Virus record (IMG/VR): IMGVR_UViG_3300020467_000010
Location: 1 to 44,158 of that record
From: a virus
Reading direction: 5' to 3' (one strand)
DNA length: 44,158 nucleotides
Made by a program: the position numbers and the translations under genes. Below are positions 1-44,158 of the stretch, piece after piece (within the stretch, counting starts at the first letter, position 1; every line of letters starts with the position of its first letter). The notes under the pieces are model-generated. The model was not told where the DNA came from and ran no database searches. It was given only the letters and a program-made list of their open reading frames with translations.

Positions 1-6
1 CCCCTC

Positions 7-14
7 TATTTATT
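7..14 (-). promoter_or_regulatory. Possible late promoter element (AATAAATA)
   Basis: The minus strand reads AATAAATA, a one-base variant of the T4 late element TATAAATA. It overlaps the stop codon of the 51-aa gene and points out of the window. Its target gene is not visible, so this is a weak call based on the motif alone. Confidence 0.3.
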
Positions 15-165
15 GATGATAAGAAGGAGCATATCCTTCCTTCGGGTCTTTTTGTTCAGACTTAAGTCTATTATATAACTCTTTGGTTTTTGTATCACTC
101 TTACGGTGCATCCAAAGGTTCATTATAATAGTATCAAACTCTTCATTGGTTATCTTTAAGTCCAT
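10..165 (-). CDS. Small hypothetical protein, 51 aa
   Basis: A complete 51-codon frame begins MDLKITNEEFDTIIMNLWMH and ends at a TAA at positions 10-12. The start ATG (163-165) follows a GAGGT ribosome site about 8 nt upstream, which lies in the end of the preceding gene, and the two genes overlap by 23 nt. The protein is charged, with no membrane segment and no motif I recognise. The translational coupling and ribosome site support a real gene; the function is unknown. Confidence 0.65.
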   Translation of the reverse strand: MDLKITNEEFDTIIMNLWMHRKSDTKTKELYNRLKSEQKDPKEGYAPSYHQ

Positions 166-349
166 GCCTTACCTCATCTAAATTTGCTACAAGTTCGGTA
201 ACCTGTACTAGGTTCTCGATCTGTGCAAGAATGTCTGCTATATGCTTATTCACATACGGGGGTTCCGTCCTCGAAGAAAAGGATAGTGCATTCCTGAGGT
301 TTTCCTGTGCCTCTCTTAATGATTCTTCTACTTGTTGACTCAGTGCCAT
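143..349 (-). CDS. Small hypothetical protein, 68 aa
   Basis: The 68-residue product is mostly helical in composition: an N-terminal stretch (about 5-22) rich in Gln, Glu and Leu, then a second amphipathic helix (about 36-60). It could be a small coiled-coil or helical-hairpin protein. It starts at ATG 349 with only a weak ribosome site. It overlaps the next gene downstream by 23 nt and the preceding membrane-protein frame by about 100 nt in another frame. I do not recognise a family. Confidence 0.6.
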   Translation of the reverse strand: MALSQQVEESLREAQENLRNALSFSSRTEPPYVNKHIADILAQIENLVQVTELVANLDEVRHGLKDNQ

Positions 350-521
350 GATTGTCGTTCCAATGTCGAATGTTACCTGCGATAATAAAACAATTAGTTA
401 TTACTAACTGTACAAAGATAAAAGTTCTGATGATGCAGATAATATCATCATACCTCTTTGTGGTTTCGTCTTGGAAAGATCCGAGTGCGTACTTCCAGAT
501 CTTCCACACTTCACGCATCAT
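246..521 (-). CDS. Small membrane protein, 91 aa or shorter
   Basis: The frame begins MMREVWKIWKYALGSF and carries one strong hydrophobic segment at about residues 32-50 (ICIIRTFIFVQLVITNCFII), ending in NIRHWNDN. The amphipathic N-terminus followed by one membrane helix looks like a real inner-membrane microprotein, and I recall similar small proteins in marine T4-like phages. Its first or second ATG overlaps the TGA of the 25-aa gene upstream. The last 35 residues overlap the 68-aa gene in another frame and have odd composition, so the conserved part is probably only the first 55 residues or so. The function is unknown. Confidence 0.55.
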   Translation of the reverse strand: MMREVWKIWKYALGSFQDETTKRYDDIICIIRTFIFVQLVITNCFIIAGNIRHWNDNHGTESTSRRIIKRGTGKPQECTILFFEDGTPVCE

Positions 522-595
522 ACCCAGTACTTATACATTGTATATATTACACCAATTAGTACGATGGTAGCGAGTGCACCCATTACATAAATCAT
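518..595 (-). CDS. 25-aa single-helix membrane microprotein
   Basis: A 25-codon frame beginning MIYVMGALATIVLIGVIYTM sits exactly between mazG and the next membrane protein. Its ATG overlaps the mazG stop (ATGA) and its TGA overlaps the following ATGATG. Nearly the whole peptide is one transmembrane helix followed by a short basic-aromatic tail (YKYWV). The two exact overlaps and the clean hydrophobic pattern support translation. A role cannot be named; small phage membrane peptides often act on the host membrane or in lysis control, but nothing here shows that. Confidence 0.55.
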   Translation of the reverse strand: MIYVMGALATIVLIGVIYTMYKYWV

Positions 596-1278
596 ATGTC
601 ACCCTCCTTACGGTTCTCTGATTCTTCGATTGAGAACTCACCACCAGGATATCTAGCAGCAAGTTTAAGTGAGTTAGTATAGAACACTTCATCCAAACGA
701 ATGTCAAGTGCCCTTGCTGCACACGCAGCATACCATAGTACATCACCCAACTCTTTGATAAGATGCTCTTTGTTAGCATCGTTCCAAGGTTTCCCTTGGT
801 ACTTTAACTTCTTAACGATCTCACAGAACTCACCTGCTTCAGCAGTTAGTCCTTGAGATGCAGTATCTAAACGAGCAATGTCACATCCCTGTTCAGATAG
901 TTGTCTCAACCTATCAATGTATTGTATCTTATCTTTACTAGCATCAGAACAAGTCTTGTCTTGGAAGTCCATGTACTTGTCTAAGTCTATCTGAAACTTA
1001 GTCTTGTCCTTCTTCTTCTTTTCATCGGTTCTAATTTTCTCTGCTGCTTGCCATGCAGTAAACCCTTTCTGTTTGATAAACTCTTCTGGAGTTTTAGGTG
1101 TTTCATCTGCAATCTTCTTAGCACCTTCTGCCATATCATCTTTGGCATCTTGTGCAGAGTTATTCATTTCCTCTGCTACTTTCTGTGCATTGTCAGTTGA
1201 TGCAGGGTCAAAGGGTACAGGACCAGGTACTTCATTTTCATGGTCGTGGTCATGTCCGTGGGAATTCTTCTTGCTCAT
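592..1278 (-). CDS. mazG: MazG-like nucleotide pyrophosphohydrolase with N-terminal extension
   Basis: MazG-family enzymes hydrolyse nucleoside triphosphates, and in marine phages they are thought to change nucleotide or (p)ppGpp pools during infection. The catalytic pattern is clear: E147-x-x-E150 (TAEAGEFCEIVKK), then E176-x-x-D179 (KELGDVLWY). The C-terminal YPGGEF...ENRKEGD matches phage MazG. Phage MazG proteins are usually about 130-150 aa; this one is 228, with about 95 extra N-terminal residues that begin histidine-rich (HGHDHDH) and continue as a charged, helical, low-complexity stretch. The start ATG overlaps the gp41 stop (ATGA). The enzyme call is firm; the extension has no known role. 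Confidence 0.88.
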   Translation of the reverse strand: MSKKNSHGHDHDHENEVPGPVPFDPASTDNAQKVAEEMNNSAQDAKDDMAEGAKKIADETPKTPEEFIKQKGFTAWQAAEKIRTDEKKKKDKTKFQIDLDKYMDFQDKTCSDASKDKIQYIDRLRQLSEQGCDIARLDTASQGLTAEAGEFCEIVKKLKYQGKPWNDANKEHLIKELGDVLWYAACAARALDIRLDEVFYTNSLKLAARYPGGEFSIEESENRKEGDI

Positions 1279-2645
1279 ATCTTAAATGAATCGAATTTGG
1301 TGGCGGTCTTGGCAATCTCTAAGACCTCTTCTTCACTACCTGAGTCGGTAAGTTGCTGCTGTTCACAATCATACAGCTTCATCTTTGATCTGTCAATACC
1401 TATGACAAATCTTTTGTGAACTGTTGGATCATTATAACGGTTCTTTAATTGTTTAACCATTATTTGATTTACTCCCTCGAGCTCCTCTGTACTAATAAGA
1501 GCAAACATGAGGTCAGCAGTAGCAGGGAGACCAAAGGATTCGGAGGTATCAGTAAGATCCACATCAGAACTACCATATCCAGAACGAGTAGTCTGAGTAG
1601 CTGAGACGATTGGGACATTTGCTTCCACCGCAAGACCCCTAAGTTCCTCAGCAATTGCTTTAACGAACGTGTAAGAATTAACAATTGTATTTTTATAACG
1701 AGATGACGAACATATATTAAGGTAATCTATGAATATAATATCAGGACTAAACCCTTTCTTCATTGCTAACTCATTGATCAGTGACTTAAAGTGACCGACA
1801 TGAGCAGATGCAGTTGGGTATTCCTTAATGATAAGTCTGCCTTGTGTCTTTTTATTTAGCTTGTCTATCTTAGTCCTAAATTGTGCCTTACTAAAGAGTG
1901 GATCTTGGAGTTGTTGGATAGGTACATTAAGTAAGTTAGCATCTATCCTTTCTGCAATCTTCTCTTCAGCCATCTCCAAAGTAATATAGAGAACGTTCTT
2001 ACCTTGGAGTAAACTAGAACTAGCACAATGGCACATAAACAAAGACTTACCCACACCAGTACCTGCAAGAGCAATGTTGAGAGTTTTATTAGGAAGTCCA
2101 CCCTTTGTAATCTTGTTGAGGAGTTCCAGATCGAACGGAATCTTTTCCTCAATGGTGTGGTAGAAATCGTATCTTTGATCTGCGTCTCTAATATAATCGT
2201 GTCCAACTGTGTCATCAAAACTTGTACCTAATGCTTCCGACATGATATGTGGAATAGCATCCTTACTTTGTGTCTTATCCTGACCGTCAGCAATCTTAAT
2301 ACTATCCATGAGAGCAAGGTAGATAGCACGTTCCTTACACCACTTTTCTGTTGTATCTAACAACCAATCTTTATTATAATGATCTCTATCAATCCTATTA
2401 TCTAGGAAATCTTCGATCTCCTTAATGATTTCTTCACTTATATCTCTCCTTTTTTCTACCTCAATCTTAAGTGCCTGAGGTTCAGGCATTGCAGAGAACT
2501 CCTGTACATACTCCTGTACAGCAGTAAACAAAACCTTATTATTAATGGTGTCAAAATAATCATCCTTAAGAAAAGGCATGACTTGCCTACAATAATTCTC
2601 ATCAAGGATGAGTTTACTGAGGGTGATCTCTTCGATCTTTTGCAT
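1275..2645 (-). CDS. 41: gp41 replicative DNA helicase (DnaB-like)
   Basis: This is the T4 gp41-type hexameric 5'-3' helicase that unwinds the fork ahead of gp43. Counted from the preferred start, the RecA-like core has a Walker A GTGVGKS at 195-201, a Walker B IIFIDYLN near residue 300, and a sensor segment ATQTTRSGYGS. The N-terminal 150 residues form the helical domain. The length, 456 aa, is close to the 475 of T4 gp41. I chose ATG 2645, which overlaps the TAA of the upstream oxygenase (TAATG), over a GTG at 2678 that would add 11 residues. The gene overlaps mazG by 4 nt. Confidence 0.95.
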   Translation of the reverse strand: MQKIEEITLSKLILDENYCRQVMPFLKDDYFDTINNKVLFTAVQEYVQEFSAMPEPQALKIEVEKRRDISEEIIKEIEDFLDNRIDRDHYNKDWLLDTTEKWCKERAIYLALMDSIKIADGQDKTQSKDAIPHIMSEALGTSFDDTVGHDYIRDADQRYDFYHTIEEKIPFDLELLNKITKGGLPNKTLNIALAGTGVGKSLFMCHCASSSLLQGKNVLYITLEMAEEKIAERIDANLLNVPIQQLQDPLFSKAQFRTKIDKLNKKTQGRLIIKEYPTASAHVGHFKSLINELAMKKGFSPDIIFIDYLNICSSSRYKNTIVNSYTFVKAIAEELRGLAVEANVPIVSATQTTRSGYGSSDVDLTDTSESFGLPATADLMFALISTEELEGVNQIMVKQLKNRYNDPTVHKRFVIGIDRSKMKLYDCEQQQLTDSGSEEEVLEIAKTATKFDSFKI

Positions 2646-3211
2646 TAGAGGTAGTGTAAATAAGTGCTGACCACCCACTTGTCATGAGACAGGGGTGCTT
2701 TTCCTGAGTGAGGGAACATCCATGAAGGAGGGAATACCAAGGCACTGCCCTCCTTTGGTTGGATGCTGTAATCTATATTATGAAAGCATGTTTCTCCACC
2801 TTTGTCAACATCATTAAGATAAAAGAACAAGGCAAGGAATCTTCTAGCACTATCATGGTTACCTACATCCACATGTAGATCAAACCTATCATTCTTTTCT
2901 TTATCATAGTGCTTGAGTTTAATTTGCTCAAATGAATTTTCTATTGGCCAGAAGTCTTTACAATTGACCTCTGCCATATAGATCTCAGAGAGACGCTTGA
3001 TATATTGGATCAATTGTTGATGAATCTTAACCCATTCATCCTTAGGATTTTCTTTCTCAATCTCATGGGTAATGTTAAACATATTCCATTGAGGTCTACC
3101 CTTCTGCTCCCACCTTTCTAGTTCAGTTTTCTTTCCTAGATCAATGATATTACGACAGAGACTGGGATCTAATGCCAGAGGGTAGTGTCTGACATAATCT
3201 TTAAGCTCCAT
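2645..3211 (-). CDS. 2OG-Fe(II) oxygenase family protein
   Basis: The 188-aa protein has the double-stranded beta-helix signature of 2-oxoglutarate/iron dioxygenases: H113-x-D115 (FDLHVDV), then [15 protein letters not shown], and a distal iron-ligand candidate H168 in FPHSG. The start at ATG 3211 is set by an AGGAG ribosome site 7-8 nt upstream inside the end of uvsX; the longer frame to 3238 is not needed. It sits between uvsX and gp41. Such enzymes could hydroxylate proteins or nucleobases; the substrate cannot be told from the sequence. This is one of three oxygenase-like genes in the window. Confidence 0.85.
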
Positions 3212-4220
3212 ATCCGAACTCCTTAGCAGCAACTTCATCTAGTGCTTGTAGAACTTCGGGTGTGAAATATTTCTCTGGGTTACTCAAGATTTGTTTAGGA
3301 TATAGATTAACTTCTCCCATCTTATATCTGTTACCTATTCTTGTAAACACTCCGTGTTTCTCTCCTAACTCAAGAAGACCATAATACTTATCAAGTCCTC
3401 TCTCATCATAGAATAGTCTTGATTCTATCTTAGCATTCTCTTTGGTGAACCTAGACTTCTTAGTCTCACATTTGATAATGTTACCGATCACATCCTTACC
3501 ATCTTTCTCTTTAGATTTGCTGAGGTATATGATAGTAGATGCTGCATACTTAAGACCACTACCACCACCCATCTCTTTCATAGGTACATAAGCACCCACT
3601 ACATCATAGGTATGGTTGGTAACAATCATTGGTACATTTGCTTTACCTAATTTGAGAGTAAGAACTCTGAAGATAGACTTAACAACCTGTGCTCTAGTCA
3701 TGTCACGAGTATCTTTACCTGCTTCAGTATCTTCTACCTCTTTACTGGTAGATAACATACCAAGACTATCTAACACAAACATCAATGGTTTACGTTCTTC
3801 TTCTTTCTGTGCCAGATACTTATCAATAATCTTAATTGCTTGCTGACGAAACTCCTGTACAGTTACAACAGGCACAATCATCATACGATTAGAATCGATA
3901 CCACGACTCTCAATCATCTCTTTACTTATAGCACTCTCAGACTCAAAATAAATAACCCCACCATCACTATGGTCGTTGAGGAAAGACTGTACAATCCCAA
4001 GACAAAAATAAGTTTTGCCTGTACTCGACTCACCTGCGAGAGCTGTGATCTTGTTCCCTGGAACTCCACCTTTGATGCTTCCTGAGACAAGAGCGTTAAA
4101 GAGGTAACTGCCCGTGTCGATAAAATTATTTGTGTCACCAGAAGCGACACCATCACTAACGATACTAGCGTATTCATTACCTATTTCTCCTGCTATGTCC
4201 TGTAAAAATGAACTTGTCAT
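3201..4220 (-). CDS. uvsX: UvsX RecA-like recombinase
   Basis: UvsX forms filaments on ssDNA and drives strand exchange and recombination-dependent replication. The Walker A motif GESSTGKT is at 63-70, followed by [14 protein letters not shown], a Walker B FVLDSLG, and the DNA-binding-loop region [14 protein letters not shown]. Length from ATG 4220 is 339 aa (T4 UvsX is 391). That start overlaps the gp43 stop as ATGA; the frame extends another 14 residues upstream, but those would lie in the gp43 end. It forms a recombination set with uvsW, uvsY and 46/47 elsewhere in the window. Confidence 0.95.
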
Positions 4221-6703
4221 CCGAAAATATGCTCCAATGTAACTTTTTTTTCTGGTGTCCAACCTATTGCATCAAGGATACCCTTAATAGGAGACAAGAA
4301 ACTCTTGTCAAATTGTACCTCATAATCCACTGATCCGTCAAGTTCGAACTCGGTTGGAAGAGTCTGGAAGAATGAGATAACATTCTCTCCTATGCGATTA
4401 GGTTTACGAAGGTAAAGGTATTTGATCTTCTCACCCTCTTGGATGAAAGGAAACTTGTTTTGTATCTTATGCTTCTTCACATAATGATTATAAAGTAGAG
4501 ATCCACGAACGTGTATAGGACACCCCTTACCATATATGTCCTTGGTGGATGTAAACTTTTCTATGTTATTGCAACTACGAGGAAATGATATATCCTCCAA
4601 TGGCATAGACTCAAACTTCTTTCTAAACTGTGCAATGAATTTCTGCACATCAGATTCTTGTTTGGTCATGACCAACTCAAGTGCTTCTTTAATAGCACCT
4701 CTGCATGGCATAGGTGTGGAAGACTTAACTGCTTCGATACCCATCATCTTTAGTTTAGGTTCAGCATACTGAACACCCTCACTATTCCATACATTTAAGA
4801 TGTATCGTTTCTTGGCAGTCCATATACCTTTGTTGGCAATGTTCTCCCTCTTCATGACCATCTTCTGAGAGTATGCGTTTACATAGGTGGCCAACTCCTC
4901 GTAAGAATTCTCGATATACTTCTCAAATTCCACGTCACACACCTTCTCAAGGAACCTAAGTGTGCTTTGATCGCTCTTCTCTCTGTTCTGGAATACCTTC
5001 TCCACAAGAGGACCAAGGTGCAAGTAAATGCTATCGGTATCACTAGCAATAACGTAATCATAATCTTCTGTCTTTAATAATTTGTTGAGGTAAGTATTCA
5101 TCTTATTCTCTATCCATCTGATAGAGACCTGTCCTGATAATGTGATTGCTTCAGCATTAGCAAGATTGTAATACCTAAAGTATTGGTTACCAATAGCACC
5201 ATAGGCAGAGTTAAGTTGGATCTTTCTTGCCATCTGGATGTTATTAAACTTAGAAATATCTTTCCTAAGTTTATCGGAAGGAGAACTTTCATAGTCCTTC
5301 TTCGCTTGTATCATCTTCTTCTTATAGATCGTACGTTCATCGTAGATCCTTTGCATTATTTCTGGAAGAAAACCGTGGATGTCCCTTCTATACTGTGCTC
5401 CATTGGCACACACTGCAAAATCTCCAGAGATTTGTACATCTCTAGCGAGCAATCCTTCCACAGATGCGGATGGATGTCTTCTATCCACCAAGGTTTCTGG
5501 GCTAATGTTGTACTGCATGATGAGATGAGGGTACAGACTATTGAGATCAAAACTGACGACCCAATCGTACATACCTGGTTTAGGTTCCTTGACGTAGGCA
5601 CCTGCGTATTGTTCATTCTTACGTTCTCCTCTTTTCGGTGGGACAACAACGTTTCTCTTTTTAAGATCGTTGTATATTAATGTGTCCCACATTCGCACCT
5701 GTGAATACACATCAGACAAGTTAACCTTAGCGTCATATGCTAAGGACAATGCTAACTCAATCAGTTTCATCTTGCCTTCCAACTGGTCAACAAGTTCCAC
5801 GTCATGAATATTATATTCTACGAACTTCTGCCAATCATTTGTATAGAATGCTTTAAAGTTCTCATACTCACTGTGATCTAACTTGTTCTCACCTAGTTCG
5901 ACTTCAGCAATATGATCCAGACGATAAGATGCTTGTGCTGAATAAGTAAACTTCTGATACAAATCAAGATAGTCAAGGACCGTAACACCTGCAATATCAT
6001 ATGCAAGTTGCTTACGACCCCTGATAACTATCTCCCGATCCAATACTCTGTTCCACGGAGACAGAGATTTCTTCCACTTCTCACCTAACACACGCTCGAC
6101 CCTGCGACAAATGTATGGAATATCATACAAGTTGCAGTTCCATCCAGTAATGACATCAGGAGTTCCAGAGACCCACCACTGTAGGAAGTCCTCTAGCAAC
6201 TCTGATTCCGTATTAAATAACCTGTACTCATGTTCCCCTTGGAACTCACGAGTACCCCAAGTAGTAATCTTCTTGGTGATGAGATTCTTCATCGTAATAC
6301 AAAGCATCTCTTCACGACACTCCTCTACAGAAGGGAATCCATTATCACATGCGACCTCGATGTCAATCGTATAGATCTTCATCAGATCCATATCGAAATC
6401 AATCTCATCAGGAAATTTATCTGCTATGAATTGATATACAAATCTATCATACCCATGCACCTCTAGACCTTCCACATTCTCGTACTTCTCAATGAAAGAA
6501 CGAGCATCCCTAGCTCCATCGAACCTTTTGGGATGAGCATACCGACCATCTAGAGTTTTATATTTTGACTTCTTGGTTTGATCCTGAGGTACAAAATATA
6601 ACAGGGGTCTGATCTTCTCACGATAAGTGATGGCATCACCATCTTCATACCCTCGGTAAAGGATATCATCACCAAGAAGTAATACGTCTGTATAAAAACC
6701 CAT
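4217..6703 (-). CDS. 43: gp43 family B DNA polymerase
   Basis: This is the replicative polymerase with proofreading. The 3'-5' exonuclease motifs are D114/E116 (YTIDIEVA), [12 protein letters not shown] at 186-197, and YNIHDVELV near 297-305. The polymerase motifs are A (SFDLNSLYP, ending at 392), B (KIQLNSAYG, 494-502) and C (ASDTDS, with DTDS at 555-558). At 828 aa it is shorter than T4 gp43 (898) but complete, in one uninterrupted frame with no intein or split. The start ATG overlaps the TAA of the 62-aa gene upstream. A consensus sigma70 promoter lies about 46 nt upstream, inside that gene. Confidence 0.97.
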
Positions 6704-6891
6704 TAAGTAAGTGCTCTGTACTTCTCCGCTATTTCAGGAGATGGATCAATTATAGTAAAAACATTGTCACTTGTCAAGAACAAGTCACGTTGATCCGTAT
6801 GCAAAGGATACTTCTCTAATGCACCGTCCTTAGTAATCATCATGCAATTTTCTATCAGAATGGATGGTTCTTCATCCAACTCTGTCATCAT
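6703..6891 (-). CDS. Small hypothetical protein upstream of gp43, 62 aa
   Basis: The likely product starts MMTELDEEPSILIENCMMIT and ends EIAEKYRALT, with its TAA overlapping the gp43 ATG. The frame is open to 6942, but residues upstream of ATG 6891 lie in the C-terminal end of the preceding gene, so the shorter start is preferred. It is acidic and globular, with no membrane segment and no motif I can name. I recall a similar small protein in this position in related phages. It contains the gp43 sigma70 promoter within its coding sequence. Confidence 0.7.
   Translation of the reverse strand: MMTELDEEPSILIENCMMITKDGALEKYPLHTDQRDLFLTSDNVFTIIDPSPEIAEKYRALT
6749..6777 (-). promoter_or_regulatory. 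Consensus sigma70 promoter upstream of gp43
   Basis: On the minus strand a perfect TTGACA (6772-6777) is separated by exactly 17 nt from a perfect TATAAT (6749-6754). Transcription should start near 6742, giving a leader of roughly 40 nt before the gp43 ATG at 6703. The site lies inside the 62-aa gene. It would let the host polymerase express DNA polymerase, uvsX and helicase early. Confidence 0.75.
6769..6785. repeat. Inverted repeat over the -35 box of the gp43 promoter
   Basis: Perfect 6-bp arms ACTTGT and ACAAGT are separated by 5 nt and span the TTGACA box. This is the layout of an operator, although no regulator is identified. The arms are short enough that chance is possible. Confidence 0.4.
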
Positions 6892-7252
6892 TCCCATCAG
6901 GTGTATCAGGGGGTTTGATTGTAGTATCAGTATCTTTAGCATTTTCTTCTAGTAGTTCATTGTATTTGGACAGAAGGTTGTCATGTGGTTCATATATTAA
7001 TGCAACCGAGGGTATCGGTACCATGATGTATGAATGTTTAGAAAGTGGCACATAGGTTTGGAACTCAACGTCCAAGTGATCTAAGTCCATTGACTCTCCT
7101 TCTTCTAATAGCATCGCTTTGTTAGGTTGTAGCGTAAGTGCATAGGCAAAGTCTAACTTGTAAGCAAGAGGTGTACCATCTTGGTTACGCATCTCCTTAA
7201 CGTCAGCTATAACGTCCTCTCCGTTTTGCATTCTTACGACCCTTACGCTCAT
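6872..7252 (-). CDS. Conserved hypothetical protein, possibly Sm-like, 126 aa
   Basis: The protein begins MSVRVVRMQNGEDVIADVKE, a beta-strand/Gly pattern like the first strands of an Sm-like barrel (V-x-NGE-x-V-x-x-V). Near the end of the fold comes HSYIMVPIPSVALIYEP, then a charged tail ending in a Pro/Asp-rich linker. It shares this plan with the 152-aa protein at 28450-28908: a GE-x-I/V turn, a late hydrophobic I-x-P/S-V strand, then a charged helix. The start ATG 7252 has GGAG about 6 nt upstream. It overlaps both neighbours. If Sm-like, it could bind RNA, but that is inference only. Confidence 0.65.
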   Translation of the reverse strand: MSVRVVRMQNGEDVIADVKEMRNQDGTPLAYKLDFAYALTLQPNKAMLLEEGESMDLDHLDVEFQTYVPLSKHSYIMVPIPSVALIYEPHDNLLSKYNELLEENAKDTDTTIKPPDTPDGNDDRVG

Positions 7253-7445
7253 AGTCTTTCTCCATTAGTTGATTAAATGTTGTCTTTACTAAGTCAGTAA
7301 AGGATCTTCTTGCAGAGATATTCTTTTCCTCTGCGAGGATGTGTACCATCTGCATAAACTCTTCAGTATACTCAGGTGGTATGTCCACAGTTAGGGTTTC
7401 TGCCTTATCATTATACCGATGGCATAGGTTTACATACATGTTCAT
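7203..7445 (-). CDS. Small basic hypothetical protein, 80 aa
   Basis: The frame is open from a TTG at 7463, but the first ATG is 7445 (MNMYVNLCHRYN) and a second lies at 7439; the TTG start would fall in the hairpin tail. After a short beta-rich start comes a helical segment (EFMQMVHILAEEKN), then ISARRSFTDLVKTTFNQL and a strongly basic tail (KGRKNAKRRGRYS). The shape suggests a small nucleic-acid-binding protein, but I do not recognise a family. No strong ribosome site is seen. It is the first gene after the hairpin at 7464-7486 and overlaps the next gene by 50 nt. Confidence 0.65.
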   Translation of the reverse strand: MNMYVNLCHRYNDKAETLTVDIPPEYTEEFMQMVHILAEEKNISARRSFTDLVKTTFNQLMEKDYERKGRKNAKRRGRYS

Positions 7446-7463
7446 AGTGTTATTGGCAAACAA

Positions 7464-7486
7464 AAAGAGACCTCTGGGGTCTCTTT
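7464..7486 (-). terminator. Intrinsic terminator or leader hairpin
   Basis: A 9-bp perfect stem (AAAGAGACC and GGTCTCTTT) with a 5-nt loop is followed on the minus strand by five T. It ends the transcript of the 83-aa gene. A candidate -10 box lies just upstream (7495-7500), so the hairpin could also form the very 5' end of the next transcript. Confidence 0.75.
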
Positions 7487-7490
7487 AGTT

Positions 7491-7507
7491 GTACATTATA
7501 TATGTAC
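7491..7507. repeat. Inverted repeat enclosing a TATAAT box
   Basis: Perfect arms GTACAT and ATGTAC flank 5 nt. The minus strand contains TATAAT at 7495-7500 inside the repeat, with a poor -35 (TTGTAT) 16 nt further up. It could be a weak regulated promoter for the 80-aa gene and those after it. Confidence 0.4.
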
Positions 7508-7508
7508 G

Positions 7509-7760
7509 TTATTCAGATACAATTTTCAGTCCACCAGAAAGTTTTGCTTCCAGTTTATGAAGATGTTCTAGCACATGGTCTAATTTAGTACTGAGTTCAG
7601 CAACAGAGTCAATAATCTGAACGTGTTGTGGATCTGAATACTCAACATTAAATACACTTCCATCACTTCCCTCTGGATATGATGTAACTGTTACACCTGC
7701 TGTAGTAGGAACAGGTGTCGGCTTAGGATCTATCTGTAAATCAATGTCTGACGCTTTCAT
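7509..7760 (-). CDS. Hypothetical protein with C-terminal coiled coil, 83 aa
   Basis: The 83-aa product starts MKASDIDLQIDPKPTPVPTT, has a Pro/Thr-rich N-terminal half and ends in a likely coiled coil (SVAELSTKLDHVLEHLHKLEAKL, about 52-74). There is no signal peptide or membrane helix. It is transcribed from its own sigma70-like promoter (7783-7811) and ends just before a terminator, so it may be a single-gene unit. I do not recognise a family. Confidence 0.7.
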   Translation of the reverse strand: MKASDIDLQIDPKPTPVPTTAGVTVTSYPEGSDGSVFNVEYSDPQHVQIIDSVAELSTKLDHVLEHLHKLEAKLSGGLKIVSE

Positions 7761-7782
7761 TTGTTTCTCTCTACTAGGGTTT

Positions 7783-7811
7783 ATGTTAACACATTATTAT
7801 GTATGTGTCAA
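7783..7811 (-). promoter_or_regulatory. Sigma70-type promoter for the 83-aa gene
   Basis: The minus strand has a perfect TTGACA (7806-7811), a 17-nt spacer and TAACAT (7783-7788, 4 of 6 matches to TATAAT). The -35 box overlaps the stop of the 58-aa gene, and transcription would start about 15 nt before the ATG at 7760. Confidence 0.6.
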
Positions 7812-7984
7812 TAATCATCAAAAGATGTATTTGATTCTACCCATTCAGCGTTGTTTCTACAATAGGCATCAGCATCTATTTTCATGTGCAGGTGTGCACC
7901 TGTATGAATACCCTCTATCATTGCTACCATGCCAAGAACCATGACTGGTAGCATCCATAGAGGGTGACTCATTATCTTACCCAT
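7808..7984 (-). CDS. 58-aa membrane protein
   Basis: The frame begins MGKIMSHPLWMLPVMVLGMV, with one membrane helix (about residues 9-26). The helix is followed by HTGAHLHMKIDADAYCRNNAEW, a hydrophilic tail with three histidines and one cysteine. ATG 7984 has no good ribosome site; ATG 7972 (MSHPLWML) is preceded by GGGTAAG and may be the true start. A late-type element lies about 22 nt upstream. The Met-rich helix and His tail are unusual, but I cannot assign a function. Confidence 0.65.
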   Translation of the reverse strand: MGKIMSHPLWMLPVMVLGMVAMIEGIHTGAHLHMKIDADAYCRNNAEWVESNTSFDDY

Positions 7985-8006
7985 AGGGAAGAAATATAAC
8001 TGTCTC

Positions 8007-8014
8007 TATTTAGA
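8007..8014 (-). promoter_or_regulatory. Possible late promoter (TCTAAATA variant)
   Basis: The minus strand reads TCTAAATA across the stop codon of hsp20, about 22 nt before ATG 7984. Two short arms, TCTCTA and TAGAGA (8004-8017), make the site a small palindrome. It is similar to the site at the gp20 stop. Confidence 0.4.
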
Positions 8015-8441
8015 GATAGTCTTTACGAGCATGATGTTCTGGAACGATCTTTCCTAACAATACGTTAAGTAATCCGTTATCAAAGTCAACATGTTTGATC
8101 TCTACATCTTCAGACATCTGCCACATTCTAGTGAAAGATCTCTTGGCAAGACCACGATGCATGAATTCTCCCTCTTCCTTCTTATCTTCTATCTCTGCTG
8201 TCACATAGAGTTTACCATACTCTGTGTAGACTTTAACTTCTTCCTTTTTAAATCCTGCTAGTGCTACTTCTAATCTACTTTCGTGATTACTTAGATGGAT
8301 TAGGTTATAGGGTGGGTAGTTACTGTTCTCATTGTAGGAAAAGAACTGATCGAAGTAACTGTCGAGTCCTATACCATACTTATTGATCTTATCCATCAAC
8401 TGTGGTAGATCGGCTGCACGATACCTTTGTAAATTGCTCAT
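8010..8441 (-). CDS. hsp20: Hsp20 small heat-shock protein
   Basis: The 143-aa alpha-crystallin-type chaperone holds unfolding proteins and is a hallmark gene of marine T4-like phages. The N-terminal arm (about 1-40) is followed by the core: HESRLEVALAGFKKEEVKVY, YGKLYVTAEIEDKKEEGEF, and the near-invariant AKRSFTRMWQMSEDVEIKHVDFDNGLLNV. Start ATG 8441 is fixed by AAAGGAG 6-8 nt upstream; the frame to 8522 is upstream noise. A perfect T4 late promoter TATAAATA lies 57 nt upstream, and the gene diverges from the exported cassette. Confidence 0.95.
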   Translation of the reverse strand: MSNLQRYRAADLPQLMDKINKYGIGLDSYFDQFFSYNENSNYPPYNLIHLSNHESRLEVALAGFKKEEVKVYTEYGKLYVTAEIEDKKEEGEFMHRGLAKRSFTRMWQMSEDVEIKHVDFDNGLLNVLLGKIVPEHHARKDYL

Positions 8442-8497
8442 AATAGTCTCCTTTGTAAGCGAGTTGTTTGATTGTGGATCCTTTCGGCATCCATATG

Positions 8498-8505
8498 TAT
8501 TTATA
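8498..8505 (-). promoter_or_regulatory. T4-type late promoter for hsp20
   Basis: The minus strand carries the exact T4 late consensus TATAAATA. Transcription would start near 8492, about 50 nt before the hsp20 ATG. It faces away from the plus-strand late element at 8570-8577. Confidence 0.75.
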
Positions 8506-8569
8506 GCACACTTCTTACCCACTAGCAGTAGTGCTATCCGTATAAGTACCTGGTGAACATAATTTTTTT

Positions 8570-8577
8570 GATAAATA
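8570..8577 (+). promoter_or_regulatory. T4-type late promoter for the exported cassette
   Basis: The plus strand reads GATAAATA, one base from the late consensus, ending 33 nt before the ATG at 8611. The predicted start near 8584 leaves a leader with a clear GGAG ribosome site. A TATAAGTA at 8541-8548 is a second, weaker candidate. Confidence 0.65.
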
Positions 8578-8610
8578 GAGCTAGTAATCCTACAACTAAA
8601 ACGGAGAACA

Positions 8611-9123
8611 ATGAAGAAATTAATTTTACTTCTTGGTATGGGGATGCTGTTACCAACTGCTGCGAATGCAGATCTAGTTCATAGATTGACTACCAGTACA
8701 CAGTTAACTGTAGACGGGGCAGCAACACAGAGTACAAGAATAGGTAGTACTTACAGTGTAAGTGGTAACAACATCAAAGTGGCATCATCAGACGATCACT
8801 TCGGTAAGCTAGTAACACCAAGTGGTACTGCTGCTGCAACACTTGACGCAGGTACATACGATATTAATACTACAGGCTCAGCTTTCAGCTTTAGTGAAAG
8901 TTTCGTCGCAGGTGACGCTGTAAATACTATCGGTAGTGGTGTAGACGTGACCAGTGGTGTTGTCGCAGACATGCCAGCTTTCGGTATCACAACTACTCAA
9001 AGTGGCGGTGTCGCAGGAACCCTTGCAGGAACTATAACCTCAGCAGGTGTGATGACAATAACAGCTGGTGGAGCTGGCACTACAGCTACGGGTCAATTCG
9101 TATCTGAACTCACCATAAATTAG
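8611..9123 (+). CDS. Exported beta-rich protein 1, 170 aa
   Basis: The N-terminus MKKLILLLGMGMLLPTAANA is a textbook Sec signal peptide with likely cleavage after ANA (residue 20). The mature part is very rich in Thr, Ser, Gly and Ala, with almost no charged residues, and reads as a repetitive beta structure. The segment AGTYDINTTGSAFSFSES resembles one in the next protein. Homologues are, as I recall, hypothetical proteins of marine T4-like phages. ATG 8611 has GGAG 5-7 nt upstream. It is the first gene of the only plus-strand operon here. It could be a virion surface or secreted protein; the function is unknown. Confidence 0.8.
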   Translation: MKKLILLLGMGMLLPTAANADLVHRLTTSTQLTVDGAATQSTRIGSTYSVSGNNIKVASSDDHFGKLVTPSGTAAATLDAGTYDINTTGSAFSFSESFVAGDAVNTIGSGVDVTSGVVADMPAFGITTTQSGGVAGTLAGTITSAGVMTITAGGAGTTATGQFVSELTIN

Positions 9124-9134
9124 GGATATATATA

Positions 9135-9587
9135 ATGAAGAAGGTAGTATTAGCTAGTCTTACTATCATGTCACTAGGTACCCCAGTGATGGCGGTGCCC
9201 GTGGTCCCCAATTTCACCCAAGGCTCCATGACTAGCCACACCGAGACAACTTCTACGGTGACGGAGACCATAAATTCTATAGATTATAATACAGGATGGC
9301 AATATTCAGTGACAGGGACAGGGGTTTCCCACAATGGCGACAGCATCTTACCAGATGGAGTGACAACATCAGGAAGCATAGACCTTCTTGGAACGTCGGG
9401 AACTACACCCCAAACTACACATGGTCTGGATCTCTCAACACTAGGAGACTATACCATAACGACACCAGGAGCTGCCTTCCAACTCACAAATACATATCAA
9501 GGACCAGGGATCTCCAACCAGACCGTGATCCAAAGAGAAACCACCGTAACAAGCGTCACAGATACAACAAGTATCTTCTCCCAGTAA
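9135..9587 (+). CDS. Exported beta-rich protein 2, 150 aa
   Basis: A signal peptide (MKKVVLASLTIMSLGTPVMA, cleavage after residue 20) is followed by a Thr/Ser/Gly-rich, low-charge sequence. LGDYTITTPGAAFQLTNTY aligns by eye with GTYDINTTGSAFSFSESF of the preceding protein, so the two may be paralogues. The gene starts 11 nt after its neighbour, with AGGG as ribosome site. Codon use is unusual: from about 9190 it is richer in C-ending codons than the AT-rich surroundings. From 9296 a second frame is open on the same strand and runs into the next gene. Confidence 0.78.
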   Translation: MKKVVLASLTIMSLGTPVMAVPVVPNFTQGSMTSHTETTSTVTETINSIDYNTGWQYSVTGTGVSHNGDSILPDGVTTSGSIDLLGTSGTTPQTTHGLDLSTLGDYTITTPGAAFQLTNTYQGPGISNQTVIQRETTVTSVTDTTSIFSQ

Positions 9588-10444
9588 TAGCAGCAATTAC
9601 ATGTTCTCCTGCTGCTATGGCTACAGACGTAGGTGGTGTTTCTGCGACTGCTAATCCAATCGCCAACTCTTCAGGCTCAGTCACCAACCAGGCAATACAA
9701 GTTTTACAAGGTCCATATATTAACAACCAATATGGTGGTGGTATATCATGTCAAGGACCTACCCTCAACATCACCCCCTTCGTTACTGGGGCGTTATCTG
9801 AACAGCATCCTTATGAATCGTACTACAATGACCCTGTTTATAATAACGCAGATAATGATGATGACGGTATTCCCGATAATCCAGGTGAAGTTCTTTACTA
9901 CATTCCAACAAGAACTGGTCAGAAAAACAATACCAACCTATCCTTGGGTATCAGTGCGACAGTTTCTATACCCCTAGACAGACAACTGCAGCAGGGTTGT
10001 AAGAACGCCTTTAATACACAGATAGCCTTACAACAACAAGTCTTGGCTAATAAGCGTCTAGACTTCGAAATTGCAAGGCTAAAGAACTGTGGTGAATTGA
10101 TGCAGCGAGGCATATCGTTCGCACCAGGTACACAATATGCTAAGGTCTGTGCTGATGTAGTTGTAGCTAACCATACTATAGTAGGTAATGAACATAAGGA
10201 TGGTCACACCCACTCAATACCACAACAGTTCCTCAACTGGGAACCTAAGCAGACATCTGTAGTGGAAATAGATAAGGACGGTAACAAGCAATTAAAGCAA
10301 GTTACATTTGAGATCAAGACTAATGGTACTGAAGTATCTACATTCTCATACGATGCTGACGGGAACGCTACGTTGATCAAACGGGAGAACCTCGGACCAA
10401 ACGAGAACTTCGAACTAGAGAATAAAGACAAACCAGAAAAATGA
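9563..10444 (+). CDS. Exported Cys-containing protein 3 with unclear start
   Basis: The frame carries an export-like segment (KYLLPVIAAITCSPAAMA, cleavage before TDVGG) then a mature part of about 275 aa. That part has LQGPYINNQYGGGISCQGP, a DNDDDGIPDNPGE loop like calcium-binding type-3 repeats, four cysteines (QGC, NCGE, KVCAD and ISC contexts) and a His-rich HKDGHTHS. I recall related proteins in marine phages beginning MKKYLLP. Here no ATG, GTG or TTG lies in frame near the export segment: the nearest ATGs are 9296 (inside the previous gene) and 9617 (after it). The start given is therefore approximate. Function unknown. Confidence 0.7.
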   Translation, partial: YNKYLLPVIAAITCSPAAMATDVGGVSATANPIANSSGSVTNQAIQVLQGPYINNQYGGGISCQGPTLNITPFVTGALSEQHPYESYYNDPVYNNADNDDDGIPDNPGEVLYYIPTRTGQKNNTNLSLGISATVSIPLDRQLQQGCKNAFNTQIALQQQVLANKRLDFEIARLKNCGELMQRGISFAPGTQYAKVCADVVVANHTIVGNEHKDGHTHSIPQQFLNWEPKQTSVVEIDKDGNKQLKQVTFEIKTNGTEVSTFSYDADGNATLIKRENLGPNENFELENKDKPEK

Positions 10445-10575
10445 AACTAAGGTTGCCCAAGAAAAAATTATTTAAGTATGCACTTAAAATGAATAGGTGG
10501 CCAGTGCATTGGTTTGACCAGAAAAAAGATAAAGAGAAAGAGAGACAAGAACGCATCAAAAAATTATACCCATGA
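10441..10575 (+). CDS. 44-aa basic protein
   Basis: A 44-codon frame begins MKLRLPKKKLFKYALKMNRW and ends KKLYP. It overlaps the stop of the exported protein (ATGA) and its own TGA overlaps the ATG of peptide deformylase. About 40 percent of residues are Lys or Arg, in two helices separated by WPVHWFD. The exact overlaps on both sides support a real gene. It could bind nucleic acid or membrane surfaces; I recall similar small proteins beside this cassette in related phages but no known function. Confidence 0.65.
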   Translation: MKLRLPKKKLFKYALKMNRWPVHWFDQKKDKEKERQERIKKLYP

Positions 10576-11009
10576 TTAAAGATCTAATTAACAACACAGA
10601 CACCCTCCTCTCACGGAGGGTTAATAATTGCTCATACAACTTAGATAGATCTGAGTTAGCACAGACATTGGTAGAGAGTATGCTACACCATAGAGGTGTA
10701 GGTCTGTCTGCTAATCAGATTGGTATAGAAGAGAGAGCATTCGCTATGGTATCTGACATAGAGACCATGCAAGTTATTGTGGTGTTTAATCCTAAGATTA
10801 TTAAAGAGTATGATAGAAAAGAAATAATGGAAGAAGGATGTCTATCCTATCCAGAGACATTCTTAAAGATAGAAAGACCATGGGGTATCGTGGTCAAGTT
10901 CGAGGACGAATATAAGAGAGTACATAAAGTCAAGATGGAAGGACTGATGGCAAGAATATTTCAGCACGAATACGATCACATGGAAGGAATTAACTTTACC
11001 CAGAAATAA
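10572..11009 (+). CDS. def: Peptide deformylase
   Basis: Removes the formyl group from the N-terminal methionine of new proteins. All three catalytic motifs are present: GVGLSANQIG (42-51), EEGCLSYP (87-94, metal ligand C90), and HEYDHMEG (132-139, metal ligands H132 and H136 with E133). At 145 aa it lacks the longer C-terminal tail of bacterial enzymes, as is usual for marine phage deformylases. It is the last gene of the plus-strand operon, overlapping the 44-aa gene by 4 nt and followed by a strong terminator. Confidence 0.95.
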   Translation: MIKDLINNTDTLLSRRVNNCSYNLDRSELAQTLVESMLHHRGVGLSANQIGIEERAFAMVSDIETMQVIVVFNPKIIKEYDRKEIMEEGCLSYPETFLKIERPWGIVVKFEDEYKRVHKVKMEGLMARIFQHEYDHMEGINFTQK

Positions 11010-11011
11010 AA

Positions 11012-11032
11012 AAAGACCCCTAAGGGGTCTTT
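11012..11032. terminator. Bidirectional intrinsic terminator between convergent operons
   Basis: A 9-bp perfect stem (AAAGACCCC and GGGGTCTTT) with a TAA loop has A-rich sequence on the left and T-rich on the right. It can therefore stop both the plus-strand deformylase operon and the minus-strand 53-aa gene that ends at 11045. The stem is identical to that of the gp23 terminator at 33111-33132. Confidence 0.85.
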
Positions 11033-11044
11033 ATTATTTTAAAT

Positions 11045-11206
11045 CTATCTCAGGAGATCCGAACATATTTTCCTACAACTGTTCGTTGTGCTATCGCAGT
11101 CAATTAGACATTCGAAGTAGTCGTCTATTAGGTCGTCTGTAGAATTGTACAGGGGTAGCGTCTCAACATGATTCCATTGTGCTAATTGATTATGAGATAC
11201 TCTCAT
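11045..11206 (-). CDS. Conserved 53-aa acidic protein
   Basis: The product begins MRVSHNQLAQWNHVETLPLY and ends in a Cys-containing acidic helix (DDYFECLIDCDSTTNSCRKICSDLLR) with four cysteines. Start ATG 11206 is set by a perfect AGGAGG 7 nt upstream; an upstream ATG in frame is less likely. I recall close relatives in cyanophages, all without a known role. The four closely placed cysteines could bind a metal. It is read from a late-type element about 90 nt upstream. Confidence 0.75.
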   Translation of the reverse strand: MRVSHNQLAQWNHVETLPLYNSTDDLIDDYFECLIDCDSTTNSCRKICSDLLR

Positions 11207-11292
11207 GGTCTTTCCTCCTATCTTTAAACCCATAATATAGAGGGGTTTCAGTGCATCTTGTTGCTCCGTGTGTAGGTTTCCCTGACTGCCAT

Positions 11293-11300
11293 TATTTATG
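11293..11300 (-). promoter_or_regulatory. Late promoter element (CATAAATA)
   Basis: The minus strand reads CATAAATA in the 127-nt gap between the 267-aa and 53-aa genes. The expected start near 11287 gives an 80-nt leader to the ATG at 11206. Confidence 0.5.
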
Positions 11301-11333
11301 CAGCAAACACCATTTTGTCACAAAAATTTATGC

Positions 11334-12137
11334 CTAGTCCTTTTTCTTTTTCTGTTTCTTAAGAGGGGGTAAACCTTTCTTTTCTCTATATTCATTTGCT
11401 TTGATCTCCCACCTATTAGTATGAGGAGGAGTCCTTCCTAGTATTGCATTGACCTTAGCAACTCCTTTCTTAGCCAGTGGTTTAAATACTTTCATCAAAG
11501 CATCGGCAAGAGGTTTTGCTAACAACGCTGACGCTGCTGCAGTAGTAGCAATCGCTGCTGTAGTTGTGACCACAGAAAGTTCTGGAACATACTCACTAAA
11601 AACAATTGGTTCAGGAGGTTGTTCTATAATTTGTTCTGTTGGTGGTTCTACTTTATCTACACATTGCTGAGTAATAGGATCCCTGACCTTAGGTCTAACA
11701 CAAGGGGTCTCTGGTACCTCTGGTGGAGGTGGCATTGGTGGAGGTTCTATCTTAAAGTCTGGTTTATATTCTTCTTGCTGAAATTCTAATTCATCTGAAA
11801 CATAATCTATAGGATTAAATGATGGTGTACCTGCGTCACAGAATGTCTGTACACCTTTAGGATCATCATCCATTAGTTCATCATTCTTTCCTTTGTTATC
11901 CTTGTGTGCTTCCACACAACCAGGTATATTAACAATAGGTTTACCTAGTTCAGTAACAACTGGAACTGTAACATTTCTGACAACAGGTGGTTCATTATTG
12001 TTTACCTTTATCTCCCCATTAAAAGACCCCCTGATCTCTATCACTGGGATATCGACCTGTACATTGGGTACATAAGGGGGTTGTATTGTATTAATCTCCT
12101 GTACCCTTACAAATATATCATGTATAGGGTCAGACAT
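11334..12137 (-). CDS. Proline-rich protein with C-terminal membrane segment, 267 aa
   Basis: The N-terminus (MSDPIHDIFVRVQEINTIQ) leads into a Val/Pro-rich beta region (VDIPVIEIRGSFNGEIKV, NVTVPVVTELGKPIVNIPGC). An acidic linker, a proline stretch (EPPPMPPPPEVPETPC) and an Ala-rich hydrophobic segment (TTTAAIATTAAASALLAKPL, about 188-207) follow, then a basic tail rich in Lys. I recall clear relatives in many marine T4-like phages, all of unknown role. Its late promoter context and extended architecture suggest a virion-associated or envelope-contacting protein, by inference only. The start ATG follows the TAA of the previous gene directly. Confidence 0.75.
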   Translation of the reverse strand: MSDPIHDIFVRVQEINTIQPPYVPNVQVDIPVIEIRGSFNGEIKVNNNEPPVVRNVTVPVVTELGKPIVNIPGCVEAHKDNKGKNDELMDDDPKGVQTFCDAGTPSFNPIDYVSDELEFQQEEYKPDFKIEPPPMPPPPEVPETPCVRPKVRDPITQQCVDKVEPPTEQIIEQPPEPIVFSEYVPELSVVTTTAAIATTAAASALLAKPLADALMKVFKPLAKKGVAKVNAILGRTPPHTNRWEIKANEYREKKGLPPLKKQKKKKD

Positions 12138-12380
12138 TTATGGTATAGGGTTACTAGGTGCAGGTAAGATTGCAGGTCCTGTGGTAGGGGGAACTGAAGG
12201 TACAGCAGGTAATGCTGTCTTAACTAAACTAGGTAATGCCTTTTGTAATTCTTCGGCAACTCTTACTTTAGTTGCTTCTATAATAGCATCCTTTCTGATG
12301 AATACATATCCACCAAGACCAACTACACCAAGTGCTACAGCACCTGAGAAGATGGCAATTCCATTAATAATTTTTTGCAT
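12138..12380 (-). CDS. Small membrane-anchored protein, 80 aa
   Basis: An N-terminal membrane helix (GIAIFSGAVALGVVGLGGYVFI, about 7-28) is followed by a charged helix (KDAIIEATKVRVAEELQKAL) and a proline-rich tail ending PAPSNPIP. ATG 12380 has GAGGA 9 nt upstream. The next gene begins directly after its TAA. This anchor-helix-proline plan recurs in the neighbouring late genes, so the cluster may act at the membrane. No family is recognised. Confidence 0.7.
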   Translation of the reverse strand: MQKIINGIAIFSGAVALGVVGLGGYVFIRKDAIIEATKVRVAEELQKALPSLVKTALPAVPSVPPTTGPAILPAPSNPIP

Positions 12381-12383
12381 GAT

Positions 12384-12593
12384 CTAATCCTCGTTGTCAT
12401 GTTCTTGTGAGTATATAGGAGGTCCTAGAGTCTTGTACTCTAACTGTTCCCTAAGAAACGTTATCTCTGCTTTTAGTTCATCAATCTTCTTGATGTTTAT
12501 GTCGATCTCCTCTTGGTAGATGTGAATCATACTTTCCAGTCGTTCGTTTTCAGAAATTAGTTCGTAATATGGTCTAATATCATTATAATCCAT
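12384..12593 (-). CDS. Small coiled-coil protein, 69 aa
   Basis: From ATG 12593 the product begins MDYNDIRPYYELISENERLE and continues as one long coiled coil (about residues 12-50; ESMIHIYQEEIDINIKKIDE, then LKAEITFLREQLEYK). An alternative ATG at 12608 would add five residues and lies only about 8 nt from a late promoter element, so the shorter start is preferred. No family recognised; an oligomeric accessory protein is likely. Confidence 0.65.
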   Translation of the reverse strand: MDYNDIRPYYELISENERLESMIHIYQEEIDINIKKIDELKAEITFLREQLEYKTLGPPIYSQEHDNED

Positions 12594-12615
12594 GTACAAT
12601 AGTAACATGAACTAT

Positions 12616-12623
12616 TATTTATG
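12616..12623 (-). promoter_or_regulatory. Late promoter element (CATAAATA)
   Basis: CATAAATA on the minus strand overlaps the TAA stop of the 203-aa gene. The start near 12610 would leave a leader of about 16 nt to ATG 12593. Confidence 0.5.
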
Positions 12624-13230
12624 GCAAGGGTTCCTCGCAAGCATCGTTAAGTCCTGAAACCATGTTACCACCGATCTCAGCACCTTGGTTACCACCAAAC
12701 ATTGCAACCCAACCTGCAGCTAACCATCCTACGAATGGTATACCTGATACAGCAGGAGCAGCAGCAGCACCAACGCTAGTTCCGACAAGTCTTCCTGTCT
12801 GTTTTCCACCACCTACCGCCTCGATGCACTCGACGGTCTTGGCAGTTAACTTTCCCACACCACCACCTGCAGTACCTTCTACGATAGTAGATGGATCTTG
12901 CCATGATCTATGGTTAGAAACTGGACCTCCCTGATTGGTCTGTCCATCCATAACATACTCCTCAACAATCTGAGTTGTATTGTTTGCTAGTCCTAAGAAA
13001 CCACCCTTTCTCTTGATGTCCTTAGTGATATGCATTGTCTTAGGATCGTTAGCAGTGTAACTAATCTTATATCCATCTTCTGATGCTGAGACAACATAGG
13101 AAGTATAGTCACCCACTGGTGGGTTGATATATGGTACCTTACTATTTTGTCTAGTTGCTAGTAAACCTATCATTCCGATATGTGATATACCAAAGACGGT
13201 TCCTAAACTAATTCCAATCCACTTGTTCAT
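12619..13230 (-). CDS. Conserved membrane-anchored hypothetical protein, 203 aa
   Basis: The protein starts MNKWIGISLGTVFGISHIGM, a hydrophobic anchor or uncleaved signal (about 5-25). Then comes SKVPYINPPVGDYTSYVVSA, a beta-rich middle, and a Gly/Ala-rich C-terminus (GTSVGAAAAPAVSGIPFVGW and GWVAMFGGNQGAEIGGNMV) resembling glycine-zipper or membrane-inserting sequences. I recall orthologues across marine T4-like phages with no assigned role. Glycine-zipper segments suggest membrane insertion or oligomerisation, perhaps in entry or lysis; this is inference. Confidence 0.75.
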   Translation of the reverse strand: MNKWIGISLGTVFGISHIGMIGLLATRQNSKVPYINPPVGDYTSYVVSASEDGYKISYTANDPKTMHITKDIKRKGGFLGLANNTTQIVEEYVMDGQTNQGGPVSNHRSWQDPSTIVEGTAGGGVGKLTAKTVECIEAVGGGKQTGRLVGTSVGAAAAPAVSGIPFVGWLAAGWVAMFGGNQGAEIGGNMVSGLNDACEEPLP

Positions 13231-13234
13231 TGTC

Positions 13235-13636
13235 TTACTTTGTATCTGGGACTATCTTCACAGGACCTGATTCGATCCTTATTGTTTGAGCAGGAGCAGT
13301 CTCTGATGCTTTAGCTATAAGAAACTCCATATCTTTCTTAGATATGTTAGCACTACCACCATTGTCACCATTCTTTTTCTTACCTCCTGCAGCGACCCCG
13401 AAGGTAGCTAAAGTTCCTGTGAACACCGAAGCTATGAAAGTTGGATCAATTCTTTCTCCTCGTTCGTAACCTGGTATTTTAACATAATTTAAAGTTAAAA
13501 TTCCTGCGGACCAGACGAGAACGACTACTCTTATTAAAGTCGCTAAGTATTGGAGTTGTTCCTCCTTATCGTCAACTTTCTCTTTTATTTTACCGAGGAT
13601 ACCTTTTGGTTTTTCCTCTTTCTTTATTTCAGCCAT
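13235..13636 (-). CDS. Two-helix membrane protein, holin-like candidate, 133 aa
   Basis: A basic N-terminus (KKEEKPKGILGKIKEKVDDK) is followed by two hydrophobic segments, ATLIRVVVLVWSAGILTLNY (about 31-50) and TFIASVFTGTLATFGVAAGG (about 66-85), then a Lys/Gly linker and a soluble tail. Two membrane segments with a short loop and charged ends are compatible with a holin-type topology, but no lysis partner (endolysin or spanin) is recognisable nearby, so the name stays tentative. It is read from a late element at 13659-13666, about 23 nt before its ATG. Confidence 0.7.
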   Translation of the reverse strand: MAEIKKEEKPKGILGKIKEKVDDKEEQLQYLATLIRVVVLVWSAGILTLNYVKIPGYERGERIDPTFIASVFTGTLATFGVAAGGKKKNGDNGGSANISKKDMEFLIAKASETAPAQTIRIESGPVKIVPDTK

Positions 13637-13657
13637 AAATCATCACAACCTCTCAGC

Positions 13658-15112
13658 CTATTTATCAAATAAATTATTACCAATTACTAAATCGTCTATT
13701 CCTTTCTTAGAAAACATCTCCTTCGCCTCCCAAATCCTAGACGCTATGGGCGATCCCCCGATATTTAAGGAAGTATTAAGAAGTACAGAGTCACCTGTGA
13801 TTTCTTTATATTTCCTTAAGAGTCTAGCAAAACTATCATCACCATCAACTGTCTGAATCCTACAAGATCCATCTACATGTGTGACTGATGTGAGTTCTTT
13901 ATCTAATACGGGTACTGATGTGTTCATGTACGGGGAGTCACCATCGTAATCAAAATACTTAGAGGTATCTTCCTTCAGTACAGCAGCACCAAATGGTCTA
14001 AATCCTTCTCTATGCTTGACTCTTTCGTTAAGAAACTGCTTGGCCCTGCGGTTCCTCGCTTGCATCAAAATACTTCTATGCCCTAGAGCACGGGGACCAA
14101 TCTCTCCATGTCCCTGATACCAAGCTACTATCCTACCAAGACTTAACTGTAGTGCTGCCTTCTCTATAGTCCTATCGTCTGGTTCATCCTCTGGTGCTTC
14201 ATCATCTTGCCAGAATGGGAACCCTTCATTACTAAATGGTTCTTCATGGAACCTTCTTCTTAAAAATTCTACTGCTCCTAAGGATAAACCACAGTCATTT
14301 GCATGAGGTGGTATCAGGACTTGCTGACCTGTTTTCCTGATCTTACCATTAAAGTTGCAATTCTGTGCAACACCACCACTATACCCAATGATGTCATCGC
14401 CACCAACGGGATGGCTGAGATATAAAGCAAGCTGGTCTCCAGTGTATTCATGTACTGTCCTTAACCAATTGATATCAAAGTCTTTATCCCACTTCCTGTG
14501 CCACGATTTGTAATTCCATATGCCTTTTATGTTAGTAAAACCGTAATGAGATATCTTATCATAATACTCTCTATCTATAAGACCATAAGCAGCAAGTCCC
14601 ATGACTTTACCTGCTAAATCTAACCCCTGTGGATCTGCTTTAAGTCCTACCTGTATACCAACATTTGCCATCTCTTTACCGATGGATCCATACTCCTCTG
14701 CATCATGTGTTATTGATACCTTCTCACCCTGTATCAGTGAGAATGAATGATTATCGTTGCCAAACCCATCATAAACATAGCCAGTATGAGGTACTTCCCC
14801 AACTGGCCAGATGCTTAAGTGATGTGCATAGTGGTGGTCTACTGCAAACGTCCTGCAGGGAAACCCCATCTCTAATTCTCTATATGATTCTCCTTCTTCG
14901 AAATTGATATCATCTGTGATGATAGCAATAGCATCTAAATCATCTACCTTGACACCCCAAGAGTCTAGGACATCTTCCCATTGCCATATGTTATCCCATC
15001 CATGATGTTTTATACCGTATAACCTTTCCGTTGCACAATACTTAACCTTCTTACCGTCAGTGTAAGTAACATTGGAATCGTGGTCATCGATTCTCAATCC
15101 AAGAAATTTCAT
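13658..15112 (-). CDS. Carbamoyltransferase (NodU/CmcH family)
   Basis: The 484-aa enzyme matches the carbamoyltransferase family that moves a carbamoyl group from carbamoyl phosphate via carbamoyl-AMP. Visible motifs are HHYAHHLSIW (metal-binding His cluster, near residue 90), YDGFGNDNHSFSL, GYSGGVAQNCNFNGKI, HANDCGLSLGA, and the YrdC-like C-terminal GEIGPRALGHRSIL. Known homologues modify antibiotics and Nod factors; phage versions might decorate nucleotides, sugars or surface molecules. The substrate cannot be told here. It follows regA with a 4-nt overlap, and its last codons contain the late element for the next gene. Confidence 0.9.
   Translation of the reverse strand: MKFLGLRIDDHDSNVTYTDGKKVKYCATERLYGIKHHGWDNIWQWEDVLDSWGVKVDDLDAIAIITDDINFEEGESYRELEMGFPCRTFAVDHHYAHHLSIWPVGEVPHTGYVYDGFGNDNHSFSLIQGEKVSITHDAEEYGSIGKEMANVGIQVGLKADPQGLDLAGKVMGLAAYGLIDREYYDKISHYGFTNIKGIWNYKSWHRKWDKDFDINWLRTVHEYTGDQLALYLSHPVGGDDIIGYSGGVAQNCNFNGKIRKTGQQVLIPPHANDCGLSLGAVEFLRRRFHEEPFSNEGFPFWQDDEAPEDEPDDRTIEKAALQLSLGRIVAWYQGHGEIGPRALGHRSILMQARNRRAKQFLNERVKHREGFRPFGAAVLKEDTSKYFDYDGDSPYMNTSVPVLDKELTSVTHVDGSCRIQTVDGDDSFARLLRKYKEITGDSVLLNTSLNIGGSPIASRIWEAKEMFSKKGIDDLVIGNNLFDK
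13659..13666 (-). promoter_or_regulatory. Late promoter element (GATAAATA)
   Basis: GATAAATA on the minus strand is formed by the last codons and stop of the carbamoyltransferase gene. It marks the switch from the replication block to the late membrane-protein block, about 23 nt before the ATG at 13636. Confidence 0.55.
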
Positions 15113-15522
15113 TCAGCAGCGACCTTCTTCTTCCCAATATTATATTTGGATTCTAAAGTCCAGTCTCCTTTATCTTTATAACTAAGTACCTTGATCTGAT
15201 TCAGAGGTGCTATCTCTGTGGGTTGAGTTGCTAGTTCTACTAGACCCCAATCAAATAGTAGTTTTGTAATTCTGTTCCTACGTTCTACATCGTTCTTAGT
15301 TATGTTTGCAGGTTTACCATCTAGTGCAAACAGTTCCTTAAAATGAACTATGTAATACTTGCCCTTCTTGTGTAGGATATGGCAAGATTGATAGAGTTTT
15401 TTCTCTTTCCTTGATGCTACACCTATTCTAGTAAGTGTCTCTCTTATTTTGAGAAAGTCATCAGGTTCTTTTAATGAAACCTCAAGCATCATATCTTGAG
15501 ACCAGTTGATCTCGTCACTCAT
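15109..15522 (-). CDS. regA: RegA translational repressor
   Basis: RegA binds the start regions of early phage mRNAs and blocks translation. The core LEVSLKEPDDFLKIRETLTR followed by YQSCHILHKKGKYYIVHFKE and ALDGKPANITKNDVERRNRI matches the T4 RegA fold. At 137 aa it is near T4's 122, with about 12 extra N-terminal residues. ATG 15522 has GGAGG about 7 nt upstream and overlaps the gp62 stop (ATGA), so the longer start is right. T4 keeps the same 62-regA order. Confidence 0.93.
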   Translation of the reverse strand: MSDEINWSQDMMLEVSLKEPDDFLKIRETLTRIGVASRKEKKLYQSCHILHKKGKYYIVHFKELFALDGKPANITKNDVERRNRITKLLFDWGLVELATQPTEIAPLNQIKVLSYKDKGDWTLESKYNIGKKKVAAE

Positions 15523-15911
15523 TTTATTCCTCCAGTATCAAGTTTCGCTTTGATGACTTCTAATTCTTCTTTTGAGAGTATAGAAAGAGCAGTTCTAGCT
15601 TTCTCATTACTATATCCATAGAACTCTTTAACGAGTTCCAAATCATTATCAGTCGATTGTTTTTGCCAAGGAGAAAATCTCTTTGATTTCCTAATACTAT
15701 ATAGAAAATAATGATATTGGAGAGCGTTATCTAAGTTATAATATCGATTCATTTCATTGACATGAATGATACAGTCCATGTGACTAGATAACATCTTGTT
15801 AACCACATACTTAGGATACTTCTTCATAGCACGTTCATTGTCCTCAAGTTTTCCCATCTTAAGGTTGATGCCATTTAGATAATCTTTTAGGGGAAACTCA
15901 AACTCTGCCAT
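15519..15911 (-). CDS. 62: gp62 clamp-loader small subunit
   Basis: With gp44 this forms the ATPase that loads the gp45 clamp. The 130-aa protein begins MAEFEFPLKDYLNGINLKMG and has YPKYVVNKMLSSHMDCIIHV and LQYHYFLYSIRKSKRFSPWQ, which match the phage gp62 pattern. T4 gp62 is 187 aa; marine phage versions are shorter, as here. ATG 15911 is used rather than a TTG five codons upstream; a GAGG lies about 11 nt ahead. It overlaps dam by 14 nt and regA by 4 nt. Confidence 0.88.
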   Translation of the reverse strand: MAEFEFPLKDYLNGINLKMGKLEDNERAMKKYPKYVVNKMLSSHMDCIIHVNEMNRYYNLDNALQYHYFLYSIRKSKRFSPWQKQSTDNDLELVKEFYGYSNEKARTALSILSKEELEVIKAKLDTGGIK

Positions 15912-16758
15912 AAAGTAATGCCTCAAGTGGATTTAGTGGTTGTATATCGTAGTTTGATATCAGCAGTTCTTGCTTCTTATTATTAGCACGATGCTGCATA
16001 CCATACGTTAGTGTAAAATATTTCTGGTTATAGTTACTATATAATTTTTCTATCTCATCGTCAACATTGTATGTAATCATCCATCTGTATGCACATACAC
16101 TACAGTTATCATAGAATCTCTGGTGATCAAAGTTCTTATGTAGATCTGCTTTGGTACCATATAAAAACGATTTGATTTTGTATGGTGGATCTAAGAACAC
16201 AAATGGATTAGGATGCTGATCGTTATCAAGTTCATCTTCCATCAACTCTTTGTAATCTAAGTTGGTAATAGTCCAGTTCTTTATAATATCTGGATACTTT
16301 CTAAGATTACCTGCACCTCTAAGAGAAAAGTTCTGATTAGATGCTGATTCAGAGAACGCAGAGTTCTCAGTTAAGCCAGAATAAGAACACTTATTAAGAA
16401 CCCAAAAAAGAATAGCTTGGCGAAAAGAGTCTGCGGACTGTATTTCATCTTTTGCTCCATTAAATAGAGACTTTGCTGAGATTGGGTCAGGATGATCCTT
16501 TTTGATAGCGATGCAAGCATCTGATAAGTCTTGTCCATCTGATTGTAATACTCTCCAAAAATTATAAAGGTAATCATATTTGTCGTTCACCCATACTGGT
16601 ACGTCAGGGTGTAACTGACTAAAGTATAGTGCCATGGAAGCACCACCTATGAAAGGTTCTCTGTACTCCTCAATTTGAGCAGGAAACCATTTATATAACT
16701 GTGCTGCTGCTCTTGATTTACCACCAGGATAGCGTAGTGGTGTCTTCAGTAGTTTCAT
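15898..16758 (-). CDS. dam: Dam-type DNA adenine-N6 methyltransferase
   Basis: The D12-class enzyme uses S-adenosylmethionine to methylate adenine, typically in GATC. Motif X/I is LRYPGGKSR (8-16) with EPFIGGASMALYF, and the catalytic motif IV is DPPY at 190-193. NFSLRGAGNLRKYP and YRWMITYNVDDE are typical of the family. The 286 aa are complete. It lies between an oxygenase-like gene and gp62, unlike in T4 where dam is elsewhere. It may protect phage DNA from host nucleases or time replication and packaging; specificity cannot be proven by eye. Confidence 0.93.
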   Translation of the reverse strand: MKLLKTPLRYPGGKSRAAAQLYKWFPAQIEEYREPFIGGASMALYFSQLHPDVPVWVNDKYDYLYNFWRVLQSDGQDLSDACIAIKKDHPDPISAKSLFNGAKDEIQSADSFRQAILFWVLNKCSYSGLTENSAFSESASNQNFSLRGAGNLRKYPDIIKNWTITNLDYKELMEDELDNDQHPNPFVFLDPPYKIKSFLYGTKADLHKNFDHQRFYDNCSVCAYRWMITYNVDDEIEKLYSNYNQKYFTLTYGMQHRANNKKQELLISNYDIQPLNPLEALLYGRV

Positions 16759-17372
16759 AATACATGCATTTGTGCCATGGGTATACCCTGTGGCCCTGCG
16801 TTCACTCTACCATGGGGCAAAGTGTTAAATGACATGGTGTAACGATCAAAATTACCTGCATGTGGATTACTAAAGTGACGTAACCAACCAGGAAATACTA
16901 ATAGTTTACCACGTTCTGCTTTAAATTTCTCATAAGGACCATCAAAATCATCACGAATTATTTCGAGTGTGTCTAGGTTCCTTATATCTACTGGGTCTTG
17001 GAAAACAGTGTCCGAACCTTCTGTGAAATAGAAGACCCCAGAGAGATAGCTATAAGCGTGACGATGCAAAGGATGACCAGCCCCCGATCCAGAGGGTGCG
17101 AAGTTTGCCCATGCGAGGGAGATTCTGAGTTCCTCGACTTGGAGGAAGAGTTCACATCTAATGTCATCTACAGCATCTAAAAAGAAATTAATTAAAGGTT
17201 CCATCTCTGGATCCTTATGTATGTTACCTCTGCTAGTGCGAACACCTGCAGGGTAGTTATACAGTTGCATATCAAGAGTCTTAATAAACTCAAGTGCTTG
17301 GTCTATTGCTTGGTCATCATCGATACGATACTCCCAAACTCTAGTAGGAAATATGTCATGGTGTGTCTTCAT
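16755..17372 (-). CDS. 2OG-Fe(II) oxygenase-like protein
   Basis: The 205-aa product shows GAGHPLHRHAYSYLSGVFYF (H100/H103/H105), an FPGWLRHFSNPH segment with H166, and DRYTMSFN with R177. This His...His...Arg plan fits the putative 2OG-Fe(II) oxygenase group with an altered first motif (H-x-x-H-x-H in place of a plain H-x-D). The C-terminal NAGPQGIPMAQMHVL is unusual. It overlaps gp44 and dam by 4 nt each. The protein is probably an iron-dependent hydroxylase; activity and substrate are unknown. Confidence 0.75.
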   Translation of the reverse strand: MKTHHDIFPTRVWEYRIDDDQAIDQALEFIKTLDMQLYNYPAGVRTSRGNIHKDPEMEPLINFFLDAVDDIRCELFLQVEELRISLAWANFAPSGSGAGHPLHRHAYSYLSGVFYFTEGSDTVFQDPVDIRNLDTLEIIRDDFDGPYEKFKAERGKLLVFPGWLRHFSNPHAGNFDRYTMSFNTLPHGRVNAGPQGIPMAQMHVL

Positions 17373-18310
17373 TTAAACTCGCAACGCATCATTAACTCTG
17401 TAAGAAATGCCACAAGATTAATTTCCTGATCCATGACAAAGGTTGCTTTGTACTGGTACTCACCAATAACTAGCACTGCTTCTGGAATAGATTTAGGAAG
17501 CAGATATGTATAGAGGTTATCGTAGATCTTACGCATGATAACTTGTGGTTCATTATCTATATTAGATGAGACCCACTTCTTCATGTTTGTAAACTCACGA
17601 CCTTTGAGGTACCCAACCAGATCACTGATCTTAACATCAGCAACCTGTGCCATAATACCTGTATCAATCTTACCTCTAGAAGCATACCTCTGCAACTCAT
17701 TAAGAGTCCTCCTAAAATCAGGAAAATGTTTTTGTATTACTTCTGCAACTACCTTAAGTTCGAAGTCAATTCCCTCTTGCTCAAGTATAGAATTAATTCT
17801 TTTAAGGAATGCACTTGCTAACTGTGCTTTCTCCTTACCTTTGATGTGAAAATCAACTACAGAACACCTAGAGTGCAATGGTTCTATGATTTTATTTTTA
17901 TAATTACATGTGAAGATGAACCGACAGTTCTTTTGGAACTCCTCAATCGACGCACGGAGTAAGAGTTGTACGTCTGGGGTCGTATTATCTGCCTCATCCA
18001 CAATGATAATCTTGTGACTAGACCCAGATGTAAGAGAAACAGTACTAGCAAAGGTCTTTGCCTTATTGCGTACAGTGTCCAAGAATCTACCTTCATCAGA
18101 CCCATTAATGACATAGAAATCTGCTCCTAATTCTCTACATAATGCCTTAGCAATAGTAGTTTTACCGATCCCTGCAGGACCTGACAACAATAGATTAGGG
18201 ATCTCACCTTGCTCTAAGAATCCTTTAAACATTTTCTTGGATTCATCAGGCAAGATGCAATCATCCACCTTTTCGGGTCGATATTTCTCAACCCATAAAA
18301 AATCATTCAT
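17369..18310 (-). CDS. 44: gp44 clamp-loader ATPase
   Basis: The AAA+ large subunit of the clamp loader opens and loads gp45. Walker A GPAGIGKT is at 44-51, Walker B IIIVDEAD at 101-108, and the arginine-finger SRC motif at 147-149 (LHSRC). The 313 aa agree with T4 gp44 (319). The C-terminal part (200-313) is the helical collar. It is followed by the oxygenase-like and dam genes before gp62, so the 44-62 pair of T4 is split by about 1.5 kb here. Confidence 0.96.
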   Translation of the reverse strand: MNDFLWVEKYRPEKVDDCILPDESKKMFKGFLEQGEIPNLLLSGPAGIGKTTIAKALCRELGADFYVINGSDEGRFLDTVRNKAKTFASTVSLTSGSSHKIIIVDEADNTTPDVQLLLRASIEEFQKNCRFIFTCNYKNKIIEPLHSRCSVVDFHIKGKEKAQLASAFLKRINSILEQEGIDFELKVVAEVIQKHFPDFRRTLNELQRYASRGKIDTGIMAQVADVKISDLVGYLKGREFTNMKKWVSSNIDNEPQVIMRKIYDNLYTYLLPKSIPEAVLVIGEYQYKATFVMDQEINLVAFLTELMMRCEFK

Positions 18311-18333
18311 AATAAAATTAGACCCATGTTATT

Positions 18334-18540
18334 CTACCATTGTTTTGGATGTGTGACAACATCCCCATGATCTATATCAACGTGACCTTCTACAATTTTT
18401 ACCTTGTAAACGATCTGTGATTGCTTTTTAGCAAATTTAAGATCAATCCATTTCTTGCCCCAGTAGAGACCAAAAAGGCAGATGCAAAATGGTATTGCTT
18501 CTGCCCATGAAATGTTATTCCAAGCGTCAACTGGATTCAT
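18334..18540 (-). CDS. Small membrane protein, 68 aa
   Basis: One hydrophobic segment (AIPFCICLFGLYWGKKW, about 15-31) is followed by a basic stretch (KFAKKQSQ) and a soluble tail (YKVKIVEGHVDIDHGDVVTH). The start overlaps the stop of the DNA methylase (ATGA) and the gene ends 24 nt before gp44. No family recognised; topology suggests N-out, C-in. Confidence 0.65.
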   Translation of the reverse strand: MNPVDAWNNISWAEAIPFCICLFGLYWGKKWIDLKFAKKQSQIVYKVKIVEGHVDIDHGDVVTHPKQW

Positions 18541-19424
18541 TTAACATACTCCTCATGTAATTCACACCCAATATAATGTCTATTGAGTGATTGTGCAACC
18601 CTTGCAGTAGTTCCTGATCCTATAAAAGGATCAAGAATAATATCACCCTCTTTACTACCTGCCTTAATGCAAGGTTCGATTAAGTCAGGAGGGAATACAG
18701 CGAAGTGAGTCTTCATCTTACTAGGTTTATTAGTAACAGACCACACACTACGCTTATTTTTCTTAGGATAACTCTTAGTCAATCCAGTATGAGGGTTAAG
18801 ACCAGTACCAGGATTGTGATACTTACCACTCTTCCTGTTCCTAGTACCCCAATCCTTAGCAGGTTCTTTGATTGCTTCATTATCATAGAAATACTTCTTA
18901 TTCTTACTGAGTAAGAAGATATATTCATGTGATTTTGTGCAACGATCCCTTACTGATTCTGGCATTGGGTTTGGTTTGTGCCATATAATGTCTTGACGTA
19001 GATACCACCCATCAGCACGGAGAGCAAACGCAAGCATCCAAGGAATACCGATGAGATCTTTTTCTTTGAGTCCATCTATCTTGTTACCTCTTCTGGGACA
19101 ATTAGTTGGGTGGTCTTGATCGCTAGTAGCAAGTGTTTGTTTTGCTAATGCTTGACCTTTACCAGGTCTATAGTTGTAATAACTATCACCTATGTTAACC
19201 CATAGTGTACCATCGTCAGTTAATACATCCCTAACTGATCTGAACACTTCCACCAACTGTTGTATATATTCCTCAGGTGATTGTTCTTGACCTATTTGAT
19301 TCTCTTCATCCCCATAATTTCTTAATCCATAGTAAGGAGGTGAGGTTACACACATCCTTACTTTCTCATCGATTGTCTTGAGAGTATCTCGACAATCACC
19401 AACTAATGTGACATCAATACTCAC
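18537..19424 (-). CDS. Beta-class DNA methyltransferase (N4-cytosine or N6-adenine)
   Basis: The catalytic motif IV TSPPYYGLRNYG (about 27-38) lies near the N-terminus and the SAM-binding motif I DPFIGSGTT near the C-terminus, the circular order of beta-class enzymes. IPWMLAFALRADGWYLRQDI and NPMPESVRDRCTKSHEYIFL are typical of phage and R-M orphan methylases. The start is a GTG (19424) with GGAG 8 nt upstream, overlapping gp45 by 11 nt; an upstream TTG is less likely. SPPY favours N4-cytosine, as in related enzymes, but does not prove it. No restriction partner is present. Confidence 0.9.
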   Translation of the reverse strand: MSIDVTLVGDCRDTLKTIDEKVRMCVTSPPYYGLRNYGDEENQIGQEQSPEEYIQQLVEVFRSVRDVLTDDGTLWVNIGDSYYNYRPGKGQALAKQTLATSDQDHPTNCPRRGNKIDGLKEKDLIGIPWMLAFALRADGWYLRQDIIWHKPNPMPESVRDRCTKSHEYIFLLSKNKKYFYDNEAIKEPAKDWGTRNRKSGKYHNPGTGLNPHTGLTKSYPKKNKRSVWSVTNKPSKMKTHFAVFPPDLIEPCIKAGSKEGDIILDPFIGSGTTARVAQSLNRHYIGCELHEEYVK

Positions 19425-20115
19425 TATCTGGCTCCAATGCAATCAGATATTCTAATGATGACACATTATCCTCAGCAGCTTTACTTATGACACCAGTAAA
19501 CTTGGCAACCTTACACTCATATATGTCTAACTTATATGATGTACATAGTTTTCCTGGTCTTATTACACTTAGGTTCTCGATCTTGAGACAGAAACAAAAC
19601 TCTCGATCAACTGAACCTAACTCTATTTCTAGAGAGTTAGATGCTGAGTTCCTTTTATCAGTGACAATAGCAGAAAGCTTGCCTTGGTTACCAGTAAAAC
19701 AAATATCTGGCAACTGATAAGTGGATGCTATTCTCTGAATCTGGTTAAGGTTCGTAACGTCCAACGAAGTTGATACAACTGGGTCACCCATGTCCTGTAT
19801 GGTCTCAGGAGGTTGAGTAACCATACGTTCTTCAGCATAGTAATACTTAATAAGACTACGCTTCGAAACAATATCTACACGTTGTTCTTGGAACTCAACG
19901 TCACCATTTTCCAACGTCTTGATACTGTTAATCAGGTTACCTAGATCATAGATCGGTGCCTGTTTCTTAAAAGTAAACGCAGGGAAATCTGCAGCAGCAA
20001 GAATGTTCTTGTTGTTTGAGATTGTTGCAACTTTGTTGCCTGGTTTAAACACAATAGAAGGGTTAATTTCTCTGAAAGAAGTCAACACTTCCATTTCATA
20101 ATCAGTAAATTTCAT
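19414..20115 (-). CDS. 45: gp45 sliding clamp
   Basis: The trimeric clamp tethers gp43 to DNA and, with gp55, activates late transcription. The 233-aa protein begins MKFTDYEMEVLTSFREINPS, with NKNILAAADFPAFTFKKQAP and LGNLINSIKTLENGDVEFQE; size and pattern match T4 gp45 (228 aa). The start ATG overlaps the TGA of the DUF3310-like gene (TGATG). Carrying gp45 and gp55 in one window fits the late promoter elements seen across it. Confidence 0.93.
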   Translation of the reverse strand: MKFTDYEMEVLTSFREINPSIVFKPGNKVATISNNKNILAAADFPAFTFKKQAPIYDLGNLINSIKTLENGDVEFQEQRVDIVSKRSLIKYYYAEERMVTQPPETIQDMGDPVVSTSLDVTNLNQIQRIASTYQLPDICFTGNQGKLSAIVTDKRNSASNSLEIELGSVDREFCFCLKIENLSVIRPGKLCTSYKLDIYECKVAKFTGVISKAAEDNVSSLEYLIALEPDSEY

Positions 20116-20423
20116 CAATAGCTTAACTCCTGAGATGGGATGTCATTTGTGGGTTCGTCATCAGGATAAGATGTTCCTGAGAAGTAATATAATAGTATAG
20201 CATAATGAATGATTTTTAGCACGTCATTTTTATGCTGTCCTTTTTTAGCATACCTAGAAGCATACTTAATAATATTGGATTGACAGAACGCTTCTGCTGT
20301 ACCGATAGCCTCAAGTAGGTCTAAGGTCTGTACACTCTTCTCATCTTTAGAATAGTGTGATCTGTATGTGCCACCAATATAGTCTTGCACAATTTTAATA
20401 GTGTCGTTTTCCCTATACTTCAT
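20115..20423 (-). CDS. DUF3310-like protein, 102 aa
   Basis: The segment LDLLEAIGTAEAFCQSNIIK followed by YASRYAKKGQHKNDVLKIIHYAILLYYF has the DUF3310 pattern (acidic helix, then F-x-x-x-N-I-I-K-Y-x-x-R-Y-x-x-K). The family is found in many phages, sometimes fused to nucleotide kinases, so a link to nucleotide metabolism has been suggested but is unproven. The start overlaps the upstream oxygenase stop (ATGA) and the end overlaps gp45. Confidence 0.75.
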   Translation of the reverse strand: MKYRENDTIKIVQDYIGGTYRSHYSKDEKSVQTLDLLEAIGTAEAFCQSNIIKYASRYAKKGQHKNDVLKIIHYAILLYYFSGTSYPDDEPTNDIPSQELSY

Positions 20424-20974
20424 GAGAATCTTTCTAGTTGAGTAAAATAAACATCATCGCATTCGACATGAGATAATGCTTCTCTGACAAATGGATTTCT
20501 AACATTTGATTGGTTCCACCAGTGAACAACTTGTCTTGTTCCTCTAGTAACTGGTCTTACTTGATGTACTATACCAGTTGGATAGACTACTGCCCATCCT
20601 GCAGGTAACTTAGTATACACCGAGTAGTCACCTAAACGCAACTCTAACTCACCACCTTCGTAATCTTCATTAAGAAACAGTGTGGTGGAGACATCGAGTC
20701 GCATACCATCTGCGTTTGTAATTTCATCAGCGTGCCAACCATAATTATCTCCTTGGAGATATTCTTTATAGGTGAAACCTGATCTGTAATTACTGCATGT
20801 AAGGGCATCATGACCAGATCGATCCACATACATGTCAAGGATACCATCCTCGTGACTAAATCCTTTCATTTCTATACAGGACTTGAGGTGGTTTCCCACC
20901 ACCTCTGCCTGTAGATTGCTAGTAAGAACTTGGTCTATCTGTTTCTGGTTCAGAATTCTGATCTTGTGGAACAT
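20420..20974 (-). CDS. 2OG-Fe(II) oxygenase (PKHD-type)
   Basis: The 184-aa enzyme has a full iron and 2OG-binding set: H81-x-D83 (GWHADEI), H137 (IVHQVRP) and R147 (GTRQVVHWW). FLNEDYEGGELEL and AGWAVVYPTGIVHQ place it with prolyl-hydroxylase-like PKHD proteins. Its start overlaps the end of the CobS-like gene by 56 nt; the N-terminus is needed for the fold, so the long form is kept. No strong ribosome site is seen. The substrate could be a protein or a small molecule. Confidence 0.88.
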   Translation of the reverse strand: MFHKIRILNQKQIDQVLTSNLQAEVVGNHLKSCIEMKGFSHEDGILDMYVDRSGHDALTCSNYRSGFTYKEYLQGDNYGWHADEITNADGMRLDVSTTLFLNEDYEGGELELRLGDYSVYTKLPAGWAVVYPTGIVHQVRPVTRGTRQVVHWWNQSNVRNPFVREALSHVECDDVYFTQLERFS

Positions 20975-22097
20975 ATGCGTCAGGTAGGTCTACTTTAGCG
21001 TCAATTTTGGTGTAGAGTTCTAAGAATGACTCCTTAGTCTCATCGTCAAAGCGGTTTAGACATACTTTAAGTGCCTTCATACGGTCTTTAAAGATGGCAA
21101 ACGCACGGATTACATGAACCAATCTACGAGTTGAGATTACTTCATCAACCCCACCTTCAGCGAAGGTTTTACGGATGATCTCTGCCCATGTAACAAGATT
21201 CTCTGTGTACTCATCGTCACAGCAGTTTAATTCTGTGCAATAGTTGTTAAGAATCTTCTTCTCATAGTTAACATTAGGGTATTCTTGCTCAAATGTCAAG
21301 GGGAACCTCTCTAGGAATGCTTCATTCAGTACATTAGTACCAACGAACCTACCATCGTCAGATCCTTTACCCTTAGTGTTAGCAGTTGCGATAACTGTAA
21401 ATCCTGGAGCAGGTTTTACATACTTCCCAACCTTCTTGAGGAATACACCCTTGCCTTCCAAAATTGATTGTAGGCAGAGGATTTTATTACTGGCGAGGTC
21501 AAGTTCGTCGAGTAAGAGAACTGCTCCACGTTGGAGTGCTTCGATGACAGGACCGTTATGCCAAACAGTTGACCCATCAACAAGACGGAAACCACCAATA
21601 AGATCATCTTCATCTGTTTCTACTGTAATGTTTACACGAATAAGGTCTCTACCTAACTGAGCACATGATTGCTCTACACCGAATGTCTTACCGTTGCCAG
21701 ACAATCCTGTGATGAATATAGGATAGAAGATCTTGGATTTTATAACCTTCTTAAGGTCGTTAAATGTACCGAATGGAACATAGTTTGGATCCTTATCAGG
21801 TACTAAGTCGTTACCTGATAGGTAGGATGGGTCAAATGAATCAACGAGTTGAGTCTTTGGTTGTGTTGACTCTTTATAAGTCTTTTCTAATGCTTCACGA
21901 ACTGTGAATGTCCAGTTGCCCTTGCTTGTCTTCTGCACTAGGTTGGAACATGATCTAGTAAGTCTTGCATATATGCTAGGAGTCTTTACTCCGAAGTGTT
22001 TTGCTGCGTCTGCTACTCTCTTGCTTGTGAAATCACCCTTGTCTGGTGATAGGAAGTTTAGTAGTTCGTCATTGCTGAAAGTTGATGTAAAAGGCAT
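20919..22097 (-). CDS. cobS: CobS-like AAA+ ATPase (MoxR group)
   Basis: Marine phages call this CobS, after the cobaltochelatase subunit. Residues 1-75 form a winged-helix-like N-domain (KRVADAAKHFGVKTPSIYAR). Walker A GLSGNGKT is at 131-138, Walker B LLLDELD at 194-200, sensor 1 at VIATANTKG, and an arginine-finger region at NEAFLERFPL. At 392 aa it is a full-length MoxR-type ATPase. Its partner is likely the VWA protein directly upstream (22176-24386) rather than a metal chelatase, as no CobN-like subunit is seen. It has its own promoter with a palindromic site. Confidence 0.9.
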   Translation of the reverse strand: MPFTSTFSNDELLNFLSPDKGDFTSKRVADAAKHFGVKTPSIYARLTRSCSNLVQKTSKGNWTFTVREALEKTYKESTQPKTQLVDSFDPSYLSGNDLVPDKDPNYVPFGTFNDLKKVIKSKIFYPIFITGLSGNGKTFGVEQSCAQLGRDLIRVNITVETDEDDLIGGFRLVDGSTVWHNGPVIEALQRGAVLLLDELDLASNKILCLQSILEGKGVFLKKVGKYVKPAPGFTVIATANTKGKGSDDGRFVGTNVLNEAFLERFPLTFEQEYPNVNYEKKILNNYCTELNCCDDEYTENLVTWAEIIRKTFAEGGVDEVISTRRLVHVIRAFAIFKDRMKALKVCLNRFDDETKESFLELYTKIDAKVDLPDAYVPQDQNSEPETDRPSSY

Positions 22098-22121
22098 TGG
22101 ATTTTTGTTTCTATAGTATTA

Positions 22122-22150
22122 ATGATATAGCCATATGGCTACGATATCAA
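22122..22150 (-). promoter_or_regulatory. Sigma70 promoter for the CobS-like gene
   Basis: On the minus strand TTGATA (22145-22150, 5 of 6) and TATCAT (22122-22127, 5 of 6) are separated by 17 nt. Transcription would start near 22115, about 18 nt before the ATG at 22097. Confidence 0.65.
22128..22141. repeat. 14-bp palindrome inside the promoter spacer
   Basis: TAGCCATATGGCTA is a perfect palindrome lying wholly between the -35 and -10 boxes and touching the -10. This is a classic repressor position. No protein in the window can be named as its binder. Confidence 0.6.
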
Positions 22151-22152
22151 GT

Positions 22153-22185
22153 GATAGTGGACACTAATAATAGTGTCACGCTATC
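22153..22185. repeat. Hairpin across the stop of the VWA/HExxH gene
   Basis: Inner perfect arms GACACTA and TAGTGTC (7 bp, 4-nt loop) are enclosed by outer arms GATAG and CTATC. The structure covers the TGA at 22176-22178. It has no T-run, so it is more likely an mRNA-processing, attenuation or 3'-end-stabilising element than a plain terminator. Confidence 0.55.
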
Positions 22186-24386
22186 TGTCCTGCGAAGGTT
22201 GATAGGAGTCTTCTGTTAGACCCTTTACCCTTAAGAGATTTCTTAAAAGCATTCCTCAAGTCACGCTTGTTTGGGTTCTCCTTGACCTCCATGGATGTTT
22301 CCTCGGTCTTAGGTGGAGCGATAACATACAACTCAGAGTATGCTGCTGATTTTACAATGGCAAGTCTGTCTTTCTTCCACTGTTTCTTGTACTCATCTTG
22401 CTCCCAGATACCTTGACGGTTTAAGTAAGAACTGAACTCTCTTGGTGAGCAAAGACGGAACCCAATTACGTTGCACCATGTGTATCTGTCTCTGATTACG
22501 TTAATAAGTGCTGAGGTCATACCATAACCACCGTTCTTGATATCTGTGTAGTACCTACCAGTTTTCTTATCTCTAAGAACAGTATTGTAACCACAGTGAT
22601 ACTCATAGTTTCTGTCAACGTAATCAGTTTTTTGATGTACATAACCAATTTGCTGTGCTTCACCATCAGATAGAACAACTAAGTGACATTTTTCTACACC
22701 ATGTACTTGCTTCCACTTAGGTAAAAGATCTACCATAGTTGCTAGTCCTTCGTTAAGTGGAGTTCCACCTAGTCCTAGGAAGTGTGGTGGTTGTGGTACT
22801 CTCATTGAGTCATAACTGTAAGAATGATATCTTGAGAAGTACTTTCCAATTCTGAAAAGATTTCTAGCATGTCTAGCAAACTCTTTATTGTTAACTTCAC
22901 TTGTCAAGAAGTTGTATAGTCTGAATCTTGCGTCCATCCATAGGTCACCTATGTCTTGCTTTGCAATCTTCTCAAGAGTATCACGATCTCTGTATCCATA
23001 GTAACCATCATGCTCACATACGAAAGCATATACATCGAATGGGATGTTAACTTTATTACAGAACTGACATAGGTTGATAAGTTGCTTGATAGTAGGGAAA
23101 ATTTCGTTGCTCATAGAACCAGACCAATCAAGTAGGAATACTAGACCATGATTCTTACCATTTGGTACTGCTGTAATCTTTCTGAAGATGTCATCAGAGT
23201 ACTTGTACTTGTGAAGTTTAGTTGTATCAAGTGTACCAGTTCTTGATTCTGCAGAACGTGCATGTGATGTTGCTGCTTTCTTACACTCGAACTCTTTTAC
23301 AAGGTATGCTACGTCTTTCTTAGATCCTTGTAGGAACTCATGATACTCTCTGTCAATCCAATCAAAACTAACTGTACCATCATGGATTTGTGTATCTTCT
23401 CTCCACACTTGCTCACATTTGTCCCAGATATAGTCAGGTTTTACAACAACTTTATCAGATTTTACTGTAGGAACGTTAGTGTAAATTGACTCATAACCAT
23501 CTGTCTTTGCCATCTCTTGAGTTTTAGAATCAAATGACTCTTGAGTAGTAACTTCTGAGTGCTCTTCCCATGTTTCGCCACCTTCTCTACCGTGGTCTGG
23601 TAATTCACCTAGTGCTGAGTCACCACCGAAAGCATCAACCTCACTCTCTTTCTTATCCCATGGTTGGTTAGGGTCTAATTCTGGTTCTTGAGGTGTTGCT
23701 TCTTCCTTCTCTTCCTTCTCTTCCTGTTGACCTTTTCCTTCTGATAGATCTTCACCTTCTTCGAAGTCTGGAGGTGTTGCTCCATTGCCACCACTTACAG
23801 GGATTGAGAATGATGTCTCTTCCTGTGCTTTTTCCTTTTGTTGCTTATCAAATTCTGCTTTCATGTACTTAAATATATCCTTAGCAGCATCGATTGCTTC
23901 TTGGAATGTCTCAGCGACCCCCACAGCGTCTCTGAGAGGTCTCTCAGCATCACTAAATGGGATCATTGCATATGAACCAACCTTATAGTGAAGGTTAATT
24001 CTATCAATGAATGTTAGTTCATCTATATCTCTGCTGTTTATGTCGAAGAAATCGATATCATTAAGTGTCTCATAACCTTTATAGAAATCTTTTGTAAGAC
24101 CAGGATACTTACGCTTCATTAACTTCTCGATGCGTGCATCCTCAGTTACGTTTACGAAGGACATTGGGACACCGAAACCCTTAGGGTCTTCGTTTGGTGT
24201 GAAGAGTGCGTGTCCTACCTCATGACCCACGAGCATATTATATACGTCATTGCTTGTTTCCCAGATTGGGAGTGTCAAAACACGATTCTCTACATCAAAG
24301 GATGCTGTTTCTACTTTCTTGTGCTCCACGACTAGATTCTCTGTTGCGAGGAGTTTAGCAAGGGTTCCTTTGATCTCGTGGTTCAT
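22176..24386 (-). CDS. CobT-like protein: HExxH metallopeptidase-like plus VWA domain
   Basis: The 736-aa protein begins with a zinc-metallopeptidase-like motif VGHEVGHALF (HExxH at 55-59), with a possible third ligand in the NVTEDARIE segment. The middle (about 190-300) is a long acidic, low-complexity linker. From about 415 it has a VWA domain with a MIDAS motif DWSGSMS (D420) and further metal sites at GGTPLNEGL and LSDGEAQ. This order (acidic linker then VWA) matches CobT. Together with the AAA+ ATPase it forms a MoxR/VWA pair, which usually remodels or activates target proteins. Its start overlaps the 60-aa gene (ATGA). Confidence 0.85.
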   Translation of the reverse strand: MNHEIKGTLAKLLATENLVVEHKKVETASFDVENRVLTLPIWETSNDVYNMLVGHEVGHALFTPNEDPKGFGVPMSFVNVTEDARIEKLMKRKYPGLTKDFYKGYETLNDIDFFDINSRDIDELTFIDRINLHYKVGSYAMIPFSDAERPLRDAVGVAETFQEAIDAAKDIFKYMKAEFDKQQKEKAQEETSFSIPVSGGNGATPPDFEEGEDLSEGKGQQEEKEEKEEATPQEPELDPNQPWDKKESEVDAFGGDSALGELPDHGREGGETWEEHSEVTTQESFDSKTQEMAKTDGYESIYTNVPTVKSDKVVVKPDYIWDKCEQVWREDTQIHDGTVSFDWIDREYHEFLQGSKKDVAYLVKEFECKKAATSHARSAESRTGTLDTTKLHKYKYSDDIFRKITAVPNGKNHGLVFLLDWSGSMSNEIFPTIKQLINLCQFCNKVNIPFDVYAFVCEHDGYYGYRDRDTLEKIAKQDIGDLWMDARFRLYNFLTSEVNNKEFARHARNLFRIGKYFSRYHSYSYDSMRVPQPPHFLGLGGTPLNEGLATMVDLLPKWKQVHGVEKCHLVVLSDGEAQQIGYVHQKTDYVDRNYEYHCGYNTVLRDKKTGRYYTDIKNGGYGMTSALINVIRDRYTWCNVIGFRLCSPREFSSYLNRQGIWEQDEYKKQWKKDRLAIVKSAAYSELYVIAPPKTEETSMEVKENPNKRDLRNAFKKSLKGKGSNRRLLSTFAGQIA

Positions 24387-24565
24387 CGTATTTTTTCGTA
24401 TTTGTTTTGTATATACACATTATAATAGGAAACCCTCCGCTTGGGAGGGTTTAGTAGACACTTTTTTAAGTGGTTGCGTCTGGCTCGTGCTTGCCTTAAT
24501 GCTTGTGGTTTTAGCTTTCGCTTGGGTGGCTTCCCAGAATTATGTTGCCAGTTGGGGGTGGTCAT
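24383..24565 (-). CDS. Small basic protein, 60 aa
   Basis: The first 43 residues (MTTPNWQHNSGKPPKRKLKP, then QALRQARARRNHLKKCLLNP) are strongly basic and helical, as in small nucleic-acid-binding proteins. It starts 4 nt after the stop of the 55-aa gene and its TGA overlaps the next ATG (ATGA), so translation through to 24383 is likely. The last 20 codons include a 9-bp hairpin (24430-24452) and read less convincingly. The function is unknown. Confidence 0.55.
   Translation of the reverse strand: MTTPNWQHNSGKPPKRKLKPQALRQARARRNHLKKCLLNPPKRRVSYYNVYIQNKYEKIR
24430..24452. repeat. Stable hairpin inside the 60-aa gene
   Basis: Arms AAACCCTCC and GGAGGGTTT pair over 9 bp with a 5-nt loop. No T-run follows on the minus strand; on the plus strand a T6 follows after 9 nt. 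It may attenuate transcription into the VWA gene or act as a translational switch. A TATAAT (24419-24424, minus) follows directly, with no good -35. Confidence 0.55.
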
Positions 24566-24569
24566 TGTC

Positions 24570-24737
24570 CTAAAAGGATGCTTCTGCTAGTGTATCATGT
24601 AAATCTGCAGCGTCAAACTGCACATAAGTCAACTCATCATTGTATACCCATCTAATCTTAGACCATATAAAGACAAATTCGTCTTCACTCAAGTCTAAAA
24701 AGAGTGCTCGCTCATTCCAATAGATGTGATAGGTCAT
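24570..24737 (-). CDS. Small acidic protein, 55 aa
   Basis: The frame begins MTYHIYWNERALFLDLSEDE and continues with FVFIWSKIRWVYNDELTYVQ, ending at TAG 24570-24572. Its ATG overlaps the TGA of gp46 (ATGA) and the next gene begins 4 nt later. It is acidic, rich in aromatic residues and likely folded. I recall such a small gene beside 46 in cyanophages, without a known role. Confidence 0.65.
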   Translation of the reverse strand: MTYHIYWNERALFLDLSEDEFVFIWSKIRWVYNDELTYVQFDAADLHDTLAEASF

Positions 24738-26452
24738 GTGTCGTCTTGGATTTTCATGGTGGAAAAGTCGGACTGCTTATCGAATGAGATAATCCGTTCG
24801 AATTTATCTAATAGTATATCACCTTTATGAGATATTACAAATAGATTAGTATTTAGACCCAATCCCCTTAGAATCTTGAGTAGTTCATCAGTACTACCCT
24901 GATCAAGGGAAGAATCAAATACTTCATCGAGGATTAGTAAATTTGTACTAACACTGTTCTTCATCTTGGCGATTTCTCTCCAAGTAAAGAGTAATGCTAG
25001 GTCAATCTTCTGCTTCTCACCCTCTGAAAAGGACGCATATGAGAAAGAATCCCTGTATCTAGACAGTATATTCTCATTAAAGTTCTCATCCAGAGTGAAA
25101 TTCACATAGAAGTCCATACTCTGAAGATATTTATTGATTTTATTGTTTATAACAGGTACAAATTTCGAAACAATCTTGGACTTGATACCATCATCCCTTA
25201 ACAACCCAGACACCACCTTAAGATTGTCTGCTTGTTTGTTCACGTTGGCACAAAATTTTTCTTTCTCTCCTAATTTCCACTCAAAATGGACTAAATCCTG
25301 CTTCTCTTGCTCTAAATTGGTTGCTTCACTACCTACCTCTGTCATCAACCTAGTATTCTCTTTCAGAATACGCACCTCTTCCTTGGTTAGTGCCTGTATT
25401 TCATACCTATAACCGTTAACAACTGATGATTTCTCTCTCAGATCCTTTACTTCGGTGTCCATACTATTAATATGGTCTTTGATCTGGGTATGTGCAATAT
25501 TATACTCTTCTACCTTATCTTTTAGTTCTGTAATCTTTGTGTGCTTAAGTGATTCATCAATAGTTTGAGTACATACTGGACAAGAATCATTCTTTTCGAA
25601 GAAATTCATGTCTTTTTCAGAGTCTTTCTTCTTAAGATTGATCTTGGTCTTCATTATCTTGACCTTCTCAAGTTTTTCTATTGACCTATCAAGTTCTAAG
25701 AGTTGTGGAGTGATCTTATTGATCTCCTTTTCCTTCTCTTTTATCTGATCTTTGATCTCTTCTACTCTCTTCTCATTATCCTCAAACTTTTTCATCATAT
25801 TACCAGTAGTTCTCTGGTCTACCTGCTCTAGGTTCTCTATATTTTTTCTTTGCATCTCAACCTTCTGTTGAGCAAGATCTAATTCATACTCACACTGGTT
25901 TTTTTCTTCTCTAACATCCTTCATCCTCTCTTTGAGGAGTCCATTCATGAACGAGAAGATCTGGATGTCCAATATATCTTCGATAACTTCTCGCCTGTTA
26001 GGTGCGGTAAGTTGCATGAAGGGGACAAATGTGGATGAACCAAGGATGACGACTTGTGTAAAAGACTTGTAGTTGAGTTTGAGAATACTCTGTTCGAGGT
26101 ATTTCTGAGTATCTTTAACTGCAGCGTCCTGATCAAGGAGATCACTGTTCCTAAAAATCTGAAAGACATTTGGTTTAACTGCTCTAATTACTTTGTATTT
26201 AATAGTTCCAACTGTAAATTCCACCTCAACCCTGAGTTCCTTCTCATTAATACTGTTGATAAGTTGTGATCTGCTGATCTTTCTAAAGGGTTTATTAAAT
26301 AAAGCAAAGCACAGGGCATCCAACATGGTGGATTTACCTGCACCGTTACTCCCTACAATAAGGGTACTCTGTTTTTCACCCAGTGGAATCTCTGTGAACT
26401 GCTGTCCTGTGGACAGGAAGTTCTTCCATCTGATCTTCTCAAATTTAATCAT
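24734..26452 (-). CDS. 46: gp46 recombination endonuclease subunit (Rad50/SbcC-like)
   Basis: With gp47 this SMC-type ATPase resects DNA ends to start recombination-dependent replication. Walker A GSNGAGKST is at 34-42, the Q-loop region LGSSTFVPFMQL near 137-148, and a long coiled coil with a zinc-hook CPVC at 291-294 in its centre. The ABC signature (FSEGEKQKIDLAL) and Walker B (LLILDEVFD) lie near the C-terminus. The 572 aa agree with T4 gp46 (560). Confidence 0.96.
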   Translation of the reverse strand: MIKFEKIRWKNFLSTGQQFTEIPLGEKQSTLIVGSNGAGKSTMLDALCFALFNKPFRKISRSQLINSINEKELRVEVEFTVGTIKYKVIRAVKPNVFQIFRNSDLLDQDAAVKDTQKYLEQSILKLNYKSFTQVVILGSSTFVPFMQLTAPNRREVIEDILDIQIFSFMNGLLKERMKDVREEKNQCEYELDLAQQKVEMQRKNIENLEQVDQRTTGNMMKKFEDNEKRVEEIKDQIKEKEKEINKITPQLLELDRSIEKLEKVKIMKTKINLKKKDSEKDMNFFEKNDSCPVCTQTIDESLKHTKITELKDKVEEYNIAHTQIKDHINSMDTEVKDLREKSSVVNGYRYEIQALTKEEVRILKENTRLMTEVGSEATNLEQEKQDLVHFEWKLGEKEKFCANVNKQADNLKVVSGLLRDDGIKSKIVSKFVPVINNKINKYLQSMDFYVNFTLDENFNENILSRYRDSFSYASFSEGEKQKIDLALLFTWREIAKMKNSVSTNLLILDEVFDSSLDQGSTDELLKILRGLGLNTNLFVISHKGDILLDKFERIISFDKQSDFSTMKIQDDT

Positions 26453-26708
26453 GCAATGAGGGAGGGAATACTATATCGTCAGGTTGGATGACAGTGTAAT
26501 GATACCCAAACTGATGACAGTTTTCTTTTACTTGATCTTCATCAATCTCCATCATTCTAAGATCTCGATTGTATCCATCTGCAACCAAGTGTTGATGATA
26601 ACGTTCAGCATCATCAGGGTGCTCAAAAATTTGCACTACTCTTTCTTTGAGTGTTTCATCTCTAACAGCATACACCCCTCCGCTTCTTTTGTCAACTAGA
26701 ACGTACAT
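26445..26708 (-). CDS. Hypothetical protein between 46 and 47, 87 aa
   Basis: The product begins MYVLVDKRSGGVYAVRDETL, has VVQIFEHPDDAERYHQHLVA (an amphipathic helix) and ends TVIQPDDIVFPPSLHD. The beta-alpha pattern suggests a small folded protein. ATG 26708 overlaps the TGA of gp47 (TGATG) and the gene overlaps gp46 by 8 nt. It sits inside the 47-46 operon, a place where T4 also has small genes. No function can be given. Confidence 0.7.
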   Translation of the reverse strand: MYVLVDKRSGGVYAVRDETLKERVVQIFEHPDDAERYHQHLVADGYNRDLRMMEIDEDQVKENCHQFGYHYTVIQPDDIVFPPSLHD

Positions 26709-27742
26709 CAAATCCTCTGTGCTTCTACATAAAGTGACTTAAGGATAGCAAATATTTCATCCTTATTATCAATTTCACTCACACATTTCTGTAAAATAGT
26801 TAGAGTGTCTTCTGCTTCTATAGAATCATCAACATCCTCTAAATGTAAGAATTGATCTTCTATAATTTTTAGGTCAGCAACATCAGCATCATTAATAGAT
26901 TTTAAAGTCTTATCAAATAGAACTCTATCCTCCTTTGTCTCAACGATTAGCTTGACGTAGCTACCTTTTAGAGTGTTATATTGTATATCAGAGGTCTCTT
27001 CATCCTTATAAACGATCTTATGAAACATTTTGTTGGGATTCTTATGAAAACTTAACCTCTTAGTTTTAGTATTTAGTGTATGGAACCCTCTTTCTTGACC
27101 GTAATCATTCCAATAGAGTTGGTACGGGTTACCTAGGTAGTGAATGTTACCCTTTACACTCTTCATATGGAAATGACCTGTACATGTTAGATCAAACCTA
27201 TCGAATATAGAGGGATCGTCTCCGTGTTCCATGGTGTGACCTGGAACAGCCTCAAAACCGTTAAGCTCAAGATGCCCAAGACAGACGCTCGCATTACTAG
27301 AAGAGATAAGATCATAGGATCTCTTTCTGTTTTCGTCACATATCCAAGGTATAAGAAGAAAATCACACCCGTCAACAGATAGTTCAGTTGGCTCAGCGAT
27401 AACTGTAATGTTCTCGTATTCAGCAAGTAATAGTTCTGGTGAGTTAACTCTAAGAGTGTTTTTGTAGTAAATGTCATGGTTACCTACCATCATATACTGC
27501 TTCACCCCTCTCTTTAGAAGAGGATCGAACCACATTTCTTTAGCAGCATCTAATGAGAAAAAATTAACATACTTTCTTCTATCGAAAGTGTCTCCTAAAT
27601 TGATGATCGTTTTGATCTTATGCTTATCAATGAAAGGAAGTACCGTTTCGGTATAAAAAGTTCTGTATTTGTCTATGTAATATTGGTTGTCATTTCTGAC
27701 ACCAAAGTGTTGATCAGTTATCAGTAGGATCTTCGATGTCAT
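26708..27742 (-). CDS. 47: gp47 recombination endonuclease subunit (Mre11/SbcD-like)
   Basis: This is the nuclease partner of gp46. Metallophosphoesterase motifs are in order: D10/H12 (LITDQHFG), GDTFDRR at 50-56, GNHD at 87-90, then LGHLELNG and TCTGHFHMK further on. The 344 aa match T4 gp47 (339). Start ATG 27742 lies within the end of the preceding 52-aa gene (29-nt overlap). Confidence 0.96.
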   Translation of the reverse strand: MTSKILLITDQHFGVRNDNQYYIDKYRTFYTETVLPFIDKHKIKTIINLGDTFDRRKYVNFFSLDAAKEMWFDPLLKRGVKQYMMVGNHDIYYKNTLRVNSPELLLAEYENITVIAEPTELSVDGCDFLLIPWICDENRKRSYDLISSSNASVCLGHLELNGFEAVPGHTMEHGDDPSIFDRFDLTCTGHFHMKSVKGNIHYLGNPYQLYWNDYGQERGFHTLNTKTKRLSFHKNPNKMFHKIVYKDEETSDIQYNTLKGSYVKLIVETKEDRVLFDKTLKSINDADVADLKIIEDQFLHLEDVDDSIEAEDTLTILQKCVSEIDNKDEIFAILKSLYVEAQRI

Positions 27743-27872
27743 ACTCTATAGTCACCTTCTTACTCATCCTACCACGAGAATCCAAATATGTCGAGTGCTC
27801 TATATTGATGTCGTCTTTCATCATTGAGATCTCATCCAAGAGCAGTTTTAATCTATCGTTTGTTCTACCCAT
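27714..27872 (-). CDS. Small hypothetical protein between 55 and 47, 52 aa
   Basis: The frame starts MGRTNDRLKLLLDEISMMKD and ends with VTIEYDIEDPTDN. Its start overlaps the gp55 stop by 8 nt, and its end overlaps the gp47 start by 29 nt. An N-terminal helix is followed by a beta-rich half. In T4 the region between 55 and 47 also carries small genes; none can be matched with confidence. Confidence 0.65.
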   Translation of the reverse strand: MGRTNDRLKLLLDEISMMKDDINIEHSTYLDSRGRMSKKVTIEYDIEDPTDN

Positions 27873-28353
27873 AGCGTTGATTGGTCTCCACTCTTGACTT
27901 AATGTAGTTCATGTCTGCAGAGTTCTCGTTTCCATCTGTATGGAATACTTCTTCGTACCCTTTACGTTCCAGAATTTTTTCTCTAATAGATTGTTGTCTC
28001 TTCTCCTTTGCAATTCTCCTTAGATATGCGTAGTAAACTATCTGTGTGAAATAAGCAAAAGGATTTTTAGATTTCTCTGGGTCAAAATTGTGTATGTATT
28101 GGATGCAATTCTCAATGCCATCCCCAATCATGTCTTCTCTATACATATAGTTTATAAAATTTGGTCTATATGATAGGTGTGTAGCGATTTTAAGGAAGCA
28201 TTCACCAATATAATTAGAGACACGAGGTTTAGGATCACCTGCTTCTTCAGCTTCAGTAATCTGTTGTCTATAGATAATCAACTCAGCTAAGAATTTCTTA
28301 TTATCTACATAGTGTTCCTTCTTTTTAGTGGACTTCCGTGCCATAGTAGTCAT
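27865..28353 (-). CDS. 55: gp55 late-transcription sigma factor
   Basis: This sigma70-family protein directs host RNA polymerase to NNTAAATA late promoters. The 162-aa product (T4: 185) has a region-2-like core: CFLKIATHLSYRPNFINYMY, then REDMIGDGIENCIQYIHNFD, and KNPFAYFTQIVYYAYLRRIA. The last part is the typical sigma region 2.3-2.4 pattern. A basic N-terminal tail (MARKSTKKKE) precedes it; the start could be ATG 28353 or 28344. It is read from a strong sigma70 promoter 25 nt upstream, fitting early or middle expression. Confidence 0.93.
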   Translation of the reverse strand: MTTMARKSTKKKEHYVDNKKFLAELIIYRQQITEAEEAGDPKPRVSNYIGECFLKIATHLSYRPNFINYMYREDMIGDGIENCIQYIHNFDPEKSKNPFAYFTQIVYYAYLRRIAKEKRQQSIREKILERKGYEEVFHTDGNENSADMNYIKSRVETNQRYG

Positions 28354-28377
28354 TTATATTAACTCACGGTTAGCATA

Positions 28378-28406
28378 ATTATAGTTCATGGTGACACAAT
28401 TGTAAA
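28378..28406 (-). promoter_or_regulatory. Sigma70 promoter for gp55
   Basis: TTTACA (28401-28406, 5 of 6) and a perfect TATAAT (28378-28383) on the minus strand are separated by 17 nt. The start near 28371 leaves an 18-nt leader to the gp55 ATG. Confidence 0.7.
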
Positions 28407-28431
28407 GGGGGCTTGACAAACCCATTTACAA
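28400..28431. repeat. Inverted repeat overlapping the gp55 -35 box
   Basis: Arms TTGTAAAGGG and CCC-A-TTTACAA pair with one bulged base around a loop of about 11 nt. It may end the upstream transcript (that of the 152-aa gene) or serve as an operator at the gp55 promoter. A plus-strand TTGACA (28413-28418) lies in the loop, with no gene to serve. Confidence 0.45.
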
Positions 28432-28449
28432 TGGTTAGACTCAACACTG

Positions 28450-28908
28450 TTAAGGGTTGGAAGGATCCTTAGGCTCTTTTTTATACATATGCTCTAGAAA
28501 CGAGCGTGCGTCCTCAACTTTGGCGATTAAACCCATATTAGGACTCAAGGGTACCTCTCCTCTCTCAGGTTCGTGTTCGTGTAATATTTCTTTCTTCACC
28601 CAACGTTTATACATTCTTATTGCGTCCTTACTCATAGGAGCAATACTGATAACTGATCTTTCTTCGATGACAAAAAACTCTTCGTCGGAAAAATTCACCC
28701 ACTTAATAAAACCAACAGCAATTTTTTGATCACTTGCTTGAGTTCCTTCCATTTCTACGATCTTAGTCTTAGCAGGGTGTTGTATGAACAGAAGATCTTC
28801 CTTAGAATCTGGATCTTTTGTCAACAAAACCTCACCAAGGATCTCCTCCCCAGTAATGAGTTTGACTGTACCGTGAAATTGTTCGTCGTGTCGGATGTAG
28901 TTAATCAT
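28450..28908 (-). CDS. Conserved hypothetical protein, possibly Sm-like, 152 aa
   Basis: The N-terminal half (FHGTVKLITGEEILGEVLLT, then KEDLLFIQHPAKTKIVEM) has the strand-turn-strand pattern of an Sm-like barrel (V-x-L-x-x-G-E-x-I-x-G-x-V). Further on are AVGFIKWVNFSDEEFFVIEE, RSVISIAPMSKDAIRMYKRW, and a charged tail. The plan matches the 126-aa protein at 6872-7252. Start ATG 28908 overlaps the uvsW stop by 8 nt. I recall relatives in marine phages as hypothetical proteins. RNA binding is an inference from the pattern only. Confidence 0.65.
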   Translation of the reverse strand: MINYIRHDEQFHGTVKLITGEEILGEVLLTKDPDSKEDLLFIQHPAKTKIVEMEGTQASDQKIAVGFIKWVNFSDEEFFVIEERSVISIAPMSKDAIRMYKRWVKKEILHEHEPERGEVPLSPNMGLIAKVEDARSFLEHMYKKEPKDPSNP

Positions 28909-30358
28909 TTTTTAATTTAACTTCTTTGATTTCGTAATCAAAATTCTCTTCCTCATATATTTTTCGTCTTGCGACTAAATGACGAAGAGTATAGTTAAGT
29001 TTGGAACCTCTCGCACAGTCATCCGCTATATCGAATAATGTAGCCTGTGCTTTGTTCTCACCCTTCCTAAGAACCCTACCAATAGACTGAAGATTTCTGA
29101 CCCTCGACTTTGATGGACTCGCAAATATAACATTGTGCAGATTCTTAATATTGATACCAGTAGAGAAGGTTCCATAAGACGCTAGTATTATAGCATTCTT
29201 TTCCTTCTCACATATAGAACGTGCTTCTTCACGTTCCATAGCATCTATACCACCATGTATAAAGAAAATCTTACGACCTTCCTTTACTTTACTATTTAGC
29301 AATTCCCATAAAGGTTCTCCGTGTTTTTCGACGTAGTTAAATAAAATCAATGTGTTTCCCCGTAGATCACACGCAAGATTTATGATGAGATTATTGCGTT
29401 TTGGGTGTGTAATTAGGTAATCTATCTCCTGAAAATAGTCATCAAACGGTACAAATCCATGCTTACATAAGAGGATACACACCTTCAGTGGTGTTAGGTG
29501 TCCTTTTTTCATGAGATCTATGGTCTTAGTTACCTGATCCACCTTACCAAACAAACCTTCCAACACTAATTGATGAGTTTCCATACCATCTAAGGTACCT
29601 GTCAACCCCACTCGGTACTTAGCGTCATGACATTTGTTGAGAATCCCTGTCAGACTTTTCGCTTTGTAAAGATGTGCTTCATCCCCGATAATGACATCAA
29701 AACGTTTAAAAAATTTGCGGGGTTCCTTATAGATGCTCTGCCAAGTACTGATAACCACAGAAGATTCCACATATTTTTCTGCACCTGCTTGTATTTTGTG
29801 TAAGTCATTCGTTCTCCATCCATATGATCTAAAGTCTTTTGCCAACTGTTCTACTAATGACACGGTTGGTACTATAATAAGTATGTTTCTATCAAATCCT
29901 AAGTGCCAACGCACTATGGCATAGATGATCAGGGATTTTCCTGATCCTGTTGGGGATAATAAAAGTTTGCGATGGTGCCTAAGTGCCTGATAAATTGCTC
30001 GTAACTGGTAGTCTCGTGCTTTAAAAGGTAATCCCAGTGATCTAACGTAGCCCGCAACACTCTCAGGGCTGATGATAGATTCCCAATCGTCTGGTCGTCC
30101 ATAAGTACTGTCCTCAATGCTAAAATCATAACCCTTTTCTTCTAAGAAATCGGTAACATAATCAAAAAGACCCGCATATATCTCACCAGTAGCAGGTGAA
30201 TACAAGCGGATCTTACCATCCCATTTCCATTTTTGGTACTGTGGCATATACTTAGCACCTGGAACATCAAATATAAAATGTTCACTCAGTTCCTTGTGTA
30301 CATGCGGTTCGGCAGTTACCTTAAGGTAAACCTCGTTTTTCTTGGTGATAACTGTCAT
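28901..30358 (-). CDS. uvsW: UvsW DNA/RNA helicase
   Basis: This SF2 helicase resolves R-loops and branched DNA and helps switch from origin- to recombination-dependent replication. From ATG 30358 (485 aa) the N-terminal domain (1-100) is followed by a Q-motif-like RDYQLRAI, Walker A SPTGSGKS (135-142), DEAH (225-228) and VGLTGTL (motif III). Motifs IV-VI include LASYGTFSTGINIKN and QSIGRVLRKGE. T4 UvsW is 503 aa. Its ATG overlaps the uvsY TGA. Confidence 0.96.
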   Translation of the reverse strand: MTVITKKNEVYLKVTAEPHVHKELSEHFIFDVPGAKYMPQYQKWKWDGKIRLYSPATGEIYAGLFDYVTDFLEEKGYDFSIEDSTYGRPDDWESIISPESVAGYVRSLGLPFKARDYQLRAIYQALRHHRKLLLSPTGSGKSLIIYAIVRWHLGFDRNILIIVPTVSLVEQLAKDFRSYGWRTNDLHKIQAGAEKYVESSVVISTWQSIYKEPRKFFKRFDVIIGDEAHLYKAKSLTGILNKCHDAKYRVGLTGTLDGMETHQLVLEGLFGKVDQVTKTIDLMKKGHLTPLKVCILLCKHGFVPFDDYFQEIDYLITHPKRNNLIINLACDLRGNTLILFNYVEKHGEPLWELLNSKVKEGRKIFFIHGGIDAMEREEARSICEKEKNAIILASYGTFSTGINIKNLHNVIFASPSKSRVRNLQSIGRVLRKGENKAQATLFDIADDCARGSKLNYTLRHLVARRKIYEEENFDYEIKEVKLKND

Positions 30359-30780
30359 CAATAATTCTCATATTTCCTCAGTTCGATAACGTTTTTAATC
30401 TGAAATCCTCTATTGGAGCACTGTTTAAGAACGTTCTCCAAATAATTTATACAAGTTTCGAGGTAGTCCATTTTTTGTTTGGTACGGATGAACTCATCAT
30501 CTGCCCAGATGTATGTGTTGAGGTCACCTTTGAGTACCTTATGGTTAAAGGGATTATCTTGGTACACCTTCGATGGTGCCTTACCAGAATAGTACTCAAA
30601 CTTCTGTTTATACATGCGGTTCTTCTTCATTTCAGCATCAGACAGCATCAGTCTGAACTGAGACCACAAGTTTAGGTACTTTTCATGTATGACAGTTACC
30701 TTAAAATTTTCCGTGTCAAGATCGTTCTGGTCGATTTTACAATCTTCCTTCCACATCTCACGGATGTCATCAAGATTCAT
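30358..30780 (-). CDS. uvsY: UvsY recombination mediator
   Basis: UvsY loads UvsX onto ssDNA covered by gp32. The 140-aa protein (T4: 137) begins MNLDDIREMWKEDCKIDQND and has KFEYYSGKAPSKVYQDNPFN, VLKGDLNTYIWADDEFIRTK and ENVLKQCSNRGFQIKNVIEL, the usual marine-phage UvsY pattern. It directly precedes uvsW (TGATG) and overlaps the tail-tube-like gene (ATGA). The strong family resemblance is from memory rather than a search. Confidence 0.88.
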   Translation of the reverse strand: MNLDDIREMWKEDCKIDQNDLDTENFKVTVIHEKYLNLWSQFRLMLSDAEMKKNRMYKQKFEYYSGKAPSKVYQDNPFNHKVLKGDLNTYIWADDEFIRTKQKMDYLETCINYLENVLKQCSNRGFQIKNVIELRKYENY

Positions 30781-31376
30781 GCTAATTCAGTTCTTCTCTT
30801 ACCTATTGTATCTTGGATGTCGTATAGATCGTAACGAAAGCTCGCTTGAGCTACAGCATACTCCGTACCATCTATTGTAGCATTAAATTCTAGTGCTGAC
30901 AAGGAGACAGGGAACATGTTCTCAAACGTGACAAAGAAATTTGTCTGAAAATTACTGTTTAATACTGCTAGTGATCCATCAGAACGTACATTGGTTAGTA
31001 TTTTACCAGTGTCCATCTTCTCTTCTGATCTATCTTCTAGGAAAGTTCTTTCTGCTAGAGTTCTACCAGTTGCCATACCTCTCATCCAGTTATGGAGAAT
31101 GAGATAGTTCTCTAAGTCCTCATCAATAAGGAACTGTAGATTAAGTGGTTCATAATTGATACCATGAGAATCCCACGGTATAGTACGACCCATAATTGTG
31201 GGTTGTTCTACCTGATTGATACTGATACCAGGAATGTTTGCGGTCTGTGCAAAGTAAGTTACCTTAGGATAATCTGCCAAGACAAACTTAAATCCAATAG
31301 GAGATAAAAAATTTCTATTTTCTATCTGTCCTTGGAATGAGTCGTAACCTTTATTACCTAGGTATGATCCCGCCAT
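30777..31376 (-). CDS. Tail-tube-like virion protein (gp19-fold candidate)
   Basis: The 199-aa protein starts MAGSYLGNKGYDSFQGQIEN, then FLSPIGFKFVLADYPKVTYF and TANIPGISINQVEQP. LQFLIDEDLENYLILHNWMR and a C-terminal strand pattern (YAVAQASFRYDLYDI) resemble tail-tube and baseplate tube-initiator proteins. In marine T4-like phages a similar protein sits beside uvsY and is called a virion structural protein. It is distinct from gp19 at 38248-38898. A late-type element lies just upstream. The exact role (baseplate hub, gp54-like, or tube) is not settled by the sequence. Confidence 0.65.
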   Translation of the reverse strand: MAGSYLGNKGYDSFQGQIENRNFLSPIGFKFVLADYPKVTYFAQTANIPGISINQVEQPTIMGRTIPWDSHGINYEPLNLQFLIDEDLENYLILHNWMRGMATGRTLAERTFLEDRSEEKMDTGKILTNVRSDGSLAVLNSNFQTNFFVTFENMFPVSLSALEFNATIDGTEYAVAQASFRYDLYDIQDTIGKRRTELA

Positions 31377-31747
31377 TACTCTTCGTCTTTTTGATTATTT
31401 AGGTACTCAATGACCTCATCATGATCCTTTGCTGCTTTATAGAAGGCAGCATACTGTGCTTCTATACTGAAATTATCCAATCCTTCTACCTCTGAAGGTT
31501 CCTGTTTGATAACTACCTTAGATTTTTCTTGCTCATCCCAATGTTCATGTAGTTTATCTACTTGTACATCAACATCTCTCATAGTATGCTCTACTTTAAG
31601 GTCAAACCACACTCGTTTTAACCATGCTATGAATCCCAAAGAGAAAAATTTTACGAATTGGTTGGGTTGTTTGTTTGCCCATCTCTCCATCTTGGCATAC
31701 CAAGGGTCTACACCTGGTCCAAATGTCTTTTCGAATTCGTATTTCAT
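31376..31747 (-). CDS. Hypothetical protein, 123 aa
   Basis: The product begins MKYEFEKTFGPGVDPWYAKM and has a hydrophobic patch (FVKFFSLGFIAWLKRVWFDL, about 32-51) that could be a membrane or buried helix, followed by an acidic, helical C-terminal half (SIEAQYAAFYKAAKDHDEVI). The start overlaps the 40-aa gene (ATGA) and the end overlaps the tail-tube-like gene (TAATG). No family recognised. Confidence 0.65.
   Translation of the reverse strand: MKYEFEKTFGPGVDPWYAKMERWANKQPNQFVKFFSLGFIAWLKRVWFDLKVEHTMRDVDVQVDKLHEHWDEQEKSKVVIKQEPSEVEGLDNFSIEAQYAAFYKAAKDHDEVIEYLNNQKDEE
31396..31403 (-). promoter_or_regulatory. Possible late promoter (CCTAAATA variant)
   Basis: CCTAAATA on the minus strand lies inside the end of the 123-aa gene, about 20 nt before the tail-tube-like ATG at 31376. 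It could give late expression of a structural gene inside a mixed cluster. Confidence 0.4.
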
Positions 31748-31866
31748 TTTTTTGCTTTTCTGATATCGTCATGCAACCTTTCAGTTGGAGACTTTTTCTT
31801 TTTCTTCCTCTTAACATCTGCTATAGCATTTTTTATGATAGTAAAAGGAGTGTTAAGTAATTTCAT
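31744..31866 (-). CDS. Basic 40-aa protein
   Basis: A 40-codon frame begins MKLLNTPFTIIKNAIADVKR, passes through KKKKKSP and ends ERLHDDIRKAKK. It overlaps both neighbours exactly (TAATG before, ATGA after). It is an amphipathic N-terminal helix followed by a highly basic stretch. Too short for a family call; the overlaps support a real gene. Confidence 0.6.
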   Translation of the reverse strand: MKLLNTPFTIIKNAIADVKRKKKKKSPTERLHDDIRKAKK

Positions 31867-32066
31867 TAGTCGTAGATACCGTACGGTGTTAAATCATAAT
31901 AAGGAGTTTCTAATGGCTCACCCTTAAGAGGTGTTGGTTCACCTATCTTTGCTAAGATATCAGCAGGTATTTTTTTCTGACTAATATCATAAGGTATGGG
32001 TGCGTTTGCTACACATACCCTTACACATTCCCATTCTTCCTCAGTAAGAGAATAGTTAGTCATCAT
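31866..32066 (-). CDS. Hypothetical protein, 66 aa
   Basis: The product begins MMTNYSLTEEEWECVRVCVA, then NAPIPYDISQKKIPADILAK and a Pro/Tyr-rich tail (ETPYYDLTPYGIYD). It starts at ATG 32066 (or 32063), 11 nt inside the preceding gene's end, and overlaps the 40-aa gene as TAATG. It is soluble and acidic. I recall similar small proteins in marine phages but no role. Confidence 0.65.
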   Translation of the reverse strand: MMTNYSLTEEEWECVRVCVANAPIPYDISQKKIPADILAKIGEPTPLKGEPLETPYYDLTPYGIYD

Positions 32067-32262
32067 GATCCCATGGGTCTTCTAGAGTTTTGTTGTCAAA
32101 AAATGCTTTGTACACACCAAACGTGGTGAGTCCTATCACTATTACAATAAATGAAATTGCAAATGTGAAGTTAGGATCAGCATTATAATGTGGAATAATT
32201 GCATTACACTTAGTCCAAGTACCAGGTAATGTATACACTGGTGGGCATGATAAAAAAATCAT
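32056..32262 (-). CDS. Small membrane protein, 68 aa
   Basis: The N-terminus MIFLSCPPVYTLPGTWTKCN carries two cysteines and then one strong membrane helix (FTFAISFIVIVIGLTTFGVY, about 32-51) followed by an acidic tail (LEDPWDHDD). The start overlaps the 97-aa gene (ATGA). A short cysteine-containing outer segment before a single helix could be periplasmic; a lysis or entry role is possible but unsupported. Confidence 0.65.
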   Translation of the reverse strand: MIFLSCPPVYTLPGTWTKCNAIIPHYNADPNFTFAISFIVIVIGLTTFGVYKAFFDNKTLEDPWDHDD

Positions 32263-32552
32263 CTTCTTACTACTGCGGGAACGTCACCCTCACCCTCATC
32301 ATCTTCGTCATCTTCATCAATCCATGGATCTGTTATTTCCATGCCATTGTTAATACGATTCTGTAATGATGCGTGTAACGGATCTTTGGTGAAGTTAACA
32401 ACCATTAACTCATCACCATTTTTTACATCCTTTAACTCAGGATGTACAGGTGTCAACTCTCTCTTCTCTTTGATAAACTTATCATTCCAAAACATCAAAA
32501 CAAATGCCTGATACAATAAGTATAGAGAACATATCGTAAATATTATTACCAT
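32259..32552 (-). CDS. Membrane-anchored acidic protein, 97 aa
   Basis: A membrane helix at the very N-terminus (VIIFTICSLYLLYQAFVLMF, about 2-21) is followed by basic residues (KFIKEKRELTP) and a soluble domain that ends in a very acidic run (DEDDEDDEGEGD). The late promoter TATAAATA lies only 5 nt before ATG 32552, so the mRNA would start at or next to the start codon; ATG at codon 20 is an alternative. No family recognised. Confidence 0.65.
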   Translation of the reverse strand: MVIIFTICSLYLLYQAFVLMFWNDKFIKEKRELTPVHPELKDVKNGDELMVVNFTKDPLHASLQNRINNGMEITDPWIDEDDEDDEGEGDVPAVVRR

Positions 32553-32557
32553 TAAAA

Positions 32558-32565
32558 TATTTATA
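32558..32565 (-). promoter_or_regulatory. T4-type late promoter (perfect TATAAATA)
   Basis: The exact late consensus on the minus strand lies 5 nt upstream of ATG 32552. A start 6-7 nt after it would give a leaderless or nearly leaderless mRNA. Confidence 0.6.
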
Positions 32566-32573
32566 TCCTTTGT

Positions 32574-32903
32574 CTAGAAGAGGTTTGTCCTTGGTATGTA
32601 CTCTTTTGCTTTTTGTATGTACGGTAAAACTTCAGTCTCTACTCTCTCTGCTATTTTATCTATAATATTAACATCAATATGCATAAATGGAGGAATGATT
32701 CCCAATATTCTAAGTAAACCATCAACAAACAATGCAAGGGTAGTGAAACCTAGAATCATACTGATGATAGTTGCTTCTCTATTATGCTTTGCCATTGAGG
32801 CTTCATCTATTCTTCTGGCTTCTTCTACTGCTTCCCTGATAAGGGCATCAACTTCTGCCTTTGTGTAGAATTGTCCTATTCCAGGTATGTCATGTAAATC
32901 CAT
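32574..32903 (-). CDS. Membrane protein with helical N-domain, 109 aa
   Basis: The N-terminal half is helical and charged (TKAEVDALIREAVEEARRID), followed by a membrane segment (IISMILGFTTLALFVDGLL, about 46-64) and an amphipathic C-terminus (IDKIAERVETEVLPYIQKAK). ATG 32903 has an AGGAGG ribosome site 3 nt upstream that includes the stop of the preceding gene. No family is recognised. Confidence 0.7.
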   Translation of the reverse strand: MDLHDIPGIGQFYTKAEVDALIREAVEEARRIDEASMAKHNREATIISMILGFTTLALFVDGLLRILGIIPPFMHIDVNIIDKIAERVETEVLPYIQKAKEYIPRTNLF

Positions 32904-32910
32904 TAGCCTC

Positions 32911-33075
32911 CTATTGCCAGTATTCGTCGAGTCTTTCTAATACATTCATTAGAATTCTATTAGCAGCTCCACGTTGACGGTCATCCCATTCTGGGTACCA
33001 CGTTTTGTCATGAAGACCTGTCTTCATCTTCATAATATAAGCTGTCATGTTCACTTTGTCAAGCCTTCCGTTCAT
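32911..33075 (-). CDS. Conserved 54-aa protein
   Basis: The frame begins MNGRLDKVNMTAYIMKMKTG and continues LHDKTWYPEWDDRQRGAANR, ending LERLDEYWQ. I recall near-identical small proteins next to gp23 in marine T4-like phages. The stop is followed at once by the next gene's ribosome site. The aromatic, charged composition suggests a folded helical protein; the role is unknown. A TTAAATA element about 22 nt upstream may be its late promoter. Confidence 0.7.
   Translation of the reverse strand: MNGRLDKVNMTAYIMKMKTGLHDKTWYPEWDDRQRGAANRILMNVLERLDEYWQ
33034..33062 (-). promoter_or_regulatory. Sigma70-like promoter inside the 54-aa gene
   Basis: A perfect TTGACA (33057-33062) and TATATT (33034-33039, 5 of 6) are separated by 17 nt on the minus strand. 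It would start transcription near 33027, allowing early reading of the membrane-protein cluster toward uvsY/uvsW. Being inside a gene, it may be chance. Confidence 0.45.
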
Positions 33076-33096
33076 TTTATACAGATCGTATCCTAT

Positions 33097-33104
33097 TATT
33101 TAAC
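33097..33104 (-). promoter_or_regulatory. Possible late promoter (GTTAAATA)
   Basis: GTTAAATA on the minus strand follows the gp23 terminator and precedes ATG 33075 by 21 nt. Weak match, supported by position. Confidence 0.35.
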
Positions 33105-33110
33105 ATAAAA

Positions 33111-33132
33111 AAAGACCCCCGAAGGGGTCTTT
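33111..33132 (-). terminator. Intrinsic terminator after gp23
   Basis: The stem AAAGACCCC/GGGGTCTTT (9 bp) closes a TTCG tetraloop when read on the minus strand and is followed by seven T. It ends the gp23 transcript 22 nt after the stop codon. Confidence 0.9.
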
Positions 33133-33153
33133 GTAAAGTATATAAGCGATTGC

Positions 33154-34500
33154 TTACATTAGATTGTCAACAAGAACACGTCTGTAGTAGCGGTTCTTAT
33201 TAGGATCAAGATCTCCACCGCCTTGGTCTGTGCCTTCCGCAAATGGGTTAGCAACCATACCGTAACGAGTCTTAAAGCCAATTTTAGGTTGGAATGTATC
33301 CTGACCTACGGCTCTGACCATTTGTAGAGGTACATATGGACAATAGAACAGACCTGCGTCGTATGCTGAACTACCTTTGTATCCTGCAACGTAGAAGTGT
33401 CTGTCACTTACGTTTGCTGAATAAGGGTCAACGTACACTTTGATGCGTCCGTTTAATGTTCCTGCAAGTGTGGAACTATTGTCATCTGGAAGTAAGTTTG
33501 AGTTTCCAGCTAAAGCAGGTGTGTAATCAAGTACACCAGCCATTGATAGAGCAGAAGCTACGTCTGCAGAACATATTAGAATGTTCCCTTTTCCACGACG
33601 AGTTTCATGCCCGATTGCGTTCATGTCTCTTTCGATCTGGAATAGAAGACCTTTAAACTTCTCAACTGACCATCTACCGTTGGAGTCAACGTCTAGGTCA
33701 AATATTCCTGCAGTTGCTGTGTTGTTCTGAGCACCAGGTCTTGCAACCTTGTATACAGATCTTACAACTTCACGGTTGATTTCAGCAAGAACCTCTGTTG
33801 AGAGGATGTTTGCCAATTCTGACTCAGCGTCTAAGCCGTGAACTGCCTTAAGGTCTTGTGCTAGTTCTAAACTGTACTCAGCTTTGAGTGCTCTGGACTT
33901 AGCAGTCACAGTAACTTTCTCAATACTGAAGTTCATTTCAGCGAACTGGTTACCACTAGCATCACCTAATGCTTCAGCTTCTGCTGTAGGCATTCCGTCT
34001 GATGTGTTGTAAGTTCCAGATGCGTTTAGAAGTCCTGGGTTAGATCCAGACTGTGCTGTTCTACCTAGGTCACTAGCAGCGTTCTCTGCTGAGAACTCTG
34101 TATCTGCTTCGTTAAAGAATGCTTCGGATCCAGCTGTACGGTTAGTACCATAGCGTGATCTCATCGCAAAGATAAGACCTGTTGGACCTGTCATTGGTTG
34201 TACCCCTGCAATGTCATAAGCAATAAGCTTAGGCATTGATCTCCTGATTAGGGAGATTAAAACTGGGTCGAAACCTGCTACAGGACCTGTAGCTGTAGAA
34301 CTACCACTGAAACCTGCAGTACCAGCAGACATTGTAGGAGCAGCTTCGTTAAGAACGCCAGCTTCTTCCTTTAAAAATCTTTCTTGGTTTTCTAGCAGGA
34401 CTGAGGTAACTGCCTTTCTATAACCATCTTTGATATTGTCTATCTCAGAGTGCTCTAGAATGGGTTTCCACTTTTCCTGCAATGATTCTGAATTAAACAT
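33154..34500 (-). CDS. 23: gp23 major capsid protein
   Basis: The main head protein. The N-terminal part (1-about 60, MFNSESLQEKWKPILEHSEI) is the propeptide removed by the gp21 protease. The HK97-fold body follows: FDPVLISLIRRSMPKLIAYD, GPTGLIFAMRSRYG, SIEKVTVTAKSRALKAEYSL, and the C-terminal KIGFKTRYGMVANPF. At 448 aa it is a typical marine-phage length (T4: 521). It has a late-type element upstream and its own terminator, which fits very high expression. Confidence 0.97.
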   Translation of the reverse strand: MFNSESLQEKWKPILEHSEIDNIKDGYRKAVTSVLLENQERFLKEEAGVLNEAAPTMSAGTAGFSGSSTATGPVAGFDPVLISLIRRSMPKLIAYDIAGVQPMTGPTGLIFAMRSRYGTNRTAGSEAFFNEADTEFSAENAASDLGRTAQSGSNPGLLNASGTYNTSDGMPTAEAEALGDASGNQFAEMNFSIEKVTVTAKSRALKAEYSLELAQDLKAVHGLDAESELANILSTEVLAEINREVVRSVYKVARPGAQNNTATAGIFDLDVDSNGRWSVEKFKGLLFQIERDMNAIGHETRRGKGNILICSADVASALSMAGVLDYTPALAGNSNLLPDDNSSTLAGTLNGRIKVYVDPYSANVSDRHFYVAGYKGSSAYDAGLFYCPYVPLQMVRAVGQDTFQPKIGFKTRYGMVANPFAEGTDQGGGDLDPNKNRYYRRVLVDNLM

Positions 34501-34528
34501 TGCGTTTTTCTCTTGGAAAAAATAGATT

Positions 34529-34536
34529 TACTTATA
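34529..34536 (-). promoter_or_regulatory. Late promoter for gp23 (TATAAGTA)
   Basis: TATAAGTA on the minus strand differs by one base from the late consensus and lies 28 nt before the gp23 ATG. The leader contains AAGAG as a possible ribosome site. Confidence 0.5.
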
Positions 34537-34542
34537 ATAAAA

Positions 34543-35580
34543 TCACCTTGCCCAACGGCTTAGTGCACTAGCGTATGCAGACATTGCATCACCAGTTACT
34601 TCGCCACCCTCAATTGCAACGTCATCGGATTTCTCCTCAGCAGGTGCAGGTTTGGTTGAGAAATAAGACTCTTTAAGAGTATTTACTTTCTCACGGAAGG
34701 CTTCTTCATTGTCAAACTCAACAGCTTCAGCAAGAGAGTGTAGTTTCTCCTTCTGTGTGAGGGAGAGACCCTCGCTCAGCTCATTCACAATCCCATTCTT
34801 GATATAGCTGCCGACCTCTTTTGAGAGATCAACATTCTCTTCGATTTGTTGGTTGAGTTTTTGCTCCATAGTATCGAGTTGCTTAGTCATTTCATCAACT
34901 AAGTCAACTTTTTCGTCGGGAAGATCAATATGATTCTCGACAAAAACTTGTTTGAGACCAGCCATGACAGACTCTGCCATTTCGGTTTTGATTCCGTGCT
35001 CAATTGCGAGTTCGTTATCCTTAATCCAAGAATCCACATGGTATTTAAGGGTCTCGTCAACCTTTTCTGCAAGCTCGGACTTCATAGTCTCGACTTCTTC
35101 TTCTAGGACTTTTGCATAATCACTATGCATACGCTCTAGTTCTTCGTTTATACGGGAAACAACTGCTGCTTCGAAGATAGTCTTTGCTTTCTCTTTAAAC
35201 TCTTCTGATAGGTCTTCACCTTCAGTAAGAGCAGCAACGTCAGCAGAGAGATCGATCTCGATAGTTTCAGTGTCCGCAGGTGTTTCAGCAATAACCTCAC
35301 CTTCAGGTTCTAGACCTGCTTTTACGTCTCCTTTTGTACTAAACTCTGCCTTCTGTGCAGATGCAGCAGATGGTTTTGTTTGAGGAGGTGTAGCAGTAGG
35401 ACCGCCACCAGTCTTGTACTTATTGGAATCGTCAGTAGGTTTAGAATTAAATGGTGTAGGACCACCTAAATCTTGAGGACCACCTTGTCCAGGAGTTCCA
35501 CCTTCACTTTTAGGTTGTGGATCACCAGGTTTGGCGTTTTTGGTCACTGCATTTTCATCAATAGTTTGTTCATTAGACAT
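34543..35580 (-). CDS. 22: gp22 prohead scaffold protein
   Basis: Forms the inner core on which the capsid assembles and is later cut up by gp21. The 345-aa protein has a disordered Gly/Pro/Gln-rich N-terminus (about 1-95) and then a long acidic coiled-coil body (EELERMHSDYAKVLEEEVET, LVDEMTKQLDTMEQKLNQQI), the usual scaffold design. Its position between gp21 and gp23 matches T4. The start has GGGAG upstream and a perfect late promoter. Confidence 0.9.
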   Translation of the reverse strand: MSNEQTIDENAVTKNAKPGDPQPKSEGGTPGQGGPQDLGGPTPFNSKPTDDSNKYKTGGGPTATPPQTKPSAASAQKAEFSTKGDVKAGLEPEGEVIAETPADTETIEIDLSADVAALTEGEDLSEEFKEKAKTIFEAAVVSRINEELERMHSDYAKVLEEEVETMKSELAEKVDETLKYHVDSWIKDNELAIEHGIKTEMAESVMAGLKQVFVENHIDLPDEKVDLVDEMTKQLDTMEQKLNQQIEENVDLSKEVGSYIKNGIVNELSEGLSLTQKEKLHSLAEAVEFDNEEAFREKVNTLKESYFSTKPAPAEEKSDDVAIEGGEVTGDAMSAYASALSRWAR

Positions 35581-35622
35581 TGTTGTCTCCCTCTGCGTAC
35601 AATTTTGGTTATTTGCTATAGT

Positions 35623-35630
35623 TATTTATA
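35623..35630 (-). promoter_or_regulatory. T4-type late promoter for gp22 (perfect TATAAATA)
   Basis: The exact consensus on the minus strand gives a leader of about 37 nt to the gp22 ATG at 35580, with a GGGAG ribosome site. Confidence 0.75.
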
Positions 35631-35632
35631 AC

Positions 35633-36277
35633 TTATAGACTTTTTAAGAATGTATCGAATGCGGAAATCTTCCTTTCCGAGATTTGAGATGCGGCTGCGT
35701 TGTTAATTCTGTCCTTAATTGTCTCCAATTTCTGTTCAGATACACCGCTTCCAGTCCAAATCCATTCTTTACCTTCTAAAATACCTTCCACAAATGCGTC
35801 AGGTGCTGATGGGTCTGCTACTATATCAGCAGCAGTAGCTAGTGTGAAGTCATCACACACTACCTTACATCCATTTTGTTCTCTAATAGAACCTAGTCCT
35901 CGTGAAGAAACACCAAGTTTGATGCCTTCATCAAGAAGTTCTTTAGTTACACGTCCCATAGGAGTATCAAGTATGCGTGCTTTACCCACATAGTTGTTAC
36001 CTTCTTGTCTAAGAGATGTGATTAAATGTGATACACGATCTAAGTTTATGGTAGGTCCTTCTGGATGACCGAGTTCTCCCATTGCACGACCCTTTTTAAT
36101 ATAACCTTCGTTATATTTTTGTACTTCTCTATTAAGAGTTTCCATTGGATACATGCGTCCGTTACGGTTTTTGATAGCACCCTGTAGAAATACACCTTCG
36201 ATAAAGGTTTTGCGTTTGCTTCCCTTACCTTCGGTTATTACTTTGGTATCATTTATCGTTTCCGTTATCAGTTTCAT
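35633..36277 (-). CDS. 21: gp21 prohead protease
   Basis: Serine protease that matures the prohead by cutting gp22, gp23 and itself. The 214-aa protein shows MGELGHPEG with H71 and LGVSSRGLG with S124 or S125 as catalytic candidates. IEGVFLQGAIKNRNGRMYPM is the typical N-terminal segment of this U9/S78-like family. Size and position match T4 gp21 (212 aa). The start overlaps the acidic core gene by 29 nt. Confidence 0.95.
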   Translation of the reverse strand: MKLITETINDTKVITEGKGSKRKTFIEGVFLQGAIKNRNGRMYPMETLNREVQKYNEGYIKKGRAMGELGHPEGPTINLDRVSHLITSLRQEGNNYVGKARILDTPMGRVTKELLDEGIKLGVSSRGLGSIREQNGCKVVCDDFTLATAADIVADPSAPDAFVEGILEGKEWIWTGSGVSEQKLETIKDRINNAAASQISERKISAFDTFLKSL

Positions 36278-36554
36278 CTGGTTTTACCTCGGTTTCGGTG
36301 TCATCTGACGGTTCGACAGAACTAGGAGTTCCATCTGCTTCCGCATCAACTTTCGCTGCTTCTATTTCGTCGCTCTCGTCTGGATTTTCTGGCACCTCTG
36401 GAGTAGGTGTAAACATTTGCTTACCCACTTCTTGTTTCATGGAGTCAATAGAGTCCATGGCCAGTTCCTTCATACGGGAATCAACGTAATCACTAAGATC
36501 TTTTCCACCACCGAATACGGTGTTAACAATATCAATTGAGCTTTGAGAAGGCAT
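36249..36554 (-). CDS. Acidic prohead core-like protein, 101 aa
   Basis: Lies between 20 and 21, where T4 has the small core genes 67 and 68. The first 45 residues (MPSQSSIDIVNTVFGGGKDL, SRMKELAMDSIDSMKQEV) are helical; the rest is a very acidic, disordered tail (DESDEIEAAKVDAEADGTPS). This matches the acidic internal core proteins by position and composition, not by clear homology. A late-type element lies about 20 nt upstream. Confidence 0.7.
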   Translation of the reverse strand: MPSQSSIDIVNTVFGGGKDLSDYVDSRMKELAMDSIDSMKQEVGKQMFTPTPEVPENPDESDEIEAAKVDAEADGTPSSVEPSDDTETEVKPDETDNGNDK

Positions 36555-36573
36555 AATTATAATCGTATAATAC

Positions 36574-36581
36574 TATTTAGA
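36574..36581 (-). promoter_or_regulatory. Late promoter element (TCTAAATA) at the gp20 stop
   Basis: TCTAAATA on the minus strand contains the gp20 stop codon and lies 20 nt before ATG 36554. It has the same form as the site at the hsp20 stop. Confidence 0.5.
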
Positions 36582-38199
36582 TATCTCCCTTTTTATAATC
36601 TTTAGGATCCACTCCTGGCTCCTCTTCCACTGGTTCAGGTTCGGGAGGTGTTGCTGCTAATTCCATCTGCATCTTCTCAAGTTGAGCAATTTCTGCGGGT
36701 GGAACTACAAGACCAGCTTCGATTTCAGCCTGCATCTGTTCGTCTATTTCACCGAATTCAGCATCAGTCTGCTTAAGTATATAGCGTCTCATGTACTCAA
36801 CACTAAAATACTTACCTACGAAAGGATCCATTTGAGCAAGAAGTGCCATCCTTTCGTTCATTACTTCCTTCTCTTTCATTTCAGAGAAGTAGTTGTCAGC
36901 AATGAAGTTATATTGGATGTGCTCTTTAAACTCATCCCATTCATCTATAGTTATAACACCTTTAAGAATCAATTGAGTCTTAAGGATATCATTAAAGAGA
37001 TCCGTAAACTTCTTACGCAGTCTTACTATAAATTTCTGGAACTTAACTTCGTCTCTAGTGATTTCTGCACTACGTCCGATGTTAAATGAACTTTCGCTTT
37101 CTAATCTAGACTCAGGAACATTAAGTGCACGGTAAAGTTTCTTCTGGAAGTACTTAACATCTTCTAATTCACCTAGGTTTTGTCCACCTGGTAGTGTAGA
37201 AATTTCTGTACCCCTTCCACCTTCACGTCTTGGTAACCAGAAGTCCTCCAACATGGACATGAACTTCTTGTCGTCACGGATTTCTCCTGTGTCTGCATTA
37301 TATACTAACTTATTCCTATAGCGAGACATAACCTCACGGAGGTATTGTTCTGCCTTTTGCTTAGGAAGGTTTCCTACATCAATGTAGAAAATTCTTCTTT
37401 CAGGTGCACGAGAAAGTCTGTATATAACTAGACTATCCTCAATCATACGCAACTGATTAAGTGCTTTAATTGCTTTGTGAAGATGTGAAAGCACATAGTT
37501 ACGCTGCATATCCATCTGTCCAGAGTGGACGTAGGTAACTGCATCGGGTGCGATTTTTACACCATTATTCTCGTATCCTTTTAATCCTTTAGGAGAATAT
37601 ATGTAATATTCTACGGACTTAGGTACGATACTTGTAACCTCAGGATCTACTACTCTCTGTCTATCCTTAGGTTTGTCAAACTCTATAACCTTTTTGATCT
37701 TTCTAGGATCAATGTAACGCAGTTCTGTAATTCCAAGAGCAGGATCGTTAACATCAATCATTTTATGATAAAAAAGTCTTCCGTCGATGTACCATCTACG
37801 GAAAATGTCGTATGCTTTTCTATCAAAATCTAATAAAACAAGAACGTTTTCGAATTCATCCCGAATAACGTTCTTTAGATTCTGACTAATTTTTAAATTT
37901 TGGAGGTCAATATCAACAGGGTGATCATTTAGATCTCCTGCTATTGCTTCGTTTACTACATCGTTAATAGCACTGTCGGCTTCTGGATGCAGAGACATTT
38001 CTCTGTATCTTCCTATGAGATCAGCTTCGCTTGCTTTATTAGCAGCGTCACCCATCTCAACGTACTGACCAAAATAACCACCTGCAACTATTGGACTCGC
38101 AGCGTCTTCTGATTCTTTACGCACAAAAGAAGGCTGGGTTCCCTTTCCAGGAGCCTTAGCCTTCTTTCTATCAAGCGAATAACCAAATAATTGAGACAT
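36577..38199 (-). CDS. 20: gp20 portal protein
   Basis: Twelve copies form the head vertex through which DNA enters and leaves. From ATG 38199 the protein is 540 aa (T4: 524). Typical segments are YREMSLHPEADSAINDVVNE, NLKNVIRDEFENVLVLLDFD, WYIDGRLFYHKMIDV, ELRYIDPRKI, RAPERRIFYIDVGNLPKQKA and NVPESRLESESSFNIGRSAE. The marine-phage acidic C-terminal tail is present. A TTG one codon upstream is not needed. Confidence 0.97.
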   Translation of the reverse strand: MSQLFGYSLDRKKAKAPGKGTQPSFVRKESEDAASPIVAGGYFGQYVEMGDAANKASEADLIGRYREMSLHPEADSAINDVVNEAIAGDLNDHPVDIDLQNLKISQNLKNVIRDEFENVLVLLDFDRKAYDIFRRWYIDGRLFYHKMIDVNDPALGITELRYIDPRKIKKVIEFDKPKDRQRVVDPEVTSIVPKSVEYYIYSPKGLKGYENNGVKIAPDAVTYVHSGQMDMQRNYVLSHLHKAIKALNQLRMIEDSLVIYRLSRAPERRIFYIDVGNLPKQKAEQYLREVMSRYRNKLVYNADTGEIRDDKKFMSMLEDFWLPRREGGRGTEISTLPGGQNLGELEDVKYFQKKLYRALNVPESRLESESSFNIGRSAEITRDEVKFQKFIVRLRKKFTDLFNDILKTQLILKGVITIDEWDEFKEHIQYNFIADNYFSEMKEKEVMNERMALLAQMDPFVGKYFSVEYMRRYILKQTDAEFGEIDEQMQAEIEAGLVVPPAEIAQLEKMQMELAATPPEPEPVEEEPGVDPKDYKKGDI

Positions 38200-38231
38200 C
38201 AATATACCCGTTTACTGTATCATAACATATT

Positions 38232-38238
38232 TATTTAG
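38232..38238 (-). promoter_or_regulatory. Late promoter element (CTAAATA) for gp20
   Basis: CTAAATA on the minus strand, followed directly by another AATA, lies about 32 nt upstream of the gp20 ATG in the 49-nt gap after gp19. Confidence 0.5.
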
Positions 38239-38247
38239 GGAAGTAAA

Positions 38248-38898
38248 CTATCCGCCTACTGTAGGAGGTGTGTTAGTTGTACTTGTCTCTTCTCCCTTAA
38301 TTGGTAACCAGTATTGTACTTGGAACTCAACTGTGTACTCTTCTGGAGTATCATTTGTTCCCCAATCTAGATCCAATGCGGATATGTTTGATGGCCAGAT
38401 GCCTTCTAGTGTAGCCTGTTTGATGACTTCACCATCTCTCGATAGTTGATCAACAATTGCTCTACCCATGTACTCACCAGTACTCTGAGCAGAAGATCCA
38501 TTGATCTTATACTCTTGTATGGTTTGTGCCCATGTTTCCATCTGTTGTCTAATTGTAAATCCTTCGTCGTTGAGAACAGTTACTGACCATGGTTCGTAAG
38601 TTCTGTCTCCTGCGATTTTAAGTTGACGACCTCTAAAAGGTACTTCTACAACTCCGATAGTTGATGCAGGGAAACTTGCTGCCTTTACCATGAACTGTGT
38701 AAGTTCATCTAAAGAAGTAGTTCCTTGTCCCTCATTGTCTTGAGTGGATGTTACTAAAGCATCATTTACTGGTTGTAGTGGTGTTAGCTGAGTCTTAGGT
38801 AAGTAGATACTAACCTGAAACAGGTTAGGTCTTGCCATTTCAGCAAACTTACCTCTAAATTGATCAATCGACTTAGCGTATGGTGCGGTTGTTGCCAT
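38248..38898 (-). CDS. 19: gp19 tail tube protein
   Basis: Forms the inner tail tube. The 216-aa product begins MATTAPYAKSIDQFRGKFAE and has FQVSIYLPKTQL, KAASFPASTIGVVEVPFRGR and RTYEPWSVTVLNDEGFTIRQ. WPSNISALDLDWGTNDTPEE and YTVEFQVQYWLP form the conserved C-terminal part. T4 gp19 is 163 aa; marine versions are longer, as here. GGAG lies 9 nt before the ATG. The order 18-19-20 matches T4. Confidence 0.95.
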   Translation of the reverse strand: MATTAPYAKSIDQFRGKFAEMARPNLFQVSIYLPKTQLTPLQPVNDALVTSTQDNEGQGTTSLDELTQFMVKAASFPASTIGVVEVPFRGRQLKIAGDRTYEPWSVTVLNDEGFTIRQQMETWAQTIQEYKINGSSAQSTGEYMGRAIVDQLSRDGEVIKQATLEGIWPSNISALDLDWGTNDTPEEYTVEFQVQYWLPIKGEETSTTNTPPTVGG

Positions 38899-38931
38899 TG
38901 CTATTTACTCCTGATAAGTTAAACGGGTTAA

Positions 38932-41730
38932 TTAAGATACGATTTCAGAGAAACTAGCACCTGTTCTAGTTGCAGTGAATTGTAATGTGATAAAGTTAAT
39001 AGACCTTGTAGGCTTAACAAATATCTCTGCGAAGAATTCTCCACGGTCAATAGCATCAGGTGGGTTGTTGCTACTGTCACAAACAACTAAGAAATCAACG
39101 ATTCCTCTTCTTGATTGTACTCCACGAAGGAAAGGATTAACTATATTTTTAAATCCTTGTCTGGTGAACTCATCATTCATCTCGAATAACTGACTCTTAG
39201 CAGCTACTGAGATTGCTCTCTCAATCACTAAGAACAGACGACGAACATTGATTCTATCGAATGCACTTGCTATTCCTTGTGCAGTTTTGTCTCCGTAAAG
39301 GATGACTCCTTGTCCAGGGAATGAGCAGATTGGGTTGATACGAGCAGAATATAAACGATCTCTGTGATCTTTTAGAGGTGAGTATGCTAATTTAATAGCG
39401 TTTCTCAATTGTCCTCTGTTAAATCCTGCAGGTGAGAACCATGCTTCTTGGTTAAGAGCAGTGCTCAATGTTAGACCTGCAACGTCAGCATTACATGGTA
39501 AGTATCTATATTTATCGTTGTACTTGTCATAAACATACTTATAGTTATTATCAAACACACCGTATGATGTGGAAGATAATGCTTCGAAGAACTCAATTAC
39601 TCTATCTACGATAGTATTAACTGAAGGAACTCCGATCACTCTATCTCTAGGAGGAGATATGAATGCCATGCAGTCCTTACGAGTAGCAGCAAGGTCAAGC
39701 ATCTTCTGTGCTTTTGCTGTGCTATCTGTTAGGTTACTCATTGCAGGACCTTGGAGAATGTAATCAATCTCTTCTGTCTCTGCGTCAGAGTATAAGTCGT
39801 AAGAATCAAATAACTTATCCTTCTCTAGTGTGTATCCATCTACTCCACCACGAAGACTGTACTTAACAGTAGAAGAATTGTAAGTGTATAGTAGAGGAAT
39901 TGCTACTGGGTTTGCACCAGTTGGATCATCCTGTGACTTAAGAGAATAAGTGTTCTTAAGTAAATCATACTTGCGGTTAGTAACTGCATTACCAATGTCA
40001 CCTGTAACGTTAGTGTCAACATCAAATACAGTATTCGCTTCGTGTGAACCCCACCAGATATATCTGGAGTTTTGCTTGATAACATCCTTATAATAGATGT
40101 TAGCACCTTGAGGTGACTTAGCGTCAGATCCCTTAGATACATCTAAGAATTTCTCAAGAATAGAACCAGGAACTCCTGTGATACCACCGTCACCATCGAT
40201 GACTAGGATATGCATTAGGTCTCTGAATCCACCACGGTCTGATGCGAACTCAGAAGTACCAGGTCTAGGAGCAATTGCTGACCATTTCTGGTTAGGACCA
40301 TAGAAGCGAGAAATATACTCTTGCTCTATTCCTACGATAGATACGTTATCACCATCGTTCTCTCCAGATGTAACTGTAGAAGAATCCTTAATAACTTGGT
40401 TTGCTGCAAAGTTTGTTGATCCTTCGTTGTGTGCAACAGTCAAACGACGTTGTATTTTCTCCACAACTGCAGAGTCACCTGTAGCAGAACCAGGAGATCC
40501 ACCACTGTTTGCTAGTTCTGTGAATGTATCACCAACTTCTAGGTAGTCAGAACCAGTGTCATCAACTGTTAACTCAATCTTACGAGAAGAAGCATCATAA
40601 GCAATGATCTTACCAGTAACGTTACCTGCAACAGCAGTGTAGAAGTTATCTGCTTCGAATCCACCAACGAGGTTGGAACCTGCTTCGAAGGTTACGATCA
40701 TAGAGTAACTAAAGACTTTAGAATATGTGTTAGTAGCACTTACGCTAACACCAGATCCTGCTGTAAATTTCCACTCATTACCTGATGAAGGTGAGGATAA
40801 CCAAAGTACTTGGTCAGGACCTGCGTCAGTAGCAACAACACGGATAGAGTTTCCGTAAACACCAGGAGTTCTTGCTGCCCATTTCCAGTTATTTGCTGCC
40901 TCTTCCGTAACAGCTTCGTAAGTAGAAATGTTCTTAATGATAGGTGGCGTAACACCTGTGGAAGTCTCTTCGTTGATTGTTGTCTTATTAACTGTAACTG
41001 TCTGAAGTGTTACCGCACTTCCGTTAGTATGAGCAGCAGCAGTTGTTCCAAGAGCACCACGAGTAACGGTTAGGTCATTTGTTGCAATAGCAGTGACCTG
41101 TAAAATCTCAGAGTCGATCAAGATGTAACTGTTATTCTGTACACCTAAGGTAGCAGCAGAAGTAACTGTTAAAGTTGTATCTGAATCACTGTAAGTACCA
41201 CCTTCATTAACTGTAGAAGCAGTACCTGCAGGTTCGATCAATGCGATTTGAGAAGATGCAGCGTGAGATACAGCAGATGTGCTCCATGCTCCACGAGTAA
41301 CAGTAATGTCTAGACCAGAGATAGCAGTAATCTTAAGAATTTCAGCATCGATTTTAAGATAATCGTTAACATCAAATCCAGTTGCAGATGTAACTGTTAG
41401 AGTTGTATCTGTAGCGTCGAATGTTGTCTGTGTGATTTGAGTAGCGTCAATAGCATTCTTTAGAGATGCATTGTCGGCACGCACTACTTTGACAGATCCA
41501 CCGTATAGTAGGAACTGTGCAACTGCGAACCAATACTCATAGTTGTAATCATTTGGTTTACCAAATGTAGCAATTAGTTCTCGTTCTGAAGAAATTGTCT
41601 GAACCTCTTCTACAGGTCCTTTCTCAAATGCACCTGCTATAGCAGCTACATTATCCACCGTTGCATTGGTGGTATGAGACAGATCTCTTTCTAGTACGAC
41701 AACACCTGGTGATGCTTGTGTTGATGCCAT
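38932..41730 (-). CDS. 18: gp18 contractile tail sheath
   Basis: Forms the sheath that contracts to drive the tube into the cell. The 932-aa protein is much longer than T4 gp18 (659). The conserved core is at both ends: MASTQASPGVVVLERDLSHT at the start and RNAIKLAYSPLKDHRDRLYS, FPGQGVILYGDKTAQG, FDRINVRRLFLVIERAI at the end. The extra length is an inserted surface region (about 95-450) including two tandem repeats of about 62 residues (near 103-163 and 179-242). GGAG lies 9 nt before the ATG and a late element 41 nt upstream. Confidence 0.96.
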   Translation of the reverse strand: MASTQASPGVVVLERDLSHTTNATVDNVAAIAGAFEKGPVEEVQTISSERELIATFGKPNDYNYEYWFAVAQFLLYGGSVKVVRADNASLKNAIDATQITQTTFDATDTTLTVTSATGFDVNDYLKIDAEILKITAISGLDITVTRGAWSTSAVSHAASSQIALIEPAGTASTVNEGGTYSDSDTTLTVTSAATLGVQNNSYILIDSEILQVTAIATNDLTVTRGALGTTAAAHTNGSAVTLQTVTVNKTTINEETSTGVTPPIIKNISTYEAVTEEAANNWKWAARTPGVYGNSIRVVATDAGPDQVLWLSSPSSGNEWKFTAGSGVSVSATNTYSKVFSYSMIVTFEAGSNLVGGFEADNFYTAVAGNVTGKIIAYDASSRKIELTVDDTGSDYLEVGDTFTELANSGGSPGSATGDSAVVEKIQRRLTVAHNEGSTNFAANQVIKDSSTVTSGENDGDNVSIVGIEQEYISRFYGPNQKWSAIAPRPGTSEFASDRGGFRDLMHILVIDGDGGITGVPGSILEKFLDVSKGSDAKSPQGANIYYKDVIKQNSRYIWWGSHEANTVFDVDTNVTGDIGNAVTNRKYDLLKNTYSLKSQDDPTGANPVAIPLLYTYNSSTVKYSLRGGVDGYTLEKDKLFDSYDLYSDAETEEIDYILQGPAMSNLTDSTAKAQKMLDLAATRKDCMAFISPPRDRVIGVPSVNTIVDRVIEFFEALSSTSYGVFDNNYKYVYDKYNDKYRYLPCNADVAGLTLSTALNQEAWFSPAGFNRGQLRNAIKLAYSPLKDHRDRLYSARINPICSFPGQGVILYGDKTAQGIASAFDRINVRRLFLVIERAISVAAKSQLFEMNDEFTRQGFKNIVNPFLRGVQSRRGIVDFLVVCDSSNNPPDAIDRGEFFAEIFVKPTRSINFITLQFTATRTGASFSEIVS
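41005..41424 (-). repeat. Two tandem beta-rich repeats encoded in the sheath gene
   Basis: Residues about 103-163 and 179-242 of gp18 share the pattern D-T-T-L-T-V-T-S-A, Y-[IL]-x-I-D-x-E-I-L-x-[IV]-T-A-I, then L/I-T-V-T-R-G-A and A-x-H-x-x-x-S. They are Thr/Ser-rich and lie in the insertion loop, so probably on the outside of the sheath. Confidence 0.8.
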
Positions 41731-41770
41731 CTTTAATATCTCCTTGTGGTCATTACTTGGATGCTTTAAT

Positions 41771-41778
41771 TATTTATT
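41771..41778 (-). promoter_or_regulatory. Late promoter for gp18 (AATAAATA)
   Basis: AATAAATA on the minus strand lies in the 83-nt gap upstream of gp18, giving a leader of about 35 nt with an AAGGAG site. Confidence 0.55.
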
Positions 41779-41813
41779 AAAAGGTGTTTTTCCACGGGGA
41801 AACTTAGCGGAAA

Positions 41814-42065
41814 CTACCAGTCTGGATAATCTGCTAAGTAAGGAGGTAAAGGTCTAGGTCTTCTTTTATTCTTTGTAACTCTAGTTATAGTACAGACTTT
41901 ACACTCATACGAAAAAGCAGAGGGTGTTGCACCTCTGTCTTTACGGGTCATATAATAATCTTCTAATAAGTTCTTATCTTGTCCACATGTCTTACATCTT
42001 CTTTCTTTAAATAATAAATGTTCTAACTCAATCTGGGTCTGTATATCAGTATATGCTTCCATCAT
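41814..42065 (-). CDS. Small zinc-finger-like protein between gp17 and gp18, 83 aa
   Basis: Two cysteine pairs, CKTCG (after an acidic helix) and CKVC, are spaced by about 30 residues, with ED-Y-Y-x-T-R-K in between. This looks like the zinc-ribbon part found at the start of recombination endonuclease VII-like and HNH proteins, but the nuclease core itself is missing at this length. A basic tail follows (RVTKNKRRPRPLPPYLADYP). It starts at ATG 42065 overlapping the gp17 stop (ATGA); 42062 is an alternative. It could be a small DNA-binding accessory to packaging. Confidence 0.65.
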   Translation of the reverse strand: MMEAYTDIQTQIELEHLLFKERRCKTCGQDKNLLEDYYMTRKDRGATPSAFSYECKVCTITRVTKNKRRPRPLPPYLADYPDW

Positions 42066-43735
42066 GAGAGGTATTCCCACATATAAGATCTATTTCCATA
42101 CTCATCCATGACACCACCAGTGTTGTCTGTCTGCCATACATCACCATCAACAACCTCTATCTCCTCACCTAGACCATCATCAACAAATCCAAAGGGTGCC
42201 ATGTCTTGTTCTATACCTTCCCTTTGCTCTTTATACATTCTTGCTCTTACATCGGAGTCGTGAAGTTCTTTAAAATAATCGGAAGTTGCGAGCCAACTAA
42301 AAATAACCAAGCACATAGCAAGATCATCATTGCAACCGTCCTCTGCTTCCCATGCTTGTCCTTTTTGGATGAAGGTTGTGAGTTCTGAGATGATGTCATA
42401 GTCGTTTAGTAATAATTTGTCGTCTTCTAGTAACTGTTTTAGGTTAGAACACCCTTGTTTCTTGACAGTAGTAGACATTTTTACACCTAATTGTACTTTT
42501 GTACCACTAAATCCCTGTCCAATGACCTGTCCCGCCCTACCACGCATAGCAGACATTAATAGATTATCATATTCTAGGTCAAATTGTAAAATATCTCCTA
42601 TTTGTGCACCAATATCGTTAACTTCTACCAATACATACGCATGATTGTATGCACATGCCACTTGATGTATGATATTTGGGAATAATAATGGTTTAATTGT
42701 GTTATTTCTATACTTTGCTACCAACTGATAGGGTATTGTTGACGTATCTATCACTGTAAATGCACTATAATCCTTAGTTACACCCCTTGCAACGTCCACA
42801 GTGATAGTATATTGGTGTCCTTCCTCTGGTTTTATATAAACATCCAACCCCTGATTGCTTGTTAGTGGATCTTCATAGGTCATAGTTCTCAATTTTGATG
42901 CTGATATCAATGTATCAACAGATCCTAGGAACTCACACTCAAACTCAACTCGGAATTGTTCTTCCGAAGTGTTGGCTATGGTCTGTTCTTTCCATACATC
43001 GTCTCTACCAGGCACCTGAGACCAGTGAACCTCCGTAGTTGTGTACTCGTTCTTACCTCTCTCGGCATCATGCCAGAGTTTGTAGAACATATTCATCCCG
43101 TGAGGGGTAGAAATGATAATAACTTTTGTTGATTTACCAGAAGATATAGTAGGATACACAGAACTGAAAAACTGGTCAGCAATATGATTCGGAATGAATG
43201 CGAATTCGTCCAGAAATATAACGTTAAAGGACATACCCCGAACAGCACTAGCAGAAGTAGAAGCAGCGAGGATTTTACTTCCGTTTTCCAGTTCGAGTGA
43301 CCCTTTGTTCCATCCGACAATACCCTGTTGCATCCATTTTGGGAGATTCTCATAAGAAAGTTGTAAGCGACCCAACATTTCTCTTGCAGTGGCTGCTTTG
43401 TTTGCGAGGATTGCGACATTTACATTATCATTAAAGAGTACAAACCACAACAAATAGGAAGTAACGATAGTTGACTTCCCTGACTGTCTTGGTAATTTTG
43501 CTATATTAAATCTATCTTTATCAAACTTCTTAACCATGTCAACCTGAAAGTCATACATGTCAAAAGGTACTAAACCTTTGTCTAGTGATACAATTTTGAT
43601 GTATTTCTGGATGAAATGTACAGGATCTTGGCTACACTTAATAAACTCCTTCACCTGTTTAGGTGAGAAGTTCGTAGGTACGTTCGCCTTTTTAAGGTTC
43701 GGGTTACCTAAGTATATGTCCTGTGTTAGTGCCAC
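42062..43735 (-). CDS. 17: gp17 terminase large subunit
   Basis: The packaging motor and nuclease. The ATPase has Walker A RQSGKST at 83-89 and Walker B VIFLDEFAF (172-180, with catalytic E), then a coupling motif IISTPHG. The nuclease domain has YTITVDVARGVTKDYSAF and a C-terminal acidic site near ELTTFIQKG...DGCNDDLAMCLV. Length is 557 aa (T4: 610). The start is GTG 43735, placed by AAGGA 3-4 nt upstream and following the thermonuclease stop. Confidence 0.97.
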   Translation of the reverse strand: MALTQDIYLGNPNLKKANVPTNFSPKQVKEFIKCSQDPVHFIQKYIKIVSLDKGLVPFDMYDFQVDMVKKFDKDRFNIAKLPRQSGKSTIVTSYLLWFVLFNDNVNVAILANKAATAREMLGRLQLSYENLPKWMQQGIVGWNKGSLELENGSKILAASTSASAVRGMSFNVIFLDEFAFIPNHIADQFFSSVYPTISSGKSTKVIIISTPHGMNMFYKLWHDAERGKNEYTTTEVHWSQVPGRDDVWKEQTIANTSEEQFRVEFECEFLGSVDTLISASKLRTMTYEDPLTSNQGLDVYIKPEEGHQYTITVDVARGVTKDYSAFTVIDTSTIPYQLVAKYRNNTIKPLLFPNIIHQVACAYNHAYVLVEVNDIGAQIGDILQFDLEYDNLLMSAMRGRAGQVIGQGFSGTKVQLGVKMSTTVKKQGCSNLKQLLEDDKLLLNDYDIISELTTFIQKGQAWEAEDGCNDDLAMCLVIFSWLATSDYFKELHDSDVRARMYKEQREGIEQDMAPFGFVDDGLGEEIEVVDGDVWQTDNTGGVMDEYGNRSYMWEYLS

Positions 43736-44158
43736 TTATCCTTCTAGTAAAGTACCTTGACTCCTACGGATTTCTCTTAGTTCCTCGAAGTTCTTTTTCT
43801 TTGTACCTCCGTCATATTCCCACGCATACCCTTCCTTAATCATCTGTTCGTTGAGTGATATATCATCTTCGCCAACGTATAACCAACCAAGAAGTCTACC
43901 ATACTTACCCATACCACCTTTAAGTTCAGTTCTGATAGTAAGTTCATTGTCTCCTTTGATTGTATCTTCTAACGTTCCTTTGAGCCAATTAGTTGCATCT
44001 ATTCCCAGTGCCTTCTCTTCCAAGTCTCTTGTTCTTTTTTCTGGCGTATCAATTCCTGCAACTCTAACTCTTTCTTTCTTGTATAGATCAAACCCAAGAT
44101 CAATGGTGACATCAATAGTATCCCCGTCAACAACACGATTAATCTCCGTTACTCTAAA
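43736..44158 (-). CDS. Staphylococcal nuclease-like (thermonuclease) protein, 5' end outside window
   Basis: Reading from the window edge, the frame continues upstream of 44023 with 45 more codons: TEINRVVDGDTIDVTIDLGF and RVRVAGIDTPEKRTRDLEEK. These are the first strands and active-site region of the SNase fold (V-V-D-G-D-T followed by R-V-R-V-x-G-I-D-T-P-E). The rest (KYGRLLGWLYV, SLNEQMIKEGYAWEYDGGTK) completes it. SNase enzymes cut DNA and RNA with calcium. The gene is truncated only by the window. It directly precedes gp17, so it may act in packaging or host DNA breakdown. Confidence 0.88.
   Translation of the reverse strand, partial: FRVTEINRVVDGDTIDVTIDLGFDLYKKERVRVAGIDTPEKRTRDLEEKALGIDATNWLKGTLEDTIKGDNELTIRTELKGGMGKYGRLLGWLYVGEDDISLNEQMIKEGYAWEYDGGTKKKNFEELREIRRSQGTLLEG

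Follow-up and report, generated by a model that had tools for sequence, protein, structure and literature searches.

Two-component spanins such as lambda Rz/Rz1, T7 gp18.5/18.7 and P2 LysB/LysC are encoded by pairs of exported late genes that overlap out of frame. A survey of spanins listed about 20 sequenced marine picocyanobacteria phages without an identifiable spanin, including P-SSP7, Syn9, Syn1, Syn19, S-SM1, S-SM2, P-SSM2 and P-SSM4, and raised the possibility that Prochlorococcus and Synechococcus phages can do without disrupting the outer membrane (PMC6139136). We describe a conserved overlapping pair of putatively exported genes which, together with a holin-like gene, provides a concrete candidate in many of the phages listed as spanin-less. 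If the proposed role holds true, the pair would explain how many marine cyanophages exit the host cell, and cell exit is one of the steps by which ocean primary production is released.

Locus organisation

The window, i.e. the whole 44,158-base stretch of viral DNA analysed, is leftward apart from one rightward gene block (8611-11009), flanked by an Hsp20 gene and by a convergent leftward block. All other plus-strand ORFs of at least 80 aa overlap larger leftward ORFs, and the single rightward block proposed in the original prediction is thus borne out. It contains ORF1 (8611-9123, signal peptide 8611-8670), ORF2 (9135-9587, signal peptide 9135-9194), ORF3 (9296-10444), a 44-aa basic protein (10441-10575) and a peptide deformylase (10572-11009; Pfam PF01327, 1.8e-34), all on the plus strand. 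The terminator expected at the end of the block is present as a bidirectional hairpin (11012-11032) between the convergent gene blocks. Beyond it, on the minus strand, are encoded a proline-rich protein (phrog_570, 11334-12137) whose single transmembrane segment is close to the C-terminus, a small protein with an N-terminal transmembrane segment and a proline-rich tail (phrog_568, 12138-12380) and a holin-like DUF6450 small membrane protein (13235-13636; PF20048, 7.1e-33). The phrog_570 gene is also the convergent neighbour of the ORF1-ORF3 trio in myoviruses and in the siphovirus MED4-117.

A late-promoter-like element, GATAAATA, is located upstream of ORF1 (8570-8577, plus strand), and corresponds to the motif NATAAATA found as late motif in cyanophage S-PM2 (PMC2984593). 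The window has 13 copies of ATAAATA compared to 13.0 expected by chance, and a single copy therefore proves little. Among relatives, NATAAATA is enriched upstream of ORF1 (14 of 59, with about 0.8 expected). The claim that the block has its own late element hence draws support from the relatives, while the window taken alone does not rise above chance.

The deformylase and the 44-aa protein had been counted as members of the set, but this did not survive comparison. Among 86 related loci, just 5 contain the deformylase and just 3 the 44-aa gene, and in P-RSM6, a close relative, about 23 kb separate the deformylase from the module. Both were rejected as module partners and are placed outside the conserved module, the deformylase as a passenger. 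Family profile searches with the 44-aa protein returned no family above chance.

Protein families and distribution

ORF1, ORF2 and ORF3 belong to phrog_564, phrog_650 (2.1e-51) and phrog_848, respectively, families without assigned function. ORF2 furthermore matches DUF6322 with 116.8 bits (curated cut-off 30.6). The same protein families are represented in isolates by Syn9 gp167, gp166 and gp165 and by S-SM1 T4-GC 237, 236 and 235. ORF1 is distantly paralogous to ORF2 (hhalign E 2.7e-6), and a conserved S-x-F-x-Q motif is located at the ORF2 C-terminus.

The GenBank phage records matching ORF3 number 442; almost all of them are Synechococcus or Prochlorococcus phages by name, and the remainder are marine or uncultured. 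The overlapping ORF2/ORF3 pair spans T4-like, T7-like and siphovirus cyanophages (170 nonredundant genomes), including the T7-like cyanopodoviruses KBS-P-1A, P-SSP10, 9515-10a and P-SSP7 and the siphovirus-type Prochlorococcus cyanophages MED4-117 and MED4-184, and it also occurs in freshwater myoviruses. ORF1 is present in 73 of 81 siphovirus loci and in none of 84 podovirus loci. No convincing cellular homologue of the module was found, the contig matches being Prochlorococcus or Synechococcus single-cell assemblies, or non-cyanobacterial assemblies with apparent phage contamination. An Rfam search returned nothing.

ORF3 starts inside ORF2

The export segment of ORF3, KRHRYNKYLLPVIAAITCSPAAMA, has no ATG, GTG or TTG nearby, and the sole in-frame start is the ATG at 9296, which is located within ORF2 in the -1 frame. 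This creates a dual-coding overlap of 292 nt (9296-9587), with ORF2 in frame 0 and ORF3 in frame -1. Of the three exported proteins claimed in the original prediction, ORF1 and ORF2 do possess clear N-terminal signal peptides, whereas the third has no start near its export segment; its out-of-frame start had been missed.

In the IMG/VR relatives, the ORF3 frame is likewise open backwards through the end of ORF2 in the -1 frame, with the ORF3 start either 55-59 or 97-98 codons ahead of the ORF2 stop. The window overlap contains no stop in the -1 frame compared to 5.8 expected from synonymous shuffling of ORF2. Similarly, all 49 nonredundant overlapping myovirus genomes lack a -1 stop between the ORF3 start and the ORF2 end, where synonymous recoding of ORF2 predicts 2-8 per genome; stops in the +1 frame are near expectation. 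A stop in the -1 frame requires a T before a codon beginning AA, AG or GA. Across the three clades (170 nonredundant genomes), such a T is found at 0 of 1705 sites within the overlap compared to 670 of 1872 upstream. This holds for myoviruses (0/526 vs 179/573; Fisher 3e-58), the siphovirus clade (0/320 vs 467/894; Fisher 3e-83) and the podovirus clade (0/859 vs 24/405; Fisher 9e-13), where counts and Fisher values refer to sequences rather than independent events and are uncorrected for kinship. L079, the single relative in which a separate ORF3 ATG was found downstream of ORF2, serves as a control, and has -1 stops at -17, -13, -9 and -3.

The overlap genomes compared differ at about half of fourfold sites. 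The difference at these sites is 0.516 in the overlap vs 0.584 upstream for myoviruses, and 0.464 vs 0.463 for siphoviruses, so that the overprinted N-terminus shows little sign of being selected for its amino-acid sequence. Judged from these alignments, selection is keeping the frame open and its start in place, with the overprinted sequence apparently hardly constrained.

The ORF3 start is made from an ORF2 tryptophan codon, with xxA TGG providing ATG and xxG TGG providing GTG, the latter being used in P-SSP7. In 167 of 167 genomes a purine (A or G) precedes the TGG that yields the start, while at other ORF2 TGG codons the preceding base is mostly T or C. An SD-like GGAG is located about ten bases upstream of the start in most genomes of the -55 group, and no clear SD was seen in the group to which the window belongs (start at -97). 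Starting at this codon, ORF3 has an N-terminal region of about 65 to 110 residues ahead of the signal-peptide core.

A non-AUG start at the ORF3 signal peptide was rejected because the frame is kept stop-free far upstream. A sequencing frameshift in the window contig was also rejected, the same arrangement being present in about 170 nonredundant genomes including isolates. These comparisons establish a conserved ORF2/ORF3 overlap at the level of predicted coding, one for which the support is unusually strong by dsDNA phage standards, whatever its function.

Export signals and structure models

ORF2 relatives have unalike signal peptides, yet the mature protein starts with an identical VPVVPNF. 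In ORF3, a small-x-small site of the signal peptidase I type is found directly before the mature part in 198 of 198 distinct sequences, and in the window the signal-peptide core and predicted cleavage site precede position 9623 (mature part 9623-10441). The signals have the n-h-c organisation with small residues at -1 and -3 by which Sec/signal peptidase I substrates are recognised, and cleavage is predicted. Mature ORF3 contains four invariant cysteines. None of the 198 ORF3 signal regions contains a lipobox-like motif, and the window ORF1 and ORF2 signal peptides contain no cysteine. ORF2 and ORF3 have no transmembrane helix, and ORF3 has no 19-residue segment above 1.6. The earlier proposal that the phage sends late proteins into the host envelope is therefore strengthened by the constant ORF2 mature start, the invariant ORF3 cleavage-type sites and the cysteines, and putative export of the set is well supported by its signals.

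ORF3, whose hydrophobic core and signal peptidase I site follow a long n-region, resembles the extended signal peptides known, for example, in type V autotransporters. It differs in that its n-region is overprinted on another gene and is nearly unconstrained in sequence.

AlphaFold2 models are of moderate confidence for both proteins. ORF2 (mean pLDDT 75) is predicted to be all beta with two long terminal strands, and ORF3 (pLDDT 69) to consist of a beta domain and a long helix. Foldseek and PDB profile searches found nothing significant. The insignificant PDB matches include pore-forming barrels and ring proteins, which we treat as a lead only.

Linkage to DUF6450 and lysozyme

DUF6450 (PF20048; phrog_721, phrog_2714 and phrog_21865) is a two-helix small membrane protein, for which the P-SSP7 record gives two transmembrane regions. 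It was found in 14 of 14 isolates with ORF3, 9 of which had been picked for having ORF3, and in 0 of 7 without it. In IMG/VR, DUF6450 is found in 16 of 17 contigs at an E-value of 0.001 or below, 15 of them above cut-off, and the GenBank counts for DUF6450 and ORF3 are equal (442 and 442). The gene-neighbourhood search across marine phages proposed alongside the original prediction hence reveals the ORF2/ORF3 pair to be widely linked, and co-inherited with DUF6450. The family is not annotated as a holin; size, hydropathy and gene place alone would make it holin-like. No DUF6450 protein matched the T7-type class II holin (PF10746, Phage_holin_2_2) above cut-off in 16 genomes.

In podoviruses, a proline-rich one-helix protein, DUF6450, ORF2 and ORF3 follow in this order between the tail fibre and terminase genes. 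The P-SSP7 order is tail fibre genes, a one-TM protein, DUF6450, ORF2, ORF3, small terminase and large terminase. In T7, the lysis genes occupy the position that DUF6450-ORF2-ORF3 have here. MED4-117 has the order DUF6450, ORF1, ORF2 and ORF3, followed, just as in the window, by phrog_570 and phrog_568 in convergent orientation. The distance between DUF6450 and the module is 2-7 kb in marine myoviruses, where DUF6450 is on the opposite strand. In the freshwater myovirus DSL-LC03, a stretch of about 6 kb contains the trio together with DUF6450, a phage lysozyme (6e-22) and a C39 peptidase; the arrangement in the freshwater myovirus DSL-LC02 is similar.

A PF00959 lysozyme was not found in most module carriers, the window included. 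S-PM2 and S-CREM2, both without the module, have their own C39 peptidase and lysozyme. Across these few genomes, absence of lysozyme from most carriers and its presence in the two phages lacking the module hints at replacement.

Comparison with spanins and proposed role

The pair shares with two-component spanins an out-of-frame overlap between exported late genes (spanin genes being embedded, overlapped or adjacent, and out of frame when overlapping), conserved cysteines and, in T7-like genomes, an adjoining small holin-like gene and nearby terminase genes. It differs in lacking a lipoprotein partner, an inner-membrane anchor and any sequence relation that could be found. ORF2 is beta-rich, and in ORF3 a very long N-terminal region comes ahead of a predicted cleavable signal peptide. 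An o-spanin is an outer-membrane lipoprotein with a lipobox, which no ORF3 sequence possesses (0/198). An i-spanin has an N-terminal transmembrane anchor and type II topology, where ORF3 has a short hydrophobic core with the signal peptidase I type site in all 198 sequences. The u-spanin (T1 gp11 type) combination of lipobox and C-terminal transmembrane helix is likewise absent. The pair is thus spanin-like in logic and perhaps in position, yet it fails the features that define spanins. With neither lipobox nor transmembrane helix in ORF2 and ORF3, no known spanin mechanism applies.

The overlapping pair is present in the surveyed spanin-less phages Syn9, Syn1, Syn19, S-SM1, S-SM2, P-SSM2 and P-SSP7, and at least one of the two genes is detected by similarity in P-SSM4, S-RSM4, S-ShM2, P-HM2, S-SSM5 and S-SSM7. 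Among the genomes checked, the module was not found in the spanin-less S-PM2, Syn5, P60, PSS2 and S-CBS4, nor in Pf-WMP4. The presence of the pair in spanin-less phages leads us to propose, with about even confidence, that ORF1-ORF3 and DUF6450 constitute an exported module for host exit (lysis), probably acting at the outer membrane. Of the roles offered in the original prediction, help with release is the best supported, because the genes are linked to DUF6450 and, in some of the phages, to lysozyme.

In the proposed mechanism, ORF1, ORF2 and ORF3 would be late proteins exported via the host Sec pathway. Ribosomes would start ORF3 inside ORF2 at the tryptophan-derived ATG or GTG, so that the two would be made together. 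About 65 to 110 residues of ORF3 would remain cytoplasmic, followed by the signal-peptide core and cleavage into the periplasm, where the invariant cysteines could pair. At the inner membrane, DUF6450 would play a holin-like part. ORF2 and ORF3 (and ORF1 where present) may form an assembly, either periplasmic or at the outer membrane, that disrupts or perforates the outer membrane and so does the work of the spanins apparently missing from these phages. Lysozyme would join the exit module in some phages. We infer simultaneous production, cleavage, oligomerisation and a function in lysis. More tentatively, and with the balance somewhat against it, a lipoprotein-free outer-membrane disruption system, consisting of an overprinted, jointly translated secreted pair and a DUF6450 holin, may replace spanins in many Prochlorococcus and Synechococcus phages, having passed between T4-like, T7-like and siphovirus backbones.

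Export signals, Thr/Ser-rich composition and a late-type promoter would also be expected of proteins that cover or modify the host cell surface at a late stage, e.g. to block superinfection or virion adsorption to debris, with no part in lysis. The module is restricted to marine and freshwater picocyanobacteria phages of three families, which fits such envelope remodelling as well. However, linkage with DUF6450, and with endolysins in the DSL phages, points to exit, and family profiles recognised no receptor-like, lectin or adhesin domain; we consider remodelling unlikely. No evidence was found for the fibre or surface-alteration options of the original prediction. The same linkage fits exit better than an auxiliary set serving host metabolism or thylakoid-lumen physiology, in which export and overlap would both be real. 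Cyanophages have many auxiliary genes, and cyanobacterial Sec signals also lead to the thylakoid lumen, but the absence of a cellular homologue contributes to making this role very improbable.

That the proteins belong to the virion or tail, reached via an unusual periplasmic route, or form fibres made outside the cell, is suggested by the position of the pair beside the tail fibre genes in P-SSP7, the long beta strands in the ORF2 model and a best (non-significant) PDB match to a phage collar protein. Virion proteins are, however, assembled in the cytoplasm, whereas these have conserved, predicted cleavable signal peptides, and the same genes are found in phages of three unrelated tail types, which leaves a virion role improbable. 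Finally, the -1 relation and fully open frame in every overlapping genome could reflect programmed -1 frameshifting that joins ORF2 and ORF3 into one long secreted fusion. This is disfavoured by the start codon, which is located close to the boundary of the open frame, is kept in 167 of 167 genomes and is replaced only by GTG, and by the SD-like GGAG before it in most of the -55 group. Inspection by eye showed no shared slippery site, and the ORF2 C-terminus is conserved even in the non-overlapping L079; a fusion is hardly to be expected.

Published virion assignments were also considered. S-CREM2 gp174 and gp176 were found in the virion proteome (PMC10665884), and were rejected as ORF1 and ORF3 since they are not homologues. 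S-PM2_163 and S-PM2_165 are listed as structural (PMC2984593); in the current record these are unrelated small genes, and S-PM2 is without the module. In the S-SM1 record, the known virion protein T4-GC 969 is also labelled hypothetical, and the labels there are therefore uninformative on virion membership of the trio.

The overlap is already drawn, uncommented, in the Syn9 and S-RIM8 records. Beyond these, our analysis finds it to be constrained, to contain an internal start, to be common to podoviruses and siphoviruses and to be linked to DUF6450. The overlap has led to the ORF3 start or the whole of ORF2 being missed in the reference genomes P-SSP7, P-SSP10, 9515-10a and S-CAM9, with ORF2 unannotated in the P-SSP10 and 9515-10a records.

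Two reference records omit ORF2, the late exported-protein gene inside which ORF3 begins. It lies unannotated at about 3717-4088 of the P-SSP10 locus (L088) and about 3651-4022 of the 9515-10a locus (L090). In both phages an open -1 frame spans the whole length of ORF2, and ORF2 is missing because gene calling favoured the longer of the two frames, that of ORF3. The P-SSP7 record gives ORF3 (PSSP7_045, L291 4998-5453) a start that lies too far downstream, with consequent loss of the signal peptide; a GTG within PSSP7_044 is the likely start.

Among the myovirus relatives found, only L079 (4030-5252) has an ORF3 with its own separate start and no overlap. This locus is informative for deciding whether the overlapping or the separate start is ancestral. 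The module is absent from S-PM2, where C39 peptidase and phage lysozyme domains are found close to a gene annotated as lipoprotein precursor (L086 5535-7801), possibly a different exit cluster.

The phrog_568 protein of the window (12138-12380, minus strand) consists of an N-terminal transmembrane segment followed by a proline-rich tail, hence its 'plasmid stability' label looks doubtful. A carbamoyltransferase gene (13658-15112, minus strand) adjoins that of the holin-like DUF6450 protein, and is likewise carried by the close relative P-RSM6.

Cyanophage-like sequence occurs in the assembled genomes of unrelated prokaryotes, both bacterial and archaeal (L259, a 188 kb Nonlabens xiamenensis contig; L255; L260; L261), probably as contamination.
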